Origin: Mesorhizobium onobrychidis
GTDB taxonomy: Bacteria > Pseudomonadota > Alphaproteobacteria > Rhizobiales > Rhizobiaceae
Direction of reading: 5' to 3'
Length of the DNA stretch: 64,000 nucleotides
NCBI RefSeq assembly: GCF_024707545.1
Contig: NZ_CP062229.1
Location: 2,213,501 to 2,277,500 of the forward strand
Positions within the stretch are counted from its first letter, which is position 1, and the number at the start of each line of letters is the position of its first letter. The notes beneath the pieces are model-generated. The model saw only the letters and a list, made by a program, of their open reading frames with translations, had not been told where the DNA came from and made no database searches. The position numbers and the translations under genes are program-made. Shown here piece by piece: positions 1 through 64,000 of this stretch.

Positions 1-869
1 ATGGCCGAAGGATGACCACGCGCGCGGTGCCGGAGACTTCCATCGACGACGTCGTCCGCGCCATGGTCGGCCGGAACCTCGAAATCTTCGCAGCCGAGAC
101 GGCGCTCGTGCCGGGTCCGGTGGCGCTTGCAGTCCGTGGCAACGGAGCCAAGGGCAAATCTCGACATCTGGAGCTTGAAATACGTTTCGGTGAGGTCGTC
201 GGTCTCGCGGGCCTGATGGGATCGCGCCGCAGCGAGCTTGCACGCAGCCTCGTCGGCCTGCGGCAGCCGTCTGGAGGAACTGCGATCGAGATCAAGGGCC
301 GTCCGACGCGCCTGCGTGGTCTCCGCGACGCGATGGCGCGCGGCATCGCCTATGTGCCGGACGATCGCAAAGCGGAAGGCCTGTTCCTGTCGATGTCGGT
401 CACCGATAATTTCGTCGTGACTGCGCTTCGCCGCTTTGCGCGGCTCGGTTGGATTGAGAGGGCGGCGGCGACGGCGGCGGCGGGTAGGGCGGTCGAACGC
501 TTCCGGATACGAGTGCCGAGCCTTGCGGCGGCGGCTGGAAAACTCAGCGGCGGCAACCAGCAGAAACTGATGCTGTCGAAGTGGCTTGCGAGCGACCCGG
601 CGATCGTCGTGATTGACGAGCCGACCAAGGGCGTCGACGTCGAAGCGAAAAGGGAGATCCACAAGGAAATCCGCCGCCTCGCTGCTGCCGGTAAGGCGAT
701 TCTCTTGATCTCCTCTGACCTCCCGGAGCTCTTCACCATCTCCGATCGGATCGTCGTCATGCGAGAGGGACAGATCGTCGGCGATCTCCCGACACGTTTG
801 GCAACGGAAGAGAGTGTAATGGCTCTTGCCTCCGGCATCGGTCACAAGCGCGAAGGGGAGGCGGCATGA
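1..869 (+). CDS. CUT2 sugar ABC transporter ATPase, C-terminal part (RbsA-like)
   Basis: ATPase of a ribose/xylose-type importer; the first nucleotide-binding domain lies before the window. The second domain is complete: degenerate P-loop GLMGSRRSEL (about residues 67-76 from the Met at 12), signature LSGGNQQK, Walker B VVIDEPTKGVDV, then SSDLPEL in place of a switch His, all normal for the C-terminal half of RbsA proteins. The frame is open to base 1, so the Met at 12 is internal rather than the start. The stop overlaps the permease start as ATGA at 866, so the two are translationally coupled. The sugar cannot be read from the sequence. Confidence 0.93.
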   Translation, partial: GRRMTTRAVPETSIDDVVRAMVGRNLEIFAAETALVPGPVALAVRGNGAKGKSRHLELEIRFGEVVGLAGLMGSRRSELARSLVGLRQPSGGTAIEIKGRPTRLRGLRDAMARGIAYVPDDRKAEGLFLSMSVTDNFVVTALRRFARLGWIERAAATAAAGRAVERFRIRVPSLAAAAGKLSGGNQQKLMLSKWLASDPAIVVIDEPTKGVDVEAKREIHKEIRRLAAAGKAILLISSDLPELFTISDRIVVMREGQIVGDLPTRLATEESVMALASGIGHKREGEAA

Positions 870-1852
870 GCGTCGACGAGGTCGGTCGGTGGCCTTCGCG
901 TTTCGGCAGCCGTGTCCTTCGGCGCTTCGTCGAGACGCGCGAGTTGACGCTACTGGTTCTTATCGTTGCGATCATCGTCGGAATGTCGCTGGCTTCGCCG
1001 GTCTTCCTGTCGCTGGCGAACTTCCGTGCGATAGCCATCGGCATGGCGCCGACCGTGATCATCGCTGTGGGCATGACGGTGCTCCTGGTCTCTGGTGGAT
1101 TCGATCTCTCGGTCGGCTCCGTGCTGGCGCTAGCGAGTACCGTGGCGGCGCTTCTTCTGTTAAGCGGCGCCTCCATCCCGCTGGCGATTCTTGGTGCGCT
1201 TGCTCTTGGCGTCATCATCGGCCTTGCCAACGGCATCGTCGTCACCAGGATCGGTGTCAATCCCCTGGTCGCCACTCTCGGCTCGATGTCGATCGCCCGC
1301 GGGATCGCCTTGGTGCTGACCGAAGGATTCTCGCTCAGCAATCTACCGCCGGCCTTCGGGTGGGCCGGCCGCGCCGAGATTCTCGGCCTGCCGTTTCTTC
1401 TTTGGGTCGCGCTCGCACTGGTGGTCGTCTTTGACCTCGCCATGCGGCATGGAAGCTTCTTCCGGCAACTCTACTACATCGGCTCGAACGAGAAGGCGGC
1501 GCGTCTCTCGGGTTTGGCCGTCAATCGCGTCCGCACACTCGCCTACATGCTGAGCGGACTGCTCGCCGCGCTTGCCGGCGTCCTCCTCGCCTCGCGGCTG
1601 ATGAGCGGTACGCCTACAGCCGGCAACGCGCTCGAATTGCAGGTGCTCGCAGCCGCCGTGATCGGCGGCGCAAGTCTGCGCGGCGGGGAGGGCACCGTCC
1701 TGGGCGCGTTTCTCGGCGTCATCTTCGTCGCCTTGATCAACAACGCCATGACCATGCTCGCCGTGTCGATCTACTGGCAGATGATCGTCACCGGCGCCGT
1801 TCTTGTCCTGGCCGTTGCGCTCGACATGCTGGTGCGCCGCGGCGACGGGTAA
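866..1852 (+). CDS. CUT2 sugar ABC transporter permease (RbsC-like)
   Basis: Inner-membrane channel subunit of the importer, 328 aa, the usual length for the family. Multiple hydrophobic segments are visible, with the conserved VSGGFDLSVGS stretch near residue 75 typical of RbsC/XylH-type permeases (BPD_transp_2). It starts inside the stop of the ATPase gene and is followed by the binding protein, so gene order is ATPase-permease-binding protein. Confidence 0.93.
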   Translation: MSVDEVGRWPSRFGSRVLRRFVETRELTLLVLIVAIIVGMSLASPVFLSLANFRAIAIGMAPTVIIAVGMTVLLVSGGFDLSVGSVLALASTVAALLLLSGASIPLAILGALALGVIIGLANGIVVTRIGVNPLVATLGSMSIARGIALVLTEGFSLSNLPPAFGWAGRAEILGLPFLLWVALALVVVFDLAMRHGSFFRQLYYIGSNEKAARLSGLAVNRVRTLAYMLSGLLAALAGVLLASRLMSGTPTAGNALELQVLAAAVIGGASLRGGEGTVLGAFLGVIFVALINNAMTMLAVSIYWQMIVTGAVLVLAVALDMLVRRGDG

Positions 1853-1895
1853 GCCAAGGGCCCATTGGGCTCCAATCGAAGAAGGGAGGAAAGTG

Positions 1896-2894
1896 ATGAC
1901 GACACTCGATCTCGACCGCCGCAGCCTGATGAAGCTCGGCGGCATTGGCCTCGCCGGGACGGGGCTCGGCCTCGTACCCCAATTCAGCGATGAAGCGCTC
2001 GCCCAGAGCGAGGGCATGGAATACGTGTTTCTCTCCATCGTCACGCAGGTGCCGTTCTGGGTCGACCACCGCAAAGCTCTCGAAGACGCCGCTAGATCGC
2101 TGAACATCAAGACGAGCTTCACCGGCCCGCTCGACTTCGACACCGTCGCCCAGGCGCGGCAACTCGATGAGCTGATCGCGCGGAAGCCGGCCGGCCTCCT
2201 GATCTTTCCTGGCGACGCCGCCTCGCTTGCGGCCGGCATCGACCGCGCCGTCGATGCAGGAATTCCGGTCGCCATGATCATCGGCGACGCGCCGGGCACC
2301 AAGCGCGCCGTGTATCTCGGCATCTCGAACCTCGAAGCCGGCAAGGTCGGGGGCAAGATGCTTGCCGAGGCGATCGGCGGCAAAGGCAAGGTGATCCTCG
2401 GTTCGTTCCCCGCGCCTTCGGTTCTGGAGCGGGTCGAAGGCTACAAGGCCTACTTCAAGGAATCCGCGTCCGAAATCGAAGTAGTCGACGTGGTCAACGA
2501 CAAAGCGGACCCGTCTTACGCCCCCACGGCCTACAGCCAGTCACTCCTCGCTCATCCTGACGTGGTCGGTATCGGCGGCACCGACGGCGACAGCGGCAAA
2601 GGTGCTGCCATCGCGGTGCATGAGACCGGTCGCCAAGGCCAGGTCAAGATCGTCGCGATGGACCGGAACGACGACATGCTTCCCTACATAGAGGACGGAA
2701 CGATCGTCGGCGCCGTGGTTCAAAAATCCTATGTCGAAGCTTTTCTCGCCGTGCATCTCCTTCATTGGCTGAATACCGATGGCATGAAGGTCGTGCCGGA
2801 CTACAAAGCGGCTGGCGTCAACCCCTTGCCGGAAAAAGTCGAGACTGGCGTGATGCGCCTTACCAAGGATAACGTCGCCCAATTCAAACACTGA
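1896..2894 (+). CDS. CUT2 sugar ABC transporter periplasmic binding protein
   Basis: Periplasmic receptor of the importer, 332 aa (Peripla_BP_4 type). The start at 1896 is chosen because GGGAGGAAA lies 6-8 nt upstream; an in-frame start at 1803 would lie inside the permease gene. The N-terminus has a twin-arginine-like signal (DRRSLMKLGG, hydrophobic stretch, then ALAQ), so Tat export is likely. Typical receptor motifs follow: LIARKPAGLLIFPGDA and VGIGGTDGDSGKGAAIAV. Last gene of the operon. Confidence 0.92.
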   Translation: MTTLDLDRRSLMKLGGIGLAGTGLGLVPQFSDEALAQSEGMEYVFLSIVTQVPFWVDHRKALEDAARSLNIKTSFTGPLDFDTVAQARQLDELIARKPAGLLIFPGDAASLAAGIDRAVDAGIPVAMIIGDAPGTKRAVYLGISNLEAGKVGGKMLAEAIGGKGKVILGSFPAPSVLERVEGYKAYFKESASEIEVVDVVNDKADPSYAPTAYSQSLLAHPDVVGIGGTDGDSGKGAAIAVHETGRQGQVKIVAMDRNDDMLPYIEDGTIVGAVVQKSYVEAFLAVHLLHWLNTDGMKVVPDYKAAGVNPLPEKVETGVMRLTKDNVAQFKH

Positions 2895-2907
2895 GCGACA
2901 GGCCGGG

Positions 2908-2924
2908 CCGCGGACCTTCCGCGG
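2908..2924 (+). terminator. GC-rich hairpin after the binding-protein gene
   Basis: Perfect 7-bp inverted repeat CCGCGGA/TCCGCGG with a 3-nt loop, 14 nt after the stop codon. There is no T-run, so it may be a processing or Rho-assisted end rather than a classic intrinsic terminator. Confidence 0.4.
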
Positions 2925-3155
2925 TCCGGCGGGCGCGCGGGCCGGGTGCGGCTGATTGCATGTCCTTATCATCGTCGGGAGACGAAGATCGAGCGCTGGC
3001 TGTTGTTTCAGCGGCGGCGGGGGGAATCGGCCGTGCCCTCGCGGAGGGCTTCGTTGGGGCCGGCCTTCCTGCTCCGGCAAGTCCGTATCTAGCTTGAATT
3101 CCGCAGCCGGCGGTTCCGTTAAGACCGGCTCGGCGCTATCTGGCCGATGATTTAC

Positions 3156-4238
3156 CTAGAGCCTGCAACTGCGCCCCTGACCGTCGAAAACATGAGCGTC
3201 GGCCGGGTCGAAGCGGAAGCGGACAGACGAACCGATCGTTGCGGCCGGTTTGCCTTGCAGTTCCACTGTCACGAGCTGGGGCAGGCCGTCGACCTTCAGG
3301 TAGAGCAGACTCGTGCCGCCGAGCCGCTCGACGAGGACGATCTCGGCCGCAATGCCCTTGTCCTCGACAAGCGAAATGGCGTTGGGACGCACGCCGATCT
3401 CCGCGGTGCCGCCGGGCGCGAGGCGCAGGCCTTCGCGCGTGGAGAAGAGCGGCTGGCGGTCCGCCGCGAGACGGAAGGCGATGGCATCGCCCACGCGCTC
3501 CGCGACGGCCGGAAGAAAGTTCATCCTCGGCTGGCCGAGAAAGCCGGCGACGAAGCGGTTGGCCGGCCGCTCGTGGAGATCGAGCGGCCGGCCTTGTTGC
3601 ACGACCCGGCCCTTGTCCAGGATGACGATGCGGTCCGCCAGCGTCATCGCCTCGACCTGGTCATGCGTGACATAGATCATGGTTGTTTCGAGCTGCCTGT
3701 GGAGCCGCGCGATCTCGACGCGCATCTGCGCGCGCAGGTCGGCATCGAGATTGGAGAGCGGCTCGTCGAACAGGAAGACATCGGGTTTGCGCACGATCGC
3801 CCGGCCGATCGCCACGCGCTGGCGCTGGCCTCCGGAAAGCTCGCGCGGCTTGCGCGACAGGAGCTCCTCCAGGCGCAATATGGCCGCCGCCTCGACGACC
3901 TTCCGGTCGATCTCGGCCCGGGCCGTGCCGAGCATCTTCAGGGCGAAGCCCATATTCTCGGCCACGCTCATATGCGGGTAGAGTGCATAGGACTGGAACA
4001 CCATCGCAATGCCGCGGTCGGCCGCCGCCACGTTGTTCATAGGCCTGCCGCCGATGCAGACTTCGCCCGAACTGACGGATTCCAGCCCGGCGATCATCCG
4101 GAGCAAAGTAGACTTGCCGCAGCCCGAGGGGCCGACGAAGACGACGAACTCGCGGTCGTTCACGGTCAGCGACACGTCGCGCACGGCCTCGACACGGCCA
4201 AAAGTCTTCGAGACGTTCTTCAGTTCGACGGACGCCAA
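3156..4238 (-). CDS. CUT1 ABC transporter ATPase (UgpC/MalK type)
   Basis: Energy-coupling subunit of a second carbohydrate-type importer, 360 aa. Motifs in order: Walker A GPSGCGKST (residues 36-44), signature LSGGQRQRVAIGRA, Walker B VFLFDEPLSNLDA, switch YVTHDQVEAM, then a C-terminal TOBE region. No ATG fits the family N-terminus. A TTG at 4238 starts the conserved ASVELKNVSKTF stretch, has AAGGGG about 8 nt upstream and lies 1 nt after the upstream stop, so TTG is the most likely start. Last gene of an operon running 7789 to 3156. Confidence 0.93.
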   Translation of the reverse strand: MASVELKNVSKTFGRVEAVRDVSLTVNDREFVVFVGPSGCGKSTLLRMIAGLESVSSGEVCIGGRPMNNVAAADRGIAMVFQSYALYPHMSVAENMGFALKMLGTARAEIDRKVVEAAAILRLEELLSRKPRELSGGQRQRVAIGRAIVRKPDVFLFDEPLSNLDADLRAQMRVEIARLHRQLETTMIYVTHDQVEAMTLADRIVILDKGRVVQQGRPLDLHERPANRFVAGFLGQPRMNFLPAVAERVGDAIAFRLAADRQPLFSTREGLRLAPGGTAEIGVRPNAISLVEDKGIAAEIVLVERLGGTSLLYLKVDGLPQLVTVELQGKPAATIGSSVRFRFDPADAHVFDGQGRSCRL

Positions 4239-4239
4239 G

Positions 4240-4668
4240 TCACGACCCCTTCGCAGCGACGGCCCACATTTCGATCTCCACCAGGAAGCCTGGGAGAAGA
4301 AAGAGCGGACTGCACGGCAGTGCGCACGGGCAGCGGCTCTACCATCACCTTCTCGTAGACGGCGCTGAAGCGCGCCCAATGGCGAAGATCGGTGAGGTAG
4401 ACGTTGACCTTGAAGACGTCGCGCGGCCCGCAATCAGCGGTGGCCAGCTGCCCTTCGCAGTTCTGCAGCGTCGCGGCGGCCTGCTCCTCGATCGTATCGC
4501 CCACGACATTGCCGTCCATGTCGACGGCGACCTGGCCGGAAATGACGACGAGATGACGGGCGTCCACCTGCAGCACCGGCGAATAGGGGCGGCGGTTACA
4601 TGCTGGGTCGCGCCGCGCGGGCGGCTCTTCAGCGGATGCAGCGCTTCGTTGCCGATTGTCTCGTCCAC
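4240..4668 (-). pseudogene. RidA (YjgF/UK114) family protein, two frameshifts
   Basis: RidA proteins deaminate reactive enamine/imine intermediates. Conceptual translation needs two one-base corrections. The first is near 4590: ...TQHVTAAP, then the frame changes to YSPVLQVDARHLVVISGQ. The second is near 4310: ...VRTAVQSAL, then the frame changes to FLPGFLVEIEMWAVAAKGS. With both repaired the protein is full length and ends 1 nt before the ATPase start, exactly where an operon gene should. Start is probably the GTG at 4668, 4 nt after the permease stop. Either a recent pseudogene or two sequence errors. Confidence 0.8.
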
Positions 4669-4672
4669 GATG

Positions 4673-5560
4673 CTATCCCTTGACCGAGCCGTTGAGCAGG
4701 CCTTCGACGACAAAGCGCCATACGAGGACGACCAGCACCAGGGTCGGAACGATTGCGATGAAGATTGCCGTGTTGAGCAGGCTCCACGAGACATCGGTGT
4801 TGCGCGCCAGGGCAGCCATCACCACCGATACCGGCCGGGTGGCGGCGTCGCCGGACAAGACCATGGAGAACATGAATTCGGAATAGGAGAGCATGAAGGC
4901 GAACAGGCCGGTCGCGCCGATCGACGGCAAGGCGAGCGGCAACGCGACGCGCAGGAAGGCCTGCAGACGACTGCAATGGTCGAGGACTGCAGCCTCGAAC
5001 AGCTCCTGCGGCATCTTGCGGAAGAAGACGGAGAGGATCAGCACGGTGAAGGGCAGGGCCTTGGCTGTGTGGACGAGGATGATCCCGATCCGGGTTCCGG
5101 TCAGCCCCAGGCCCTCGAGCATCATGTAGATCGGGGTCACCAGAGCTACCGCCGGAACCAGCGGCGACAGGATCAGGAACATGAAGCTGAGCTTCTTTCC
5201 GGGAAATGCATGGCGCGCGTAGATGAAGGCTGCAGGTGCGCCGAGGAGCATGTTGAGCAGCATTGCGCTCAACGCAATGATCGAAGAATTGACAAGGCTC
5301 TGCGGCACCTGGCGCGCGGCGTCCGAGATCATCGCGCGGTTGGCGCTTGCCTGCCGGTAGGATGCCGGCAACTCGCCGGTTAAGACATAGCGATAGCTTT
5401 CGAGGCTCGGTCCCTCGGAAAGAACGCTGCGGTTGGGGTCAAGCAGAATGCGGTCCGGTACCAGGCTGCCATAGAGCGCAAGCGCCACCGGCCCACCGGT
5501 GAAGAGCAGGATCAGCGCAGCGAAGAGGAAGGTGAGCAGCGGATTGCGGCGGCCTGGCAT
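4673..5560 (-). CDS. CUT1 ABC transporter permease (MalG-like)
   Basis: Inner-membrane permease, 295 aa, with an N-terminal hydrophobic segment (FLFAALILLFTGGPVALALY) and further membrane spans. The cytoplasmic EAA loop, which docks on the ATPase, is EAAVLDHCSRLQAFLRVALP. The order MalF-like then MalG-like is the normal one for this class. Starts 1 nt after the stop of the MalF-like gene. Confidence 0.93.
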   Translation of the reverse strand: MPGRRNPLLTFLFAALILLFTGGPVALALYGSLVPDRILLDPNRSVLSEGPSLESYRYVLTGELPASYRQASANRAMISDAARQVPQSLVNSSIIALSAMLLNMLLGAPAAFIYARHAFPGKKLSFMFLILSPLVPAVALVTPIYMMLEGLGLTGTRIGIILVHTAKALPFTVLILSVFFRKMPQELFEAAVLDHCSRLQAFLRVALPLALPSIGATGLFAFMLSYSEFMFSMVLSGDAATRPVSVVMAALARNTDVSWSLLNTAIFIAIVPTLVLVVLVWRFVVEGLLNGSVKG

Positions 5561-5561
5561 C

Positions 5562-6440
5562 TCAGTCGCCCTCGAACAGGTCGGACGGCAAGGCGCGGGT
5601 GATCGCCAGGATCATCACTGCGGAGATCGCCACGACGATGAAGGCGACCGCCGAGCCCGTGCCGAAGTCGTACATCGAGAAGCTTTCCTTCCAGATCTGG
5701 AAGGAGAGCAGCGTGGTGGCCGTGCCGGGCCCGCCGCCAGTCATGGCGTAGACGAGGTCGTAGGTCGTGAAGGCCGCCAGGGCATTGTAGATCAGGAGCA
5801 CCACGATCATCGGCTTGATCTCTGGAAGGATCACATGGCGGAAGCGCCGGGCCGTACTGCGGCAATCGATCGCCGCGGCCTCCAGCGTCTCCGAATTGAT
5901 CGCCGAAAGCGCCGCCATGATGAGCACCACGGCGAAGGGGATCTGAGTCCAGACATGCGCCACCACGACTGAGATCAGCGCGAGCTTCGGCGAGGTAAGC
6001 CAGGGAATGGAGCCGTCGATCGCCCCCAGCGCGCGCAGCGTGCCGTTGAGCACGCCGAAACTGGGATGGAACACCCAGATCCACAGCACCGCGCTGATTG
6101 CCCCGGGCAGCACCCAGGGCAGGAGCACGATCGAGCGGACGATTTTCGAGCCGAAGAACCGGCGCTGGAGGAACAGGGCGGTCAAGGTGCCGAGCACCAC
6201 CACGAGGGGGGCGGCAATCGCGGTGAAGAGCAGGGAATTGTAAAGCGCATCGAGGAAATAACCGCTCTTGACCACGCGGACATAGTTGTCGATGCCCGTA
6301 AACGGCGTGTCGGGGAAAAGCAGCAGCACCGAATGCATGCTGGTCCACAGCGCATAGGCGATCGGATAGATCGTCATCAGCGCGACCGGCAGCAGCGCCG
6401 GCAGGAGCCAGATGGCCGGAAAGCGTTGCGTGGTCCACAT
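5562..6440 (-). CDS. CUT1 ABC transporter permease (MalF-like)
   Basis: First permease of the CUT1 importer, 292 aa. The short cytoplasmic N-terminus (MWTTQRFPAIW) leads into a hydrophobic segment, and the EAA loop reads EAAAIDCRSTARRFRHVILP. Lies 68 bp downstream of the binding-protein gene with no obvious terminator, so it is probably in the same transcript. Confidence 0.93.
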   Translation of the reverse strand: MWTTQRFPAIWLLPALLPVALMTIYPIAYALWTSMHSVLLLFPDTPFTGIDNYVRVVKSGYFLDALYNSLLFTAIAAPLVVVLGTLTALFLQRRFFGSKIVRSIVLLPWVLPGAISAVLWIWVFHPSFGVLNGTLRALGAIDGSIPWLTSPKLALISVVVAHVWTQIPFAVVLIMAALSAINSETLEAAAIDCRSTARRFRHVILPEIKPMIVVLLIYNALAAFTTYDLVYAMTGGGPGTATTLLSFQIWKESFSMYDFGTGSAVAFIVVAISAVMILAITRALPSDLFEGD

Positions 6441-6508
6441 GGGCAGGTCCGCTTTTCGGTTGGACGGCGAGCGGCCGGTATCGGCAACTCGCCGCTTTTA
6501 TCGCGGAC

Positions 6509-7789
6509 CTAGCGGCTGGCGAACTGTTCCCGCATCTGGTTCCAGCGCTCCGCGCCGTCCTTCATGACCTGCTCGACGGGAGCTTCGCCGACCATGGCCT
6601 TGGCGAGCAGCGGGCGGAAATAGGCCGACCATTGCGAGCCCCACTCCGTCCAGGTCCCCGCCCGCGCCGTCGCGACCTGCTGCTTCAGCGTCGGCACGTC
6701 GATCCATTTGCCCCAGGCTTCAATGACCGACTGGTCCTCGAACAGGGGAAGCTGCCCGAAGCCGAGGCCCTTCTCTGCGGCCCAGCGCTTGGCGACCGTA
6801 TAGGGCTTGCCGGCCATGAAGTTGATGAACTTCCAGGCGGCTTCGGCGCGTGCCGGATCGGCCGCCGTCTTCGCCGTCACCGCATAGAATTTCGAGAAGC
6901 CGAGCGTGGTGTGCGCCTCGCCCGGCATAGGCGCCAGAGCGAACTGGCCGGCGAGCGGCTGGTCGGCCGCGTTGTTCATCGCCGCCAGCACATAGTTGAA
7001 GACGACGGTGAAGGCGTGCTGGCCGGTGTTCATCGCCAGGATGATCTTCGACTCATGCGTTTCCGGTTGTACCAGCCCCTTGGAGAAGGCGTCGGCAAGC
7101 CACTGCAGTTGCTTGTAGGCGCCGTTCTCTGGATTATCGAAAGCGGCCTTCTGCTCGGCATCGAAGAGTTGCGCGCCGCGGCCATAGGCCTGCGCCACGA
7201 AGGCGTCGAAGAAGTTCGGGAGCTCCTGATTGTATTCATAGGAAATCGGATGCTCCATGCCGCCAGCCTTGAGCTCTTCGGCAGCCGCGGTTACCTCCTC
7301 CCAGGTCTTGGGCACGGCGATGCCCTTATCCTCAAGGATCTTCTTGTTATAGATGAAGGAGATCGTATCGGCGTAATAGGGAAGGCCGTAGAGCTTGCCC
7401 TTGTAGGTCATGTCGCTCAACGCAAAGCCGGCAATGTCCTTCTTCAGGTCGTCCACCGCGCCTGCCGGCGCGATGTCGTCCAGTGGCGCCACGAATCCGC
7501 CTGCGGCCCAGGCTGGCAACCAATCCTGGCCGCCATAGATTACGTCGGTGGGTGTACCGCCACGAAAGCGCAGGACGAGGCTGTCCTGATAGTCCGGCCA
7601 GGTGTAGTCGGTGACCTCTACCTTGATACCCGGATTGGCTGCCTCGAACTTCTTGACGTTGTCCTGAATGGTTTCAAGGGAATAGTTCCAGACCGCGAAC
7701 TCCAGCGTGATGTCCTCGGCCAGGGTCGGATTCGTCAAGAAAGCGCCGGAAACCAGCACTGCAGCGGTCAACAGCTTACAGAGTTTCAT
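6509..7789 (-). CDS. CUT1 ABC transporter substrate-binding protein (family 1)
   Basis: Periplasmic receptor of the second importer, 426 aa. Start at 7789 chosen because GGGAGGA lies just upstream and it gives a clean Sec signal peptide (MKLCKLLTAAVLVSGAFLTN, cleavage after PTLA). The mature part has the solute-binding family 1 pattern: IKVEVTDYTWPDYQDSL, GTPTDVIYGG and INFMAGKPY. First gene of its operon and divergent from a creatininase-family gene, so the ligand may be an amide or sugar-amide; that is inference only. Confidence 0.92.
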   Translation of the reverse strand: MKLCKLLTAAVLVSGAFLTNPTLAEDITLEFAVWNYSLETIQDNVKKFEAANPGIKVEVTDYTWPDYQDSLVLRFRGGTPTDVIYGGQDWLPAWAAGGFVAPLDDIAPAGAVDDLKKDIAGFALSDMTYKGKLYGLPYYADTISFIYNKKILEDKGIAVPKTWEEVTAAAEELKAGGMEHPISYEYNQELPNFFDAFVAQAYGRGAQLFDAEQKAAFDNPENGAYKQLQWLADAFSKGLVQPETHESKIILAMNTGQHAFTVVFNYVLAAMNNAADQPLAGQFALAPMPGEAHTTLGFSKFYAVTAKTAADPARAEAAWKFINFMAGKPYTVAKRWAAEKGLGFGQLPLFEDQSVIEAWGKWIDVPTLKQQVATARAGTWTEWGSQWSAYFRPLLAKAMVGEAPVEQVMKDGAERWNQMREQFASR

Positions 7790-7842
7790 CGAGACTCCTC
7801 CCTTCGCCTCGGCGCACCTTCGAGCCTTGATCCGCCGGCGCA

Positions 7843-7902
7843 ACCATCAAATGGTCGTTGACTCAGGGCTCTGCGGTTGGACAATATGAACCGATCATGA
7901 TC
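7843..7902. promoter_or_regulatory. Divergent control region with two small palindromes
   Basis: The 199-bp gap between the CUT1 operon (leftward) and the creatininase gene (rightward) holds ACCAT-CAA-ATGGT at 7843-7855 and GATCATGATC at 7893-7902. A TTGACT at 7858-7863 could be a -35 element for rightward transcription, but the matching -10 is poor. These palindromes are plausible sites for the GntR-type regulator encoded at 8985. Confidence 0.35.
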
Positions 7903-7988
7903 AATTGCAACCTTTTTGAATGGCTTTGGAGACGTAAGCGCGCCAGGATTTTCGATGATGCGCCGCCCGACTTTAGGAGATGGATCAA

Positions 7989-8768
7989 ATGCGGTGGGAA
8001 GAACTGAGCTCTCCGGATGTTGCATCGCTTGATCGGGAGCGCACCGTGGTCATGCTGCCGTTGGGCTCGGTCGAGCAGCACGGCAATCATATGCCACTCG
8101 GTACCGACACCATGCTCGCCCATGCCGTTTCCTTGGCGGCGGCGGAACGAGCCCGCGACGCCGTGGTGCTGCCGTCACCCTGGTTCGGCTTCTCGGTGCA
8201 CCACATGCGTTTCCCCGGCAGTGTCACGTTGAGGGCCGAAACGCTGATCGCGGTGGCGGAGGACGTCGTCGCCTCGCTGGTGCAGCACGGTTTCCGCCGC
8301 ATCCTGATCGTCAACGGCCACGGCGGAAATGCCGGCGTCATCGATCTGTTGGCGTCCACGCTCGGATATCGGCACTACGGGGCCGCCAGGATCGCCGCAC
8401 TCACCTATTTCCATCTGGCACGTCAGGCGATCGCGGAACTGAGGCGATCGGAGCCCGGCGGCATGGGCCATGCCTGCGAATTCGAGACCGCGATGGTTCA
8501 GCATCTGCGCCCCGATCTGGTGAGGATCGAAAAGGCCGACGCGACCTATCCGGATCCTGGATCGGCGTATCTGACGACCGATCTCTTGGGGTCATCGGCG
8601 ATCCGCACCTATCATGATTTTGCGGACCTCTCGTCAAAGGGCACGCTCGGCGACCCTCTCCTCGCCAGCCCGGAGGCGGGTTCGGCCTTCTTCGAAGCCG
8701 TCGTCGGCGCGCTCGGCGCCTTCATCGAGGACTTTCGTGGCTGGCGGATTCCGGAATCGCCCAAATAA
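7989..8768 (+). CDS. Creatininase family amidohydrolase
   Basis: Metal-dependent cyclic-amide or peptide-type hydrolase, 259 aa. Metal-binding and active-site motifs are all present: GSVEQHGNHMPLGTD near residue 22, NGHGGN near residue 106 and HACEFETAM near residue 160. Start at 7989 preferred over the ATG at 7980 because AGGAG sits 9 nt upstream of 7989 but overlaps 7980. It could open a lactam or creatinine-like ring, or act like MftE-type proteins; nothing here fixes the substrate. Neighbouring transporters, a RidA remnant and a GntR regulator suggest a small catabolic unit. Confidence 0.88.
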   Translation: MRWEELSSPDVASLDRERTVVMLPLGSVEQHGNHMPLGTDTMLAHAVSLAAAERARDAVVLPSPWFGFSVHHMRFPGSVTLRAETLIAVAEDVVASLVQHGFRRILIVNGHGGNAGVIDLLASTLGYRHYGAARIAALTYFHLARQAIAELRRSEPGGMGHACEFETAMVQHLRPDLVRIEKADATYPDPGSAYLTTDLLGSSAIRTYHDFADLSSKGTLGDPLLASPEAGSAFFEAVVGALGAFIEDFRGWRIPESPK

Positions 8769-8984
8769 TCCAGCGCCTCGAGGTCGGTGTGATCGGGCTT
8801 GGCTCTTTCGGCCTGCGCCATGCGTTGATCTGTGCCGAGCATCTGTCCGACGCGTTTGCTGGATTGGTTGAAGCGGGCCTGCGCGTTGATGTCGAGTGCT
8901 GATTGCTCCAGATTGCGCACGAATGGTTGACTTGAGTTGACTGATTCTGCTTCTTGCCTAGTGTTTCACGGGACCTGACCTTCG

Positions 8985-9719
8985 ATGGCGTACTCCGCAG
9001 CACCGCCGGAACTGACGGCGATAACCACCAACGACCGGGCGACGCCGTCGCTCGTCTACCGTTCGCTGCTGCGCGGCATCAAGGATGGCCTCATGGTCCC
9101 CGGTGCAAAACTGCCCAACGAGCGCGAGCTCGCCCAACAGCTCGGGACCAGCCGCACCGCCGTCCGCAGCGCTCTAGCCATGATGGAACGGCAGGGGCTT
9201 GTGCACCGGCGGGTCGGCAGCGGCACTTTTCTGGCCGACGATGCGCACGACGTTTTCAGCCGAATGGACCAGACCAATGCCGCGAGCCATGAGGCGGTCC
9301 CTTCTTTTGCCGAAATCGTCGAAGGTCGGCTGCTGTTCGAGCCGGCGATGATGCACCTCGTCGTGACGCGTGTCGACGACGACGAGATTTCTGAGATGCG
9401 GCGCACCCTAGCCGAGATCGTCTCCGCGCCCAGTTGGGAGCATTTCAAGGAGAGCATCTACGCGCTGCATCGGCAGATGTTCGCCAGCACGAAGAACAAG
9501 TTTCTGGTGCAGATCGTGAACAGCATTTTGAACGAGCGGCGGGCGGTTCATTTCGACGGCCGCAACACCGATAAGCCGGCGCCGGAGCCGGTGCGGAAGC
9601 AGACCCACAAGGACTTGCAGCTCATCGTCGACGCGATCGCCGCCCGCGATGCGGCGCGCGCCGAGCAGCTGGTCTCCGACCATCTAATGCGCTCGCTCGC
9701 CACGGTCATCTGGCAATAA
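8985..9719 (+). CDS. GntR family regulator, FCD (FadR-type) domain
   Basis: DNA-binding repressor or activator, 244 aa. N-terminal winged helix: LVYRSLLRGIKDG...LPNERELAQQLGTSRTAVRSAL, then GLVHRRVGSGTFL. C-terminal all-helical FCD effector domain with ALHRQMFASTKN and SDHLMRSL, the His positions that usually bind metal or carboxylate ligands. A pair of TTGACT hexamers at 8927 and 8937 upstream may include its -35 element. Probably controls the flanking transporter and hydrolase genes. Confidence 0.9.
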   Translation: MAYSAAPPELTAITTNDRATPSLVYRSLLRGIKDGLMVPGAKLPNERELAQQLGTSRTAVRSALAMMERQGLVHRRVGSGTFLADDAHDVFSRMDQTNAASHEAVPSFAEIVEGRLLFEPAMMHLVVTRVDDDEISEMRRTLAEIVSAPSWEHFKESIYALHRQMFASTKNKFLVQIVNSILNERRAVHFDGRNTDKPAPEPVRKQTHKDLQLIVDAIAARDAARAEQLVSDHLMRSLATVIWQ

Positions 9720-10489
9720 GCCGTTACAGAGCCGATGGGATCGATCGGTCGCCGTTCCTGTTGAAGCCGCTGCCCTCGACCAGCCGGAATTGATGGGTCC
9801 AGCATCAGATGGGACCCGCTCAGGGGTGAAAGCCAGGGATTTCAAGTGTCAGCGAGTAGCTTTCAGTTGCTGCTGTGCTTTTTGCAGTACCGCCAGAGCA
9901 TCTCCGGCCTTCCAATTGTCGGAGAGAGGGCTTCTCCAAGGCGGTTGAAGGCGATGCGGCCGGCGATTTAATCCGAAGTACTGCAGAGCCGTCATCGGGC
10001 GCGGGACTGTGCGGAACAATGCGGGAAGACTTCTGATTTTGGCCCACGAAAAATTCAATGAAATCAATGATTTGAATACATCCTCCGGGCACCAATATAT
10101 TAAATATCAATGACTTACGTCTAATTCTTAGAGTTTGAATTTAGCGATATCGAGTAAGTCTGTGACTTTTGAGTGAAATGGTTTTGGGCCCGTTCGTCAA
10201 TTTTCTCCGTCTCGTTGATGGCACCCGTCACACGTAGCTCAAGCTCCCTGGTTTCGAAAGACCCTGCAACGATGCGTGCGGTAATCGGCGGCAACGACGT
10301 GCAATTGGGCGGGTTCTGAACTCGGCCGCAGTCTCAACATGCTCGAAGGCGCTGTGCAAACCGGCGGGTCATAGGAGACCTGAACCAGGAGGGTGTCTGG
10401 CGCCTAGCACAACGCGTCGTGCGGCTATCAGAGAGTTTCGATAGCCTCATGCGCCGTCGCTGACCTCGGATGTACAGGCGGCGACGGAC
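9720..10489. other. 770-bp stretch with no supported gene
   Basis: Only short frames without ribosome-binding sites or recognisable motifs. The part around 9985-10180 is clearly AT-richer than its surroundings, which may mark old insertion debris or a promoter region. Confidence 0.5.
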
Positions 10490-10648
10490 CTAGCCGGCCA
10501 TCGCCATTCCAACCGCTATGCCGAGATCGATAGCGAGGCCGGCAACGAGATTGCCAGCCAGATTGAGGGCGATGACGCCGACTAGAGCCCGCACGACCCT
10601 GCGAGGGTGCGCAACGGCTTTGGAACGGTCATCAAAGATCGCTTCCAT
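10490..10648 (-). CDS. Possible small membrane protein (52 aa)
   Basis: A frame from the ATG at 10648 gives a basic N-terminus (DDRSKAVAHPRRVVR) followed by one long hydrophobic stretch ending in VGMAMAG. No good ribosome-binding site and no recognised family, so it is only a candidate. Lies just downstream of the resolvase. Confidence 0.28.
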   Translation of the reverse strand: MEAIFDDRSKAVAHPRRVVRALVGVIALNLAGNLVAGLAIDLGIAVGMAMAG

Positions 10649-10676
10649 GGGGACATGCTGGTCAGCAAATTCCCGC

Positions 10677-11363
10677 TTATAAAAGCAAGTTCGCAGAAGC
10701 TTGCCGCCCCAATATGTTGCGCACGTTCGACACCTGCCAAAGTCCATTGCGCGCTGTCCGAACGCCTCGACTGTTCAGGGCGATCGCCAGGCCACGCAGG
10801 CTTGTGATGCCGGACTGCCGGATGGAGGCGATGATCGGGAGCACGGTCTGGGCAAATCGGTCAGCCTCGCGCACCGATATCGCACGACCTTTCGCCGCAG
10901 CTTCGGCGGTGTTGGTCGGATTGCCGAGCTTTATGCTCGTCCTGCGTGAGGCGAGGGCGGCTTTGGTGCGCTCCGAGATCAATCGACGCTCCTTCTCGGC
11001 CAAAGCGGCGTAAAGGTGCAGCATAAACGGGTCGGCGTCAGCGCCGAGTTCGGCGACGATGAACGGAACGCGCTGGACCATCAGTCCGGCAATGAAGGCG
11101 ACATCACGAGAGAGGCGATCGAGCTTGGCCACGACCACCGGGCATTTTGTCTGGCGGGCAAGGGCGAGGGCGGCATTCAATTGCGGCCGTCGATCAAGAG
11201 CATCCGCGCCCTTTCCGGTTTCGATCTCGGCGAACTCCTGGAGGATGATCATCCCCTCGGCCTCGGCAAAGCGGGCGACCGCGGCACGCTGGGCCTCGAT
11301 GCCCAAGCCCGAGCGTCCTTGCCGCTGTGTGGAGACTCGATCGTAGGCGACCGCGCTCGTCAT
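10677..11363 (-). CDS. Serine recombinase (resolvase family)
   Basis: Site-specific DNA recombinase, 228 aa. The N-terminal catalytic domain has the Ser in [16 protein letters not shown] (Ser about residue 10) and the arginine cluster [10 protein letters not shown], then [15 protein letters not shown] of the E-helix. The C-terminal part ends with a helix-turn-helix-like region ([16 protein letters not shown]). Start at 11363 because the family normally begins MTxAVAYxRVST. A palindrome lies 20 bp upstream of the start. A frameshifted 5' copy of the same gene occurs at 42133-42310. Confidence 0.88.
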
Positions 11364-11383
11364 GCTGCTGTTTCCGGGGTGTT

Positions 11384-11411
11384 CAAACTGCAAACCACCG
11401 TTTGCAGTTTG
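11384..11411. promoter_or_regulatory. Perfect 12-bp inverted repeat upstream of the resolvase
   Basis: CAAACTGCAAAC at 11384-11395 and GTTTGCAGTTTG at 11400-11411, separated by CACC. It lies 20 bp upstream of the resolvase start, a natural position for an autoregulatory operator or recombination site. The related fragment at 42.3 kb has lost the left arm and centre. Confidence 0.6.
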
Positions 11412-11936
11412 CTTACTCGCCACCGGATAGCAAGACAACCCATTGATATTCATGGGATTTCTGTTGCGGCGCAACAAAAGCCCGCTCGGGAGAGGATAAC
11501 CGGCGGGCTGGGTTTCACCGACGGCTGGGAGGAGGGGAGCCGTCGACGGCGCTGATGTAGCAATGCAGTATGCCGGTACCAATCTAGCGACTTTACACAA
11601 CTGCTATGCGCCCAGTGTTCGCTGGCGAAAATCCACCCTTGGTGACCGTAGTCAGATTCCCGCTTTGGGTGGAAAGCGGCTGTTTGTTTTGTCCACCGAA
11701 CGAGCAACGAGCGCCATTTCCCGACATCAGGGGGCGTTCTGCGGAGCGGACATTCACCCATGGGCAACAGTCGACCCGGCCGACGTTGGTGGGGCAACCT
11801 ACGGCCGATTTGGGCTGGTAGCGATTCCTATATGTCGAGCGCCGATGAGGAGGAACCGACGAGTCGTCACAGGCTGGAACTATGGAACGCCCGGCAGCTT
11901 TATATGGATGCCCCATCCCGGAGAGAGGAGATGAAC
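11412..11936. other. Intergenic debris resembling a dispersed alphaproteobacterial repeat
   Basis: No supported gene. The stretch around 11700-11800 (GGAGCGGACATTCACCCATG and neighbours) resembles GACATT-containing intergenic sequences also seen at about 18150, 19850 and 22850-23040 here, and in my recollection common in rhizobial genomes. Frames on both strands across it look like low-quality read-through. Confidence 0.4.
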
Positions 11937-12652
11937 ATGAGTGAACTCCGGTATCCTAACGAAAGCAACGAGTATCGCGATGCGCGCGCAGCATTGCTCA
12001 AGGATGAGCAAGAACTTATCGACAAGGTGAAATCCGTGGCGGAAAAACGTCGCAACCTCCCTCCCGGCGGGCAATTAAAGGAGGACTACGTCTTCCAGTG
12101 GCCAACGATGGGAAAGTTGGAACGAGCGTGAAGTTCTCTGAGCTGTTTGCCGATAAAAACACGCTGCTGCTCTACTCATTCATGTTTGGTCCGAACTGGG
12201 ACAAACCTTGCCCTTCCTGCACGTCACTGGTCGATGGGTTCGATCGAAGCTGGTATCAAGTAACCCAAAGTGGCGCCTCGTTCGTCGCAATTGCCAAAGC
12301 CCCAGCCGAACGAATTAATGCCTGGGCCAAACAACGCGGATGGTCGCAGATCTGGCTGGTTTCCGGATCGGTGTCTCCCTATCAGGCGGATTACAAGTGC
12401 CAGGGGGATACTGACGACATGCAATGGCCAGTGATGCATGTATTCATGAAGCGGGACGGAAGGATTTTTCATTTCTGGGGAACTGAAACGATGATGAATC
12501 ATGTCGACACCGTGTGGCCGTATTGGAATCTTATGGACTTTACGCCGGAGGGTCGGCCGGACATTGACACTCCGCCACAAAAGTTCAGGTCCGAATTCCT
12601 GGAAAAACACTTCGCCGACGATCCCAAGGGCCGGTCAGGGTCAACGGCGTGA
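11937..12652 (+). pseudogene. DUF899 (thioredoxin-like) protein, one frameshift
   Basis: Starts with ATG at 11937 behind GAGAGGAG. Frame one gives SELRYPNESNEYRDARAAL to EDYVFQW. A single missing G near 12101 then shifts the frame, and the rest (ANDGKVGTSVKFSELF, then FMFGPNWDKPCPSCTSLVDG) continues to 12652. The CPSC segment is the family's thioredoxin-like site. Apart from one base the gene is full length, so this is either very recent inactivation or a sequence error. Confidence 0.85.
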
Positions 12653-12853
12653 GCTAGGCCGGAGTCGAGCGAACTTCCGCAAAGGGTCGAAAGCAGCATT
12701 TCCCCAAGGCTACCAAATGTCAGACTTCCACCATACCTCGCATGGGCGGTCGGCCGCCGGCTTCTGAAAGCAATGAAATGATCCACTCAGCCGTTGATGT
12801 TGTTCGCCGTCCGAGCATGAGTGGTGTCACCAACCAGAGAGGATGAGCCCTGC

Positions 12854-13042
12854 ATGAACAGGCACCTATTCGCCACCACGCCCAGGATGCAGATCGTCTG
12901 GGACGTGCTCGAGGCCGCCAAAGATAACGGCGACGAGATGATGATCGCAGCTTGTCGCCGGCTGATCGTCGCCGACCGGCTGGGTTGGAAAAAGCATGCC
13001 GACCGCACCGACATCGAACTGGTGACGAGCCTCGCCGACTAA
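12854..13042 (+). CDS. Small hypothetical protein (62 aa)
   Basis: Begins MNRHLFATTPRMQIVWDVLE and has a regular helical composition. The GAGGATGAG upstream could act as a ribosome-binding site. I know no function; it looks like one of the conserved small Mesorhizobium proteins. Confidence 0.5.
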   Translation: MNRHLFATTPRMQIVWDVLEAAKDNGDEMMIAACRRLIVADRLGWKKHADRTDIELVTSLAD

Positions 13043-13144
13043 CCCTGCCAGCTGACGCTCCTGCACGAGCCCCGACAGCATTCGGGGCCCGAGGCAGTAG
13101 AAGCGACGGGATCGTCTCGCCGCATTCGAAGCGGGAGCATCCCG

Positions 13145-13719
13145 ATGAAACTTTCTGATACCCAACTGGTCGTCCTTAATACAGCCTGCCAGCGCGCCGA
13201 CCGCCGCGTCCTGCCTTTGCATTCCAATCTGAAGGGCGGCGCGGCCGAAAAGGTCACGCGAGCCTTATTGCCAAGGAACTGGTCGAAGAGATCCAGGCCG
13301 AGCTCAGCGACGCCGTGTGGCGCACTGCCGAGGACGATCAACGTCTGACGCTGGTGCTGACGCCGCACGCATTTGAAGCCTTGGGCATTGAACCGGAGGA
13401 CGGGTCGGAGCCGGCCACAGGTGCCCCGCAGGCGGCTTCGGCTTCGCCGGGGAACGCCCAAGCCGGCCAGAGGAAAAGGGCGGCCGTTGCCCGCGGCACG
13501 CCGCAGGCGCCGAAGACCCGAGGCGGAACGAAGCAGGCGAGCCTGATCGAGATGCTGCGTGCTCGGACGGCGCCACCATCGAGGAAATCATGAGCCACCG
13601 GATGGCTATCGCACACGGTGCGCGGGGCCATCGCCGGTGCCCTTAAGAAGAAGCTCGGCCTGACTGTCACGTCAGAGAAGACCGAGGGCCGCGGACGCAT
13701 CTACAGGATCAAAGACTGA
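13145..13719 (+). pseudogene. DUF3489 domain protein, three frameshifts
   Basis: Begins MKLSDTQLVVLNTACQRAD at 13145. Frame changes near 13260 (to IAKELVEEIQAELSD), near 13565 (to DGATIEEIM) and near 13592 (to ATGWLSHTVRGAIAG) are needed to reach KTEGRGRIYRIKD and the stop at 13719. DUF3489 is a winged-helix-like domain usually at the C-terminus of such proteins. Three breaks in under 600 bp make this a true pseudogene or a badly sequenced stretch. Confidence 0.8.
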
Positions 13720-13740
13720 CTTCGCAGCCGATCGTAAGCG

Positions 13741-13764
13741 CCGGCCGGAAGCACGGCCGGTTGT
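13741..13764 (+). terminator. Hairpin after the DUF3489 gene
   Basis: CCGGCCG/CGGCCGG, 7 bp, with a 6-nt loop, followed by TTGT. Lies 22 bp after the DUF3489 stop and marks the boundary where the truncated GIY-YIG remnant begins. Confidence 0.4.
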
Positions 13765-13914
13765 CATGAGGCACATGGAAAGAAGCTCCTCTACGTCGGC
13801 ATCTCCCCCAAGGCACCGCCACTTAACGGCGCCAGGCCGAGTAGCCAAAACGTTCGCTCACGACTTCGTACGCACTACTCCGGGAACGCGGCTGGATCGA
13901 CGTTGCGCCGCACG

Positions 13915-14910
13915 TTAGGCTGCTTGCTCGCTGCTGAATTGGGCATCGAGCTGCGCCGGGTAGGTGTTTAGTCCCGGCATTTGATGGGTGGGATCGAGTC
14001 GGAACCGTTCGGGCTCTTTTGCCCAGATTTTGCAGATGAATTCGTGGGGCGTGAGGCCCTTGAGGGTCTTAAGCCGGCGCGCGAAATTGTAAGCTAAGAT
14101 GAAGTCGGCGAGATGCCGACGCAGTTGCTCGTGATCGTCATAGTGGAAGCGCTTGACGGTGGCGTCCTTGATGGTCCGATTCATCCGCTCGACCTGGCCG
14201 TTCGTCCAGGGATGGTTGATCTTTGTGAGCCGGTGCTCGATGCCATGTTCGTCGCAGATGCCGTCGAAGATGTGCTGAAGGGCATGCCGGTCGCAGGTCC
14301 GGTTGGCGAACTGAATGCCGTTGTCGGTCAGAATGGTATGGATGGCATAGGGCACGGTCGCGATCAGGTTGCGAAGGAATTGGGCCACCGCCATCTTGCC
14401 CGCCGTCGGGTGCAATTCCGCATAGGCGAATTTCGACGTCCGATCGATGGCCAAGAAAAGGCGCAGCTTGCCCTCGGCGGTCTGCACCTCGGCGAGGTCG
14501 ATATGGAAATAGCCGAGCGGATAGGCGTTGAACTTCTTCCTGGCCGGCTTGTCGGCGTCCACCTGCGGCAGCCGCGAAATGCCATGGCGCTGAAGGCAGC
14601 GATGCAACGACGAGCGCGTCAGATGCGGGATCGAGGGCTGTAGGGCATAGAGACAATCATCCAGCGCCAGCAACGTGTGCTTGCGAAAGGCGACGATCAC
14701 CGCTTCCTCTTCGAGCGACAGCACTGTCGATCTTGGTTTCTTCGGGCCGGTGGGAAGATCGGCGGTCGAGATCCGGTTCCTCCACTTTCTAACTGTCTTC
14801 TGATCGATGCCGTAGCGCTTGGCCAGCGCTCTCAGGCTCTCTTGACTATGCTGTATCGCTCGACGGACTGCCTCTGTCGTCGTGGCGCGGCGGTGTAGAA
14901 CCTGTCCCAT
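13915..14910 (-). CDS. IS481 family transposase
   Basis: DDE transposase, 331 aa as read here. N-terminal helix-turn-helix (LRALAKRYGIDQKTVRKW). Catalytic triad: Asp in FHIDLAEVQ, Asp in ILTDNGIQF, Glu in NGQVERMNR. The IS has no stop codon in this frame: coding runs off the end after MPGLN and uses host DNA for the last 18 or so residues before a stop at 13915. The native C-terminus is therefore set by the insertion site. Confidence 0.93.
   Translation of the reverse strand: MGQVLHRRATTTEAVRRAIQHSQESLRALAKRYGIDQKTVRKWRNRISTADLPTGPKKPRSTVLSLEEEAVIVAFRKHTLLALDDCLYALQPSIPHLTRSSLHRCLQRHGISRLPQVDADKPARKKFNAYPLGYFHIDLAEVQTAEGKLRLFLAIDRTSKFAYAELHPTAGKMAVAQFLRNLIATVPYAIHTILTDNGIQFANRTCDRHALQHIFDGICDEHGIEHRLTKINHPWTNGQVERMNRTIKDATVKRFHYDDHEQLRRHLADFILAYNFARRLKTLKGLTPHEFICKIWAKEPERFRLDPTHQMPGLNTYPAQLDAQFSSEQAA
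13959..13964. repeat. Target-site duplication, left copy
   Basis: GGTAGG immediately left of the IS481 element; identical copy at 14967-14972. Confidence 0.85.
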
Positions 14911-14966
14911 AGCGCATCCTTTGATTCGGACGGCAATGATGCGCCATTAAAGTCCGGGATCAAACA
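13965..14966 (-). mobile_element. Complete IS481-type insertion sequence, 1002 bp
   Basis: Terminal inverted repeats: left TGTTTAGTCCCGGCATTTGA, right (complement) TGTTTGATCCCGGACTTTAA, about 16 of 20 matching. The element is flanked by a direct 6-bp duplication GGTAGG and carries one transposase gene. Size, end sequence starting TGT and DDE transposase type all fit the IS481 family. Confidence 0.9.
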
Positions 14967-14972
14967 GGTAGG
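14967..14972. repeat. Target-site duplication, right copy
   Basis: GGTAGG immediately right of the IS481 element; shows the insertion is intact and fairly recent. Confidence 0.85.
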
Positions 14973-15386
14973 AAGTACTGGACGCTATACCTTCACCAAC
15001 CCCGGCGAATGCGTCTTGGATAGCTGGTTGGACCGGCATGCTTTTGTCGCTCGGGCCGAGATTGAGAGGCCGTGGGGGCTGGAGAAGCAGCTGATTTCGT
15101 CGGATCTGAGATTACCCTTCAACGTGGACGGCAACACGCGAGTTGAGCTTACCAGCGTCATTTCGGCCGCAAGGTCCGAAGCACGAAAGCGCGCGGATGC
15201 TCTCCCGATTTTGCTTGATAGCGGAGGCAGCCGAAAAGGTCGGGCTACAGCGTTAATCCATATCGAAGGACAGAGGGATCAATTCAAATAGTCGGAAATT
15301 CGACCAAAAAATTTCCAGCCAGCGCGACTACATGCGCAAATTGGTCGCGTCATTGGGCCCCGACCGGCAAGCAGTTTGGCCGCCTA

Positions 15387-15416
15387 AGCGCCGGCCGGAG
15401 GACTTCGGCTGGCGCT
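15387..15416 (+). terminator. Imperfect hairpin followed by T-rich sequence
   Basis: AGCGCC...GGCGCT outer stem with a partly paired GGCCG/CGGCT interior, followed by CTTCGTTTGTT. Probably the end of the GIY-YIG gene's former transcript. Confidence 0.4.
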
Positions 15417-15507
15417 CTTCGTTTGTTAGGCCTGCCTGAGCCTGGGAGCGCTCATGGCTCACCAGGCTTAATGCTCTACATCGTTCTTCAGCAGAGGAGA
15501 GCGAAGA

Positions 15508-15708
15508 ATGAGTTCAGATCAGAACAGGAACACACACGAATTCGTGGTCGCGGATGTTCAGTTAGCCGACAACGAAACCGATGACGGCGTGGCGCTGATG
15601 CTCACGGATGCCCGTGGCGGCCGGGTACGGCTGCATCTAAATGGTGACATGGCCGAGTTGCTGCGCGAGAGGGTCGCATTTGCGCTCGACAGGAACACGG
15701 GACCGTAG
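15508..15708 (+). CDS. Small hypothetical protein (66 aa)
   Basis: A strong ribosome-binding site (GAGGAG, about 10 nt upstream) precedes MSSDQNRNTHEFVVADVQLA. The rest is acidic and mixed, with MLTDARGGRVRLHLNGDMAE, and looks like a small beta-rich domain. No family recognised. Confidence 0.6.
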   Translation: MSSDQNRNTHEFVVADVQLADNETDDGVALMLTDARGGRVRLHLNGDMAELLRERVAFALDRNTGP

Positions 15709-15867
15709 CGCAGGCTATGGCCGCGGCCCTGCGAATGATCGCCTTTGCCGAGGCCGGTTCCACCGTAGCTGGCAGTAGGCGGCGAGGCGCCGCCCGTTCG
15801 AGTTCGCTGGATCACGACAAGATAATGCAGATAGCGGGAGCCGCTTCGATGCTGCAGCTTTCCGAGG

Positions 15868-16197
15868 TTATGCTCTCGGAGGGCGGTAGTATTCGAAGGC
15901 CTCCCGAATTGCCTCTACCGCGCGTCTTTCCTGGCTGGGGGAGCCTGGTTTCGCCGGCTTAAAGCCTATTTGGCTCGGCAGTCCGCGCTCTCGCGACATA
16001 ACAAGAAAGGTGATGTCCGGTAGCCCCTTGGAAGTCTCCTCCCGGCTGATCTCATCCAGGACTGGCTTCCAATATCCCATGTCCGGAATGTCGACTGCAC
16101 GACTCAATTCCGCGTATGTGATCATTAGGCCTCTGGTCGCGCGCCTGATTAACTCCGCGCGAATCGCATCCTTTCGGTCCGCGAATGGTACCGGCAT
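15868..16197 (-). CDS. Hypothetical protein (109 aa)
   Basis: Start ATG at 16197 with GGGGAG 7-8 nt upstream; the upstream TTG (16215) is less likely. Sequence runs PVPFADRKDAIRAELIRRA, TYAELSRAVDIPDMGYWKPV, then TFLVMSRERGLPSQIGFKPA. It looks like a real cytoplasmic protein with a helical N-terminus; function not recognised. Confidence 0.6.
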   Translation of the reverse strand: MPVPFADRKDAIRAELIRRATRGLMITYAELSRAVDIPDMGYWKPVLDEISREETSKGLPDITFLVMSRERGLPSQIGFKPAKPGSPSQERRAVEAIREAFEYYRPPRA

Positions 16198-16259
16198 AAT
16201 ATGCTCCCCTGACAAAGCTAAGCCCGACCCGGTTCCTTCAACGTTCGAATGGCAGGTAG

Positions 16260-16514
16260 TTATGTCATTCTCCGAACAACCCAGAGCGACCGGCCCGCAT
16301 GAGCGATTCCGGACACGAGTCGAAGGCGAGGATCATCTTTGAGCCGCTCAGCCTCAACCACATCAAGAAGCAGGACCTGCTGATCGGTCTCGTTTGCATT
16401 TGGCGTAATCCACCAGCGCCGATCCTCGCAGCAAAGCCCGGCTTCCGGATGCTCCTGGAGGTACTCAATCGCATATTCGGCGTCCACTTTTCTCGGTCCG
16501 GCGTCGACGGACAT
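16260..16514 (-). CDS. Hypothetical protein (84 aa)
   Basis: Start ATG at 16514 behind GGAGGAGGAACGG. Reads VDAEYAIEYLQEHPEAGLC then CEDRRWWITPNANETDQQVL and ends LWVVRRMT. Balanced composition and the strong ribosome-binding site support coding; no family recognised. Confidence 0.55.
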   Translation of the reverse strand: MSVDAGPRKVDAEYAIEYLQEHPEAGLCCEDRRWWITPNANETDQQVLLLDVVEAERLKDDPRLRLVSGIAHAGRSLWVVRRMT

Positions 16515-16650
16515 TTGCTCCGTTCCTCCTCCGTCTGCGATCGCTTTGGGACTATACTTGATTATGGCGCCTGTTGAAGCGACGACCATTTTGCTTGGCT
16601 AGCCGTTGGCATGGACGGCTCGATGCAGCAGTGCTTAGCGACGCAGGGTT

Positions 16651-16903
16651 TCACGAAAAGAGTTCGTCGTCTTCCTGGCCGGTGAACTCCCATGGCCTGG
16701 GTCCCATGCTGTGCGTCGTTGCGACCCGACTGCGTGACACGGGCGAGAGGCCGAGCTCGCTCATGAACTTGTGCATCAGCTCGACATTCTTGTTGGAGAT
16801 GGCAAGCCAGGGCGAGGGCTGCACGTAGCCGGCTGGCGTCCTGAGCAGGGCAGGGGTATCCTTCAGCTTCTTCTCGGACTCCACCCAGCGGCCATAGGCT
16901 TGA
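16651..16903 (-). pseudogene. P27-type phage terminase small subunit, C-terminal fragment
   Basis: Reads AYGRWVESEKKLKDTPALL, then GYVQPSPWLAISNKNVELM and SELGLSPVSRSRV. The pattern GxVQxSPWLAIxNK...FxxELGLxPxSRSRV is characteristic of P27 small terminases. The N-terminal half is missing; at about 16904 the sequence changes abruptly to a different remnant on the other strand. Confidence 0.7.
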
Positions 16904-16904
16904 C

Positions 16905-17288
16905 AGTAGATCGCTCACCGTCCATCTGCCGCTGACCCTGCGCAAGCGTGGTGGCCGCAAGATCATCATCTCGCCCGCCGGCGCACAGCAATGGACCCCA
17001 GCACGGCCACGCAAAGACAACACTCTGATCCGGGCGCTGGCGCGGGCGTTCCGGTGGAAACACATGCTGGAAACAGGCGAGTTCGCCACAGTGATCGAAC
17101 TTGCCGCGGCCGAAAGGCTTGACCGCTCTTTCGTATCCCATGTGCTCCAGTTGACGCTGCTCGCGCCCGATCTGGTCGAAGCCATACTCGACGGACGGCA
17201 GTCCATGGGGGTTCAGCTCCAGGCGCTCGTCAGGGGTTTGCCCGTCGAATGGGAACGGCAACGGGAGTTGATGGCTACTTCCTGCTGA
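16905..17288 (+). pseudogene. C-terminal fragment of a large serine-recombinase-associated protein
   Basis: Reads SLTVHLPLTLRKRGGRKIII, ALARAFRWKHMLETGEFATV, then SHVLQLTLLAPDLVEAILDG. This matches, from memory, the C-terminal extension of rhizobial recombinase-type proteins. It has no start of its own and abuts the terminase remnant, so this is a rearrangement scar. Confidence 0.6.
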
Positions 17289-17309
17289 CAATCTTCTCTG
17301 CGGCCGCCC

Positions 17310-18046
17310 TCAGAGAAGCCAGGCCAGCGACTGGCGAAGTAATGTCGTCCCATCCTTGTGGAACCACCGGCCATGGCTGAAGATCACGCGCTTTGGCTGG
17401 AAAGCCACGAGGCGCTCCGCGGCCGCCTTCGCCTGCTCATGCTTCCGTTTGATGATCATCCGCAGGTAAATGGGGGCCTTCCCCACAGGTGCCGTGACGC
17501 CTAAGAGGCGCGCCGCCGGCCTGATGATGAACGGCAGCTTTTCCGGCTCGAGATTGAGACTAGATCCGTAAGCACCATAGTTCGGCTGTTCTTGTGATAG
17601 AACGCGACTTCGGTGAACCCACCGGCTCCTGGAACGAGAACCTGATCGAGATCTTTCGACCAGGCTTCCGGCGCCGCTGCGGCCAGATCGTGATCGATCC
17701 TGACGCCAGCCCGGCGGACCTGTGCCCGATGGCGCAAGCCCGGAACGGCCCAAGTCGGCGCTCCCTGCACATGGTTCTGCCACTCCTTGAGGAAGGTCCA
17801 GTGTGCACTGTTTGGCGCAACCAGATGCACTATCGGACCAATCTGCTCGAGCTGCTTTCTCAGCTCAAAAGCGAACCGTGTTGGTGAATGCAGCAGGAGA
17901 CCGCCATTCCCGAGCTGGATAACCGTCATGCGCACCGGGACTGGAATGCCCATCACGCTCAGCGGTCCGCTGTCGACGATCCAGATCCCAGGGGCGACAG
18001 ACTTGGCGACATCAAGAGGAGGGTAGGTGGCGTCTTCGGGCTTCAT
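17310..18046 (-). pseudogene. DUF4336 protein (MBL-fold-like), one frameshift
   Basis: Start ATG at 18046. Frame one gives IWIVDSGPLSVMGIPVPVR, HLVAPNSAHWTFLKEWQN and RTMVLTDLV. A frame change near 17565 continues with LNLEPEKLPFIIRPAARLLG and ends RVIFSHGRWFHKDG...SLAWLL. Total length and both halves fit DUF4336, which resembles metallo-beta-lactamase folds; catalytic role unknown. Confidence 0.78.
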
Positions 18047-18429
18047 GGTTGTGCTCCAATTTAGCTTGGAGCTGGCGCAACACGCTTCGAGAGGATCTGT
18101 TCCGGGGAACTGCGTGACGGCCTAGTTCGTCTGCTGGCCAAAGCAAATCATTATGTGCAACATACAACGGCAGCTTTGCGCCGAATGTCCGCCCTTGAGG
18201 CGATCTTTGCGATTGCCGGATAGCAGACGCTGCCGGCGACCACCCTGGACATCTTATTGCGCCAGAAGCAGACATTTCTGATCGCGGGGCAGGCTGCCCC
18301 GGATGGGTCGCTACTTCGGCATTGGGAGGAGACTTCTGAAGTCCGATCCCTCTCCGCCCCCACATCGGTATTGATGTACCGACACTTGGTAGTCATACTT
18401 ACGGGGCAAGTGACGAGAAACGAGCCACA
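18047..18429. other. 383-bp gap with degenerate repeat-like sequence
   Basis: No supported gene. Segments such as GAATGTCCGCCCTTGAGG near 18183 and AGCAGACATTTCTG near 18267 resemble the GACATT-type intergenic repeats at 11.7, 19.85 and 22.9 kb. Confidence 0.4.
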
Positions 18430-19665
18430 ATGCGTCTGCTGCCAAATCTGCTTTCCCGTTTTGTAAAAAACGGGTGCCTGACTGTCATATTCGAGGACGG
18501 TTTCAGGCAAGCCTTCGGCAGTGGACAGGATGGGCCCGACGTGACGATCCGCCTAACCGACAAAGCGGTCGAACGCGAGATCTTCTTCAATCCGGAACTG
18601 AAGGCGGCCGAAGCCTACATGGATGGCCGCTTGGTGATCGAGAACGGTGGCAAAGCATTTGACCTCTTGTCACTTTTTTCCGTCAACCGCACTGGGTTGG
18701 CAGCCCACCCTGTTCAGAAGGCGTTGCGGAAAGTCTGGCGTGCGTTGCGCCGGCGCCAGCAGAACAACAAGCTCGGTCTCGCCGCCAAAAACGTTCAGCA
18801 TCACTACGACATCCCGACGAAATTTTATGAGCTATGGCTCGACGAGACAATGACCTATTCGTGCGCCTATTACACGGCACCGGACAACAGTCTGCAGCAA
18901 GCGCAGATGGACAAGCATCGCCACATTGCCGCGAAGCTCAAGCTAGAGCCGGGCATGCATGTGATGGAAATCGGCTCAGGCTGGGGCGCTCTCGCCATCT
19001 ATCTCGCCAAGTATTGCGACGTGAAGGTCACGGCGATCAACGTTTCGACGGAGCAATTGGCGGCGTCTCGGCTTCGAGCGATCGAGGCCGGGGTCGCTCA
19101 CCAGATCGATTTTCGCGAGGTCGACTATCGCGAGGTCAGCGGACAGTTTGACCGTGTTGTCTCGATCGGAATGATGGAGCACGTGGGCGTCGTTCATTTC
19201 GACAGCTATTTCACGATCATTAATAGATTGTTGAAGGAGGGCGGCTTCGCATTGGTTCATGCGATCGGACGCATGTCACCGCCTGGTACCACGGCGCCGT
19301 TCATCCGCAAGTATATCTTTCCAGGTGGGTATGTGCCGGCTTTGTCAGAGGTGTTTGCCTCGTTGGAGCGCACGGGGATCTGGTGCGCCGACTGCGAAAA
19401 TTTGCGGCTGCACTATTACTGGACGATCCACGATTGGCGTCTCGGTTATGAGGCCAGGCGCGAGGAGGCAGTCGCCATGATGGGCGAACGCTTCTGCCGT
19501 ATGTGGGATTTCTATCTGGCGTCGGCCGAACTCGGCTTCCTAAACGGTTCAAATTTTGTCTTCCAGATACTGATCTCGACTCGCCGTGACGATGTCCCAG
19601 TCATCCGCGATTATATTGTCGAAGAAGAGCGACGCCTACTGAGCTCGATGCAGACGAGTGCGTAG
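18430..19665 (+). CDS. cfa: Cyclopropane-fatty-acyl-phospholipid synthase
   Basis: Transfers a methylene group from S-adenosylmethionine to the double bond of unsaturated membrane phospholipid chains, a membrane-hardening reaction in stress or stationary phase. 411 aa, normal length. N-terminal lipid-binding region, then QHHYDIPTKFYELWLDETM and TYSCAYYT of the active site, the SAM motif VMEIGSGWGALAI near residue 178, and MMEHVG. C-terminal HYYWTIHDWRLGYE and GSNFVFQILIS are conserved. Intact amid scarred surroundings, so probably functional. Confidence 0.95.
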   Translation: MRLLPNLLSRFVKNGCLTVIFEDGFRQAFGSGQDGPDVTIRLTDKAVEREIFFNPELKAAEAYMDGRLVIENGGKAFDLLSLFSVNRTGLAAHPVQKALRKVWRALRRRQQNNKLGLAAKNVQHHYDIPTKFYELWLDETMTYSCAYYTAPDNSLQQAQMDKHRHIAAKLKLEPGMHVMEIGSGWGALAIYLAKYCDVKVTAINVSTEQLAASRLRAIEAGVAHQIDFREVDYREVSGQFDRVVSIGMMEHVGVVHFDSYFTIINRLLKEGGFALVHAIGRMSPPGTTAPFIRKYIFPGGYVPALSEVFASLERTGIWCADCENLRLHYYWTIHDWRLGYEARREEAVAMMGERFCRMWDFYLASAELGFLNGSNFVFQILISTRRDDVPVIRDYIVEEERRLLSSMQTSA

Positions 19666-20217
19666 TTTCGCTATCTACACCAGTAGGCCCGGTCCGCTGG
19701 TTAGCTCCCCCTGCAGGACTCGGATGACAACAGACAGCCACGCCCACTCATCCCGCCGGTCAATCTTCGTCCGACGGAAGCGCCAGTGCAACCAATCGAC
19801 AAGTCCGCAGATCAAAGCGGTCGGCCACGAATGACAGCTTTGCGCCTAAATGTCGGACGTTGCGAACAGCTCTGCCGTTTCCTGAAAGCCGACATTCCAA
19901 GCGACCACGCTGACGGTCGCGGTTGCGCCATTTCCAGTCAATCGTAGCCCTCCTCCAAACCTGACGTTCGCGCTACGGCTGCCGGCGATCCTGAGCCGAC
20001 TGTCGGACGGTATGGCCGCCCGGATCCGCCTGGTCAGAGCATATGCACGAGGTAGGGTTTTGCCATCTCTTCCTGCACATAGGTTATCCCTGTTCGGCCA
20101 GCGCCGCGTGCAACGTTTGCGCCGTGGTTTTGAAGATGAGTTGGCCTTCGACGCAAACCTTGTGTTCGCGCGCCCTTCTCCGGAACCACAGTGCCTGCAT
20201 ATATGGCACGCTGCGCC
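19666..20217. other. 552-bp gap with degenerate repeats
   Basis: No supported gene. The part at 19840-19910 (CTAAATGTCGGACGTTGCG, GAAAGCCGACATTCCAAGCG) is another degenerate copy of the GACATT-type intergenic repeat. Confidence 0.4.
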
Positions 20218-20552
20218 TTAGGCCGACTTGCCGAGAGCTTTCAGGATAAACCGAATCTGCTCAAGCAGGGCCGCTTCGGTGTCTTCGCCGTGTTGAACGC
20301 AGTGCTCGATCAGAATCGGGTGGAAGACCGGCGTGAACGCGGTGTTGACCGCACGGGCCGCTTCTGCCGGTCCTCGACCTTGAGTTCGCCCGCCTCGGTC
20401 CCCTCGCGAATGATCGCCTCAAAGATCGTCACCATTCGCTCGATATGCGCCTTGATGATCGCCCGGTTCTCCTGCATGGCGGCGACGATCATGTCGTGCA
20501 TGCGCCTTTCCGGGAGTTGACACTCTCGACACTGCGCGAGAAAGGGGCGCAT
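20218..20552 (-). pseudogene. TetR/AcrR family regulator, C-terminal fragment with a frameshift
   Basis: Reads MHDMIVAAMQENRAIIKAHI and IFEAIIREGTEAGELKVED; after a one-base shift near 20375 it continues PAEAARAVNTAFTPVFHPIL to ILKALGKSA and a stop at 20218. The DNA-binding N-terminal third is missing. Divergent from an oxidoreductase fragment, the usual arrangement for a TetR regulator and its target. Confidence 0.7.
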
Positions 20553-20617
20553 CTTCGAGGCGCCCGCGTCCGCGACTGAGGCGGGCGCTCTTCCATATTT
20601 ACGAAAGGAACACCCCT

Positions 20618-20731
20618 ATGAGGATCGGAATCATCGGCGCTGGAAACATCGGCGCCACATTGGTGCGAATGCTTCGGCGCGTCCTCTCCTTAAAGCCGTC
20701 ACCGGGCTTGCAATGCGGTGGCGCATTATGA
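20618..20731 (+). pseudogene. NADPH-dependent F420 reductase-like protein, N-terminal fragment
   Basis: GAAAGGA precedes MRIGIIGAGNIGATLVRMLR, a textbook Rossmann dinucleotide-binding start, but the frame ends after 37 codons where the cyclase gene begins. Together with the divergent TetR fragment this is the collapsed remains of a regulator-oxidoreductase pair. Confidence 0.65.
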
Positions 20732-20741
20732 CATTGGCTGC

Positions 20742-22679
20742 ATGAGCACGTCCGCACAACCAGTGCGTCTGGTCCGCCCCGAAAAGAAGCGGCGTCGCAT
20801 CCCCATTGCAGTCATCATGGCGATGAGTTTCGGCAGCCTCGTGTTCCTGTCGGTCGGCGGCGTGCTCGCATTGTCGGTCGGCGCCAACCTTCGCAACACT
20901 TTCGACCTGCTCGGCGCCCAGTCGACGCTCCTGATCGATGCGATGGAGGATTTGCTGCGCGCCGAGATGGGGCGCGCCGAGAGCGCCGTGGACGGCGTCG
21001 CGCAGCTCTACAAGCAGGGCGAGTTCCAGATCGACGACGAGGCGATGTCGGCGGCACTTGCCAGTGCGCTGGCGGCAGTGCCGGGGGTGAACGCAATGTT
21101 GATCTGCACACCCGACCTGATTTGCAGGGGGGCGGCGGTGACCGGGGACAACGACGCCAAATATCCTGCCGGAACGATCCGGAAACTCCCCGCCGAGACC
21201 GAGAAATCGCCGCAAGTGCGCGCCGTTCTTGAAGAGCGCCAGCAGGTCGACGGACGCCGGTGGGGCGCCTTCGTGGCCAACGAATATGGCTTGTTCGCCA
21301 ACGTCTCGGCGCCGCTGTCACGCGATGGCGCCACGAAGGCCTGGGTGATCGCCGCGGTGGAACTGCAGAACTTGTCCAAAATCACGCAGGAACTGTCGTC
21401 GCGCTTCGGCACGCATGCCTTCATTCTGGATGGCGACGGATCCATCCTGGCGGACCAGCGGCTGGCTTCCCCGGATGCGCTGAAGAACGGCATCCTGCCG
21501 CTGACGCCGCTCGCCAATTTCGGCGATCCGGTTCTCGCCGGATATGAGGCGCGCAAACCGGAAGCGGAGTTCAGCACGCAGCGTACCCGCGATATCGAGG
21601 TTGCCGAAATCCAGGTTGACGACAAGGACGGTTCGACGTCATGGGACGGAGAGAACACTTACGTCGCTATTACCCGTGAGATCACCGGCTATGGCGACCG
21701 GCCCTGGACGCTCGGCGCATATTTCAAGACCAGTCAGATCGGTCACGAAATCGAGCGCGTCATGGGATCGGCCATGCTTGGACTTGGCGCGATGGCGGTG
21801 GCGGTCATCGTCGCGATTCTTCTCGGCAAGCGCCTGTCGCGCCCGATCCAGGCGATTGCCGGCCAGGCCACGCGCGTCGCCGATTTCGATCTCGACGGCG
21901 TGACCCCCCTGCCGCGCAGCAGGGTGCTGGAGTTGGACAACCAGGCTTCGGCCTTCAATGCCATGCTGATCGGTCTGCGTGCATTCTCGACCTATATTCC
22001 GCGCTCGCTGGTGGCCAAGCTGGTGCGCACCGGAGAGATCGGCATCGCCGAACCGCGCGAAGCGGTCGTCACCGTCATGTTCACCGACATCGCCGGCTTC
22101 ACCACGCTGTCGGAGCAGATGGACGCCGCCGCCGCGGCCAGGCTGCTGAACCACCACTTCGCGATCCTGTGCGGCGCGGTCGATGCACATGGCGGTACTG
22201 TCGACAAGTTCCTGGGCGACGGCATGCTGGCGTTCTTCGGCGCGCCGGATCGTCTGAAGGGCCATGCCGCCGCGGCCGTCCGCGCAGCCGCGGCCATCCG
22301 CGAGGAGCTGGACAAGGACAATCTGGAAGCGGCTGGCGAAGGCCGGCCTCCGCTTCATGTCCGCATCGGCATCCACACGGGCTCCGTCATCGTCGGCAAT
22401 ATCGGCGCATCCGACCGCGTCAACTATACGATCGTCGGCGACACCGTGAACGTCAGCCAGCGGCTGCAGGACCTCGGCAAGCAGCTCGAACCGGGCGCCA
22501 CCGCCGCAATCGCCATTTCCGGCGAGACCGCGTCGCGGCTCGACGAAAGGTTCGAAAGGATCCCGGCGGGCAAGCATCGGCTGCGCGGCCGCGGCGAGGC
22601 GACGGAGGTCTTCCAGCTTGGCAAAGTCGCGACGTCAGCATCGCCCCCTATGGACGTTCACCGCGCCCAAGCGGGCTGA
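20742..22679 (+). CDS. Membrane class III adenylate/guanylate cyclase with periplasmic sensor
   Basis: Makes a cyclic nucleotide from ATP or GTP, 645 aa. Order: short basic N-terminus (RLVRPEKKRRR), membrane segment, a long periplasmic Cache-like region (about residues 50-340), second membrane segment (MLGLGAMAVAVIVAILLGK), HAMP-like linker (RLSRPIQAIAGQATRVADFD), then the cyclase domain with VTVMFTDIAGFTTLSEQM (metal Asp), TVDKFLGDGMLAFFGAP and NYTIVGDTVNVSQRLQ. Start ATG at 20742 preferred over 20718, which overlaps the previous fragment. Ligand and nucleotide specificity are unknown. Confidence 0.92.
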   Translation: MSTSAQPVRLVRPEKKRRRIPIAVIMAMSFGSLVFLSVGGVLALSVGANLRNTFDLLGAQSTLLIDAMEDLLRAEMGRAESAVDGVAQLYKQGEFQIDDEAMSAALASALAAVPGVNAMLICTPDLICRGAAVTGDNDAKYPAGTIRKLPAETEKSPQVRAVLEERQQVDGRRWGAFVANEYGLFANVSAPLSRDGATKAWVIAAVELQNLSKITQELSSRFGTHAFILDGDGSILADQRLASPDALKNGILPLTPLANFGDPVLAGYEARKPEAEFSTQRTRDIEVAEIQVDDKDGSTSWDGENTYVAITREITGYGDRPWTLGAYFKTSQIGHEIERVMGSAMLGLGAMAVAVIVAILLGKRLSRPIQAIAGQATRVADFDLDGVTPLPRSRVLELDNQASAFNAMLIGLRAFSTYIPRSLVAKLVRTGEIGIAEPREAVVTVMFTDIAGFTTLSEQMDAAAAARLLNHHFAILCGAVDAHGGTVDKFLGDGMLAFFGAPDRLKGHAAAAVRAAAAIREELDKDNLEAAGEGRPPLHVRIGIHTGSVIVGNIGASDRVNYTIVGDTVNVSQRLQDLGKQLEPGATAAIAISGETASRLDERFERIPAGKHRLRGRGEATEVFQLGKVATSASPPMDVHRAQAG

Positions 22680-23347
22680 ATAACATGCCACTTCCATGCC
22701 GCTGATCGGCGGTTTGAAGAAGCCGACGGCTTTGGGAATGACTGGAGCCGGGTCACCTAGCGCCGTAGCTGATTTCAATTGGAACGGCAGGAACGGTGCA
22801 AAGTCGCTGGTTCCGGGCAACGTCCGCTTACGAGCCGCCAAATCGGCCCAGCAAGGACCGGTTTGGGGTCAGGACTGGTGGTTCTGGTGAAAGTCGGCTT
22901 CCGGGAAGGAAATTCGGTCCAGGAAGGGCCGCTTCGGGTCAGTTGGAGACTTCAATCCCACCTGGTCGAATGTCTGCTGTCGCTCTTCGGATGCCAGGAG
23001 CGGCCAGTCTGCTTTCGGCCCATTCCAGACATTTGAAGTTCGGCACCGCTCCTAGGCCGAAGCGGCTGACCAATTTGGTCACCGGTTGGTTTGCTTTCTG
23101 TGTTCTCCGCATAGCGGCGTCGCAGCAAACCACTCCAAGCTTGGAACCGAAAAGTCCTGCAAATTCAGAGAGCAAAAGCTCGGGAGTAAAAAGGCGCACT
23201 CCTCAGCTTCGGAGATGGGCCAACAGAGAACAAAATGAGTCGCTCTCACCACCACAGCCACTCCACAGCTTTCGGCCCGAAGGCCTGCTGTTCTGCGGGG
23301 TTTCGGGGCGACCAAGTCCAAGCAGAGACCATTGTGGAAGAATAGAG
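22680..23347. other. 668-bp gap of rhizobial intergenic repeat sequence
   Basis: No supported gene. Between 22840 and 23050 the sequence has repeated GGACCGGTTTGGGGTCAG and AAAGTCGGCTTCCGGG like units and ends in TTTCGGCCCATTCCAGACAT, which resembles a common rhizobial intergenic repeat. It lies directly outside the candidate att site. Confidence 0.45.
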
Positions 23348-23391
23348 TGGTAGCGGGAGAGGGACTTGAACCCCCGACCCCAGGATTATGA
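23348..23391 (-). other. Candidate attachment site: 3' half of a tRNA-Met(CAT)
   Basis: On the minus strand this reads anticodon CAT, then AATCC, a T-arm GGGGGTTCAAGTCCCTC, acceptor TCCCGCT and ACCA. The 5' half of the tRNA is absent; upstream sequence belongs to the integrase side. A tRNA 3' end next to an integrase gene is the classic signature of an integration site. The intact tRNA gene expected at the other end is not in this window. Confidence 0.75.
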
Positions 23392-23452
23392 TGCTTGGTC
23401 CTGACGTTGATTTCGTTGTCGAAATCGGTCCTTTGTCGCATCTATGTCGCGT

Positions 23453-24685
23453 TCAACCCAAAAGCGCCCGTTCTGCTGCAGCCATTTCGTCGGCGTCATC
23501 GCCGCGCGGGAACAGGTGCCCGTAGACGTCCATAGTCATCACGATCGAGCTATGCCCGAGCCGTTCCTGGATGACCTTCGGTGGAAGGCCGAGCCCGCCG
23601 TCTTGCGGCCGATTGATCAACCATGATGCATAGAAATGGCGCAGGGCGTGCATACCTCCATACTTGGCAACCATGACGACTTTCCCGTCCTCCGTTCGTT
23701 CTTCGCTCGCTACGGCCACGCCTGCCGATAGCTGAGTTGGTAGGAATCCGCGCTTGGTGATGTTCGATCGGCCTTCGATGTTGCCGCTCCCAGTCGGGAA
23801 CACGTAGTGAAGTTCCTTCACAGGAGTCCCGTCCTGATCTGTAGATGCGCGGCGAGGGCAGGCAACTTTCCATTCTCTTAATGCGCTGATGACCGCCGGC
23901 GGCACCGGGATTGTCCTTTCACCTGCTTCAGACTTCGGCCGGCCGATCACTCCATAGTCGTCCGCTCGCTGGTGCACGCTGATCTGCGCGTGCTCCATGT
24001 CCACGTCGCTCCACCGCAGCCCGCGCAATTCGGATGATCGCATTCCCGTAAAGACCGCAGTGATCATCAGCGGGCGCCAGCGGCCTGTAGCCGCGCCTAT
24101 GATGGCCTTGATTTCCTCGCGAGTTGGGATGTCGATCCCGACCTTCAGCTTGCCCTTCTTGCGTTTGTCGGCCTGGCGCTCTTTGCCCCTTCGCCGGGTG
24201 CCACGCAGATCTCTGACGGGATTGCGCGTAGCCAGGCCGCGTTCCTGCGCGTCCGATAGAATCGCACCTAGCGAGCCGAGGATCTTCCGAACCATCACCT
24301 GTGAGCGGTTTTTTTCGCGGAGTTTGTCCGCGAACTCGCGCACGGCCGGGACCGTAAGTTGGGATAGCAGGGTCGCCCCGATGAACGGCTCGATGTGAAG
24401 TTGCAGGTGGCGCTTGCGCTGGTCGATCGAGGAACGCTCGAGTCCGTCATTTACGCCCGTCGCAATCCAGAAAGCTCCAGCCGCCTTCACGGTGACGCTC
24501 GCGCTGTCGGCAACGTGAACACCCTCGCGGACCTCGACCTTGGCTGTCGCACCGAAACCGTCGGCGTCCTTTTTCTTCGCGAAGGTCTTCAGTCGGCGAA
24601 CGCCTTTGCCATCGGCGTAGTCGACCACCCAGGCGGTTTTCTCCTCGCCCTTGCCGTTAGTCCAAGTGCGCTTACGAATCGACAT
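23453..24685 (-). CDS. Tyrosine site-specific integrase
   Basis: Inserts and excises the element, 410 aa. N-terminal arm-binding region (MSIRKRTWTNGKGEEKTAWV, a common prophage integrase start), SAM-like core-binding domain, then the catalytic domain with Arg in TGMRSSELRGL, HALRHFYASW, GHSSIVMTMDVYGH and the nucleophile Tyr in DVYGHLFP. All catalytic residues are present. Reads toward the att site, and begins 4 bp after the stop of the repressor gene, so the two are co-transcribed. Confidence 0.95.
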   Translation of the reverse strand: MSIRKRTWTNGKGEEKTAWVVDYADGKGVRRLKTFAKKKDADGFGATAKVEVREGVHVADSASVTVKAAGAFWIATGVNDGLERSSIDQRKRHLQLHIEPFIGATLLSQLTVPAVREFADKLREKNRSQVMVRKILGSLGAILSDAQERGLATRNPVRDLRGTRRRGKERQADKRKKGKLKVGIDIPTREEIKAIIGAATGRWRPLMITAVFTGMRSSELRGLRWSDVDMEHAQISVHQRADDYGVIGRPKSEAGERTIPVPPAVISALREWKVACPRRASTDQDGTPVKELHYVFPTGSGNIEGRSNITKRGFLPTQLSAGVAVASEERTEDGKVVMVAKYGGMHALRHFYASWLINRPQDGGLGLPPKVIQERLGHSSIVMTMDVYGHLFPRGDDADEMAAAERALLG

Positions 24686-24688
24686 GGG

Positions 24689-25294
24689 TCAGGGCTTCCA
24701 TTCGGGGAGCGGAAGGTCCGATGAATTCGACTGCTCCCCCGTCTCCCTTTCGAGTTTCAACCGTTCCTTGATGTGCCGATCCTGCTCCTCTTCGGACATC
24801 TCGCTCCACTCTTTGCGGCGAGGCGGCGGCAGAGCAAACTTCTCCGACCGTCCCGTCAACTCCAATGATCGGCGCTCCTCGTCGTCGTATTCTGGCATCG
24901 CGTCCTGGGCTGCCTCGTAGTTCTTTTCGTCTTCGCGCGAGCGATATGCCTGCCACATTCCCATAATGCTTTCGCGCGTCTCCAAATCGACGCCCGTAAC
25001 ACGGCCTGAGACAATTCCTTCAACTGTCTCCTCGAATTTCGAAACGAACTCGTCAATGCGGGGGTCGGATGTCCCAGCCCTAAGAATCGCCATCATCTCC
25101 GCAAGGTCATTCAAACGAGTGTCTATCGGCCATTGCTCTGGAAACTCCTGCTCCAGCACGCGCACGATTTCCGTATTCATCGATCGACCGTGACGCTCGG
25201 CATAAGCCTTTATTCGATCTCGTAGGCCTGCCGGCAATCGAACCTGAAAACGCTCCGCCAACTGGCTTGGGTATTTCTGCTCATCGTCATCCAT
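24689..25294 (-). CDS. Arc-type ribbon-helix-helix DNA-binding protein
   Basis: 201 aa. The N-terminus QLAERFQVRLPAGLRDRIKA, then HGRSMNTEIVRVLEQEFP, is an Arc/MetJ-like ribbon-helix-helix domain; the rest is acidic and helical, with a Glu/Arg-rich region (EWSEMSEEEQDRHIKERLKL). Its ATG lies 9 bp from the first of three palindromes in the divergent promoter region, so autoregulation and control of the rightward genes is likely. The long acidic tail is unusual for Arc proteins and may be an anti-repressor or oligomerisation surface. Confidence 0.85.
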   Translation of the reverse strand: MDDDEQKYPSQLAERFQVRLPAGLRDRIKAYAERHGRSMNTEIVRVLEQEFPEQWPIDTRLNDLAEMMAILRAGTSDPRIDEFVSKFEETVEGIVSGRVTGVDLETRESIMGMWQAYRSREDEKNYEAAQDAMPEYDDEERRSLELTGRSEKFALPPPRRKEWSEMSEEEQDRHIKERLKLERETGEQSNSSDLPLPEWKP

Positions 25295-25302
25295 TCCCTA
25301 TG

Positions 25303-25385
25303 GATGCAACTTGCACCCAAAAAATGCAAGGGTGCAACTTGCACCTATGCCTATCAAATCGTATATTGTGGGTGCAACTCGCACC
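25303..25385. promoter_or_regulatory. Triple palindromic operator array
   Basis: Three 15-bp sites: GATGCAACTTGCACC (25303-25317), GGTGCAACTTGCACC (25331-25345) and GGTGCAACTCGCACC (25371-25385). The consensus GGTGCAA-C-TTGCACC is a perfect palindrome about its centre. Centres are 28 and 40 bp apart. Site 1 is 8 bp from the repressor start; site 3 is 20 bp from the first rightward gene. This is the layout of a phage-like repressor switch; binding by the ribbon-helix-helix protein is inferred. Confidence 0.82.
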
Positions 25386-25405
25386 TATCGGTACGAAGGA
25401 CACAG

Positions 25406-25600
25406 ATGAACAATCCAGCACAGCCGGCGATCGACCTTGTTTGGGGCGCCGTCGAAATCGGAAAAGAGATCAACCGGAAGCCCCGCCAGACCTTTCACAT
25501 GCTCGAAACGGGTCTCTTGCCTGCCAAGAAGGTGGGTAATCAATGGGTAGCCGAGCGCGGCAAGCTGCGGGCTTTCTTCCTCGGCGAGGAAGCCGCATGA
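25406..25600 (+). CDS. Small helix-turn-helix protein (excisionase/AlpA-like), 64 aa
   Basis: Start ATG at 25406 with GAAGGA upstream. Reads AVEIGKEINRKPRQTFHMLE then LLPAKKVGNQWVAERGKLRA, the pattern of a MerR/AlpA-type winged helix that reads a promoter or att arm. First gene right of the operator array; could be the excisionase or the switch activator. Confidence 0.72.
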   Translation: MNNPAQPAIDLVWGAVEIGKEINRKPRQTFHMLETGLLPAKKVGNQWVAERGKLRAFFLGEEAA

Positions 25601-25794
25601 GCGCCGCCGACCTCTCGCCGCCGGAGCACGAGACAAGTGCCATCGTCGACGAGGCGGCCGCTTGGTATTTCGAGAACTTCCGCACTTGTGAGCGGCCGAT
25701 CGTGCCGGCGCTGCGCCAGCGATTCGGCCTCACGAGTCATCAGGCGATTGTTGCCATTCGCCAAGTGACGCTGATGCGGGCCCGCGCGGCATGA
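25597..25794 (+). CDS. Small hypothetical protein with possible DNA-binding helix (65 aa)
   Basis: Starts at ATGA overlapping the previous stop. Reads AAAWYFENFRTCERPIVPAL then RQRFGLTSHQAIVAIRQVTL, suggesting a helix-turn-helix. Translationally coupled to both neighbours. Often seen as a small early gene in Mesorhizobium prophages, from memory. Confidence 0.65.
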   Translation: MSAADLSPPEHETSAIVDEAAAWYFENFRTCERPIVPALRQRFGLTSHQAIVAIRQVTLMRARAA

Positions 25795-26300
25795 GCCCTC
25801 CCAAGCCTGGAAAGATCGCTGCGCAGTTCATGGCGCACAAGCGAGAGATGCGCCTTTCGCCAGCATGGAAGGCGCTACGCGGAAACGACAAGCTGCTGCT
25901 CGAACGGCTCGAGGAAGAGCACATGGCGCACGCGGGAACGACCGACGTTCTCCCGGTCACCTTCTCCGACTTTGAGGAGTGGGGTGTTCGTCGTGCCGCT
26001 ATCGCCGAATGCATCGCCCGTGTCGAAGCCCTTGGCTTTGTCGAATGCATCGAGCGGGGCCGAGCCTCCAAGGCCGAGCATCGCTTCCCTACGAAATATC
26101 GCCTCACCTATGCGCACGGTCCCAAGGTGAGGGTTACTGACGAGTGGGCAAAGGTTGTGGACCAGGAAGACGCTCAAAGGCGGATAGATGCCGCGATTGC
26201 TGGCCTGCAAGCGCGGTCGTCGGCACTGAGCATAAAGCTGAAAAGGAGTGCGGAACTGCGGGCAGAACAAAGGGCCTTGCAGGGGAGAAAAGCGGCATGA
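25791..26300 (+). CDS. Possible replication or DNA-binding protein of the element (169 aa)
   Basis: Reads KPGKIAAQFMAHKREMRLSP, VTFSDFEEWGVRRAAIAECI, VEALGFVECIERGRASKAEH and TKYRLTYAHG: a winged-helix pattern of recognition helix followed by a basic strand. The C-terminus is a charged helix. ATGA overlap with the previous gene. Followed at once by short direct repeats, so a role as initiator binding them is possible but not shown. Confidence 0.6.
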   Translation: MSPPKPGKIAAQFMAHKREMRLSPAWKALRGNDKLLLERLEEEHMAHAGTTDVLPVTFSDFEEWGVRRAAIAECIARVEALGFVECIERGRASKAEHRFPTKYRLTYAHGPKVRVTDEWAKVVDQEDAQRRIDAAIAGLQARSSALSIKLKRSAELRAEQRALQGRKAA

Positions 26301-26311
26301 CCGGATTTTTT

Positions 26312-26418
26312 GCCAGTGCGGTTTTCGCCACCAAAGCCAGTGCCGAAATCGCAACCAATAGAGCCAAAAGCCAGTGCGGAAAACGTTACTACAGCGCTGG
26401 TAGCGGAAACGTCACTAC
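26312..26418. repeat. Iteron-like direct repeats between element genes
   Basis: Three copies of GCCAGTGCSG (26312-26321, 26336-26345, 26370-26379) and a second pair GGAAAACGTTACTAC (26378-26392) and GGAAACGTCACTAC (26405-26418). A short frame (26297-26452, 51 codons, ATGA-coupled to the previous gene) crosses them but its repetitive sequence looks non-coding. Could be a replication origin or operator cluster. Confidence 0.6.
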
Positions 26419-26441
26419 TATCTATATCTCGGGAGGGATCG

Positions 26442-26723
26442 ATGAACATTGAGCCTGCCGCCTGCAACGTGATCGTCTTCCCTCTGGTCCGCCGGGTAGG
26501 CAAGGTGCGCGACGTCGCCCGCAAGATGCTCGACAAGTCGACCGACCGCCACGCCGATTCCTACCGAGACCAAGTGACGACCGCGCTGCTCGGGCACATG
26601 ACCCGCGTCGGCATCCCTGATCAAGAACAGGACGAGCAACTCGGCGCCTTCTGGTCGGCCGTCGACGCCGAGATGACGCGCCAGACCTATCGCGGCAGTC
26701 GGCCAGGAGACAGCGCGGCATGA
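26442..26723 (+). CDS. DUF6074 family protein (93 aa)
   Basis: GGGAGGG precedes the ATG at 26442. NVIVFPLVRRVGKVRDVARK, then GHMTRVGIPDQEQDEQLGAF, match the DUF6074 pattern (VIxFPLxRRxGKxRDVA) common in rhizobial phages and islands. Function unknown; the arginine-rich start suggests nucleic-acid contact. Confidence 0.75.
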   Translation: MNIEPAACNVIVFPLVRRVGKVRDVARKMLDKSTDRHADSYRDQVTTALLGHMTRVGIPDQEQDEQLGAFWSAVDAEMTRQTYRGSRPGDSAA

Positions 26724-26908
26724 GCGACCGTATCGAAGCCCTACCGCAGCAAGACGCGATTATCGTCGAGGTCGATGACGACAGCCTCGCCATTTCGCAA
26801 AAGGACTCGGGCGACGGCAGCGAATATCGCATCGCCATTTTCAGCAAGGCCGGCGTCGACGCCTTAATCGAGGCGCTGAAGAAAGCCCGCGAGTCCATGC
26901 ATGGCTGA
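26720..26908 (+). CDS. Small acidic hypothetical protein (62 aa)
   Basis: ATGA overlap with the DUF6074 gene. Reads DAIIVEVDDDSLAISQKDSG then AIFSKAGVDALIEALKKARE: strand-strand-helix, acidic. No family recognised. Confidence 0.6.
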   Translation: MSDRIEALPQQDAIIVEVDDDSLAISQKDSGDGSEYRIAIFSKAGVDALIEALKKARESMHG

Positions 26909-27056
26909 ATCCGCCTACCGCAGCGCCGCCGTCTGGATCGAGCAATCGCTGGCCAGCCTCGCCGAAGCCGTCGAGCAGATGCCGGACGAGCGGTTCCTAG
27001 GCGAGCACCAGGCCGCGCACGATGAGCGGCGCTCGCCCGAAGGCCGCGACGAATGA
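26901..27056 (+). CDS. Small hypothetical protein (51 aa)
   Basis: Starts inside the previous gene's last codons and ends in an ATGA overlap with the next gene. Reads SAYRSAAVWIEQSLASLAEA then MPDERFLGEHQAAHDERRSP. The two tight overlaps support it as a real coupled gene; function unknown. Confidence 0.5.
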   Translation: MAESAYRSAAVWIEQSLASLAEAVEQMPDERFLGEHQAAHDERRSPEGRDE

Positions 27057-27358
27057 GCGACAAAATGCGCCGCTATCGTGCTCGCCGAGCCGCCGGCAAG
27101 GTCGTGCTGTCGGTTGAGGTGGACGACGTCGACCTGGCCGAGAGGTGGGTCGAGGCCGGCTTTCTATCCAGACGGCTTGCCGACGATCGCCAGGCGCTGA
27201 AAGAGGCAGCGGAGCGGTATCTGGCCGGCGCGAGAGCCGGCCGAGCGCGAAAGGTGATCAGCGCCCTTCCTGGCCTTGCCAAGCGGATGTGGCGCGAGCG
27301 GCATATGGAGCAGCCGAACAATCCCCCGCACATCGTGCCGATGCGGAGGCGGGCATGA
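27053..27358 (+). CDS. Small basic protein, MRRYRxRR family (101 aa)
   Basis: Starts MSDKMRRYRARRAAGKVVLS, then VDDVDLAERWVEAGFLSRRL, and ends in a basic tail with HIVPMRRRA. A paralogue at 28175 shares the N-terminal basic box, a VDxxxxAE strand-helix and AGFL. Such proteins are frequent in alphaproteobacterial mobile elements; role unknown, possibly DNA-binding. Confidence 0.65.
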   Translation: MSDKMRRYRARRAAGKVVLSVEVDDVDLAERWVEAGFLSRRLADDRQALKEAAERYLAGARAGRARKVISALPGLAKRMWRERHMEQPNNPPHIVPMRRRA

Positions 27359-27393
27359 TAGCGGCCTATTGCTCGGTAAACGAGCCGGATGAT

Positions 27394-27603
27394 TCAGCCC
27401 GTGCCGGCGGGATCGATCTTCGTCAGCCGCTCTTTGGCCTTGACCAGACGCCGTTGCGCAGACCGTATGCTATCGCACAACGCGACACCGACGACGGCGC
27501 CGCAGTCCTGGTCCAGCAACCTATTCGCGCGTTTGAGAGAGGTCTCAGCTCGTTTGATGCGCAGCCTGGCCTCAGCCCGTTCCAAGTTAAAAAAATCAAG
27601 CAT
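27394..27603 (-). CDS. Possible small helical protein, opposite strand (69 aa)
   Basis: From ATG 27603: MLDFFNLERAEARLRIKRAE, TSLKRANRLLDQD, then SIRSAQRRLVKAKERL. Strong heptad-like helix pattern, but no clear ribosome-binding site, and it opposes the direction of its neighbours. The plus strand here has a longer frame with poor composition. Confidence 0.4.
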   Translation of the reverse strand: MLDFFNLERAEARLRIKRAETSLKRANRLLDQDCGAVVGVALCDSIRSAQRRLVKAKERLTKIDPAGTG

Positions 27604-27813
27604 TGTTCCGCATTCGAGGTTGCAGCAGTCCCTTCAATGGACCAACCCCTGCAGATCGCTTTGGTTCCTGCGACGTATTGGCCGCTCACACCAATAAAGG
27701 GGGGCGTGTCGACAACCCAAAATCGAAACGGGCGCCGGAACCGCCGAGGGCTTACGCGCAGAATTTTTTTCCCCCGATCGAATATTTCGGCCTGAATAGG
27801 GATTTCACGATAG

Positions 27814-28170
27814 ATGACCACAACCTCACCAGCCTCTAACCCGCAGGTTTCCGGCATTCCACCTATCCCGAGATGGCTGACGCGGGCTGAAAAGGCAGCG
27901 TTCAGGCGCATTGCAGAGCAGCGAAATGCTGCCGGCCGGCCAGTTTCGATCGCAGAAATCGATGCGCTGGCCGACCTCGTGACGCTGCGCAGCCGGATAG
28001 CGGACACTCGGAAGATTTACAGTTACGCCATTGCCCAACTGAAGAAAAACCCGGCGTGGAGGAGCGACCAAGCCCTCGCTCTCACTACAAGCCGCCAGAT
28101 CGATGCCCAGACCGCGCGGGCGCAGCGCATGGCATCAGATCTCGGCCTGTCGAGCGGTTCCGAAGGCTGA
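27814..28170 (+). CDS. Possible phage terminase small subunit (P27-like), 118 aa
   Basis: Reads IPPIPRWLTRAEKAAFRRIA, VSIAEIDALADLVTLRSRIA, then TTSRQIDAQTARAQRMASDL. The order PxPxWLTxAEKxxFxRI, helix with ALADLV, and a late helix ending DLGL fits small P27-type terminase subunits, which select DNA for packaging. No large subunit follows. The assignment is by pattern only. Confidence 0.5.
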   Translation: MTTTSPASNPQVSGIPPIPRWLTRAEKAAFRRIAEQRNAAGRPVSIAEIDALADLVTLRSRIADTRKIYSYAIAQLKKNPAWRSDQALALTTSRQIDAQTARAQRMASDLGLSSGSEG

Positions 28171-28174
28171 TCGC

Positions 28175-28390
28175 ATGTCAGCGGCCGATCGCATGCGTCG
28201 ATATCGGGAGCGCCAGCGCAATGGGCGCCGGCCGCTGCTGATCGACGTCGACGAGGTCGCGGTCGCTGAATACCTGATCGCTGCCGGCTTCTTGCCACCA
28301 TGCAAGGCGGAAGACCGCAACGCCATCCGCACGGCTGCCGAAAGCAGCGCACGATTTCCCGCCGGACTAATCTTAGCCGATGCCGCCTAA
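28175..28390 (+). CDS. Small basic protein, paralogue of the 27053 gene (71 aa)
   Basis: Reads MSAADRMRRYRERQRNGRRP, then LLIDVDEVAVAEYLIAAGFL and KAEDRNAIRTAAESSA. Same box order as the 27053 product: MRRYRxR, VDxxxxAE, AGFL, then DRxA. Starts 4 bp after the terminase-like stop. Confidence 0.65.
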   Translation: MSAADRMRRYRERQRNGRRPLLIDVDEVAVAEYLIAAGFLPPCKAEDRNAIRTAAESSARFPAGLILADAA

Positions 28391-28491
28391 GCCGGGGCAC
28401 GTAGGCGTCCTGTAATGGGTCAATACGCCTTGGCACCGCGATTGCATGGTCAGCTACGCCGGGTGTTGGGACCGGCATTGGGGCGATGGGG

Positions 28492-28526
28492 CCTCGCCGC
28501 TTCGCGAATGGAGCGGCGAGGTTTTT
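28492..28526 (+). terminator. Intrinsic terminator at the end of the element's gene run
   Basis: CCTCGCCGCT/AGCGGCGAGG perfect 10-bp stem, 10-nt loop, followed directly by TTTTT. Oriented to stop the rightward transcript of the element. Confidence 0.7.
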
Positions 28527-28656
28527 CATTCAGCCATCAGCCTCTAAGGCAGCTCGACAGCCGATCCGGAGTGACGAGAGGCCGCCAAGATAATCCTGCA
28601 CATCGATCCTGAGAAAGACCCCGAGCGGGGGCGGCTGTCTTCCCCGAGTTCTCCCG

Positions 28657-28857
28657 CTACCGGTTGACCAGCCACAGAATAATCGAGAGCACGATGCTGA
28701 TCAGGATCCCGGTGGCGATCGGAACATAGAACGTGAAGTTCTCACGCTCGATCACGATATCACCAGGCAGTCGGCCAAGGCCGATCCGTGACAACCACGG
28801 CCACAATAGGCCCACCGCAACTATGATGAGACCAACGACAATCAGGGTTCGCGACAT
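28657..28857 (-). CDS. DUF2905 small membrane protein (66 aa)
   Basis: Two membrane spans (TLIVVGLIIVAVGLLWPWLS and IATGILISIVLSIILWLV) flank the family hallmark LGRLPGDIVIERENFTFYVP. Complete. Function unknown; found across bacteria. Confidence 0.88.
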   Translation of the reverse strand: MSRTLIVVGLIIVAVGLLWPWLSRIGLGRLPGDIVIERENFTFYVPIATGILISIVLSIILWLVNR

Positions 28858-28920
28858 GGGGCTGCGTCATGCCAGAAACAATTAATTAGCGCGGGGACAG
28901 AGCACTAGCAGAATCCCGTT

Positions 28921-29025
28921 ATGTTCACTGAAACAAAAGCCAGGATCGGGCCGTTTGCAATCTGACGTCCCACACTCTGGCGACTCCAGTAGACCCTCGC
29001 GCTGGCTTCGGCCGGCGGGCTTTTT
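28921..29025 (+). ncRNA. Candidate small RNA ending in an intrinsic terminator
   Basis: CGCTGGC-TTCG-GCCGGCG (29000-29017, one G-T pair) followed by GGCTTTTT is a strong rightward terminator, yet no rightward gene precedes it: the neighbour is the leftward DUF2905 gene. A short RNA starting near 28921 would explain it. The 5' end is a guess. Confidence 0.3.
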
Positions 29026-29045
29026 GTTCCGCCTGAGGGACATTT

Positions 29046-29077
29046 CTGCCGCCGCGCTGTGGCCAGCGCGGCGGCAG
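29046..29077 (-). terminator. Perfect 14-bp hairpin downstream of the CBS gene
   Basis: CTGCCGCCGCGCTG/CAGCGCGGCGGCAG with loop TGGC, 37 bp beyond the stop of the leftward CBS gene. Followed on that strand by AAATG rather than a T-run; still the likely transcript end. Confidence 0.55.
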
Positions 29078-29114
29078 AGTGAAGGTCTTCAAAAGGGCAC
29101 GGGCGAGCCGCCCT

Positions 29115-29537
29115 TCAGTGGTGATGGGCGGAAACCTTCTTGACGTATTCGGACACCAGTTCCGTCGGTGCCGACTGACTGACGTCGCCGACGCTAAGGA
29201 TGCCGACCATCCGCATATTCTTGTTGATCACCGGCAACCTGCGGATTTTCAGTTCTTCCATGTGCCGTACGGCCTTGGCCAGATCGTCGTCTTCGCGGCA
29301 GCAGTGAATGCCGGCCGTCATGACATCGCGCGCCGTTGCGGTGCGGCTGTCGAAACCATCCTCCGCCAGTCCTTTGCAGACAATATCGCGGTCGGTCACC
29401 ATTCCGATCAGTCGGTCGTTCTCTCCGATGGGAATCGACCCGATATCCTGGGCTCGCATCATTTTCGCCAGTTCGGTTACAGCGATTTCGGGGCTGACCC
29501 AGTCGACACCCTTATGCATTGCGTCTTTGACTTTCAT
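29115..29537 (-). CDS. CBS-domain pair protein (140 aa)
   Basis: Two CBS domains, which bind adenine nucleotides and act as energy sensors: MKVKDAMHKGVDWVSPEIAV, IPIGENDRLIGMVTDRDIV, then RDVMTAGIHCCREDDDLAKA and LPVINKNMRMVGILSVGDVS. Start at 29537 behind GGGAGG. His-rich C-terminus (SAHHH). A GGAAC-N16-TGTT element lies 96 bp upstream, consistent with general-stress control. Confidence 0.9.
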   Translation of the reverse strand: MKVKDAMHKGVDWVSPEIAVTELAKMMRAQDIGSIPIGENDRLIGMVTDRDIVCKGLAEDGFDSRTATARDVMTAGIHCCREDDDLAKAVRHMEELKIRRLPVINKNMRMVGILSVGDVSQSAPTELVSEYVKKVSAHHH

Positions 29538-29632
29538 GGCGGACCTCCCTTGCTGGGGTTGGAGAATGTCCCTCTGTCCCATGTTACCGCGGACGGGGCT
29601 TGGCTGCCAGAGTTCGTTCCTCCTGCCGACAG

Positions 29633-29657
29633 AACAGCGAGTACGAACGAATGTTCC
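29633..29657 (-). promoter_or_regulatory. EcfG-like promoter for the CBS gene
   Basis: On the minus strand: GGAAC (29657-29653), 16-bp spacer, TGTT (29636-29633). The alphaproteobacterial general-stress sigma factor EcfG is known to use GGAAC-N16/17-cGTT-like sites. Confidence 0.45.
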
Positions 29658-29740
29658 GCTTGGCATTTCAGCAAGAGCTAACGGAACGGAAACGGCTCTC
29701 CGCTATTGAATCAAATTCGAGTTTTGCGTGGGGCGTTCCG

Positions 29741-30100
29741 ATGAGTAAGCGCGCCGGGGACCGGCTGGAGTTTATCGAGCCGTTACTGCCGACCCTGGTC
29801 GAGAAGCCGCCCGAGGGAGGCGACTGGATCCACGAGGTCAAGTTCGACGGCTACCGCTCGCAGATCGTGATTGACGACGAGGGCGTTCGCATTTTCACGC
29901 GCCGGGGTCTCGATTGGAAGGCAAAATATCGCGACCTGACCGCAGCGGCAAAACTGCTTGGTGTCGAAAGCGCCATCATCGACGGCGAAATCATCGTACT
30001 CAATGAGGCTGGCCTGTCAGACTTTCGTGCATTGCGGTCAGCTATCACCCGCCGGCAGCACGACCTCTATTTCGTCGCTTTCGATGGACGAGAGCCATGA
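29741..30100 (+). pseudogene. ATP-dependent DNA ligase (LigD-type), N-terminal fragment
   Basis: Starts MSKRAGDRLEFIEPLLPTLV and includes the nucleotidyl-transfer motif HEVKFDGYRSQI with its catalytic Lys, then AIIDGEIIVLNEAGLSDFRA and LYFVAFD before a premature stop. Only the first third of the ligase domain remains. A second, more decayed copy lies at 50.64 kb. Confidence 0.8.
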
Positions 30101-30160
30101 CCAGCAAGTAACACGCCGGAGGTCGGGCTTTGACCCTAGCGAGGTCGGCCCGCGAGTTTT

Positions 30161-30880
30161 CTAACCTTGCCTATTGCCGAGGTCGATCCAGGTTGGGGCG
30201 TGGTCGCTCGTCTTTTCCCAACCGCTGACGTGACGATCTACATTGGCGCCGCGCAATCGTCCGGCAATTGAGGGCCTGAGGAGGAGGGGATCGATCCTAA
30301 GCCCGCATCTCGGGAATAGGCGTTCCTGAAATAATCCCAGAACGTGTAAATCCTTTCGCCCGGATGGCGTTCGCGCAATGCGTCGATCCAACCATGGTCA
30401 ACCAGTTGCCGAAAGGCTTCGCGCACCTCTGGACGAAGAAGCGCATCGTCGACCCAGCGCTCGGGTTTATGAGCATCAAGATCGGTCGGCATGACGTTAT
30501 GGTCGCCGGCCAGGACCACCGGCACCCCGTAGGCAAGCAGTTCAGCTGCATGGGCAGTAAAGCGCTCACCAGGGCAGCTTATGGTCGAACTTGGGACCGG
30601 GCGCCGGGTTGCCGTTGGGTAGGTAAAGACAGTCAATCAGGATCCCATTTACGGCAGCTTCAATGTATCGGCCATTTGCGACTTCGGGATCGCCCGAAAG
30701 TCCCCTGCGGGTCTCTTGAGGCTCTACGCCGCGTGCCAGAATGGCAACGCCTTTTACAGCTCTTTTGGCCGTGCCAGATTGCGCAGTATCCCGCCGCCCG
30801 AATGGCTGCTATCGGAGACTTCTCCTGCGGCGTTTTCCCCAGTTGGCGAGCGCCTTCGAGCCAGCGCTTCTCACCAGCTC
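30161..30880 (-). pseudogene. Exonuclease III (XthA-type), multiply frameshifted
   Basis: Fragments in order, 5' to 3' on the minus strand: SPIAAIRAAGYCAIWHGQKS, ANGRYIEAAVNGILIDCLYL, NGNPAPGPKFD, ERFTAHAAELLAYGVPVVLA then GDHNVMPTDLDAHKPERW, TFWDYFRNAYSRDAG, and LRIDPLLLRPSIAGRL...SDHAPTWIDL. GDxNVxPTDxD and SDHAP are metal and catalytic motifs of the family. At least three frame changes (near 30300, 30570 and 30740) and no intact N-terminus. Confidence 0.78.
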
Positions 30881-31193
30881 GGCCGCGTCGCCAAATACCA
30901 ATGTGACGGTCTGGCTATCACTTCGATCTCATTCCAGTGATTGGAGCCGCGAGGGGTGCTCGGGACGGCGCGAACGCGGTAGGGCAACACCGCAGTCGCT
31001 CCATTGGTTTCGGCGATGTAAATCATGTAGTTATGGATTGTAAATCCCGCAATTTCTCTTGAGTTTCTGAAAGTTGATTTGCGAGCGAACCAATCCAAAG
31101 GTATTGCCGATACCATAGTGCAATAGAGCTAATGTTGCCGACGGTCGATCCTTGTCTCACATCCGAATGATCGGATAGAGATAGGAGGACGTC

Positions 31194-31325
31194 ATGTTAG
31201 CAGCATCACTATCGCCCACGCGGTGCGAACTTCATGCCACCACGGCTCACGCCGGGGTCGGCGACTCAATCCGCCCCTTCTGCGTCAAGGTTCCCGAGTC
31301 GGAACTGACCGAATTGCGCCGGTTT
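31194..31325 (+). pseudogene. Epoxide hydrolase N-terminal (EHN) domain scrap
   Basis: Reads VGDSIRPFCVKVPESELTEL followed by RRF, the start of an epoxide hydrolase N-terminal domain (xIRPFxVxVPxxELxxLRRR), then is lost. It lies in frame upstream of the DUF6130 gene but is not part of it. Confidence 0.5.
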
Positions 31326-31337
31326 CGGCACAATGCC

Positions 31338-31787
31338 ATGACCCTACTCATCACGACGCTTGCCGCAGTTGCGACAGGAGCCGTGCTCGCTACGAGCGCC
31401 TTCGCCCAGAGCGCGAGGGACGTCCGCGGCGCTTCACCGTTCGAAACAATCGAGAACGAACCCGCACCCAAACTGATAGTGGATCCACCACTTCCGGGCC
31501 CACTGGCCCAGGGCCTCTTTCAGGCCCAGTACCGGACGGAGAACGTGCACATCGTGCCGGTGTTTGGGGAGGGCGCCCTCAAGGCATCTCCACGCATCGG
31601 GCATCTGCATATAACCGTCAACGACCACGAATTCTTGTGGGCGGATTCGGGTAACACCAATACTGTCGACATTGCAGGGTTTTCGCCCGGCGATCACAAG
31701 GTGAAGATCGAGTTGGTCGACGCTAACCACAACGTCTTCGCCGGACAATCTGTGACGGTACCGTTCACTGTGCCTCCTGCAAAATAG
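31338..31787 (+). CDS. DUF6130 family exported protein (149 aa)
   Basis: Start at 31338 gives a Sec signal peptide (MTLLITTLAAVATGAVLATS, AFAQ). The mature part reads PKLIVDPPLPGPLAQGLFQA, RIGHLHITVNDHEFLWADSG and GFSPGDHKVKIELVDANHNV: an immunoglobulin-like or copper-protein-like beta fold, predicted periplasmic. Function unknown. Confidence 0.8.
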   Translation: MTLLITTLAAVATGAVLATSAFAQSARDVRGASPFETIENEPAPKLIVDPPLPGPLAQGLFQAQYRTENVHIVPVFGEGALKASPRIGHLHITVNDHEFLWADSGNTNTVDIAGFSPGDHKVKIELVDANHNVFAGQSVTVPFTVPPAK

Positions 31788-31840
31788 GGAGACCGGCTTT
31801 CCGCTAATGCCCCGGAAACGGTGCCGTCGCGGGAGTGGTT

Positions 31841-31953
31841 GCATTTGGGAGTTGGCGTAGTCTCCGGGGTGTCAAACCTCGAATCATCCGGCGTTAGAGC
31901 GCCGGACAGGAGACTACGCCATGACAAGGACTCCCATAAATGCGGAGCCATTC
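31841..31953. repeat. Nested inverted repeat, possible structured RNA or IS end
   Basis: GGCGTAGTCTCC (31854-31865) and GGAGACTACGCC (31909-31920) form a perfect 12-bp stem; inside is TCCGGCG/CGCCGGA (31887-31893, 31900-31906). Outside, GGGAGT/ACTCCC and GCATTT/AAATGC extend the symmetry. A 51-codon frame (31921-32076) follows immediately but has no known relatives that I recognise. Confidence 0.55.
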
Positions 31954-32092
31954 ATCCTGAGGAAGGCGACGAGCTATCTTCGACAGGGCAAGCCGACCGA
32001 TACTGGCTGGGGCGCCGGGCCGCGCAGCACCATGTGCCGGGCAGGGGGTCCGTTCATCGGCATGCTGGAACGATAGGAGAAAGGATTTCGAT

Positions 32093-32488
32093 ATGACTGA
32101 GAAACTTCTCTTCACTGGCAAGACCCACAATACTAGCGGTCGCGATGGCGGAGCCCGCAGCAGCGACGGCCAGCTGGACATCAAGCTGAAGCAGCCGCAC
32201 CCGGCCGCCGAAAACCTGTTCGGTGCCGCCTGGTCGGCCTGCTACATGGGAGCGCTCGAGGTCGCAGCCTCCCAGAGAAACATCAAGCTTCCGGCGGGTA
32301 CCGCGGTCGATGCAGAGATCGATTTGAACTCAGACGCCGGCTCCTACTTCCTGCGGGCGCGCCTCAACGTCAGCGTGCCGGGCGTCGACCCTCAGGTTGC
32401 GCGCGAGCTGCTCGGTGCGGCACACAGCATTTGTCCGTACTCCAAGGCGACGCACGGCAACATCAACGTTGCGACCAAGCTCCTCTGA
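32093..32488 (+). CDS. ohr: Organic hydroperoxide reductase Ohr
   Basis: Thiol peroxidase that reduces fatty-acid and other organic hydroperoxides, 131 aa. Both redox cysteines are present: GAAWSACYMGALEVA (peroxidatic) and AHSICPYSKATHGNI (resolving). GGAGAAAGG precedes the start. OhrR, the usual MarR-type repressor, is not adjacent. Confidence 0.93.
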   Translation: MTEKLLFTGKTHNTSGRDGGARSSDGQLDIKLKQPHPAAENLFGAAWSACYMGALEVAASQRNIKLPAGTAVDAEIDLNSDAGSYFLRARLNVSVPGVDPQVARELLGAAHSICPYSKATHGNINVATKLL

Positions 32489-32570
32489 ACCCGGTCAAGT
32501 CTGCCCGGCGGAGACCGCGAAAGCCGGAGCTGTTCACCAATGAACTCAGAATAGCGATCGAGTGATTGGG

Positions 32571-32589
32571 CGGCGCCAAAGTGGCGCCG
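32571..32589 (+). terminator. Hairpin after ohr
   Basis: CGGCGCCA/TGGCGCCG perfect 8-bp stem, 3-nt loop, about 80 bp after the ohr stop. No T-run. Confidence 0.45.
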
Positions 32590-32725
32590 TCCAAGTCAAT
32601 AACGGCGATCTAGGTAGTGAGCATCGTCATGATGCAACAATGTGACGTCTGGATGTCGCGTCGGCCCGGCCCCGCCGCCTTTGCGGGTGTCCAGCCGTCG
32701 CGGCTGAGCTGTGAGGCGATCGACG

Positions 32726-33211
32726 ATGAACGATATCATCGAAGTGCAATTCGATTTGACACCCCCCACCCAGGAACAGTTGCGGGAGTTGGCGGCAGAC
32801 CTCAGCGACAAAGAGCGACATTTGCTACTCGAGCATGGCGAGGAAGCGCCGTTCTGCGGTGTCTTTCTCACTGAGAAGCGGGAGGGGGTATATACCTGCC
32901 GCTTGTGCGGACTGCCGTTGTTCAAAGGCGGCGCCAAATTTGAAAGTGGCACCGGCTGGCCGAGCTTTACCGCGCCCTTCGCTGAAGAACATCTGCGTGA
33001 CATCCGCGACACCAGCTACGGCATGGTCAGAACGGAAATCGTTTGCGCCCGTTGTGGCGCGCACCAAGGCCACGTCTTCCCAGACGGCCCCCCGCCGGCC
33101 GGGGAGCGTTTTTGCATAAATTCAGGATCGCTTGAGTTCACTCCCCAAGGGGAATTGCTTCCCGACAAACTCCGCCGAGGCGCTCCCGAAGGTGAACCGT
33201 GGCGTAGCTGA
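32726..33211 (+). CDS. msrB: Peptide-methionine (R)-S-oxide reductase
   Basis: Repairs oxidised methionine (R-sulfoxide), 161 aa. Structural zinc cysteines in YTCRLCGLPL and CARCGAHQGH; GTGWPSFTAP substrate loop; catalytic Cys in RFCINSGSLEF. Start ATG at 32726 preferred over the GTG at 32711. Next to ohr, giving an oxidative-stress pair. Confidence 0.95.
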   Translation: MNDIIEVQFDLTPPTQEQLRELAADLSDKERHLLLEHGEEAPFCGVFLTEKREGVYTCRLCGLPLFKGGAKFESGTGWPSFTAPFAEEHLRDIRDTSYGMVRTEIVCARCGAHQGHVFPDGPPPAGERFCINSGSLEFTPQGELLPDKLRRGAPEGEPWRS

Positions 33212-33319
33212 CTCTGCGTTCCAGCCGTCTGTAGCCAAGGGTGGGGGCGCCGCGGCCAGGCGGCCGATGGCCGATACCCGCCCGCCGGGGTTAGTCGGCG
33301 GCAGGGGCGGGCTGTGGCT

Positions 33320-33567
33320 TGTGGTTGCGCTTTCGGATGTCGACGCCGGATGCGTTGCCGGGCAGACCGTGCTGCAGACGGCGCGCGCTTCGGGGTCAGG
33401 ATTCCCGCGGCCTGCGAATTTGGCCTGTGCGGAACCTGCAAGGTGAAAAAGGTCTCCGGCAGGTGGAGATGACCCACAATGGCGGCATCCTCGATCACGA
33501 GATCGATGACGGCTTTATCCTCGCCTGCTGCTCGAAACCGCTGTCGGCGCTCGAGATCGAAGCCTGA
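33320..33567 (+). pseudogene. 2Fe-2S ferredoxin domain, frameshifted remnant
   Basis: Reads QTVLQTARASG, then in a second frame VRIPAACEFGLCGTCKVKKV (the CxxxxCxxC cluster ligands), then in a third frame QVEMTHNGGILDHEIDDGFI and ILACCSKPL with the last Cys ligand. It looks like the C-terminal ferredoxin module of a hybrid reductase, now tail-to-tail with a flavin reductase gene. Confidence 0.72.
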
Positions 33568-33579
33568 TAGACAAGCCGC

Positions 33580-34326
33580 TCACACCCCGTAGCGCTCGGT
33601 GCGGATGAGGCCGGCCGGGACGTCGGCGTCGATCAGCGCCTCGGCGGCGGCCGAGACGAAGGCGTTCCAGCCGCAGACGATGGCAAGCTTCGGCGGCTCG
33701 GGCAGCCGCGACATGGATTGCATCATCATCTGGGCGTCGATCCGCCGCGAATAGTCATCGGGGCGCTGAGCCGGCTCGCGCGTCAGCGTCAGCACCAGTT
33801 CGAAGCCGTCGCGGCGGTCGTCGAGCTTGATCAGCTCGTCGCGAAAGATCACCTCGTCCCAGATCCGCGCCGAAAACACCAACGCGACCGGCACGGAGGA
33901 TTTGCGCGCCGTGCGGTGGCGCACCATCGCCATCAGCGGCACCACGCCGGAACCGCCTCCGACCAGGATGATCGGCCCGCCATCGCTGTCGGACCAGACG
34001 AAGTGGCCGCCGAGCGGACCGCGCAGCTCGATTTCGTCGCCGACCGCTGCCACCTCGTGGAAGAAGGGCGAGACCTCGCCGTCTTCGAGCCGTTCGATCG
34101 CCACCTCGACCGTCCCGCCGCTCTCGGGTGCGGAGGCGATCGAATAGGAGCGGCGCGCCTGATAGCCGTCCGGCGCTGTCAGCCTGACATCGACATGTTG
34201 CCCGGCCTGATGGGCAAAGGGTCGCGACAGCTTGAAGAAGAAACTGGTGACGCGCGGCGTGCGCTTTTCGATGCGAATGATCTTCGCCATCTGCCAGGGT
34301 GATTGCGTCGCCGCTGCCTCGCTCAT
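33580..34326 (-). CDS. FAD/NAD(P)-binding ferredoxin-reductase-type protein
   Basis: 248 aa. Flavin-binding RRSYSIASAPESG, then the NAD(P) site GPIILVGGGSGVVPLMAMVR and VCGWNAFVSAAAEALI, and a C-terminal aromatic ERYGV. Start at 34326 lies in the stop of the sulfite-oxidase-like gene (ATGA), so the pair is co-translated. It probably passes electrons to or from the Mo enzyme. Confidence 0.9.
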   Translation of the reverse strand: MSEAAATQSPWQMAKIIRIEKRTPRVTSFFFKLSRPFAHQAGQHVDVRLTAPDGYQARRSYSIASAPESGGTVEVAIERLEDGEVSPFFHEVAAVGDEIELRGPLGGHFVWSDSDGGPIILVGGGSGVVPLMAMVRHRTARKSSVPVALVFSARIWDEVIFRDELIKLDDRRDGFELVLTLTREPAQRPDDYSRRIDAQMMMQSMSRLPEPPKLAIVCGWNAFVSAAAEALIDADVPAGLIRTERYGV

Positions 34327-34934
34327 GGATCGTCCGTGTAGCGCTGCTCGCGCCACGGGTCGCCATAGATGTGATAGCCGCGCAATTCCCAGAAGCCCGG
34401 CTCGTCGTGCTCGGTGAACTGCAGCCCGTTCAGCCATTTGGCCGACTTCCAGAAATAGAGATGCGGCACCAGCAGCCGCGCCGGTCCGCCATGGTCCGGC
34501 GTGATTGGTTTGCCTTCATAGAGCAGCGCCACCATCGCCTTGCCGGCGACAAGGTCCTTCGCCGGCACATTGGTGGCGTAGCCGTCGAACGAATGTGCCA
34601 GCGTGAAGGCGGTCGGCGGCGCGATGCCGGCATCGGCAAGGATATCGTCGATCAGCACGCCTTGCCATGACGTGTCGAACTTGCTCCATGCCGTCACGCA
34701 ATGGATGTCACGCGTCATCCTGCTCAGCGGCAGCGCGTTGAACTCGGCCCAGGTCCATTTCTTGAGCGGCCGCGGTCCGTGCTTGAGCGTGAACGACCAG
34801 TCCTCGGTGCGCACGCGCGGCGTCGGCCCGGCTGACAGCACGGGGAAGCCTTGCTCGAGATACTGTCCGGGCGGAATGCGTCCATCCGCATCCGTCGGGG
34901 GCTTTCGTCCTGAAAAGAAGCCGCGGGTTACCAT
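34323..34934 (-). CDS. Sulfite-oxidase-like molybdopterin enzyme
   Basis: Oxidoreductase Mo-binding domain protein, about 203 aa from the ATG at 34934. Hallmarks: GRIPPGQYLEQGFPVLSAGP, the Mo-ligand Cys in DIHCVTAWSKFDTSWQGV, and HDEPGFWELRGYHIYGDPW. No signal peptide is seen, so cytoplasmic. The frame is open upstream into a PDZ fragment, but the family start near MVTRGFFSGRKPP argues for 34934. Confidence 0.88.
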   Translation of the reverse strand: MVTRGFFSGRKPPTDADGRIPPGQYLEQGFPVLSAGPTPRVRTEDWSFTLKHGPRPLKKWTWAEFNALPLSRMTRDIHCVTAWSKFDTSWQGVLIDDILADAGIAPPTAFTLAHSFDGYATNVPAKDLVAGKAMVALLYEGKPITPDHGGPARLLVPHLYFWKSAKWLNGLQFTEHDEPGFWELRGYHIYGDPWREQRYTDDP

Positions 34935-35027
34935 CGACACGATCCGTTGCTGCGGGTCGAAATCGACCGCGGCCAGTGTTCTCGACGATATCCCGGCGGG
35001 CAACAGGAATCTTGGGCGAGGGGACTT

Positions 35028-35215
35028 GCCGCCATTGCCTTCTGCCGAGGCGGTCTTCGCATCATCGCTGTTGCGTCCGACAGCAGCGGAAATCTGCATG
35101 GCCTTGCCGTTGCGCCAGACATTGAGCGTTTCCCTGGCGCCCGGCGCGACGTCGGCGGCGGCACGCGACAGGTCCTTCGGATCCTTTATAGCACGCAATT
35201 GGATCGGGGGGATTC
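35028..35215 (-). pseudogene. DegP-type protease, C-terminal PDZ fragment
   Basis: Reads LRAIKDPKDLSRAAADVAPG then TLNVWRNGKAMQISAAVG, the end of a PDZ domain as in periplasmic DegP proteases. It is in frame with the sulfite-oxidase-like gene, so a naive start would give a false fusion. Confidence 0.65.
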
Positions 35216-35224
35216 GTTGCGAAA

Positions 35225-35818
35225 TCAGAATCCACGCGGCGGTACAAAAAGGCAGACGGTGTGCCCGTCATTCGCGCCGGCCATCGAACACCAATGAAAT
35301 ATGCCATCGGGACTGTCCTTGATGCGGCTGTCTGCGTAAGTGATCAGTTCGCCCGTCCCCTTGATGACGTAGCCTTCAGGCCGCTCTCCGATCGCATTAT
35401 CAGCGACTTCTCGGCAATCGTAGCCGGAGCAACAGGAGAAGGGATAGGACCACCCCTGCGGCTGCGCAGCGGTTGGCAACGCGTCATGCGCCATCGCATC
35501 GGATGTCATGAGGAACACCCATACGCCGACCAGTGCAGCGGTGACTAGTGCGGCGGCGACCACGGCCAGCAGCGTCATGCCTGCGAACACGCCGCCGGGT
35601 GCGGGCTTGGTCCGGTCGTCAATGACGCAGCTGATATGACAACGGCAGAGCGGCCAGAGGTTACAGTCGACTACACAGCTTCTCGCCCCGACCATCACCG
35701 CGCGGCGCGCGTAGGCTGGACCGGGGCCGCGCATGTAGTGGAGCTCGGGCCGGTAGCGAGGTGCTACGAATTCGCGAAGGGCTGACGCCGGCTGCGTGAT
35801 GAGAGACCACAGTATCAT
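35225..35818 (-). CDS. Hypothetical membrane-anchored or exported protein
   Basis: C-terminal domain SYPFSCCSGYDCREVADNAI, RIKDSPDGIFHWCSMAGAND and HTVCLFVPP resembles small Cys-rich secreted proteins of rhizobia (CCxxxDC...P.G..HxC). A membrane segment MTLLAVVAAALVTAALVGVW starts at 35578. CAGGAG upstream favours the ATG at 35818, but the region before 35578 is poor in coding character, so 35578 is an alternative start. Confidence 0.6.
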   Translation of the reverse strand: MILWSLITQPASALREFVAPRYRPELHYMRGPGPAYARRAVMVGARSCVVDCNLWPLCRCHISCVIDDRTKPAPGGVFAGMTLLAVVAAALVTAALVGVWVFLMTSDAMAHDALPTAAQPQGWSYPFSCCSGYDCREVADNAIGERPEGYVIKGTGELITYADSRIKDSPDGIFHWCSMAGANDGHTVCLFVPPRGF

Positions 35819-35886
35819 GATGCGAACTCCTGTCCACAATCTGCTTATTCGGGTGCAGCAGACAGATAAGATCAATTTTGGATTTC

Positions 35887-35943
35887 AATCTATTGTACGA
35901 TGGTGTTGACAATACTTTGGCATCAGTGTGCCAGACGAGTGCT
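35887..35943 (-). promoter_or_regulatory. Conserved upstream element, copy 1
   Basis: 57-bp segment about 72% identical to 36818-36874. Both lie upstream of leftward genes for Cys- or signal-bearing exported proteins. Shared core on the minus strand: CATCGTRYAATAGATT. Possibly a common activator site. Confidence 0.5.
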
Positions 35944-36089
35944 CCGTATGGGATCGGCAGGTCCATGACCTGCAGTGACTTTTGTGCCCTTTGCCGATGC
36001 CCGATGCCGCTTCAGAGCAAACGAGCGATAAATTCCACTGCCGGCCCTACCGAAGCGCCGGGATCCAACCTTCTCTACGGAGCCGCGCC

Positions 36090-36309
36090 ATGACGGCAAC
36101 TGAAGCTTGGACATTCTCAGATTTCGAGGGAACATTAATGGACCGATGCCGGCCGGAGCCGCATTCCCGGGGGAGGGACGGGAGAGTTCTCGGCCGACAT
36201 CGGTCGCCGCCAGTTCGACACGCTGCCTGGCGGGAACTTGGTCTATATCCGGGCCAAGCCGCGGCAGATCCGGTCCACAATCCATAAGAGCGAGATCGAC
36301 CTCGCTTAA
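36090..36309 (+). pseudogene. Small conserved-type protein, one frameshift
   Basis: ATG 36090 gives TATEAWTFSDFEGTLMDRC; after a shift near 36170 it continues GTGEFSADIGRRQFDTLPGG and RQIRSTIHKSEIDLA to the stop at 36309. The second half has clear coding character. Function unknown. Confidence 0.55.
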
Positions 36310-36334
36310 TGGCACTACTCGGCTGCTGTTGAAG

Positions 36335-36363
36335 GATGATGGCGAGCGGTGCTCGCCATCATC
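36335..36363 (+). terminator. Perfect 13-bp hairpin
   Basis: GATGATGGCGAGC/GCTCGCCATCATC with loop GGT, 26 bp after the frameshifted small gene and 58 bp before the convergent exported-protein gene. Likely bidirectional transcript end. Confidence 0.6.
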
Positions 36364-36420
36364 TATGCACCTAGAGCCTAGAGGCAGGCTTTATTCCTGA
36401 TTGGGGAGGTTCAGGGCCGG

Positions 36421-36696
36421 CTATTTCATTCCGGCCAGCGCATTCACGTTGGCACAGAACTCCGCATAAGGCTTGCTCTGAGCCGAATCCTGGCATTCTC
36501 TCATAATCATCATGCGCTGGGCCATCGGCGTGGCCATCAAGGCGACCTTGAGTTCCGGCAACGACTTCAACGTGGTCATGCTACTGTCGGTATAGTACGG
36601 CCGGAGGTTGTCCACGACATCGAGTGCGCCGGCGAATGCGGGGCCGCCTACAGCGGAAAAAGCAAATGCGCCGAGACAGATAGCTTTGATATTCAT
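36421..36696 (-). CDS. Small exported protein (91 aa)
   Basis: AAAGGAG precedes MNIKAICLGAFAFSAVGGPA, a signal peptide cleaved near AFA. Mature part YTDSSMTTLKSLPELKVALM then AQRMMIMRECQDSAQSKPYA, helical with two cysteines. No family recognised. Confidence 0.75.
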   Translation of the reverse strand: MNIKAICLGAFAFSAVGGPAFAGALDVVDNLRPYYTDSSMTTLKSLPELKVALMATPMAQRMMIMRECQDSAQSKPYAEFCANVNALAGMK

Positions 36697-36817
36697 AACG
36701 AGCTCCTTTCCCTGGGTTGAGCAATCATCCGTTCGACGACGGGGAAGTGGTCACTTGATGACTTGGGTTGGCCGGAGTGACTCCGGAGTGATTGTTATCC
36801 GACCGAAGATGGCCACA

Positions 36818-36874
36818 AATCTATTACACGATGGTATCGTCGATACTTTAGCATCGGTCGCCAAGCAAAATGCT
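36818..36874 (-). promoter_or_regulatory. Conserved upstream element, copy 2
   Basis: Partner of 35887-35943, 122 bp upstream of the exported protein at 36696. Contains TATCGTCGATA, a short palindrome, next to the shared CATCGTRYAATAGATT core. Confidence 0.5.
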
Positions 36875-37113
36875 GAACGAGCCCCGGTACGCCCTCCTAG
36901 CTCACTGCTAATCTCAGGGTGGCGACGCGCGCACAATGTCACATCGCCGTTCTGGGTCTGTGCAGCGCTCCCGTAGAAGGCTAATTCGCAGCAAGGAAAT
37001 CCTGACTTCTGACCGAGCGGTTGCCGATCGTTGCCGCTGGCGACAATCGCCGGCTCGCTCAAATCAGCCCAATCGCCAGCTTCTTTCCTAGCGGCCTCCT
37101 GGCCGACGGCTGG

Positions 37114-37731
37114 TCAGTGCGCGAGGCCGAGCCTCGCGGCCATGTTCACTAGGTCGGGAAGAGATTTCGCTTCCATCTTGCGCATTACCCTGCCCCTGTG
37201 GGCCTTCACTGTGATCTCGCTGATGCCCAGCTCAAATGCGACCTGCTTGTTCAGCAACCCGGAGACGACCAGCGCCATGACCTCCTGCTCGCGGCAACTC
37301 AGCGATTCGTGGCGATCTTGCAGAGCACGCACCTCCAAATCGAACTCGAGCGCGGTTCTGCTGCGCTTCAGCGCCTCCTCGACGGCGGCCAACAGCACTT
37401 CGGTGTGGAATGGTTTCATAAGGAACTCAACAGCGCCTGCTTTCATCGCCTTAACGGTCATAGCCACATCGCCAAATGCCGTGACGAAGACTATTGGCGT
37501 ATCCATCCGCTCGACAGAGACTAGACTTTGCAAATCAAGCCCGCTGATATCCGGAAGATTGACGTCCAGGATCAAGCAGTTCGGAACACTAGGTCGCGGG
37601 AGAGAGAAGAATGCCAGAGCGCACTCGAAAACTTTCGGGCACCAGCCCGCAGAGTGGATGAGCGATTCCAGGGATTCGCGGACGGATCGGTCGTCGTCGA
37701 CCACGAACACGACCGGTTTGTCTTGCGACAT
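37114..37731 (-). CDS. FixJ-family response regulator
   Basis: 205 aa. Receiver domain with acidic pocket FVVDDDRS, phospho-acceptor Asp in CLILDVNLPDISGLD, Lys in FLMKPF; LuxR-type output LSCREQEVMALVVSG then NKQVAFELGISEITVKAHRG. Start MSQDKPVVFVV at 37731; the longer frame upstream is epoxide-hydrolase debris. No histidine kinase adjacent on the same strand. Confidence 0.92.
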   Translation of the reverse strand: MSQDKPVVFVVDDDRSVRESLESLIHSAGWCPKVFECALAFFSLPRPSVPNCLILDVNLPDISGLDLQSLVSVERMDTPIVFVTAFGDVAMTVKAMKAGAVEFLMKPFHTEVLLAAVEEALKRSRTALEFDLEVRALQDRHESLSCREQEVMALVVSGLLNKQVAFELGISEITVKAHRGRVMRKMEAKSLPDLVNMAARLGLAH

Positions 37732-37752
37732 AGATGGCCTAGCGTCAGCAGT

Positions 37753-37875
37753 TTTCGCCAACTGCATGCCTTGCGAAAAGTTGTTGACAGCCTCCCCCCG
37801 GGGCGAGCGGGTCGCCGCCAGGCGCCGACGCAAATCTACAAGGGTCCCTTCTGAAAGGTTGATGCGTAAGGGAGG
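37753..37875 (-). pseudogene. Epoxide hydrolase N-terminal domain scrap, second copy
   Basis: Reads PPLRINLSEGTLVDLRRRLA then EAVNNFSQGMQLAK. Matches the EHN pattern (LRRRLxxTRxP...SQGxQLA). In frame with the response regulator but not part of it. Confidence 0.6.
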
Positions 37876-38043
37876 AATCGCGTTGTTTCCCGGAGTTGCG
37901 CCTGACCGGGCGTCGGAGGTGCGTTTGGCTGCCTTGGGAGCAAGGCCGAGAGCGCTGGCGGCGGGCCTATTCGCGAGGACGTTTCGCCACGTAGGTTCGG
38001 AAAGGTTATCCACTGCGAGGCTCCTTAGTTCGGCGTTCGGCAA

Positions 38044-38495
38044 CCTGGCGGGTGGATCAAAGGTTGACGAAGTTGCAGCCCCTGGCCGCAGAGCTGCCGC
38101 AACGCCGAGTTGCAGTTCACTAGTGACTCATTAGCCCTCTTCAAGTGCTGGTATCCTAAGTTTCTGTGCCGGCTTGGCTATCCAACGCTCGGAAGGGCAT
38201 GCTCATATCAAAGTATGAATTGGATAATACAGATCGCCGCTTTCTGTCGCGCCATGACGCAAACTCGCTGCGAGAGCATCAATGCAAACCTTGAGTGTTC
38301 TTGAGGTTTTTACGCGGGCGAACCTTGGCCTCAGGCAACTCAAGAATAAATCCCGCGCGGGTGGCGCAGATCGTTGCTGGCGCCGTCACGGCGGTCGGAA
38401 GCCCGGGGCCGGGAAGCGACGCTCCACCTAAAAGAATGAATCGACTCCGTCACACTTTCGTTTGATGCACGCTCAGAGTTCTGGCATGCTTAGCG
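38044..38495. other. 452-bp gap between divergent regulators
   Basis: No supported gene. It separates leftward debris from the rightward FixJ-type gene and probably holds the promoter of the latter; no clear -35/-10 pair or repeat seen. Confidence 0.4.
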
Positions 38496-39128
38496 ATGCC
38501 GCTCCCCTCGGACGAGAAATCCATTGTTCACGTGGTCGACGATGACGCGTCGATGCGAGAAGCGTTGCAGGACCTGTTCCTTTCGATAGGGCTCGAAACG
38601 CGGACTTATGCAACCGCACAGGATTTCCTCGACACGCCCGTTCCGGATTCTCCGGGCTGTCTTATCATCGATATCCGTTTGCCTGACATGAATGGGCTCG
38701 ATTTTCAGGCGCAGCTGTCACGGACGGGTGTTCATCTGCCGGTCGTGATGATGACCGGATATGGCGACATTCCCATGTCAGTTCGCGCCATGAAGCGCGG
38801 TGCAGTGGACTTTCTCCCAAAGCCATTCAAGGATCAGGACATGCTCGATGCCGTGTTCGCTGCCATAGAGCGCGGGCGGCAGCAGCGCGCCGTCGATGAT
38901 GATGTTTCGAAAGTGCGGGAGCGATTTGAAACACTGTCGGCACGACAGAAGCAGGTAATGCTACTGGTCACAGACGGAAAGATGAACAAGCAGGTGGCCG
39001 GCGACCTCGGAATCAGCGAGATCACCGCCAAAATTCATCGTGGCGCGGCCATGCGGAAGATGGGCGCGAGGACCTTGGCGGACCTGGTCCGGATCGCGGA
39101 CGTGATCAACCCCAGGCGCCGGCCGTAG
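38496..39128 (+). CDS. FixJ-family response regulator
   Basis: 210 aa. HVVDDDASMREAL acidic pocket, phospho-acceptor in CLIIDIRLPDMNGLD, MMTGYGDIPMSVRAMKRGAV, FLPKPF; LuxR output LSARQKQVMLLVTDG then NKQVAGDLGISEITAKIHRG. Similar throughout to the 37114 product (receiver and HTH motifs), suggesting an old duplication. 44 bp before a receiver-only protein. Confidence 0.93.
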   Translation: MPLPSDEKSIVHVVDDDASMREALQDLFLSIGLETRTYATAQDFLDTPVPDSPGCLIIDIRLPDMNGLDFQAQLSRTGVHLPVVMMTGYGDIPMSVRAMKRGAVDFLPKPFKDQDMLDAVFAAIERGRQQRAVDDDVSKVRERFETLSARQKQVMLLVTDGKMNKQVAGDLGISEITAKIHRGAAMRKMGARTLADLVRIADVINPRRRP

Positions 39129-39172
39129 GCGCGGAGTAACACTCCCGTATAGGTTGCTTATAGCGGCATCAC

Positions 39173-39598
39173 ATGCCAGAAATGGCGATCCTGCTATTCC
39201 CCTTAGCTCAAATCCGTGGACAGGACGATGTGTCAAGAGAGTTCCTAATCGCGGTAGTCGATGATGACGAATCATTCCGCATGGCTCTCGTAGATAGCCT
39301 TATTTCGCTCGAATATGGGGCATGCGGATTTGCATCCGCGGAGGACTTCATCGCCTGGGAAGCGGGCGCGTCCTATAGCTGCGTCATTGTTGACATTCAC
39401 ATGCCTGGCATGAGCGGACTTGATCTTGCCCGGCTGCTCACAGGGCGGCGGCGCGGTGTGCCGGTGGTTATGGTCACCGCACGTTCAAACCTAGGCATCG
39501 ACGATCAGGCGGCAGCAAGCGGCGCAACATGCCTGCTCCGAAAGCCGTTCAAAACGGAGGCGTTGATCGACTGTATCGAAAAGGCTCTCAAAGTCTGA
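39173..39598 (+). CDS. Stand-alone receiver-domain response regulator (141 aa)
   Basis: IAVVDDDESFRMALVDSLIS, phospho-acceptor in CVIVDIHMPGMSGLD, VTARS and LLRKPFKTEAL. No output domain, so probably a phosphate sink or shuttle with the neighbouring FixJ-type regulator and MASE4 kinase. The start may be a GTG further inside (VSREFLIAVVD). Confidence 0.88.
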   Translation: MPEMAILLFPLAQIRGQDDVSREFLIAVVDDDESFRMALVDSLISLEYGACGFASAEDFIAWEAGASYSCVIVDIHMPGMSGLDLARLLTGRRRGVPVVMVTARSNLGIDDQAAASGATCLLRKPFKTEALIDCIEKALKV

Positions 39599-39717
39599 GG
39601 AGTCCTGAGCGGCCGGCAAGCTCGCAAAAGGCCCGATCCCTACGGGCTGGCTTGTCAACCTTCGATACCTCCCATTCTCAATATCCCTATTCGCCTCCGC
39701 CCAAAGACGGCCGCGAT

Positions 39718-39942
39718 GGCTCTAGCGCGTCCTCTTCGCGCCTTCTGTCGTCAACGACAGTCATAAGGCAGTACCAACGGGCAATTCGTCCCTCGCGGTC
39801 CCGAGCCGGATTGCCTCGAAACTGGAACCAGCGATACACGCCGTCCAAGCGTCGAAGCCGCGTCTCAAAGGGGATTGGCTGACCAGTCTCGAGCGATCGC
39901 GTTAGCGCCTCGATGTGGCGATGGAGATCATCGGGATGGACC
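39718..39942 (-). pseudogene. PAS (PAS_3) domain fragment
   Basis: Minus strand reads VHPDDLHRHIEALTRSLETG, PFETRLRRLDGVYRWFQFRG, then GRIARWYCLMTVVDDRRREE. This is a textbook PAS_3 C-terminal half as in sensor kinases, with no start or following domain. Opposite in strand to the receiver gene. Confidence 0.75.
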
Positions 39943-40010
39943 GTGCCATTCGTCGCCTAGCTATCACAGGAGACTACCACGCGCGGTCGCCCGGTCGCGT
40001 GGACGCCGAC

Positions 40011-40171
40011 ATGTCAACTCGTCGCATGAGCTTAGAGCCGCGTTGTGGCGTGCGGCGGTCGCGCATGGCGAACACGAGAAGCGAACCGGCGCACTGAGGG
40101 ACGAGAACTGGCCCGACTGGTACGCCGAATACATGGTGGCGGAACAGTCCGCCAAGCCGCTGCCGTTCTGA
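40011..40171 (+). pseudogene. Small protein with one frameshift
   Basis: MST from ATG 40011, then after a one-base shift SSHELRAALWRAAVAHGEHE, KRTGALRDENWPDWYAEYMV and a stop. The pattern HExxTG...DxxWPxWYAxYM is known from small proteins and domain ends in actinobacteria and rhizobia; function unknown. Confidence 0.55.
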
Positions 40172-40321
40172 ATAGTAGCTATGGTGTTCCTTGCAATTGG
40201 AGCGCAGTGTGCAATTGCAAACGAGTGCGTTTGGGCAACAAAGACTCTGCCCTCGTGCGCCCCCTTGGACTGGGCGCGCGACCATGTGCGCGCGGCGGCA
40301 ACGCCCCTAATGGGGTCATCC

Positions 40322-41941
40322 ATGTCATTGTCTACGGCGATTGTCTGTGTCCGTCCCCCAACTCCCGGTCAGCGCCGCACGGCGCGCGCTTTCCTGCTGG
40401 CCCTGCTCGTCATCCTTCTCGGCACATTGCCGTTTGCGGCCATCAAGCTGCCGGAAATCAACGCGATTGTACCGACTCTTGCCGCCGCCCTATTTGTCAG
40501 CGACTGCGTCACCGCAGCTTTTCTGTTTGCTCAGTTCTCTATTTTGCGCCAGTGGGCACTTCTGGTGATTGCGAGCGGCTACCTGTTCAGTGCCCTGATC
40601 GTGGTTGCACATGCGCTGACTTTCCCGGGTGCGTTCACGCCCACCGGCGTCCTGGGCTCGGGAATGCAATCCGCCGTTTGGCTCTACTGGTTTTGGCATT
40701 CAGGGCTGCCCATTGCCATCATCGGCTATGCCCTGCTCAAAAACACGGATCGTGTGGCGGACGTTCGCTTCACGCGACATGCCATCAGCTTGAGCGTCGC
40801 GGGCGTTCTTGCCCTCGTCATTGGGTTGTTCTGGTTCGTTACGCAGCATAACGATCTGCTGCCACTAACCTATGTAGACGTTCATCCTGTCGGTCTGTTT
40901 CGTCGCATCATCGGCGGGATGGTGGTCCTGGCGCTGGGCGGCATTGCACTTTCGTTGCTATGGCTGCGCCAGCGGTCCTTGCTCGACCTGTGGCTCGCCG
41001 TCGCTTTGTGCGCGCTCCTGCTTGAAGTAAGCTTGGGCTCCGTCTTGAGCGCTCGCTACAATCTTACGTGGTATGCCGGCCATTTTTATCAGCTTGTGAC
41101 AGCCACCATCGTAATGGTGGTATTGGTTGCAGAGATGGCACGACTGTATGACGGCCTCGCTCGTTCGAACACCATGCTGGATCAAGAGCGCATGAGGCTG
41201 CAGCGCGCTATTGATGCGCAAAGCCGCGAGCGCGATGCCCGACTGATGACCGGCGACGCCGTTGCCGCCACGATTGCACACGAGGTCAAGCAGCCCCTTG
41301 CTGCTATGATAACGAGATCCGACACCGGTTTACGCTGGCTCGATCGCGCGGTTCCCGATCTAGATAAGGCGAGAACGGAGTTTACGAAGATCGCAGCTGA
41401 CGGGCATCGCGCGGCCGCGGTGATCGAGAGCATCCGGGCGACCTTCCGGAAGGATGACCGCGTCAGAGCTTCGTTCGACGTCGACAAACTCATTGATGAA
41501 GCCATCGCTTTGCTTCAGGACGATCTGAAAAGTCACCGGATATTGGTCAAGGTTGAGCGAAGCGCGCGGCCGCTGCGGGTGATGGGAGATCGAATTCAGG
41601 TGCAGCAGGTGCTCCTCAATCTGATCACGAATGCGATTGAGGCAATGACCACTGTGGATGGTCCACGCGATCTCGCCGTTAGTTCAAATCCTCACGACGA
41701 TGGGGGTGTAGTGATTTCGGTGGCTGACACTGGCATGGGGATCGACCCGCAGGACCTCCAGAGGATATTCGATCCGCTCTTCACCACCAAATCTCGCGGG
41801 ATGGGAATGGGCCTATCGATCTGTCGTTCAATCATCCAAGCGCACGACGGCATGCTCTGGGTATCGCCCAACGCACCACGGGGCTCAAAGTTTCAATTCG
41901 TTTTGGGTGCCAATATCGCATCCTCCGTCGGCGGGGTGTGA
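40322..41941 (+). CDS. MASE4-domain sensor histidine kinase
   Basis: 539 aa from the ATG at 40322. About eight membrane spans (MASE4) up to residue 270, a coiled linker, then the dimerisation His in IAHEVKQPLAAM, N-box LLNLITNAIEAM, G1 DTGMGIDP, F-box DPLFTTKS and G2 GMGMGLSICRSIIQAH. Likely phosphorylates the FixJ-type regulator and receiver upstream. An in-frame start at 40181 adds 47 residues of poor coding quality. Confidence 0.9.
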   Translation: MSLSTAIVCVRPPTPGQRRTARAFLLALLVILLGTLPFAAIKLPEINAIVPTLAAALFVSDCVTAAFLFAQFSILRQWALLVIASGYLFSALIVVAHALTFPGAFTPTGVLGSGMQSAVWLYWFWHSGLPIAIIGYALLKNTDRVADVRFTRHAISLSVAGVLALVIGLFWFVTQHNDLLPLTYVDVHPVGLFRRIIGGMVVLALGGIALSLLWLRQRSLLDLWLAVALCALLLEVSLGSVLSARYNLTWYAGHFYQLVTATIVMVVLVAEMARLYDGLARSNTMLDQERMRLQRAIDAQSRERDARLMTGDAVAATIAHEVKQPLAAMITRSDTGLRWLDRAVPDLDKARTEFTKIAADGHRAAAVIESIRATFRKDDRVRASFDVDKLIDEAIALLQDDLKSHRILVKVERSARPLRVMGDRIQVQQVLLNLITNAIEAMTTVDGPRDLAVSSNPHDDGGVVISVADTGMGIDPQDLQRIFDPLFTTKSRGMGMGLSICRSIIQAHDGMLWVSPNAPRGSKFQFVLGANIASSVGGV

Positions 41942-42132
41942 GCCCCTTGGAAGTGGAGACCACACACCGTTTGGTTCCGCCCTCCAATGTAGTCCGAGGC
42001 GCACGATCGGCTCGGCTCGGGGTTCGAACAGCTTAACACGGTCGGCCCACTCACGGATTCAACGGCGGACGGCGAAAGCCCGGAGCATGCTTTCGACCTG
42101 GTTCGGCCCTCAATGCAACGTTCAACCTGTCG

Positions 42133-42310
42133 GAGCGCCAAACCGAGCGTCGGCTCCATTTCCGGATTCGATCTCGGTGACTCCTGGATGATTGCAATGC
42201 CCTCGGCTTCGGCAAAGCGAGTCACGGCAGTACGCTGTGCATCGATGCCCAAGCCTGAACGTCCTTGCCGCTGGGTCGAGACCCCGATAGTAGGCGACTG
42301 CTCTCGTCAT
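42133..42310 (-). pseudogene. Serine resolvase, 5' fragment (copy of the 10.7-kb gene)
   Basis: MTRAVAYYR, then with one extra base removed [24 protein letters not shown] sequence, TRFAEAEGIAIIQE and TEIESGNGADARFG, then loss of similarity. The upstream bases TGCTGCTGTTTCCGGGGTGT are identical to those at the intact gene, but the palindrome there is partly deleted. Confidence 0.78.
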
Positions 42311-42328
42311 GCTGCTGTTTCCGGGGTG

Positions 42329-42737
42329 TACAGTTTGCTCACACGAGCGAACAGGCAAGTCGTCGCTTAGAATATCGAACAGAATCAGCAGTTTGAATTT
42401 GGTTCTTGGAGTCCGACTCTAGTATCCAGTCACTGCCGAGCGCGACTGATGGTGTACAAGGCGGCGATCGATCAGTGGGCCAAGGCGCGGGTTGGCGACA
42501 GCGAGTCCCGGCCCGGCAGTTCCGCGCCTGATGTCGGCCGTTGAGGTCAGTTTTGAGACGTCCGCGGTTGCGCATTCCAGACCTCTAAGTCGCGCCCCAT
42601 GTCGTGGCGATTGTCCTCGTTGGCATTCGCCAACCATCGAAGTCAGGATCAAATCCGGACGAGAAAGACCAAGTCGGCTTTGGGGCGGGAAAACAGCGCG
42701 AGCGTTATCGCTTGGTCGAGCCCGCGGGGAAACTGGC
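42329..42737. other. 409-bp gap without a gene
   Basis: No supported gene. The part near 42510-42600 has short repeat-like pieces similar to the other rhizobial intergenic debris here. Confidence 0.4.
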
Positions 42738-43385
42738 CTATGACTTTCTAAAGAAGCCGGACAGAATATTCGGACCCACTTCGCCGGGCCGCAGTCTAAT
42801 CCCGTCCTCGAAGCAGTTCAGCGTCACGCACTGGAAGCCGCTGTGTGCGAGGAGTGCCACCAGCGAGTCACGGTCGAAATGGTGCAGGTGCTCGTTGGGG
42901 AGACGCATACGCCACGTTCGGAACCACGCGTCGCCGGGGGTGCCGAGCTCGCGCCAGCGGCAATAAGGGACGGCGACGGCCAGGTAGCGGGCCTGAAGGC
43001 GGGCGAGGAAACCCAGGTCCGGGATGTGCTCAAGCACGTCGAACATGGCGACGAGATCCCACGAGCTGGCGAGAGCCTCATCCCAATCGACAAAGCGGAC
43101 GCCCTTGGGTAGCGGAAACCTGGCGATGTCGCAGCCGGCGCAGTCGGCGACCCCGGTTATTTTCGCGGCTTCGACGAATGTGCCCGTGCCATATCCAATC
43201 TCCAGCACGGACCGAGGAATTTGGCCGGTGATTCCCAGCACCCAGCCAAGTCGCTGATATCCGAGCTTGATGGTCCGGTCACTCAGGTCCTCGTAATAGG
43301 AAATGTATTGCTTGTCGTACTTGATCGGTGTGAAGTCGATCTGGTGGATCACGCCAAACCCGTCGACCTCGTAGTTGTCCAACAT
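42738..43385 (-). CDS. Class I SAM-dependent methyltransferase (215 aa)
   Basis: SAM motif SVLEIGYGTGTFVEAAK, then DLVAMFDVLEHIPDLGFLA as in Methyltransf_23 proteins, and NEHLHHFDRDSLVALLAHSG near the C-terminus. The N-terminal FTPIKYDKQYISYYEDLSDR suits glycan or antibiotic methyltransferases. Substrate unknown. Confidence 0.85.
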   Translation of the reverse strand: MLDNYEVDGFGVIHQIDFTPIKYDKQYISYYEDLSDRTIKLGYQRLGWVLGITGQIPRSVLEIGYGTGTFVEAAKITGVADCAGCDIARFPLPKGVRFVDWDEALASSWDLVAMFDVLEHIPDLGFLARLQARYLAVAVPYCRWRELGTPGDAWFRTWRMRLPNEHLHHFDRDSLVALLAHSGFQCVTLNCFEDGIRLRPGEVGPNILSGFFRKS

Positions 43386-43500
43386 TAGCGTGCGGCCTCC
43401 GGCTTCCGAATTCCTTACATGGCAGAGCTAAACGCAACGTAACCGGACAACCGAGCGGTTCCGATTCAAGCTAATATTGGCCGATTGGAAGGCCTTGGAA

Positions 43501-43629
43501 ATGTTCTATCGTTTCGTCACGCTGCACTATCGAAACGGAGGCAGGACGAAACGCACAATGGCAGCCTTGGCGGTTGTCCAGGCAATGGCGCGGATATGTC
43601 GGCAGACGATCGATGATCTATCGGATTAA
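43501..43629 (+). CDS. Possible small protein (42 aa)
   Basis: MFYRFVTLHYRNGGRTKRTM then AALAVVQAMARICRQTIDDL. TTGGAA upstream is a weak ribosome-binding site. Overlaps the start of the next microprotein; may act as its leader. Confidence 0.3.
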   Translation: MFYRFVTLHYRNGGRTKRTMAALAVVQAMARICRQTIDDLSD

Positions 43630-43693
43630 CTGGGGACTAGTCGCCATGCTGCTCGCCGCGGCCTTCATTCTGGCGTTGTGCCTGCGTCGCTAG
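43613..43693 (+). CDS. Possible 26-residue membrane microprotein
   Basis: MIYRINWGLVAMLLAAAFIL then ALCLRR: one hydrophobic span with a basic end. Overlaps the stop of the preceding small frame, suggesting coupled translation. Confidence 0.45.
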   Translation: MIYRINWGLVAMLLAAAFILALCLRR

Positions 43694-43718
43694 CTTGTGG
43701 CCTTAGTCGAATGAAGGG

Positions 43719-44003
43719 TTATTTCATCCACCCGCGCAGAGTGTCCAGCGTTCGCTTTAGCCACCCGTGTTCCCAGCCAAACATAGTGACGTAGTTGGTC
43801 ACTTCGGTCACGTCCTGCTGGCCAGGTTCCGTGATCTTGAACCCCTGATAATTCATGCAGCTGTAGAGAGCCCCCGGCTGAGGATTGAGAACTCGGCATT
43901 TAAACATCGCGTCGACGGCGTTTTGCTCGCTGTTTGGCGCAAGGATCATCATCCAAACAACGATGAAGAAGGCTGCGCCGCTTATTGCGGAATTGTTGGT
44001 CAT
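43719..44003 (-). CDS. Small membrane-anchored protein (94 aa)
   Basis: Start ATG 44003: TNNSAISGAAFFIVVWMMIL is an N-terminal anchor; the periplasmic part has KCRVLNPQPGALYSCMNYQG and GFKITEPGQQDVTEVTNYV. Coding character is good and there are two cysteines; function unknown. Confidence 0.6.
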   Translation of the reverse strand: MTNNSAISGAAFFIVVWMMILAPNSEQNAVDAMFKCRVLNPQPGALYSCMNYQGFKITEPGQQDVTEVTNYVTMFGWEHGWLKRTLDTLRGWMK

Positions 44004-44217
44004 CCGACTGACCACAGTCCGCCGTCCGATGCGTAGCCCGGCGCGGTCCGGCAAATGTCGCTGCAGGAGTGGGAGGAGCGGTTCAAGCCGAAGGCGTCGG
44101 CACCGCATCAGGGTAGCGACAAGCCCGCCGCCGAACCAGACGGAGCCGGAGGACGAGATCGGGATCCTCGAAACCATCCGGCGGGCCAAGGCGGCCAGAC
44201 GAGGCAGGGCCAGTTAG

Positions 44218-44382
44218 CGGGAACTCCCCGGTCCGGCGTGGACCAAGCGGGGACCCAAGTGGACGAAGGCGGTCGAAGCCTGCATGGCCTGCATTGAAGG
44301 TGAGGGCACACCCGAGGACGTAAGGAAGGCCTTCGAGATTGCTGCCAAGGAGGAGGGGTTGCTACGCTCCTCCTCTAATTAG
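44218..44382 (+). pseudogene. DUF982-like C-terminal fragment
   Basis: WTKRGPKWTKAVEACMACIE, then GTPEDVRKAFEIAAKEEGLL fits the end of DUF982 proteins (common in Rhizobiales). No start codon of its own; the preceding 150 bp contain other fragmentary frames (PEDEIGILETIRRAKAARRG). Confidence 0.5.
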
Positions 44383-44434
44383 GCTCACTTTGCGTGGGCG
44401 CTGTTGAACACCGGATGCCGCAGAGTCAGCTGCA

Positions 44435-45259
44435 CTATTTGCGTGCGAGCACGACGTGAGCCTCTTGGGGGAACATCAGCTCCCCTCCAGTTGAATAGAT
44501 TGCCAGCGAAGAACTTACATCACCCATGATCGCTGCGATGACTGCGTCGCGATGTCCGGCATCCATTCCGCTGACCAGCCCTGCCTGCGGAGTCGCTGCC
44601 AGCTGTAGTCGCACATATTCCTTTGACGAGGGGAATCGGATGTTCTGTGTCGTCGTGTCGATGGTCACCTGACGAAATCCCGCCCCGGCCACCAATCGGT
44701 AAAGCTCGTCTGCATCGGCGAGCGAATGCTCGGACCGTTTCGTTGCCGAAGCGCCTGGACCGAGGTGTCGATCCAAGGCATCCGCCAGCGCCTTTGCCGC
44801 AGGAGTGCGCTCAATAGCTCTGAAAACGCTTAAGGCCAGTCGGCCGTTAGGCACCAGAACCCGGAACATCTCACGTAGCGCACTCGATCGGTCCGGAAAA
44901 AACTGCAGTCCGAGTTGGCAAAGAACCAGATCGAAGGTGGCGTCAGGGAACGGCATTTCGAGCGCGCTTCCCTCGTGCCAGTCGATGAGCGGTCCAGCGC
45001 CTCTCGGGAGCGATCGAGCAACGGCAAGCATGCCCGTGTTGATGTCGAGGCCGACGACCTGCCCACTTCCCATACGCTCGGCCGCCAAGCGTGCCACCAC
45101 GCCGGTGCCGCAAGCTACGTCCAGAACCCGCTCACCAGATAGAGGCGCGGCACGATCCACGAGGTCGGCAGCCCACAGGGCTGTGATTGCCGGGACCAGG
45201 TAGCGCTCGTAGAGTTCCGCGGCGCTGCCTTCCAGCTGCCACTGCTCCTGCTCGGCCAT
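44435..45259 (-). CDS. UbiE-type SAM-dependent methyltransferase (274 aa)
   Basis: SAM motif VLDVACGTGVVARLAAERM, then VVGLDINTGMLAVAR and FDLVLCQLGLQFFPDRSSAL, LRPN-like LVPNGRLALSVF. Full length. Substrate unknown; looks like a small-molecule methylase. Confidence 0.9.
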   Translation of the reverse strand: MAEQEQWQLEGSAAELYERYLVPAITALWAADLVDRAAPLSGERVLDVACGTGVVARLAAERMGSGQVVGLDINTGMLAVARSLPRGAGPLIDWHEGSALEMPFPDATFDLVLCQLGLQFFPDRSSALREMFRVLVPNGRLALSVFRAIERTPAAKALADALDRHLGPGASATKRSEHSLADADELYRLVAGAGFRQVTIDTTTQNIRFPSSKEYVRLQLAATPQAGLVSGMDAGHRDAVIAAIMGDVSSSLAIYSTGGELMFPQEAHVVLARK

Positions 45260-45329
45260 AGCGTTCCTTTCCGCACAACGAGCCGCTCGGCAAAAGGCTC
45301 GATCGTCGCTTTTAAGCAGCCATCATAAA

Positions 45330-45497
45330 GCGCGTGTCTGTCAAACAAGCAACCGCGCGCCAACCGGCGGTTGGTAGACGCGACGCAGCCGGCGCGCATA
45401 GGATTTCTGCGCACCGGGCACACCACCCCCGCCCACCCCTCGTGCCTGGTGAACCGACTTGTTGCCCGCCGTGCCGAAAGGTGCGGCGGGCTTTTTT
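45330..45497 (+). ncRNA. Candidate small RNA or regulatory leader with strong terminator
   Basis: The end, 45464-45497, is a 12-bp stem (GCCCGCCGTGCC/GGTGCGGCGGGC, two G-T pairs) with loop GAAA and TTTTTT, a near-ideal intrinsic terminator. No rightward gene precedes it. The upstream part has CAACCGGCGGTTG (hairpin) and a single-stranded C-rich stretch CCACCCCCGCCCACCCC, which suits an Hfq-type antisense RNA. 5' end unknown. Confidence 0.4.
45464..45497 (+). terminator. Intrinsic terminator
   Basis: 12-bp GC-rich stem, GAAA tetraloop, T6 tail, 79 bp upstream of the small gene at 45576. Confidence 0.8.
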
Positions 45498-45575
45498 GCT
45501 GTCCGGGTGGAACCCGATCTGGCCACAAGCGTTCGGTGCGGCAACAAAGCGCCGTGCGTCAAAGTGGGAGGAACA

Positions 45576-45800
45576 ATGCGGGAAAGGCAAGGCTTCACCG
45601 ATAAAGAAAGACACGACAGGCAGGAGCGCACGTCGGATGCTAAAAGGGCATTCACAGACTTCGAGCGTGTGGCACGAGAAGCAAAGACGGCTCGGCTGCG
45701 GCAGCAACGACTAAAGGCCGAAACCGCTCTTCCTGCTGAATTGGCAGCGAAACCGAAGAGGAACCGAAAAGACAAAAGGTCTAGTAGGCAAGCGGGTTAG
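45576..45800 (+). CDS. Small charged protein (74 aa)
   Basis: GGGAGGAACA precedes MRERQGFTDKERHDRQERTS, then DFERVAREAKTARLRQQRLK and a Lys/Arg tail. Conserved type in rhizobia from memory (MREKQGxTDKER). Very basic helix, maybe nucleic-acid binding; function unknown. Confidence 0.7.
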   Translation: MRERQGFTDKERHDRQERTSDAKRAFTDFERVAREAKTARLRQQRLKAETALPAELAAKPKRNRKDKRSSRQAG

Positions 45801-45900
45801 GCTTCTGCAGCATGTTCTCGCAGACATTGCTGTGGAGATCGCATTGCCCGATCAGCCGCGCTCTCCGGGCGAGGACGCGGGTTCCCTTTTCGGCCTGGCG

Positions 45901-46323
45901 CTAAGTGCGACTAGCTCCAGGCACCTCGTCGAGGAGATTTGGACCTTTGCTCACAGGCATTTGGCCGTCGGGAGTAAGCTTGTCCACCGCGTCGGGCAGT
46001 TCTCTTGTGAGCCGGTCGAGAAGTTCCTCGCGGGACAATCCGGTTTGCTCCGCGAGATCGCTTAACGTTTGCGGGTCGATCGCTTTCTCAACCTGGTCGC
46101 GCTGAACGGGGCGATTTGATCCTGTACCAACCCAGGAATCAACTTGATCGCCCGCACCCGCATTCCTGAGACGATCCAGGATATCGCCGAGCCCGCCGGG
46201 GGAGCCAGCGCTTTTGGGATCTGTCGAGTTCCTACCGGCGATTAACTCGCCGATCTTGTCCCTATTCTTGTAGGCAAGCAGGCCAAGCAAGGCTATGGCG
46301 ACTTTTCCTATGTCAAGGCTCAT
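45901..46323 (-). CDS. YidB family protein (140 aa)
   Basis: AAGGAGAT precedes SLDIGKVAIALLGLLAYKNR, then GGLGDILDRLRNAGAGDQVD, SWVGTGSN, VEKAIDPQTLSDLAEQTGLS and LLDRLTRELPDAVDKLTPDG. All are hallmarks of YidB/DUF937 proteins. Function unknown; often stress-induced. Confidence 0.9.
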   Translation of the reverse strand: MSLDIGKVAIALLGLLAYKNRDKIGELIAGRNSTDPKSAGSPGGLGDILDRLRNAGAGDQVDSWVGTGSNRPVQRDQVEKAIDPQTLSDLAEQTGLSREELLDRLTRELPDAVDKLTPDGQMPVSKGPNLLDEVPGASRT

Positions 46324-46349
46324 TTCGCATCTCCTTCCATGAAGAAGGG

Positions 46350-46376
46350 ACAAGGCATGCGGCTTTGAAAGGTTCC
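46350..46376 (-). promoter_or_regulatory. Candidate stress promoter of the YidB-like gene
   Basis: Minus strand GGAACCTTTC-N12-CTTGT, 27 bp upstream of the start codon. The same GGAACCTTTC-N12-CTTGT arrangement is at 58429-58455 upstream of the ferritin-like gene, so it is unlikely to be chance. Confidence 0.45.
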
Positions 46377-46385
46377 ACTGTGTTG

Positions 46386-46667
46386 CTACTGGGCTGGTTT
46401 ACCGTTCGGTGAGCCGAGCGATTGCGGCTTCGCGGTCGGCTTCTGGCGGGACTTCAGCACGCGCCCCGCGGAGAATGATGGACGATCCGTGATGCCAATC
46501 GTCTCGATCGGTTCGGGCGCTTGAGCTTGCGCCAAATCCTCCCAACGAGGAACTCGACGGGTTCTCCGATCGTTGAATGCCTTTGATCGAGCCGCCGTCC
46601 TGCCGTCCACCTCGATACGCAAAACGGAATACGATCCGGAGCGTAGAACCCTCTCGGTGTGGTTCAT
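46386..46667 (-). CDS. Hypothetical protein (93 aa)
   Basis: MNHTERVLRSGSYSVLRIEV, DRRTRRVPRWEDLAQAQAPE, then a Pro/Lys-rich tail. Reasonable composition but no strong ribosome-binding site and no known family. Confidence 0.45.
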   Translation of the reverse strand: MNHTERVLRSGSYSVLRIEVDGRTAARSKAFNDRRTRRVPRWEDLAQAQAPEPIETIGITDRPSFSAGRVLKSRQKPTAKPQSLGSPNGKPAQ

Positions 46668-46797
46668 GGCCAGCGGTTAAGGGCCGCTATTTCAACGACT
46701 ACATCCGCAATCACTTCCGATACCGTGTGGTTACGACCGGCGATGATGCCGGATGACGTCCTATGGACCACGCCCGTCATTCAGGCTGGTGGCGACG

Positions 46798-47673
46798 CTA
46801 TGAGTTGGTAGAAGACTCGTCCGACGACCCCGGCAAACGATCGCGAATGGCTTCCTCGGTTCGCTTTGCGGTCGATTCCACAACTTTGCCGACCTTGCCT
46901 GCTAGCGTGTCGGCATCTCCACCCGAGCCTTGCCGGTCGGCCTCTTCCTTGACCGTTTCGTAGGCCTCGGCGGCAACTTGCTTTGCTTGCTCCAGGCCCG
47001 TTTCGAGAACCTCCTCCGCACTGTCGCGAATTTTGTCGCGGTAGGCGCCAAGTTGCTCGTCCTCTGTGGCTGTGTGGGGCAGCATCACCCCGATAGCAGT
47101 GCCCAGCGCAAGGCCGACTGCGGCGATAGCCAGCGGTTCGCGCTCGAAGAGGTCCTGTGCCGATTGGCGCGTCCGAGCCGCTATCTCGCTGGCGCTTGAG
47201 CCGAGCTGTCCGGCGGTTTTTGTCATCCTCTCCTTGGCGCCCGTTGCAGCGTTTGCTGCAGCCTCGGCCGCGCCGCTTGCTGCTGATGTAACCGAACCGG
47301 CGGTATCGGAGAGCATCGCAGTGATTCCGGACCCTTCGTTGCCCTGGCTGAAATCATCGCCGCGCAAGTTAGAGAAAGCGTCGGGAGCCGTGCCTGTCCG
47401 ATAGGCGGCGGCAGCTGAGTTGGTTGGCGACGTGCCGTTGCCGAGCATCAGCCAGGCCAGGCCGGCTCCAATCAACGTCAGCGGCAACGGGTTGTTGACT
47501 TGCGACTTGAGGTTGCCAAGCATGGCGGATCCTTCGCCGGCGAACATTCCGGTAAATTCGTCGATCAATTGACCCGGTGTCATCTTGCTGCGGATCGAAT
47601 CGGCGGTGTCTGCTACTTTCGCCCGGGCGATGTCGGCATCGCGTTCAAGCTCGGCTGCGGATTTGTCGCTCAT
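46798..47673 (-). CDS. DUF3618 domain membrane protein (291 aa)
   Basis: N-terminal DUF3618: SAAELERDADIARAKVADTA, DSIRSKMTPGQLIDEF, then a membrane span (PLPLTLIGAGLAWLMLGNG), an Ala-rich apolipoprotein-like helix region (ATGAKERMTKTAGQLGSSAS, QSAQDLFEREPLAIAAVGLA) and an acidic coiled tail. ATGA overlap with the holin-like gene. Thought to be an envelope-stress protein; exact role unknown. Confidence 0.88.
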   Translation of the reverse strand: MSDKSAAELERDADIARAKVADTADSIRSKMTPGQLIDEFTGMFAGEGSAMLGNLKSQVNNPLPLTLIGAGLAWLMLGNGTSPTNSAAAAYRTGTAPDAFSNLRGDDFSQGNEGSGITAMLSDTAGSVTSAASGAAEAAANAATGAKERMTKTAGQLGSSASEIAARTRQSAQDLFEREPLAIAAVGLALGTAIGVMLPHTATEDEQLGAYRDKIRDSAEEVLETGLEQAKQVAAEAYETVKEEADRQGSGGDADTLAGKVGKVVESTAKRTEEAIRDRLPGSSDESSTNS

Positions 47674-48065
47674 CTGATTTGATCCTTGATCACGCGCGCG
47701 TCGCGCTTGAGTTGGTCTTGTGTGCGATCGGGCGTCAGCTCGGAAGGAGCCATGCTTTTCGTGCCAGAGCGCAAGAGAATGATTCCCAGTATCGCGACGA
47801 CGATCCCGACCAGCAGCGAGGACCATCCCGCTCCCAAGCCGGCACTCGCCAGGGCGATTACGAGTGCTTGCAAAAGCACTATCAAGGCCGCGAGAAGGCA
47901 TATCGCGCCGCCCAGAACCTCGGCGGCGCCTGTGCCGGCCTTGCTAATTTTTTCCGAAATTTCGGCCCGCAACAGCCTACTTTCGGTTTGAAGCAGGGTT
48001 GTGACCTGCTGTGCCAGATCGCTGACGAGGGTTGCGAGGCCGCGACTTTCCTGATTGTTGGTCAT
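47670..48065 (-). CDS. DUF1469 (phage-holin-like) membrane protein (131 aa)
   Basis: LATLVSDLAQQVTTLLQTES and RLLRAEISEKISKAG form the typical amphipathic N-terminal helix, then two membrane spans (EVLGGAICLLAALIVLLQAL and SLLVGIVVAILGIILL). Overlaps both neighbours by ATGA, so it is the middle of a three-gene translational unit. Not a phage gene despite the family name. Confidence 0.9.
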   Translation of the reverse strand: MTNNQESRGLATLVSDLAQQVTTLLQTESRLLRAEISEKISKAGTGAAEVLGGAICLLAALIVLLQALVIALASAGLGAGWSSLLVGIVVAILGIILLRSGTKSMAPSELTPDRTQDQLKRDARVIKDQIR

Positions 48066-48730
48066 GGGTTCTGCTCCAGGCTTGCGCCTGCCCAGTCGTC
48101 GCCGGCCAGATCATCGCCGGCCAAGTCATCGTCGCGCTGGCTGGAGCGGGCCGGCGTCGGGTCGGATGCCTCTGCCGATCGCGTAGCGGACTCATCCGAG
48201 TTCGAAACCGTTTCTGAATCCCTGTGTGTTTGCGATCGACTCTGTGTCTCGGCCCGGGCAGATGGCGGCGAGCTCTTGATAAACCGCCCCAGCGCCAAGC
48301 CTGCCAATACTGAACCGGCGATCAGCGCTCCTGAGTTTTCGCGGCCGAACGACCGCATCTCGCCAAGAACATCTTCGAATGGTTTGTCCTTCAACGAAGA
48401 TGAAAAGCGTTCAAGTGCGCCGGCGGCATCAAGGGTGAACTTTGAAGCGGTCCGTTGATCATTATTGGCCAGATGCTCGCTTGCCGCTCGCAACGCTCCG
48501 CTAAAGGCCTTTAGGTTGGAGCTGATATCGCGCTGTGTTCCCTCGGCTTTGTTGAATATTTCCTGCTTCGCTTCCGAAGCGTAATCGCCCGCCTTCCTGG
48601 TGAGTTCATCGCGAGCGTCATGTAGCGCCTCTGTCGCGGTGTGCGTTTCCTGCTGGAACCGCTCGGACAGTTCGCTTTTGGCTGTTTCGAAATCGGCCGG
48701 CTTACGGCCCTGATCGTCTTCGCGCTGCAT
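48062..48730 (-). CDS. Stress-type protein with amphipathic helix repeats (222 aa)
   Basis: MQREDDQGRKPADFETAKSE, then long amphipathic helices (HTATEALHDARDELTRKAGD, KAFSGALRAASEHLANNDQR) and a glycine-rich span (SGALIAGSVLAGLALGRFI). The end has a small repeat DDLAGDDLAGDDWAG. Resembles 'nutrient deprivation-induced' proteins of rhizobia; function unknown. A truncated copy of its start occurs at 52875. Confidence 0.75.
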   Translation of the reverse strand: MQREDDQGRKPADFETAKSELSERFQQETHTATEALHDARDELTRKAGDYASEAKQEIFNKAEGTQRDISSNLKAFSGALRAASEHLANNDQRTASKFTLDAAGALERFSSSLKDKPFEDVLGEMRSFGRENSGALIAGSVLAGLALGRFIKSSPPSARAETQSRSQTHRDSETVSNSDESATRSAEASDPTPARSSQRDDDLAGDDLAGDDWAGASLEQNP

Positions 48731-48738
48731 GGTATCTC

Positions 48739-48813
48739 CTAATGGAATCCGAGGAAGGAGAGGATCGCAAGCACTACGACGACGAGGCCGATGAGATAGA
48801 TGACATTGTTCAT
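48739..48813 (-). CDS. 24-residue membrane microprotein
   Basis: GGAGGAG precedes MNNVIYLIGLVVVVLAILSF then LGFH. One hydrophobic span. This short family is widespread in alphaproteobacteria from memory and is often missed by gene callers. First gene of the operon 48813 to 46798. A partly deleted copy lies at 52.8 kb. Confidence 0.8.
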   Translation of the reverse strand: MNNVIYLIGLVVVVLAILSFLGFH

Positions 48814-48840
48814 GGTGGCAATCTCCTCCATTGCCTAACG

Positions 48841-48865
48841 AACTTGCCTGCGGCAAACAGGTTCC
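48841..48865 (-). promoter_or_regulatory. EcfG-like promoter of the microprotein/DUF3618 operon
   Basis: Minus strand GGAAC (48865-48861), 16-bp spacer, AGTT (48844-48841), 28 bp before the microprotein start. Exactly the same GGAAC-N16-AGTTCG is kept in the duplicate at 52755-52779. Confidence 0.6.
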
Positions 48866-49015
48866 ATCATTTGGAGCTAAATTAGCAATAGCGCATCAGG
48901 CCGGCGAGCCTGTGGACTCTCTTGGAATTCGCACACGCCGTATGGGCGGCCGTGCGGCGCCTCCGCGTTCGGATTTCAAGGGCTCATGGTCAGGAAGTAT
49001 AATGAAGCACTACGC

Positions 49016-49219
49016 CTAGGTCACATTAAGATCAAAGCTCACCGGAAGACCGTGGTCTATTGCACGACTAGCGATCATGTTCGCTAGGTCGGAATCAGAG
49101 ACCGAACATGCCGGAACAATCTGTTTGAGCGCTTTAACGGCGAGCCCCGTCGATATGAAACTATGCCGCCGCCTCCGAACATCTACATACTGTTCGATGA
49201 GGTTTTCGAGTTCACGCAT
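49016..49219 (-). CDS. Small hypothetical protein (67 aa)
   Basis: MRELENLIEQYVDVRRRRHS, FISTGLAVKALKQIVPACSV, then SDLANMIASRAIDHGL. Helical, resembles conserved Mesorhizobium proteins from memory. AAAAAGG upstream is a fair ribosome-binding site. Confidence 0.65.
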   Translation of the reverse strand: MRELENLIEQYVDVRRRRHSFISTGLAVKALKQIVPACSVSDSDLANMIASRAIDHGLPVSFDLNVT

Positions 49220-49356
49220 GTGCAATCCTTTTTGGACGTCAACTGTGCCAGTTGAACCCAGCTTTAATCCATCCGGAGCAAGGGCTCATTCACATTGTTT
49301 AATGGACGAGAATCTTGATGCCGCATTGGCGCGCTGGCGCGTCTTGGCCGAGGCGG

Positions 49357-50082
49357 TCACCGCGGTTCGTGAAAGAGATTTAGGTAGGTCGCATCAAAGT
49401 CGGCCAGTAATGCCAATCGCTGGAAATCCAGGATAACAATCCTCCTGTCTTTCCAGCTAACCAGGTCCTTCGCTCGAAGTTCCTGCAGCGTCCGATTCAC
49501 GTGAACTACCGATAGACCAAGCACGTCGCCCAATTCCGCTTGCGTCAGTGGAATCGCGAACGTCTGGTCAGAGGCCAATCCAACTATTTCTAAGCGGACA
49601 TACAACTCGCAAATTACATGTGCGAGATGCTGTTTGGCGGAGCGACGCCCGAGACAGGTTATCCAAGTTCGTTGGATTGAGGCATCGATAGTGGTTGAAA
49701 GCCAGAGCATCCGGGTGAGATGTGGACTTCCACCCATTGCTGTGAGCAGGTCTTTGTGTCGAATGAAAACTACATCGCACGAGCCCAGGGCGCTCACGCT
49801 GTGATCCATCACTTTGAGCAGTAAACTATGCAGATCGACAAAGTCTCCCGGCACGTGAATTGCCGTTATTTGACGCTTACCTTCTCGAATAGCCTGGTTT
49901 CGAACTGCGAAACCATTCGCAATAAGACAGCTTTCGGCGGGGCGGGAACCCTCCCTGACAATCTCCTCATCGGGTCCGAAAGTTACCGGCCGGACCGGAA
50001 GAGCCTCAATAAGCGTGATTTCGTCTCGCGGCAGGGTGTCGCGGCGGTCGAGCATGCGAACTAAAAGGTCTTTGCCGAACAT
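49357..50082 (-). CDS. Crp/Fnr family transcription regulator (241 aa)
   Basis: Cyclic-nucleotide-type beta-barrel (VTFGPDEEIVREGSRPAESC, HVPGDFVDLHSLLLKVMDHS), a long dimer helix, then the winged helix LTQAELGDVLGLSVVHVNRT. Lacks the FNR cysteine set; effector unknown. Very similar in layout to the regulator at 61788, so probably paralogues. Confidence 0.92.
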   Translation of the reverse strand: MFGKDLLVRMLDRRDTLPRDEITLIEALPVRPVTFGPDEEIVREGSRPAESCLIANGFAVRNQAIREGKRQITAIHVPGDFVDLHSLLLKVMDHSVSALGSCDVVFIRHKDLLTAMGGSPHLTRMLWLSTTIDASIQRTWITCLGRRSAKQHLAHVICELYVRLEIVGLASDQTFAIPLTQAELGDVLGLSVVHVNRTLQELRAKDLVSWKDRRIVILDFQRLALLADFDATYLNLFHEPR

Positions 50083-50099
50083 CGCAGTCCCTGACCAAA

Positions 50100-50282
50100 T
50101 CAGGAATCGAATTCCAGCGGCTCGTGCCCCGGCTGATCGTGCCAGATGACGCGCCGCAGGTCCCGAGCATCTACAACTTGGTCGCCTGTCGGGCACAGAT
50201 AGAAATGGTCGCTTTCATGCTCGACCTCTTCGCTATGCAGCTTGCCTGTAATGGGCGGCCCTAGTTGTGAAAGGTTGGTCAT
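50100..50282 (-). CDS. Small conserved-type protein (60 aa)
   Basis: MTNLSQLGPPITGKLHSEEV, EHESDHFYLCPTGDQVVDAR then HDQPGHEPLE. Related proteins have CPxCGQ here; this copy has CPTGDQ, so a putative metal-binding Cys pair is lost. Confidence 0.65.
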   Translation of the reverse strand: MTNLSQLGPPITGKLHSEEVEHESDHFYLCPTGDQVVDARDLRRVIWHDQPGHEPLEFDS

Positions 50283-50307
50283 TGTTCGAGAATCGTTCTT
50301 TTTTGAG

Positions 50308-50496
50308 TCACGGCGTTCCGAGCCTCTGAGCCTCCCGACACAGGGTCTCGCGATCATTACCGTGCTTGCCAAAAAGGTCGCGGATCCTGCGGTATTGAGA
50401 GGCCGAACTTAATGGCGAAATAGCAGAACTCATATTTTTCGTCACCCGCGACGCGGTTTCCGCCCCAGAACCTCTATTGCACTTGTCGTCGGCCAT
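50308..50496 (-). CDS. Small hypothetical protein (62 aa)
   Basis: GGGAGGAAATC precedes MADDKCNRGSGAETASRVTK, then SQYRRIRDLFGKHGNDRETL. The strong ribosome-binding site supports it. No family recognised. Confidence 0.55.
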   Translation of the reverse strand: MADDKCNRGSGAETASRVTKNMSSAISPLSSASQYRRIRDLFGKHGNDRETLCREAQRLGTP

Positions 50497-50639
50497 TTTG
50501 ATTTCCTCCCTGGCTGGCCTTCAGATCAAGCGCAACGCGGATCAGCAACATTTGTTGCCGCCTCCCATTAGAATCACGTTATGTTCCGTCTAGCTAATAT
50601 ATACCGCCGACCCAGACTCGATCAGGTGGGCAAACCTGT

Positions 50640-50776
50640 GAGTGCCGCGCCGGCCGGCTCGAGTTCATTCCGCCGATGCCTACCTGGTAGCCAAGCCGCC
50701 CCAAGGTGACGACTGGATTCACGAGGCCCAGTTCGACAGCCACCGCTCGCAGATCGTTATGAGCCGCAAGTTTTGA
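50640..50776 (+). pseudogene. LigD-type DNA ligase, second decayed N-terminal fragment
   Basis: RLEFIPPMPT, then in another frame VAKPPQGDDWIHEAQFDSHR and SQIVMSRKF followed by a stop. Compared with the 29.7-kb fragment the catalytic KFDG is QFDS, so the active-site Lys is gone as well. Confidence 0.7.
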
Positions 50777-50869
50777 GTTGCGTCTGCACGAGTAATTGCC
50801 TGGGGTGAGTTCGGGTAATTGCCATGTGCAGGGTCCGCGATTTCGCCCAGCTTCAACTGTCAGGAGGCG

Positions 50870-50985
50870 ATGGAGCCTGGCTTTCAAGCGATGGTCGATT
50901 GCATGCTAGAGGCCGGCTGGACGCGCCGAGAGAGGCGCAGCTCGCGATCGCCCATGCCATAATCCGCGCCGGCCGGTCGCGCTAA
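50870..50985 (+). pseudogene. Small protein, one frameshift
   Basis: CAGGAGG precedes MEPGFQAMVDCMLEAGWTRR; after a one-base shift EAQLAIAHAIIRAGRSR to a stop. The pattern (V/D)xxxEAGWxxxExxxAI is seen in many small rhizobial proteins. Confidence 0.5.
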
Positions 50986-51238
50986 GTTAAAACGCAGTCA
51001 GCCGACTGCCGCGAATGGCCGACATGGTGGAAAGCTGGCGTATTCTCATTGGTCGCTCGAACAAGCCATTGAGGGGTCGTGGGCAGGGCAGTGTTGCTAT
51101 TAAATCAACTCGTCGCATGGGATTGGCGCAGTGTTTCTGCAGTCGGCGGATGTTTATTTGTGAGCGCAGGTCTGCACCTGCATCCTTTGGCGCTATTACA
51201 CGTTTGCCCCGCGAAGAAGATGCTCTGGGCCGGCAGCC

Positions 51239-52288
51239 ATGTCGAAGAAAACAACCGACGACGCTTACGAAGTTCAAGTGCAACTTGAGCGGCGGGCCGG
51301 ACGGGAGGGCCGCGGGCGCGATGCCGAATGGCCGTCAGAGATTCCCAGCCGCGGCTGGAAGGACGTGCTGTGGCGGCTCTTTGCTGAGGTAACCGAGGAC
51401 CGTGTTATGCTGATTGCGGCCGGGGCCGCATTCTATCTGCTCCTTGCCCTCTTTCCAGCGCTTGCCGCGTTCGTGTCCATCTACGGTTTCGTCGCCGATC
51501 CTCAGACCATCGCTGAGCACATTGCGTTCCTTGGCGGCGTACTGCCTTCGGGCGGTCTGGATATTATCAGATCTCAGCTTGCGTCCTTGGCCGCTCAGAA
51601 GACTGGCGCGCTTAGCTTCGGCTTCATCTTCGGCCTTGCCGTCGCACTGTGGAGCGCCAGTAACGGCATCAAGACGCTATTCGAAGCCATGAACATCGCC
51701 TACGAGGAGAGTGAAAAGCGCGGCTTTATCTATCTGAATCTCCTGGCCTTGGGCTTCACACTTGGCGCCATCCTCATCGGTATTGGGTTTATCGTCTCGG
51801 TGGGGATCGTGCCGGCCATGCTTGCGCTGCTGAACCTCGGCAGCTGGACCGAAGCCCTTGTGCGGATCTTTCGGTGGCCGATGATGCTGATCATGGTCGG
51901 CCTCGGGATTATGCTGATCTATCGCTACGGCCCCAGCCGCGAAAGGGCAAAGTGGCAATGGGCGACATGGGGCGCCTTCCTCGCGGCTGTGGTCTGGATC
52001 GCAGTCTCGATAGGATTCTCCTATTATTTTGAAAACTTCGCCGACTACAACGCGACGTATGGAGCCCTGGGGGCAGTCATCGGCTTGATGATGTGGACCT
52101 GGATCTCCGTGATTGTCCTGATTGTGGGTGCGGAGCTGAATGCCGAGATGGAGCATCAGACTGCCAAGGACACCACCACAGGTGCGCAGCAGCCGATGGG
52201 TGCGCGAGGTGCCACGGTCGCCGACACGCTGGGCGGATCGGCCGATGCCGCCGACCAGCAGTCGCGTTCGGGCGAGCACAACACTTAG
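51239..52288 (+). CDS. YihY/virulence factor BrkB family membrane protein
   Basis: 349 aa, six membrane spans. Hallmarks: DRVMLIAAGAAFYLLLALFP, LSFGFIFGLAVALWSASNGI, KTLFEAMNIAYEE and YNATYGALGAVIGLMMWTWI. Polytopic inner-membrane protein of unknown activity. Start 51239 lacks a clear ribosome-binding site. Confidence 0.92.
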   Translation: MSKKTTDDAYEVQVQLERRAGREGRGRDAEWPSEIPSRGWKDVLWRLFAEVTEDRVMLIAAGAAFYLLLALFPALAAFVSIYGFVADPQTIAEHIAFLGGVLPSGGLDIIRSQLASLAAQKTGALSFGFIFGLAVALWSASNGIKTLFEAMNIAYEESEKRGFIYLNLLALGFTLGAILIGIGFIVSVGIVPAMLALLNLGSWTEALVRIFRWPMMLIMVGLGIMLIYRYGPSRERAKWQWATWGAFLAAVVWIAVSIGFSYYFENFADYNATYGALGAVIGLMMWTWISVIVLIVGAELNAEMEHQTAKDTTTGAQQPMGARGATVADTLGGSADAADQQSRSGEHNT

Positions 52289-52439
52289 CGCGCAGATCAC
52301 TTGGAATCTCCGCGCAACTTCGCTTGGCGCAATCACTGACATCAGCATTGGCGACGAGTTTGCAAGGACGGCTCATCATGGGCTATGGCAAGTCAGATCG
52401 CGAGCGTATGAATACCTTCAGGCGCAGTCCCCATCCTGC

Positions 52440-52690
52440 TCAGACCCCGCGGATGGCAAGCGCGACATCGGCGGAGAACGGCGGCACATCAAGCTTCAGC
52501 CAGCCGTCCGAATTCGCTTGCCATTCCGCTGTTTGCCTGCCGGCGTTGGTACCCCAGGCGATGACGCGATAGGTGCCGCGAGCCAACCCGGGCAGCTCCA
52601 AGGCAGCCGGAACCGGCACAGCGCCGGCACGAAGCATACCGTTTCGCCCGATCGTGTCGCGGCGAACCAGCCAGACCACTGCCTGGGAAT
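52440..52690 (-). pseudogene. C-terminal beta-domain of a glycoside hydrolase, fragment
   Basis: WLVRRDTIGRNGMLRAGAVP, LELPGLARGTYRVIAWGTNA then DGWLKLDVPPFSADVALAIR. Reads like the last beta-sandwich of a cellulase- or galactosidase-type protein. No N-terminal part; the family call is tentative. Confidence 0.4.
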
Positions 52691-52750
52691 CGTCGCCGCA
52701 GGCGACAGTAAGTTAGCGGGTCGCCCGCCCAACCAGAAATATTTCAGCCG

Positions 52751-52910
52751 AAGGGGAACCTCACGGTCGCAGGCAAGTTCGGTACGCAATGTGGGGGAGA
52801 TTGCGCCATCTCATCGGATGTATCGTTGTCGTGCTTGCGATATTCTCCTCCCTCGGATTCCATTAGGAGAGACCATGCAGCGCGACGACGATCAACGAGG
52901 CTCGGCTTGA
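52751..52910 (+). repeat. Partial duplicate of the 48.7-48.9 kb promoter, microprotein and gene start
   Basis: Keeps GGAAC-N16-AGTTCG (52755-52781), the GGGGGAGATTGC site, most of the microprotein (CIVVVLAIFSSLGFH) but with about 16 bp spanning the start codon deleted, then MQRDDDQRGSA and a premature stop at 52910. Opposite strand to the parent. Confidence 0.8.
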
Positions 52911-53127
52911 GAGCGCCAGTCTGTCATCCTGAGGTCGACCTCTGCTCACCGACAATACCTGGACTCGGCTCCGCTCACGCTCGCTTGGTCAACATTCGAC
53001 GCTTGCACCCGTACCACTCAGGCGACGTGATGGCGGCCCGAATGAAATTGTGGTGGAGGTCGAAACTAGCAATGGCCGATCGCCTAGCGGGAGCGCTGGC
53101 GCGAGCCTTGGCCGACGGGTTGCACTT

Positions 53128-54276
53128 ATGAGCAACGAGCCGGCGCGTCTGCCAGGCGAATATCCGTCCGAGTTTGCCAGTTTCTTCATGGCTGGCTTCG
53201 AATGTTCCTCGCATCGGCGCGGCGACGGAGTGCGCCTCGATTTGAATCGCGCAACCGCACACGACAAACATGCTCTCGGCGACTATCGCAGCTGTGCTGC
53301 CCTTGGGCTTCGCACGATCCGCGACGGCTTGCGCTGGCACCTGATTGAAACAGCGCCAGGAGTCTTCGACTGGTCGGGTTGGATCTCAATGATCGAAGCA
53401 GCCCACGCGGCGGGGGTGCAGGTCGTCTGGGATATCTTCCACTATGGCTCACCAGATCACGTAGACCAAGGCGCCCCAGACTTTACAGAAGCCTATGTCC
53501 GCTTCGCCGCTGAAGCTGTCCGGGTCCACCGCTCCGTCACGGGAGTAGCTCCCTTGGTGTGCCCGATCAATGAGATCTCATTTTTCGCATGGGCGATAGA
53601 GGTCGGCTATTTCCCACGCGTGGGGCCGAAGAAGCGGGGATGGTTCAAGCGACAGCTTGTGAGGGCAGCGGTTGCCGGCGTCAAGGCGATGCGCGATGCC
53701 GAACCTGATTGCCGGTTCATATGGGCTGAACCGCTAATTCATGTTGCGCCCCGTGACCATAGTCGTGCCGAGCAGCGGCGCGCGGAAAATGTTCGTCAGG
53801 GCCAGTTTGAAGCCTATGACATGCTGACGGGCCGTGCCGAGCCTGAGTTGGGCGGCAGCAAGGACTGTGTCGACGTCATCGGACTTAACTTTTATCCGCA
53901 CAACCAATGGTACTTTCAGGGGCCAACGATACCGATGGGCCACCACGAATATCGGGCGCTTTCCGAAATGTTGGTCGAAGTCGCAGAGCGCTACAGAAAG
54001 CCCATGTTCATCGCCGAGACAGGCGCTGAAGGATCAGGCCGGCCGGCATGGCTCCATTATGTTTGCGATGAGGTCCGTGACGCAATGAGCCGTGGTGCCC
54101 CGGTTCAGGGTATATGTCTGTACCCGGTGACCGCGTATCCCGGCTGGGACAATTTGCGCCACGCGGAAGTCGGCTTGTTCTCTACGATTCATGCCGACGG
54201 TTCGCGCAGTCTTCGCCAGCCGGTTGCCGATGAATTGGATCGCCAGCGCAGATTGTTCGCGGCAGGTGTTTCGTAG
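53128..54276 (+). CDS. Beta-glucosidase-type glycosidase (GH1/GH5-like), 382 aa
   Basis: TIM-barrel glycosidase. GLRTIRDGLRWHLIETAPGV, YGSPDHVDQGAPDF, PLVCPINEISFFAWAIEVGY (acid/base Glu in NE) and KPMFIAETGAEGSG (nucleophile Glu in ET) follow the GH-A clan order. No signal peptide, so cytoplasmic. Heads a surface-glycan gene group with the mutase and glycosyltransferase. Confidence 0.8.
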   Translation: MSNEPARLPGEYPSEFASFFMAGFECSSHRRGDGVRLDLNRATAHDKHALGDYRSCAALGLRTIRDGLRWHLIETAPGVFDWSGWISMIEAAHAAGVQVVWDIFHYGSPDHVDQGAPDFTEAYVRFAAEAVRVHRSVTGVAPLVCPINEISFFAWAIEVGYFPRVGPKKRGWFKRQLVRAAVAGVKAMRDAEPDCRFIWAEPLIHVAPRDHSRAEQRRAENVRQGQFEAYDMLTGRAEPELGGSKDCVDVIGLNFYPHNQWYFQGPTIPMGHHEYRALSEMLVEVAERYRKPMFIAETGAEGSGRPAWLHYVCDEVRDAMSRGAPVQGICLYPVTAYPGWDNLRHAEVGLFSTIHADGSRSLRQPVADELDRQRRLFAAGVS

Positions 54277-54299
54277 CGGTCGAAGAAGGAGCGGGCCAC

Positions 54300-55466
54300 T
54301 TAGGTGGGGAACTGCTCCGAATGTTGGCCGAGCATCGTCCGCTGCGTAAGCATCTGCACGGTGCCGGTTGCCGGCAGGCTCTGTTGAATGCGCGCGAACG
54401 TCGCCAAAGCTTGACCGACGACCTGATCCATATTGTAGTAGCGGTACGTGGCTAGGCGCCCGACGAACCACACGTCGGAGCACGCCGCTGCCAGTGCTTC
54501 ATAGCGTTTGTACAGCGCCTCGTTTTCCGCCCGCGGCACCGGGTAATAGGGATCGCCGATATCGGTTGGAAATTCGTAAGTCAGGCTGGTCTTCGGGCTC
54601 TGCTGACCGGTCAGATGCTTGTACTCGGTAATGCGGGTATAGTTTTCCGTCTGCGGATAGTTGACAACGGCGACCGGCTGAAACTGCTCGCAATCAAGCG
54701 TCGCGTGTTCGAACCGCAGTGACCGATAAGGCAGACGACCAAGGCTCCAGTCGAAATATTCATCAATCGGCCCGGTGTAGATCATCCGCTGAAAGGGGAT
54801 CTTGTCGCGAATTTCGCGATAATCGGTCTGCAGCATGATCTTGATCCTTGGGTTGTCCAGCATGCGCTGGAACATGCGTGTATACCCGCCAGCCGGCATA
54901 TTCTGGAAAGTGTCGCCAAAGTAGCGATCATCGCGGTTGGTTCGGGTAGGGACCCGCGCAGTCACGGACTTGCTTAGTTGGGCCGGATCGACGCCCCACT
55001 GCTTCCTTGTATAGCCGCGAAAGAATTTTTCGTAGAGTTCTCTGCCAACGGTGCTCACAACCACGTCTTCGGCGGTTCGGACTTCCTCGACCGTTTCTCG
55101 CCGGGATGCGAAGAACTCCTCCAACTGCTCGGGCGTCAATTCAAGATCGTACAGGCGATTGATCGTGTCGAGGTTGATCGGTATCGGCAGCAGTTTTCCG
55201 TCGACCGAAGACAGTACGCGATGTTCGTAAGGCCTCCATTCGGTGAATTGCGAGAGATAGTCGATGATCGATCGGGCGTTGGTGTGGAATATATGCGGCC
55301 CATAGCGGTGGACCAGAATTCCCGCTTCGTCGTAACAGTCATAAGCGTTGCCGCCGATGTGATTTCGCCGGTCGATGAGCAGGACGCTTTCATGCCGTTG
55401 CGATGCGATGCGTTCGGCGAGCACGCTGCCAGCGAAGCCGGCGCCGACAATCAACCAATCGAACAT
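54300..55466 (-). CDS. glf: UDP-galactopyranose mutase
   Basis: Flavoenzyme that contracts UDP-galactopyranose to UDP-galactofuranose for surface polysaccharides, 388 aa. FAD site MFDWLIVGAGFAGSVLAERI and RRNHIGGNAYD; GPHIFHTNA; FFRGYTRKQWG; substrate arginine region YTGPIDEYFDW and VGRLATYRYYNMDQ. Start 55466 lies 3 bp after the glycosyltransferase stop. Confidence 0.95.
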   Translation of the reverse strand: MFDWLIVGAGFAGSVLAERIASQRHESVLLIDRRNHIGGNAYDCYDEAGILVHRYGPHIFHTNARSIIDYLSQFTEWRPYEHRVLSSVDGKLLPIPINLDTINRLYDLELTPEQLEEFFASRRETVEEVRTAEDVVVSTVGRELYEKFFRGYTRKQWGVDPAQLSKSVTARVPTRTNRDDRYFGDTFQNMPAGGYTRMFQRMLDNPRIKIMLQTDYREIRDKIPFQRMIYTGPIDEYFDWSLGRLPYRSLRFEHATLDCEQFQPVAVVNYPQTENYTRITEYKHLTGQQSPKTSLTYEFPTDIGDPYYPVPRAENEALYKRYEALAAACSDVWFVGRLATYRYYNMDQVVGQALATFARIQQSLPATGTVQMLTQRTMLGQHSEQFPT

Positions 55467-55468
55467 GG

Positions 55469-56641
55469 TCAGGCTCCCCGGCGCAAAGGCACAATGCTTT
55501 TCATTGCATAGGCGCGCTGAATATGGGCAGCCATTGCTTCCCACGTTCGTTCCCAGGACATGTTAGCGAGGTAGGCATCGACTTCCTTCAGCAGGAAATT
55601 CCGGGGACGTGACAGAACGGACCGAAGCTTGGTTTCGATATCTTCGGCGTCGACGATGTCGACCAGGCCTTCAGCACCATAGGTGCGCACGACGTCCACA
55701 ATCGCCGTGGAGACCACCGGCAGCCCGGCGGCCAGGAACTCAGGAGTTTTGGTCGGGCTGATATAGCGTGTCGCCTCATTGAGCGCGAAGGGCATCCAGC
55801 CGGCGCTCCAATGCCCGAGATAGCGAGGCAGGTCGGCGTAGGACTTGGCACCCAGCCAATGCAAGTTACTTGCGCGCGGCAGGCTTAGCGGGTCGATCTT
55901 GACCACCGGGCCGAGCATGACGAAATGCACTTCGGGCATTGCCGCAGCCGCCTGTGCGATCATTTCAACGTCGAGCCGTTCGTCGATCACGCCGAAGAAG
56001 CCCACTCTCGGTTGAGGTATGTCTGCCTGGTCTACAGGGTCATCGCCGGGCTCTCTTGCCTTGTGGAAATGCGCAACGTCGATGCTGCTGGGGAAGGGAA
56101 AAATCGACCTATGGAGGCTTCGTTTGGCCTCGTACAGACTCTGCCCGCCCGTGAACACGACATCAGCGCGCTGGAACAGCGCTTTTTCCATCTGCGTCAA
56201 CTCTGCCGGTGCGTTCTTGAAGGCGGAGAGTTCATCCATGCAGTCGTAGACGCATACATCGCAGACTAGATGGTCACTGAAACGCAGCGCCATGGGCGTG
56301 TAGTACCATATGGTCAGCCGGTCATGCGGAGTTGAGTTGACGATCTGGTCGACGAACCTGCGCTGGATGGCGTCTGCCTTTGTTGCGGAAATGCCGACCG
56401 GAAGAACCGGGGTTACGATTGTGATCATTGCAGACGGATCGTTCACCCGCATCGAAGGATAGCGTGTTTCCTCGTAGACCGGCTCCTCAAAGTAAATTAG
56501 CTGCTGCTGTTTTGAGGCGTGCGTCAGAATATGCTGCGGGCGTTGGTGTACGAAATCCCACCTGAGGTGAGAAAAGCAAAGTAAAATAGACGATTTTAGG
56601 GGGATATTTGGTTGATTTTTTTTGCCGCCCGCTATTTTCAT
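55469..56641 (-). CDS. Glycosyltransferase, GT-B fold (family 1/4-like), 390 aa
   Basis: ILLCFSHLRWDFVHQRPQHI start, VYDCMDELSAFKNAP, FTGGQSLYEAKR, PRVGFFGVIDERLDVEMIAQ and a C-terminal YISPTKTPEFLAAGLPVVST nucleotide-sugar site. Same operon as glf, so it may add galactofuranose. AAAGGGA upstream is the ribosome-binding site. Confidence 0.9.
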   Translation of the reverse strand: MKIAGGKKNQPNIPLKSSILLCFSHLRWDFVHQRPQHILTHASKQQQLIYFEEPVYEETRYPSMRVNDPSAMITIVTPVLPVGISATKADAIQRRFVDQIVNSTPHDRLTIWYYTPMALRFSDHLVCDVCVYDCMDELSAFKNAPAELTQMEKALFQRADVVFTGGQSLYEAKRSLHRSIFPFPSSIDVAHFHKAREPGDDPVDQADIPQPRVGFFGVIDERLDVEMIAQAAAAMPEVHFVMLGPVVKIDPLSLPRASNLHWLGAKSYADLPRYLGHWSAGWMPFALNEATRYISPTKTPEFLAAGLPVVSTAIVDVVRTYGAEGLVDIVDAEDIETKLRSVLSRPRNFLLKEVDAYLANMSWERTWEAMAAHIQRAYAMKSIVPLRRGA

Positions 56642-56883
56642 GTAAGAATCCCTTTAGTTATAGTTTACAATTCTCAGATTAACATATGTTAACCGAAGCT
56701 CGCTCCTGCTGAAGCCTTCATCCGTACATCTAACTTTCATTTGAGTAAGTTGTTCCACGGATTTTAATTGGCTGGAGCCGCCGAGCCGGCCACTAGCGCA
56801 CTTGTTCGAAGAGAAGCGGCGCTGCTACCAACACCCGACGGACAGCGCCTCGGCCAAGGCGGGGGCCCTTGCAGCTTCAGATT

Positions 56884-56956
56884 GTTTGGACTGGGGACAT
56901 CGCGAACAGGTGTGCGAGGACATCGCGCACCTGTTCGCGATGTCCCCAGTCCAAAC
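56884..56956. repeat. 34-bp near-perfect inverted repeat in a gene-free gap
   Basis: Left arm 56884-56917 (starts GTTTGGACTGGGGACATCGC), right arm 56923-56956, one mismatch, 5-nt spacer. Lies in the 494-bp gene-free gap 56642-57135 between divergent genes. Looks like two IS-type ends brought together, or a MITE; the gap otherwise holds only a TGTGGC/GCCACA mini-hairpin near 56973. Confidence 0.85.
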
Positions 56957-57135
56957 ACAGATCTCGCCAAATGTGGCGCATTGCCACAGAACGGCTGAAA
57001 TCCGCTCAGTCGTTCAACAACCATTCATGAGCGCAGGTATAAAAGTTAATGAGCTGCGCATGATTCGTTTTGGTCGCCACAAATGGCCCAACGCATGGGC
57101 CGATGAAGGCAGCCACCGTGAGAGAGCCGCAAGGA

Positions 57136-58059
57136 ATGAAGTTTAACTTTGAAACCAACGTCTTTCCGTTGTTTCACCCGCAGTCCGTGGATGATCTGAA
57201 GGATCCTTGTCCGGTGTTCGACGGCACGCTTTGGCACGTCTTCGGTTCCAGCGGCACTGTCACGACCGAGAGCTGGAAAATACTACATGCCACGGCTCCG
57301 GACCTTTATGGGCCGTGGACTGAGCATGAGGCGCTCGACTTGGCGGTAACCGGATCGGGCATAGCGGCGCCCGGCGTCATCCATGAATGCGGCGTTTTCC
57401 ACATGTTCATCCAGACCGAATTCATGAAGTCCGGCGGACGTTGCGAGCATGCGGTGTCCAATGATGGCTTTCATTGGGTGGTGCTGAATCCGGCGATATT
57501 GTCCCTGCCGGACACCGATGAGGACGGGATCTACGATCCCCATCCGGCGATCATCGGCGGCAAGCGCTACATCGTCTATTCAGGCATGCCTAAATTCACC
57601 AGGGTGCCGCAGCCTGACGTCTATCTGGCGCGCAGCCAATCCGATTCCTGGTTCGGGCCGTGGAAACGTCTCGGTAAGATATTGGACCATCTCGACGTTC
57701 CCCATCACAACGCGCGCGAGCATCCGGACTACGAATGGGGGATCGAGGGCGCCCAACTGGTCGAATTACCTGACGGTCGCGTGCTTCTCAACGCCACCTG
57801 CTTCCTTCCCGACGGTCCGCGCGGAAGTCGTCAGCGCGTATTCTTCGCCATCGCCGACGAGGTCCAGGGTCCCTACGTGTCGGTCGGCCCCGTGCTTGAT
57901 CCTGGTGAGCCTGGGGAGAACGGCCATTCGACAGTGATGATCGACGGCGGGAAACTGACCTTGTTTTACCAGAGCAGACGTGAGGCAACGAACCATCGCT
58001 GGCGTTTCGGACTGGCTAGGTGCGACCTGGATCAGCAAGTCCTTTCACGAGTCGCCTAA
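57136..58059 (+). CDS. Five-bladed beta-propeller glycosidase-type protein (307 aa)
   Basis: Propeller signatures: DPCPVFDGTLWHVFGSSGTV, APGVIHECGVFHMFIQTEFM, YDPHPAIIGGKRYIVYSGMP, EWGIEGAQLVELPDGRVLLN and NGHSTVMIDGGKLTLFYQS. Fits GH43/GH130-type folds. Start at 57136 or 57103; neither has a good ribosome-binding site. Probably trims the local surface glycan. Confidence 0.75.
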   Translation: MKFNFETNVFPLFHPQSVDDLKDPCPVFDGTLWHVFGSSGTVTTESWKILHATAPDLYGPWTEHEALDLAVTGSGIAAPGVIHECGVFHMFIQTEFMKSGGRCEHAVSNDGFHWVVLNPAILSLPDTDEDGIYDPHPAIIGGKRYIVYSGMPKFTRVPQPDVYLARSQSDSWFGPWKRLGKILDHLDVPHHNAREHPDYEWGIEGAQLVELPDGRVLLNATCFLPDGPRGSRQRVFFAIADEVQGPYVSVGPVLDPGEPGENGHSTVMIDGGKLTLFYQSRREATNHRWRFGLARCDLDQQVLSRVA

Positions 58060-58521
58060 CAGGGACGACCAGCCCACTTCAGATAATCATCTTTGTAATC
58101 GGGTTGCTGCCGCGTCCTCAATCAATCCCGATCGGTGAGGCCAGGCGGCGTCACGATTGGCGGGAGACATCGTTCTCGCAGAGAATTCTTTTAGGTGGAA
58201 GGGCTGGTCTCGCCGCCGGCGACTTTGGCGAGCAGCATCCCCAAGGTCAGGCGCGCTCGTTCATGGCTGCGCCGACAAAAATATTCTCAAGAATCTCGAT
58301 AGATAGAGACGCCAAGTATCAGAGCATCACGCGATCCCTCGATAGCGAAATGGCTGGCGGAGCGGGAAGTGAATTGAACCAGGGGTTGACCCACGAAGTC
58401 AGAGTGACGTGCAGCGAGACGTCTCAAAGGAACCTTTCCGGCGTTGCGAGCTTGTTGAGCATGCGTTTCACAACCCCGTGAACGACAACAAAAAAACGCT
58501 GGAACCAAAAGGAAATCCGCC
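58060..58521. other. 462-bp gap with a candidate stress promoter
   Basis: No supported gene. At 58429-58455 is GGAACCTTTC-N12-CTTGT, 67 bp before the ferritin-like gene, matching the element before the YidB-like gene at 46.35 kb. Confidence 0.45.
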
Positions 58522-59019
58522 ATGGCGAAAGAAAAGACATTGGATGATCTCTTCCTCGATACGCTCAAAGATATCTATTACGCGGAAAAGAAGATCCTGA
58601 AGGCGCTTCCCAAGATGGCGCGCGCCGCCTCATCGGCCGATCTGAAGGCAGCCTTCGAGAAGCACAAGGACGAAACCGACGGTCATGTCGAGCGCCTGCA
58701 GCAGGTTTTCGAGCTCCTTGGCAAGCGGGCACAGGGCAAGACGTGTCCCGCGATCGACGGCATCATCGAGGAGGGCGAGGAGATTATGGAGGAGTTCAAG
58801 GGAACTCCCGCACTGGACGCCGGTCTGATCTCCGCTGCCCAGGCTGTCGAGCACTACGAGATCACCCGCTATGGCACGCTGAAGCGCTGGGCCGAGGTTT
58901 TGGGCATGAGCGACGCCGCCAAGCTGATCGAACAGACGCTCGGCGAAGAGTCTATGACAGACGAGGCGCTCACCGGATTGGCGGACGCCTCGGCCAACGA
59001 AATGGCCAAGGCCGCCTGA
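58522..59019 (+). CDS. YciE/YciF ferritin-like protein (DUF892), 165 aa
   Basis: Four-helix bundle with diiron-type residues: LFLDTLKDIYYAEKKIL, FEKHKDETDGHVERLQQVFE, AAQAVEHYEITRYGTLKRWA and LEQTL-type IEQTLGEES. Family is stress-induced in enterobacteria and rhizobia. Ends 9 bp before a perfect terminator hairpin. Confidence 0.93.
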   Translation: MAKEKTLDDLFLDTLKDIYYAEKKILKALPKMARAASSADLKAAFEKHKDETDGHVERLQQVFELLGKRAQGKTCPAIDGIIEEGEEIMEEFKGTPALDAGLISAAQAVEHYEITRYGTLKRWAEVLGMSDAAKLIEQTLGEESMTDEALTGLADASANEMAKAA

Positions 59020-59028
59020 TCACACACC

Positions 59029-59060
59029 AGCCACCCCAACTGTGTTGGGGTGGCTGTTTT
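59029..59060 (+). terminator. Intrinsic terminator of the ferritin-like gene
   Basis: AGCCACCCCAAC/GTTGGGGTGGCT perfect 12-bp stem, loop TGT, followed by GTTTT. Confidence 0.85.
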
Positions 59061-59095
59061 ACTTCCAACATCCGTTCTTTCGATAGGAGACAATC

Positions 59096-59173
59096 ATGGG
59101 TCGAGGCATTCTACTCTGGCTGCTCGGAGTTCCTATTCCGATCATCATCCTTCTCGCGCTGTTCATGCGGTAG
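59096..59173 (+). CDS. 25-residue membrane microprotein
   Basis: TAGGAG precedes MGRGILLWLLGVPIPIIILL then ALFMR. One hydrophobic span with a GVPIP kink. Known widespread alphaproteobacterial microprotein type from memory. Its stop overlaps the ribosome-binding site of the next gene. Confidence 0.8.
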   Translation: MGRGILLWLLGVPIPIIILLALFMR

Positions 59174-59182
59174 GAGGAATTC

Positions 59183-60109
59183 ATGGCATCAACCATCCTG
59201 GGGACGGACGTCGCCGCGCCGGTCGAGTCCTCGTCATCCGCAGTCAACTGGGGACCGATCATCGCCGGCGCCTTCGCTGCCTCGAGCCTGACGTTCATCC
59301 TGATGCTTCTCGGGTCCGGCCTCGGGCTCACGATGGTGTCTGCATGGTCCAACGAGAGCGCCAGCGTGACGACCTTTGCCGTGTCCACCGCGATCTGGCT
59401 GGTCATCGTTCAATGGCTGTCATCGGGTCTGGGCGGCTATCTGACCGGGCGCCTTCGCACCAAATGGGTCGGCATTCACAGCGATGAGACCTTCTTCCGG
59501 GATACCGCACACGGCTTTATGGCTTGGGCACTCGCCACGCTGCTGGTTGTGTTCGTGCTCGGCTCGACCCTGTCCGCGGCAATCGGCACCGGCGCTCAGG
59601 CGGCCTCGACAGTGGCCTCGGGAGTAGCAATGGGTGCCTCGGCAGGCGCGACCGCAAACGCCGCGAGCGACGGAGGCAGCGACGCGACGTCGTATTTCGT
59701 CGATGCGCTGTTCCGCCCGACCGATCCTTCCAGGCTGGCGGCGCCGGGCGCGGAGGGCGATGCGACAGCAGCCGCACAAGCTTCCCGCATCCTCATTACG
59801 AGTGCGGCGGCCGGCGAAGTCTCGGCCGACGACAAGACTTATCTAGGCCAACTCGTGGCCGCTCGCACTGGCCTGTCGCAAGCGGATGCTACTGCCCGGG
59901 TTGATGCGGTGCTTGCTCAGGTCGAGGCGGCCAAAGTCCAAGCACAGGAAGCAGCCGACACAGCTAGAAAAGCCGGCGCCACCTTCGCGCTGGTTGGCGC
60001 GCTTTCTCTCATCATCGGTGCGTTCATCGCCAGCGCAGCGGCTGCGTTAGGCGGCAAGCAGCGTGACGACGAAGAAGACGCGCTCTATCTCACAGCTAGT
60101 CGAGGCTGA
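59183..60109 (+). CDS. Membrane protein of unknown function (308 aa)
   Basis: TAGGAGG precedes MASTILGTDVAAPVESSSSA. Three or four membrane spans (GPIIAGAFAASSLTFILMLL, VSTAIWLVIVQWLSSGLGGY, MAWALATLLVVFVLGSTLSA, FALVGALSLIIGAFIASAAA) and an Ala-rich helical loop with LGQLVAARTGLSQADATARV. Widespread in Rhizobiales; function unknown. Coupled to the microprotein. Confidence 0.85.
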   Translation: MASTILGTDVAAPVESSSSAVNWGPIIAGAFAASSLTFILMLLGSGLGLTMVSAWSNESASVTTFAVSTAIWLVIVQWLSSGLGGYLTGRLRTKWVGIHSDETFFRDTAHGFMAWALATLLVVFVLGSTLSAAIGTGAQAASTVASGVAMGASAGATANAASDGGSDATSYFVDALFRPTDPSRLAAPGAEGDATAAAQASRILITSAAAGEVSADDKTYLGQLVAARTGLSQADATARVDAVLAQVEAAKVQAQEAADTARKAGATFALVGALSLIIGAFIASAAAALGGKQRDDEEDALYLTASRG

Positions 60110-60120
60110 AGACCTCTACT

Positions 60121-60147
60121 CCCGGCCGACCCAGAGGGTCGGCCGGG
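60121..60147 (+). terminator. Perfect 12-bp hairpin
   Basis: CCCGGCCGACCC/GGGTCGGCCGGG with loop AGA, 11 bp after the membrane-protein stop. No T-run, but very stable. Confidence 0.65.
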
Positions 60148-60259
60148 ACTCCATCTCCCGCCGCTCTCCCTTGCTATTGTGCAGTGCAGCAACGATATTG
60201 CTGCACGCGCGTTGCACAGATTGCCGTCCATTCCGGGCGTCAGAACAGGGACGGCTCCA

Positions 60260-61402
60260 TTGCGAAAAATCTCCGAGACCATCGCCCGCCTCGCCGCGCT
60301 GCAGGCGCGACATGCCACGCATACCGCCGAACTCGGTGCGTCAGACCATCTCCAGACGCTGGCCGACTTCGGTACCAATCCTGGCGGGTTGGGAGCGAAG
60401 TTCTACATTCCCAATGACCTATCCAAGGCCACCCCGCTCGTAGTCGTGCTGCATGGCTGCACACAGAACGCGGCCGGCTATAACCATCATTCCGGCTGGT
60501 CCCCACTCGCCGACGAGGCTGGCTTCGCGCTGCTCTTTCCCGAACAGCAACGCGGCAACAATCCGAACCTCTGTTTCAACTGGTTCCAGCCTGGCGACAC
60601 CAAGCGTGGTTCGGGCGAGGCGCTTTCGATTCGCCAGATGATCGAGACGATGGTCGTCACCCACGGTCTCGACCGAAGGCGAATCTTCGTCACCGGCCTC
60701 TCGGCCGGAGGCGCAATGGCAGCGGCCATGCTGGCGACCTATCCGGAAGTGTTTGCCGGCGGTGCGTTAATTGCCGGCCTGCCCTACGGCAGCGCAACGA
60801 CAATCCCGGAGGCCTTCGATCGCATGCGCGGCCACGGCGGTCCTTCGGAACAGGATCTGCAACGGGCCCTCCGCGGCGCAACGGATCATCGGGGACCGTG
60901 GCCGAGGATTTCGATTTGGCACGGTGCCGCTGACCACACGGTTTCGCCTTCCAACGCGGAAGCGATCGCAGGCCAATGGCGGGGAGTCCACCGGCTTGAG
61001 AAAGCGCCGACGCATCGGGAAGCTGCCGGACCGCACGAAAAGCAGGTCTGGCTTAACGCCGCGGGAGAAGCCTTGATCGAAATCAACATGATCGCCGGGA
61101 TGGGCCACGGCACGCCGCTCGGCAACGGCCTCGGCGCTCCGGGGCCTTATATGATTGATGTCGGCATCGCCTCCACACGCGAGATCGCGCAGTTTTGGGG
61201 GATCGCGGCAACGGAGGAAAGCGACTCCCGGAAATCGAGGCCGCAAGTGCCCCAGTCACCGGCGCCAGGTATAGAAAATGCGAAGACGAAGCCCCCACAG
61301 TCGACTGCCATCCATCAGTTCCCGCGTCACCCGGAATCGGGCCAACCCGGCGTGAAGAAGATCATCGAGGATGCCCTGCGGGCAGCGGGCCTGATGCGCT
61401 AG
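60260..61402 (+). CDS. PHB-depolymerase-type esterase (380 aa)
   Basis: Alpha/beta hydrolase. PLVVVLHGCTQNAAGYNHHS (oxyanion region), nucleophile in FVTGLSAGGAMAAAM, Asp in IWHGAADHTV, His in IAGMGHGTPLG. No clear signal peptide. Start TTG at 60260 (LRKISETIARL is the usual family start) or a GTG at 60179. Probably cleaves short polyhydroxyalkanoate or other ester substrates. Confidence 0.85.
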   Translation: MRKISETIARLAALQARHATHTAELGASDHLQTLADFGTNPGGLGAKFYIPNDLSKATPLVVVLHGCTQNAAGYNHHSGWSPLADEAGFALLFPEQQRGNNPNLCFNWFQPGDTKRGSGEALSIRQMIETMVVTHGLDRRRIFVTGLSAGGAMAAAMLATYPEVFAGGALIAGLPYGSATTIPEAFDRMRGHGGPSEQDLQRALRGATDHRGPWPRISIWHGAADHTVSPSNAEAIAGQWRGVHRLEKAPTHREAAGPHEKQVWLNAAGEALIEINMIAGMGHGTPLGNGLGAPGPYMIDVGIASTREIAQFWGIAATEESDSRKSRPQVPQSPAPGIENAKTKPPQSTAIHQFPRHPESGQPGVKKIIEDALRAAGLMR

Positions 61403-61521
61403 GCGGGCGGCGCAAATCGCTCGCCGACTGTCTCGCCGGCCCGCGAAGGTCGAGCGGCTCCGACCAGGCAAGGGAACGCGTCGTTCTTTGGAATCTGTCC
61501 GCTTTTCAGCGAGCAGTCGCC

Positions 61522-61725
61522 ATGCACCTCGTCCAGATCCTGCTTCCCCGCGCGGAGACGGCGATCGGTGATCCAGTGTTGGTAGTAACCGACTTGGCTG
61601 ATAGCGCCATGAAGGCCGCGGGTGCACAAGGCATCGCCAGTGGCGACATCAACGAAGAGATCGGAAGCGTTTACGAAGTGATTATCCATGCCTTGCAACG
61701 TCGACGTGGCGGACGAGCGGATTGA
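61522..61725 (+). CDS. DUF768-like small protein, possibly truncated (67 aa)
   Basis: VVTDLADSAMKAAGAQGIAS, GDINEEIGSVYEVIIHALQR matches the DUF768 core (DLADxxMKAA...GISxxEINEEVGSV), a family typical of Mesorhizobium. The first 14 residues (MHLVQILLPRAET) look like another small family, so this may be a fusion at a rearrangement. No ribosome-binding site. Confidence 0.5.
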   Translation: MHLVQILLPRAETAIGDPVLVVTDLADSAMKAAGAQGIASGDINEEIGSVYEVIIHALQRRRGGRAD

Positions 61726-61787
61726 GGGCACGCACAGGGACAGCGCGGTTACCTTCTGGAAATCTGACAAACACCCGAGCGAAGTAT

Positions 61788-62507
61788 TCACCGCGGCTCC
61801 CGCACCATGCTGAGATAGGTTGGATCGAATTCGGCAATTTCCTGCAGTCGGTGCCAGTTCAAAATGGTCACAGTGTAGTTCGCCCAGCTTATCACCCCAA
61901 CTTTACGCAACGCGCCGATCACCCGGTTCATATGAACAACAGACAGGCCAAGCACGTCGGCCAGCTCGGCCTGTGACAGTGGCAGGTGGAAACTCATGCC
62001 GCTGGTGCGCTTCACGACCTGCAGGCGCACGAAAAGCTCGCAGACAAGGTGAGCAAGATGCGCTGTCTTCGACCGCCGCCCCATGGCCACGATCCACTCG
62101 CGGTGGATCGCGCCGTCTACAAGAGTATCAAGCCACAATAGCCGGGTCAGATGTGGAGCTTCCTCTGTGATGACCCGCAGCCGGCTATGCTCTGCGATAA
62201 TCACTCGACAGGGCGACAACGCCACTATGCCGTGGTCCATCGTTTTCAGAAGGAATGCGTGAAGGTCGACAAAATCGCCCGGCACCTGCAATGAGGTGAA
62301 TTGCCGCCCGCCGTCTTCGAGCACTTTATAGCGGGCGGCCAGGCCCTCAAGAATCAACGTGCTGTTGGTTGGCCTGGATCCCTCCGAAACCAGGTCCTGT
62401 CCGGTCGAAAAATCCTTCTCGAACGACATGGCGCCGGCCAACAAAGCCTTTTCCGCATCGGAGAGGGCATCGTGCTGGCCGAGGTTGAGATATAGGGACT
62501 CAAGCAT
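61788..62507 (-). CDS. Crp/Fnr family transcription regulator (239 aa)
   Basis: GGAGG lies 6 nt before the ATG at 62507. FSTGQDLVSEGSRPTNSTLI, VPGDFVDLHAFLLKTMDHGI and winged helix LSQAELADVLGLSVVHMNRV. Same architecture and shared motifs with the 49357 product (EGSRPxxS, GDFVDLH, LGLSVVHxNR). Confidence 0.93.
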   Translation of the reverse strand: MLESLYLNLGQHDALSDAEKALLAGAMSFEKDFSTGQDLVSEGSRPTNSTLILEGLAARYKVLEDGGRQFTSLQVPGDFVDLHAFLLKTMDHGIVALSPCRVIIAEHSRLRVITEEAPHLTRLLWLDTLVDGAIHREWIVAMGRRSKTAHLAHLVCELFVRLQVVKRTSGMSFHLPLSQAELADVLGLSVVHMNRVIGALRKVGVISWANYTVTILNWHRLQEIAEFDPTYLSMVREPR

Positions 62508-62712
62508 CCTAGCCTCCAGCAATCGCGCCTGAACGCCGATCGCCGAGAGGTTATTTGGAAGCGCACTGCACGGCTTCGGACTCTAGGCCTTCGGAAGATG
62601 GCGCACACTAACAATTGTTACAATGCACCCCATCATACTGAAATGCCATCGCCGCGGAACAATGGCGATCAACCCGAATTAGAACACGATGATAGCGTCG
62701 GGTTTTCCGAAG

Positions 62713-62949
62713 ATGCAGCGCTTCTATTTTGACGTCTACGACTCGGATGGTCCAGAGACGGACACCGAGGGGCAATTGTTAGAGACGCCCGAACGAGCAA
62801 GAAGAGAGGCGCTTCGGATATTGCACGACATCGCACACGACGAGATGCCGGATGTCAATCTTGTGACGATCACAGTCAAAATCCGAACCGACGGTGATCG
62901 GCAAATTTTCGAGGCGTCACTCACCCTGACATCAGATTGGAGTCGTTAG
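62713..62949 (+). CDS. DUF6894 family protein (78 aa)
   Basis: MQRFYFDVYDSDGPETDTEG, RARREALRILHDIAHDEMPD then TITVKIRTDGDRQIFEASLT. Matches DUF6894 (RYFFDxxDG...D.EG...A..EA...). Start 62713 or 62689. Function unknown. Confidence 0.8.
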   Translation: MQRFYFDVYDSDGPETDTEGQLLETPERARREALRILHDIAHDEMPDVNLVTITVKIRTDGDRQIFEASLTLTSDWSR

Positions 62950-62980
62950 ACATACTAACGGTAGTCGGGAGCACGCGCAG

Positions 62981-63190
62981 CTAAACTCGCGCCTGCCGCG
63001 CCGCCTTCTCAAACGCAATGAAGGCGATATCCGGCGTACAGGTTCCTTCCCTTGCTGCGACGAGAAGGCGAGCGGCCTCCCTGTAGACGTCTGCCTCTTT
63101 GTTCGGCCATTGCCCAGCCAATGCTAGCTCAGCCTCGGTGATCAAGCGTCCATCCACAAAGCGGATCAAGAGCGGTAGAAACTTACCCAT
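62981..63190 (-). CDS. Small hypothetical protein (69 aa)
   Basis: MGKFLPLLIRFVDGRLITEA, ELALAGQWPNKEADVYREAA then PDIAFIAFEKAARQA. Good coding character, amphipathic helices; a longer start at 63247 is possible. No family recognised. Confidence 0.55.
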   Translation of the reverse strand: MGKFLPLLIRFVDGRLITEAELALAGQWPNKEADVYREAARLLVAAREGTCTPDIAFIAFEKAARQARV

Positions 63191-63235
63191 CGTGCGCGAA
63201 CCCCGTTTTGCGAGATCGGCATATGGAGCGAGACA

Positions 63236-63433
63236 ATGGCTGACCATAACAATGCTCGGGAAACCGGCGCTACCAAGTATCCAGCGAAGAGGGTGCTGAT
63301 CCCTCTGACCGATTTTCTCAGGATGCCGCTGGAAACAGAGGCCGCGCAACGGAATTGGGTTGACGAGGCGCCGAGGCCAAGTGAACGACAAGACGCACCA
63401 GTCCGATGGCCAAAACATGACGATTCCCCCTGA
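63236..63433 (+). CDS. Small hypothetical protein (65 aa)
   Basis: GGAGCGAGAC precedes MADHNNARETGATKYPAKRV, LIPLTDFLRMPLETEAAQRN. Begins inside the possible longer version of the opposite gene. Unknown family. Confidence 0.45.
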   Translation: MADHNNARETGATKYPAKRVLIPLTDFLRMPLETEAAQRNWVDEAPRPSERQDAPVRWPKHDDSP

Positions 63434-63558
63434 TGCTCCTAAGCCTCGCGAGTAGCGCGGGTCGCATCCATGCTTTGCAATATTGTTGTGCGCTTCTACT
63501 TTGGCGCGAATGGCGGTGTCCGGTGAAACGCGCGGCCGTTTTAGGCCGCGCTAAGAAA

Positions 63559-64000
63559 TCAGCGCGAAGCTTTGTAGAGCTTGGCTGCAATTTCCATCAT
63601 TTCTTCGGGTGCATAGTCTGGAGTGAAGGCAGAAGGCACGCCGCTTAATTGGTGTATCTTACCTCCATCAGGCATACCTTCGATGACTTCAAGCTCGCCG
63701 GGCGGGTCACCGGGAAGCGCCGTTTCGCCCTGTCCCCATATTCCGGCAATGTCCTTGTAGTCCTCCGGACTGAATGTATAGAGCCGTCGGTGCGAACCCT
63801 CATCAAGGTATTTCTGGCACTCCGGAATGTTTCCGAGATAGATGTTTGGAGTCGGCAGCATCTTCTCGATTTCAATGCCTGTCAGGTTCTTGATTGCCAG
63901 CGCATAGGCGTGCGCGTGAACCGAACCCCGCACGAGGAGATAGCCGCAAACCTCACGGCCGGTCGGATCAGTTAGGGACTCGTAGACCCGCAGCTTGTGC
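63559..64000 (-). CDS. Manganese catalase, C-terminal part (5' end outside window)
   Basis: Dismutates hydrogen peroxide with a dimanganese centre. Visible: REVCGYLLVRGSVHAHAYAL (metal-ligand His region), ALAIKNLTGIEIEKMLPTPN, SPEDYKDIAGIWGQGETALP and a C-terminal DYAPEEMMEIAAKLYKASR. Frame is open to the window end, so the N-terminal half is outside. Fits the oxidative-stress character of the region. Confidence 0.92.
   Translation of the reverse strand, partial: HKLRVYESLTDPTGREVCGYLLVRGSVHAHAYALAIKNLTGIEIEKMLPTPNIYLGNIPECQKYLDEGSHRRLYTFSPEDYKDIAGIWGQGETALPGDPPGELEVIEGMPDGGKIHQLSGVPSAFTPDYAPEEMMEIAAKLYKASR

Follow-up and report, generated by a model that had tools for sequence, protein, structure and literature searches.

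The segment at positions 23348 to 28526 of the analysed window (64,000 nt of the Mesorhizobium onobrychidis genome) raised the question of whether a tRNA-bounded integrase, a divergent repressor, a row of small genes and a possible terminase small subunit (TerS) form a compact phage satellite, as the initial annotation had proposed for an element of about 5 kb. Positions 23348-23392 (minus strand) matched the 3' end of an intact tRNA-Met gene on the same strand at all 45 bp, and a complete integrase of 410 aa lay beside them, which bore out this part of the proposal. The intact tRNA-Met gene sought on the right was present outside the window at C1:2299295-2299371 (85795 on the extended window) and represents the other att copy. 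Both copies were perfect and lay 62.4 kb apart. ARAGORN found no tRNA gene within the window, and a search of the window extended to 92.5 kb found no third att copy near 28.5 kb. A separate right end for a 5-kb element was rejected because the sole match, 12 nt at 28650-28661, was inverted and in the wrong orientation; about 0.4 inverted matches of 12 nt were expected by chance by our own estimate. Two TGTCGC repeats at 23434 and 23445 (23434-23450), putative integrase arm sites, were found again as a pair at the far end of the 62.4-kb unit (85648 and 85660). With this att spacing and no inner att copy, the extent of about 5 kb could not be maintained. A span of 62.4 kb is not of satellite size and counts against a satellite-type element.

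The tyrosine integrase (23453-24685, minus strand) matched Pfam Phage_integrase at 4e-16 and the PHROG integrase at 4e-66, and no relatives were found in the phage collection at E 1e-30. Its sequence was 78% identical to the integrase of a prophage in genome G077. This prophage, with portal, head and tail genes, sits at the same tRNA-Met, and the site is therefore not specific to satellites. This occupation is a further observation against a satellite-type element. Mesorhizobium ICEs and IMEs are also reported beside tRNA-Met, and tRNA-Met(a) is named as a tripartite-ICE site (PMC8627217). Next came an Arc-type ribbon-helix-helix repressor of 201 aa (24689-25294, minus strand; Pfam Arc 1.5e-12). 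Beside its gene lay a palindrome in three nearly identical copies (about 25302, 25330 and 25370; 25302-25388), which are probable operators. These agreed with the earlier description of a repressor divergent from a gene row across a palindromic operator array. A script searching for 15-nt motifs with at least 12 of 15 positions symmetric, in three copies within 120 bp and with at most 3 mismatches, found no other array of this kind in the window, nor any in 20 dinucleotide shuffles of it. Locus L048, with a repressor head 70.6% identical over 51 aa, carried three close variants of the window palindrome, whereas six relatives with repressors at 36-49% identity had other motifs; a ATATCCATTGGATAT type is present among relatives, as against the type at 25302-25388 in the window. 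In these loci, repressor and operator go together.

The genes behind the operators were small. A 64-aa protein at the excisionase (Xis) position (25406-25600, plus strand), with a putative excisionase function, had relatives beside an integrase and a repressor in nine loci. The 65-aa conserved protein that follows (25597-25794, plus strand) was shared more widely than any other gene in the group, with copies in 9 of 13 clustered elements including the window. A 169-aa Rep-like protein (25791-26300, plus strand), with a putative replication function and iterons behind its gene, had a match in 18 of 394 genomes, its own included, and was 82% identical with a dN/dS of 0.06 in ORS3359 (L068). The iteron-like repeats described earlier were recovered as three copies of GCCAGTGC at 26312, 26336 and 26370 (26312-26385), a possible replication origin; three copies also lay behind the same gene in ORS3359 and in Jiella (L069). 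Further along on the plus strand were a 93-aa DUF6074 protein (26442-26723; Pfam 5e-25), a 62-aa ORF from the ORF list (26720-26908), a 51-aa protein with relatives in G066C12, G137C21, G015C46, G103C1 and L068 (26901-27056) and a 101-aa protein (27053-27358) that clusters with the 71-aa product of 28175-28390. A 69-aa gene on the opposite strand (27394-27603), absent from the initial list of genes, shared 49% identity with the gene in the corresponding position of G137C21, and likenesses of the G137 copy stood there in L068 (by eye) and G015 (71%).

The 118-aa product of 27814-28170 (plus strand) has a predicted HK97-type small-terminase fold. Its profile matches were weak, with a PHROG terminase small subunit match at 3e-4 and Pfam Terminase_4 at 0.088 (13.7 bits, below the curated cut-off of 24.7), and identity to the HK97 small terminase (P27/Terminase_4 type) was 14-16%. 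A fold unlike any TerS had been named in advance as a ground against the satellite proposal; the predicted structure matched the HK97 TerS fold, and the product is described as TerS-like. No TerS relatives were found in the genome_contigs collection, none were confirmed in IMG/VR and the phage collection gave no match. In IMG/VR, no relatives of the Rep-like protein or of a tail partner protein of related elements were confirmed, and the phage collection had no match for the tail partner, DUF6074 or the 65-aa protein. The 71-aa protein behind TerS (28175-28390, plus strand) had a relative also behind TerS in G137C21. The terminator expected at the end of the module was located as an intrinsic hairpin at 28487-28526 (plus strand; -28.6 kcal/mol, z -4.9, 0 of 200 shuffles as good). 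This hairpin was unlisted by a consensus scan with a loop limit of 8 nt, which gave 5 terminators against 4.8 expected and hence no excess. No Rfam features and no sigma-70 promoters were found in the module. The reported lack of portal, capsid, tail, lysis and large terminase genes stood, as Pfam and PHROG showed no structural phage gene in the module.

Beyond the hairpin, cargo occupied 28527-64000 of the window and continued past it to tRNA-Met. The part inside the window included CBS, a short ATP-dependent ligase ORF, OsmC, SelR, a MASE4 kinase, BrkB, DUF892 and GLF. Overall, about 57 kb of the unit was cargo, mainly of stress type and including Mn catalase, KaiC, DUF892, CBS, SelR, OsmC, ligases and sensor kinases, and its largest called ORF was 543 aa. 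The initial annotation had named structural phage genes beyond the window in the same unit as grounds against a satellite; none were seen in the rest of the unit among the best 25 of 41 Pfam and 25 of 37 PHROG families. Within the same listed families, the set of a complete prophage (large terminase, portal, capsid, tail, lysis) was not found between the att copies, and four large-terminase profiles gave no match in the unit. Relaxase and type IV secretion genes were likewise not found between the att copies among the ORFs and the best 25 of 41 Pfam families.

The same gene order between two att copies had been suggested as a check in other genomes. Subsets of the genes were found in compact elements elsewhere, which fits the satellite proposal, while here the pair spans 62.4 kb. 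Of 44 loci examined, 17 had att-like direct repeats of 21-66 bp, 10.0-18.1 kb apart, in 16 cases at a tRNA gene. Sixteen of the 17 repeat-bounded loci had one or more genes of the window module, although this sharing is partly a matter of choice since genes of the window served as queries for most of the loci. The recurring order comprised, in subsets, the Xis-position, 65-aa, Rep, DUF6074, 51-aa, opposite-strand, TerS and 71-aa genes. Four repeat-bounded loci found via a tail gene and independently of the window's genes (G103C1, L160, L161 and L165) nevertheless had early genes in common with the window. The other 27 loci were left uncounted for want of a long repeat, for contig borders, for being read over 20 kb only or as full prophages, among other reasons; G308 was left out as a duplicated segment (repeated stretches of 622 and 438 bp, 13.8 kb apart), and G042 (23 bp, 7.8 kb) and G329 (69 bp, 5.9 kb) for distance. 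Outside the 44 were four further integrase loci, namely G077 (36.8 kb), G080 (contig end) and the small units G145 C28 (6.1 kb) and G000 at tRNA-Phe (5.4 kb); a remnant in G040 measured 1.3 kb. The occurrence of such remnants (G040, G000, G145) speaks against the satellite reading. Gene lists were produced with a home-made ORF caller, and the fetched stretches were 8-54 kb long, so larger units would be missed.

Many of the 17 repeat-bounded loci carried TerS, capsid, tape-measure or tail-tip genes. Capsid and protease genes were found in G020C2 and G341C1 and a capsid gene in L161, and the retention of capsid or tail genes in several compact relatives, which could be shrunken prophages, is an observation against the satellite reading. 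In G197 and G273 no structural gene was recognised after the TerS-type gene, a situation like that in the window. Two TerS candidates picked by eye, an 84-aa ORF of G066C12 and a 209-aa ORF of L165, had no PHROG family match. Four profiles gave no large-terminase match in the 17 loci. This negative is weak because the profiles, which found the control phages behind three of the four, also gave no match in the G035, G036 and G022 stretches, taken for full prophages with long tail-tip genes; the phrog_2 family missed the G077 prophage as well, and the negatives are thus not proof. The tail partner 'tip+1' was considered as a mark of compact elements only, an idea weakened by a portal, a large-terminase match and capsid-like genes among 12 surveyed loci, of which L162 was a phage-like cluster with portal and large terminase and likewise counts against the satellite reading.

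The module resembles PICIs and SaPIs in its integrase, divergent repressor, replication module and TerS without structural or lysis genes, and differs in its Arc-type repressor. PICIs are characterised (PMC6092414) by a conserved organisation (integrase, replication module, master regulator), an att site never occupied by prophages, the lack of structural and lytic genes, a size of about 12-15 kb, and helper induction and packaging. The organisation was present, with an Arc-type regulator and a putative replication function, and no structural or lytic genes were seen, the rest of the unit being judged from the best 25 of 41 Pfam and 25 of 37 PHROG families. In contrast, the G077 prophage with portal and major head genes occupies the att site, and the att copies are 62.4 kb apart. 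For cf-PICIs, PMC10690885 lists capsid, protease, portal, connectors, large and small terminase and HNH of their own, with tails from the helper; of this set the module had a TerS-like gene only, in a 62-kb unit without a large-terminase match. The relatives with capsid or protease genes (G020C2, G341C1, L161) are in this respect like cf-PICIs, but no portal or large terminase was recognised and relatives carry tail-tip or tape-measure genes. Pseudomonas AH14b, described in PMC4936722 as a small phage-like element without structural genes induced together with the full prophage AH14a, differs in its AlpA and P4-like primase, and its DNA was shown in particles by experiment. The tyrosine recombinase, tRNA-Met site and large cargo are shared with Mesorhizobium ICEs and IMEs, from which the unit differs in that no conjugation or relaxase gene was recognised among its ORFs and the best 25 of 41 Pfam families.

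Recurrent prophage decay is a serious rival to the satellite reading of the compact elements. The segment would then be a defective prophage at tRNA-Met whose structural genes were lost from just behind TerS and replaced by island genes, in line with the alternative already raised in the initial annotation, and the compact relatives would be prophages in varied decay, a history regarded as less likely. It is supported by G077, a fuller version at the same site, with a repressor, a Xis-position gene, a TerS of another type, portal, major head, tail and ligase-type genes, the tRNA-Met and att copies 36.8 kb apart besides the related integrase. Units spanning 1.3 to 62 kb, integrase C-terminal pieces only in the stretches read of G040 and G048, a truncated tail-tip gene in G137C21 and a capsid-like ORF in L160 shorter than that of L161 (by eye) also agree with decay. 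Against it, compact elements from several genera that use different tRNA sites and integrase types have a similar reduced plan; of 10 close loci, 7 have a tail-tip ORF of 573-649 aa and three have one of 1214-1239 aa; and in G341C1 and L161 the capsid and tape-measure reading frames are uninterrupted and align with their families over nearly the whole length or at both ends. Values of dN/dS well under 1 (0.06-0.43 in 28 pairwise comparisons of 8 gene sets, with synonymous sites near saturation in many pairs) argue in the same direction. Low values could also date from full-phage ancestors, a consideration against the satellite reading.

A plain genomic island, in which a phage-type integrase module drives a 62-kb stress island whose transfer, where it occurs, depends on passive transduction or a helper ICE and in which TerS is an idle leftover, appears improbable. 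The share of cargo, about 57 kb, fits this explanation, as do the ICEs and IMEs at tRNA-Met (PMC8627217). Set against it are the operator, iteron and TerS parts, which look intact and have relatives elsewhere, and the lack of a relaxase family among the best 25 of 41 Pfam families. A conjugation ATPase is typically larger than 543 aa, and the largest cargo ORF is too small for one.

The somewhat favoured explanation is that the segment, at the left edge of the 62.4-kb island, is one arm of a compact satellite-type element of phage origin and serves integration, regulation, replication and packaging recognition. In this satellite-type arm, the Arc-type repressor bound to the three palindromes would keep the divergent operon silent until a helper phage or stress lifted repression. 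Excision at the tRNA-Met repeats would then be carried out by the integrase together with the 64-aa Xis-like protein, the Rep-like protein would open the DNA at its iterons, and the HK97-type TerS would mark element DNA for the large terminase of the helper. At 62 kb the excised unit is far above the 10-18 kb of the relatives, so it probably became an island by cargo gain, and the window copy may no longer be packaged.

The compact relatives are candidate phage satellites of what looks like a new group, and the window is read as holding the left arm of such an element, stranded within an island. It is quite possible, and is put forward tentatively, that they form an undescribed, widespread Rhizobiales satellite family of 10-18 kb at many tRNA sites, with pooled small early genes and several TerS types, without large terminase or portal, and often with their own short tape-measure or shortened tail-tip protein and a conserved partner, which may re-engineer the helper tail and not the head; the window would hold the TerS-only arm of one such element that grew into a 62-kb stress island. 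To our knowledge, an own tape-measure or tail-tip protein is not a trait of known satellites. A full-text search of partial journal coverage, judged by titles and abstract openings, returned no description of phage satellites or phage-inducible islands in Mesorhizobium, Rhizobiales, Alphaproteobacteria or rhizobia, which lends weak support to novelty. If the compact elements are satellites, they would be a further satellite family, from soil and symbiotic bacteria, with possibly a new mode of phage hijacking via tail parts. They would also show how a satellite arm can come to serve a large stress-gene island as its mobility end, and would provide a concrete set of loci for testing excision and packaging.

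Gene calls, profile matches and scans for repeats and hairpins located every item that the initial annotation had listed for the module at 23348-28526 of the window, which lies at genome positions 2213501-2277500 within a 7.3-Mb contig. The tRNA-Met 3' piece (23348-23392), the last 45 bp of the gene, was followed by the integrase gene, which reads towards it. The repressor was of the Arc ribbon-helix-helix type. An additional gene, on the minus strand at 27394-27603, was recognised because a relative of it occupies the equivalent place in the related genome G137. The module had been proposed to be a satellite of about 5 kb with its own right end, and this had to be given up since the partner att copy, an intact tRNA-Met gene at genome position 2299295, was 62.4 kb away from the first copy and a search between the two tRNA-Met ends found no inner att copy. 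A close pair of TGTCGC repeats was present at both ends of the unit, the pattern expected for arm sites of one integrase, and the right-end stretch adjoining the tRNA-Met gene was conserved also in the related genomes G077 and G040. Directly behind the terminator, at 28650-28661, 12 nt matched the 3' end of tRNA-Met in inverted orientation, possibly by chance.

The 57 kb in between held cargo, which included CBS, ligase, OsmC, SelR, Mn catalase, KaiC, DUF892 and sensor kinase genes among others, and one further phage-type integrase. Gene comparison, large-terminase profiles and the 25 of 41 Pfam and 25 of 37 PHROG families listed for this cargo revealed neither a large terminase nor any portal, capsid or tail family. 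Small genes at approximately 80-84 kb of the extended window resembled genes that G066 and G137 have at the right ends of their compact elements, and may simply be common island genes. Two ATP-dependent ligase ORFs were seen in the cargo, at 29741-30100 of the window (only 119 aa) and at 73474-74316 of the extended window, and in G077 and G137, too, ligase-type genes were noted by eye in the vicinity of related elements. The ORF at 75966-76598 of the extended window, outside the window, is probably the second tyrosine-recombinase ORF reported by the scan of the cargo, and may mark another insertion.

Relatives were sought with the integrase (matches in 30 of the 146 genus genomes at E 1e-60), the TerS-like product of 27814-28170 (4 of 146 at 1e-3; 5 of 394 family genomes at 1e-5), the Rep-like protein of 25791-26300 (18 of 394 at 1e-8), a tail-tip protein (19 of 146 at 1e-20) and the partner, a conserved neighbour of the tail-tip gene (11 of 394 at 1e-15), with the own genome included in the first four. 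Scanning of 44 loci (16 + 9 + 7 + 12) for flanking direct repeats showed att-like repeats of 21-66 bp, spaced 10.0-18.1 kb apart, at 17 loci: G066C1, G066C12, G020C2, G055C3, G137C21, G341C1, G197C26, G273C1 and G177C1 in the first set, G252C14, G403C11 and G356C9 in the second, G103C1 in the third, and L160, L161, L165 and L166 in the fourth. All except G356C9 had a tRNA gene at the locus. The repeat of G273C1 consisted of a 29-bp and a 20-bp match with one mismatch between them.

At least one gene of the window module was present in 16 of the 17 elements, the exception being L166 with a weak integrase match only; this sharing is partly circular, as most loci were found using the window's own genes, though G103C1, L160, L161 and L165 share window genes and were found via a tail gene. 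The 65-aa gene (25597-25794) was present in 9 of the 13 elements clustered, window included. Genes for TerS proteins like the 27814 product were found in G066C1, G055C3, G137C21, G273C1 and G356C9. A G137C21 gene was assigned by PHROG to the P27 type (3e-26) and had a relative in G197C26. Capsid proteins were identified in G020C2, G341C1 and L161, tape-measure proteins in G055C3, G341C1, G356C9, L160, L161 and L166, and a tail tip of 573-580 aa with a partner of 229-238 aa in G066C1, G020C2, G055C3 and G103C1. Content comparison found no TerS, capsid, tape-measure or tail-tip gene in G177C1 and G403C11. Profile searches of all 17 elements gave no match to a large terminase, and the phrog_2 matches in the genomes searched were all outside the elements. 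Among the matches listed for 70 proteins from the first nine elements, four were to a 'portal' PHROG; the three alignments viewed covered 47-85 positions near the family end, not a portal fold.

The tape-measure proteins of L160, L161 and L166 (541-608 aa) matched families of 752-900 positions in two stretches, with that of L161 matching the start of one long family and the end of another. That of G055C3 (495 aa) aligned in two separate pieces to the 1534-aa one of the phage in G035. These short tape measures have the appearance of phage proteins whose central part has been shortened. Full-length tail-tip matches occurred at 10 loci in the 146 genomes, seven with open frames of 573-649 aa and three of 1214-1239 aa. 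Four of the short ones were the repeat-bounded G066C1, G020C2, G055C3 and G103C1; G119 and G015 had a compact layout in which no repeat was found, and G018 sits on a 7.9-kb contig. The stretches taken around the three long loci yielded no partner gene. The gene list of G035, the only long-tip locus listed, appeared by eye to be a full siphovirus-like prophage. Full prophages such as this one are possible helpers, and satellites may shorten or re-tip helper tails. In the twelve loci L156-L167, an ORF of tape-measure size (501-648 aa) preceded the partner gene in 11 (11 genera), identified by PHROG for L160, L161 and L166 and by size, place or BLAST for the others, and a tRNA gene was nearby in 10. 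L165 had a 209-aa ORF in this place which resembles the 27814 product by eye and matches no PHROG family.

Palindromes between the repressor and the Xis-position gene (25406-25600 in the window) were found in six of eight relatives by script and in the other two, L047 and L048, by eye. The repressor head most similar to the window's was that of L048 (70.6% over 51 aa), and L048 had three sequences closely resembling the GTGCAASTTGCAC motif of the window, while six relatives with repressors 36-49% identical to the window's had other palindrome motifs; the L045 repressor gave no match with that of the window. Jiella had three copies of the repeat AAAAGCCAGTGCGGAAA following the Rep-like gene; ORS3359 and the window had it there in more worn form, and Tianweitania had different repeats in this place. 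Adjacent Rep-like and DUF6074 genes were also seen in an element on pSymB of Sinorhizobium meliloti and on a plasmid of Methylobacterium. The former (strain Ak57, L154) carried integrase, AlpA, Rep-like and DUF6074 genes, then HNH, a RecQ-type helicase and DUF3427, and is possibly a defence-carrying relative; the latter (M. indicum pVL1_6, 31.5 kb, L155) carried, besides the pair, genes for an Arc-type regulator and a tape-measure protein.

Prophage decay is a serious alternative explanation for the window module and its compact relatives. The same tRNA-Met gene in G077 is occupied by a 36.8-kb unit with an integrase 78% identical to the window's, followed by a repressor, an Xis-position gene, a small terminase subunit of a different type, genes for the portal and for major head and tail proteins, ligase-type genes and the tRNA, and G040 retains only a 1.3-kb remnant; the site is therefore a prophage site. 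Related units were also seen elsewhere. Near 1.66 Mb of the own genome, a 5.4-kb unit (L050:12800-18167) with an integrase 62-65% identical and a few cargo ORFs lay between two 50-bp tRNA-Phe copies, and G145 had a similar unit of 6.1 kb (L049:5453-11566). A separate region of the own genome, at approximately 3.213 Mb (L140), had a fragmented match to a large terminase and an ORF that by eye resembled a portal gene.

The dN/dS values were 0.06-0.43 in 28 comparisons of eight gene sets, with many synonymous distances above 1, which indicates selection for most of the genes' history and says nothing on present function. Recurrence of the reduced plan across genera and at numerous tRNA sites, together with the shortened tail genes, makes a genuine kind of compact element more likely than independent decay. 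That these elements are satellites was judged to have an even chance or very slightly better. The recognised phage-type genes of G197 and G273 also stop at a TerS, so the left arm of the window copy may be complete. Overall, 62 kb is no satellite size, and the window copy is probably a member of this compact kind that became stranded or was enlarged.
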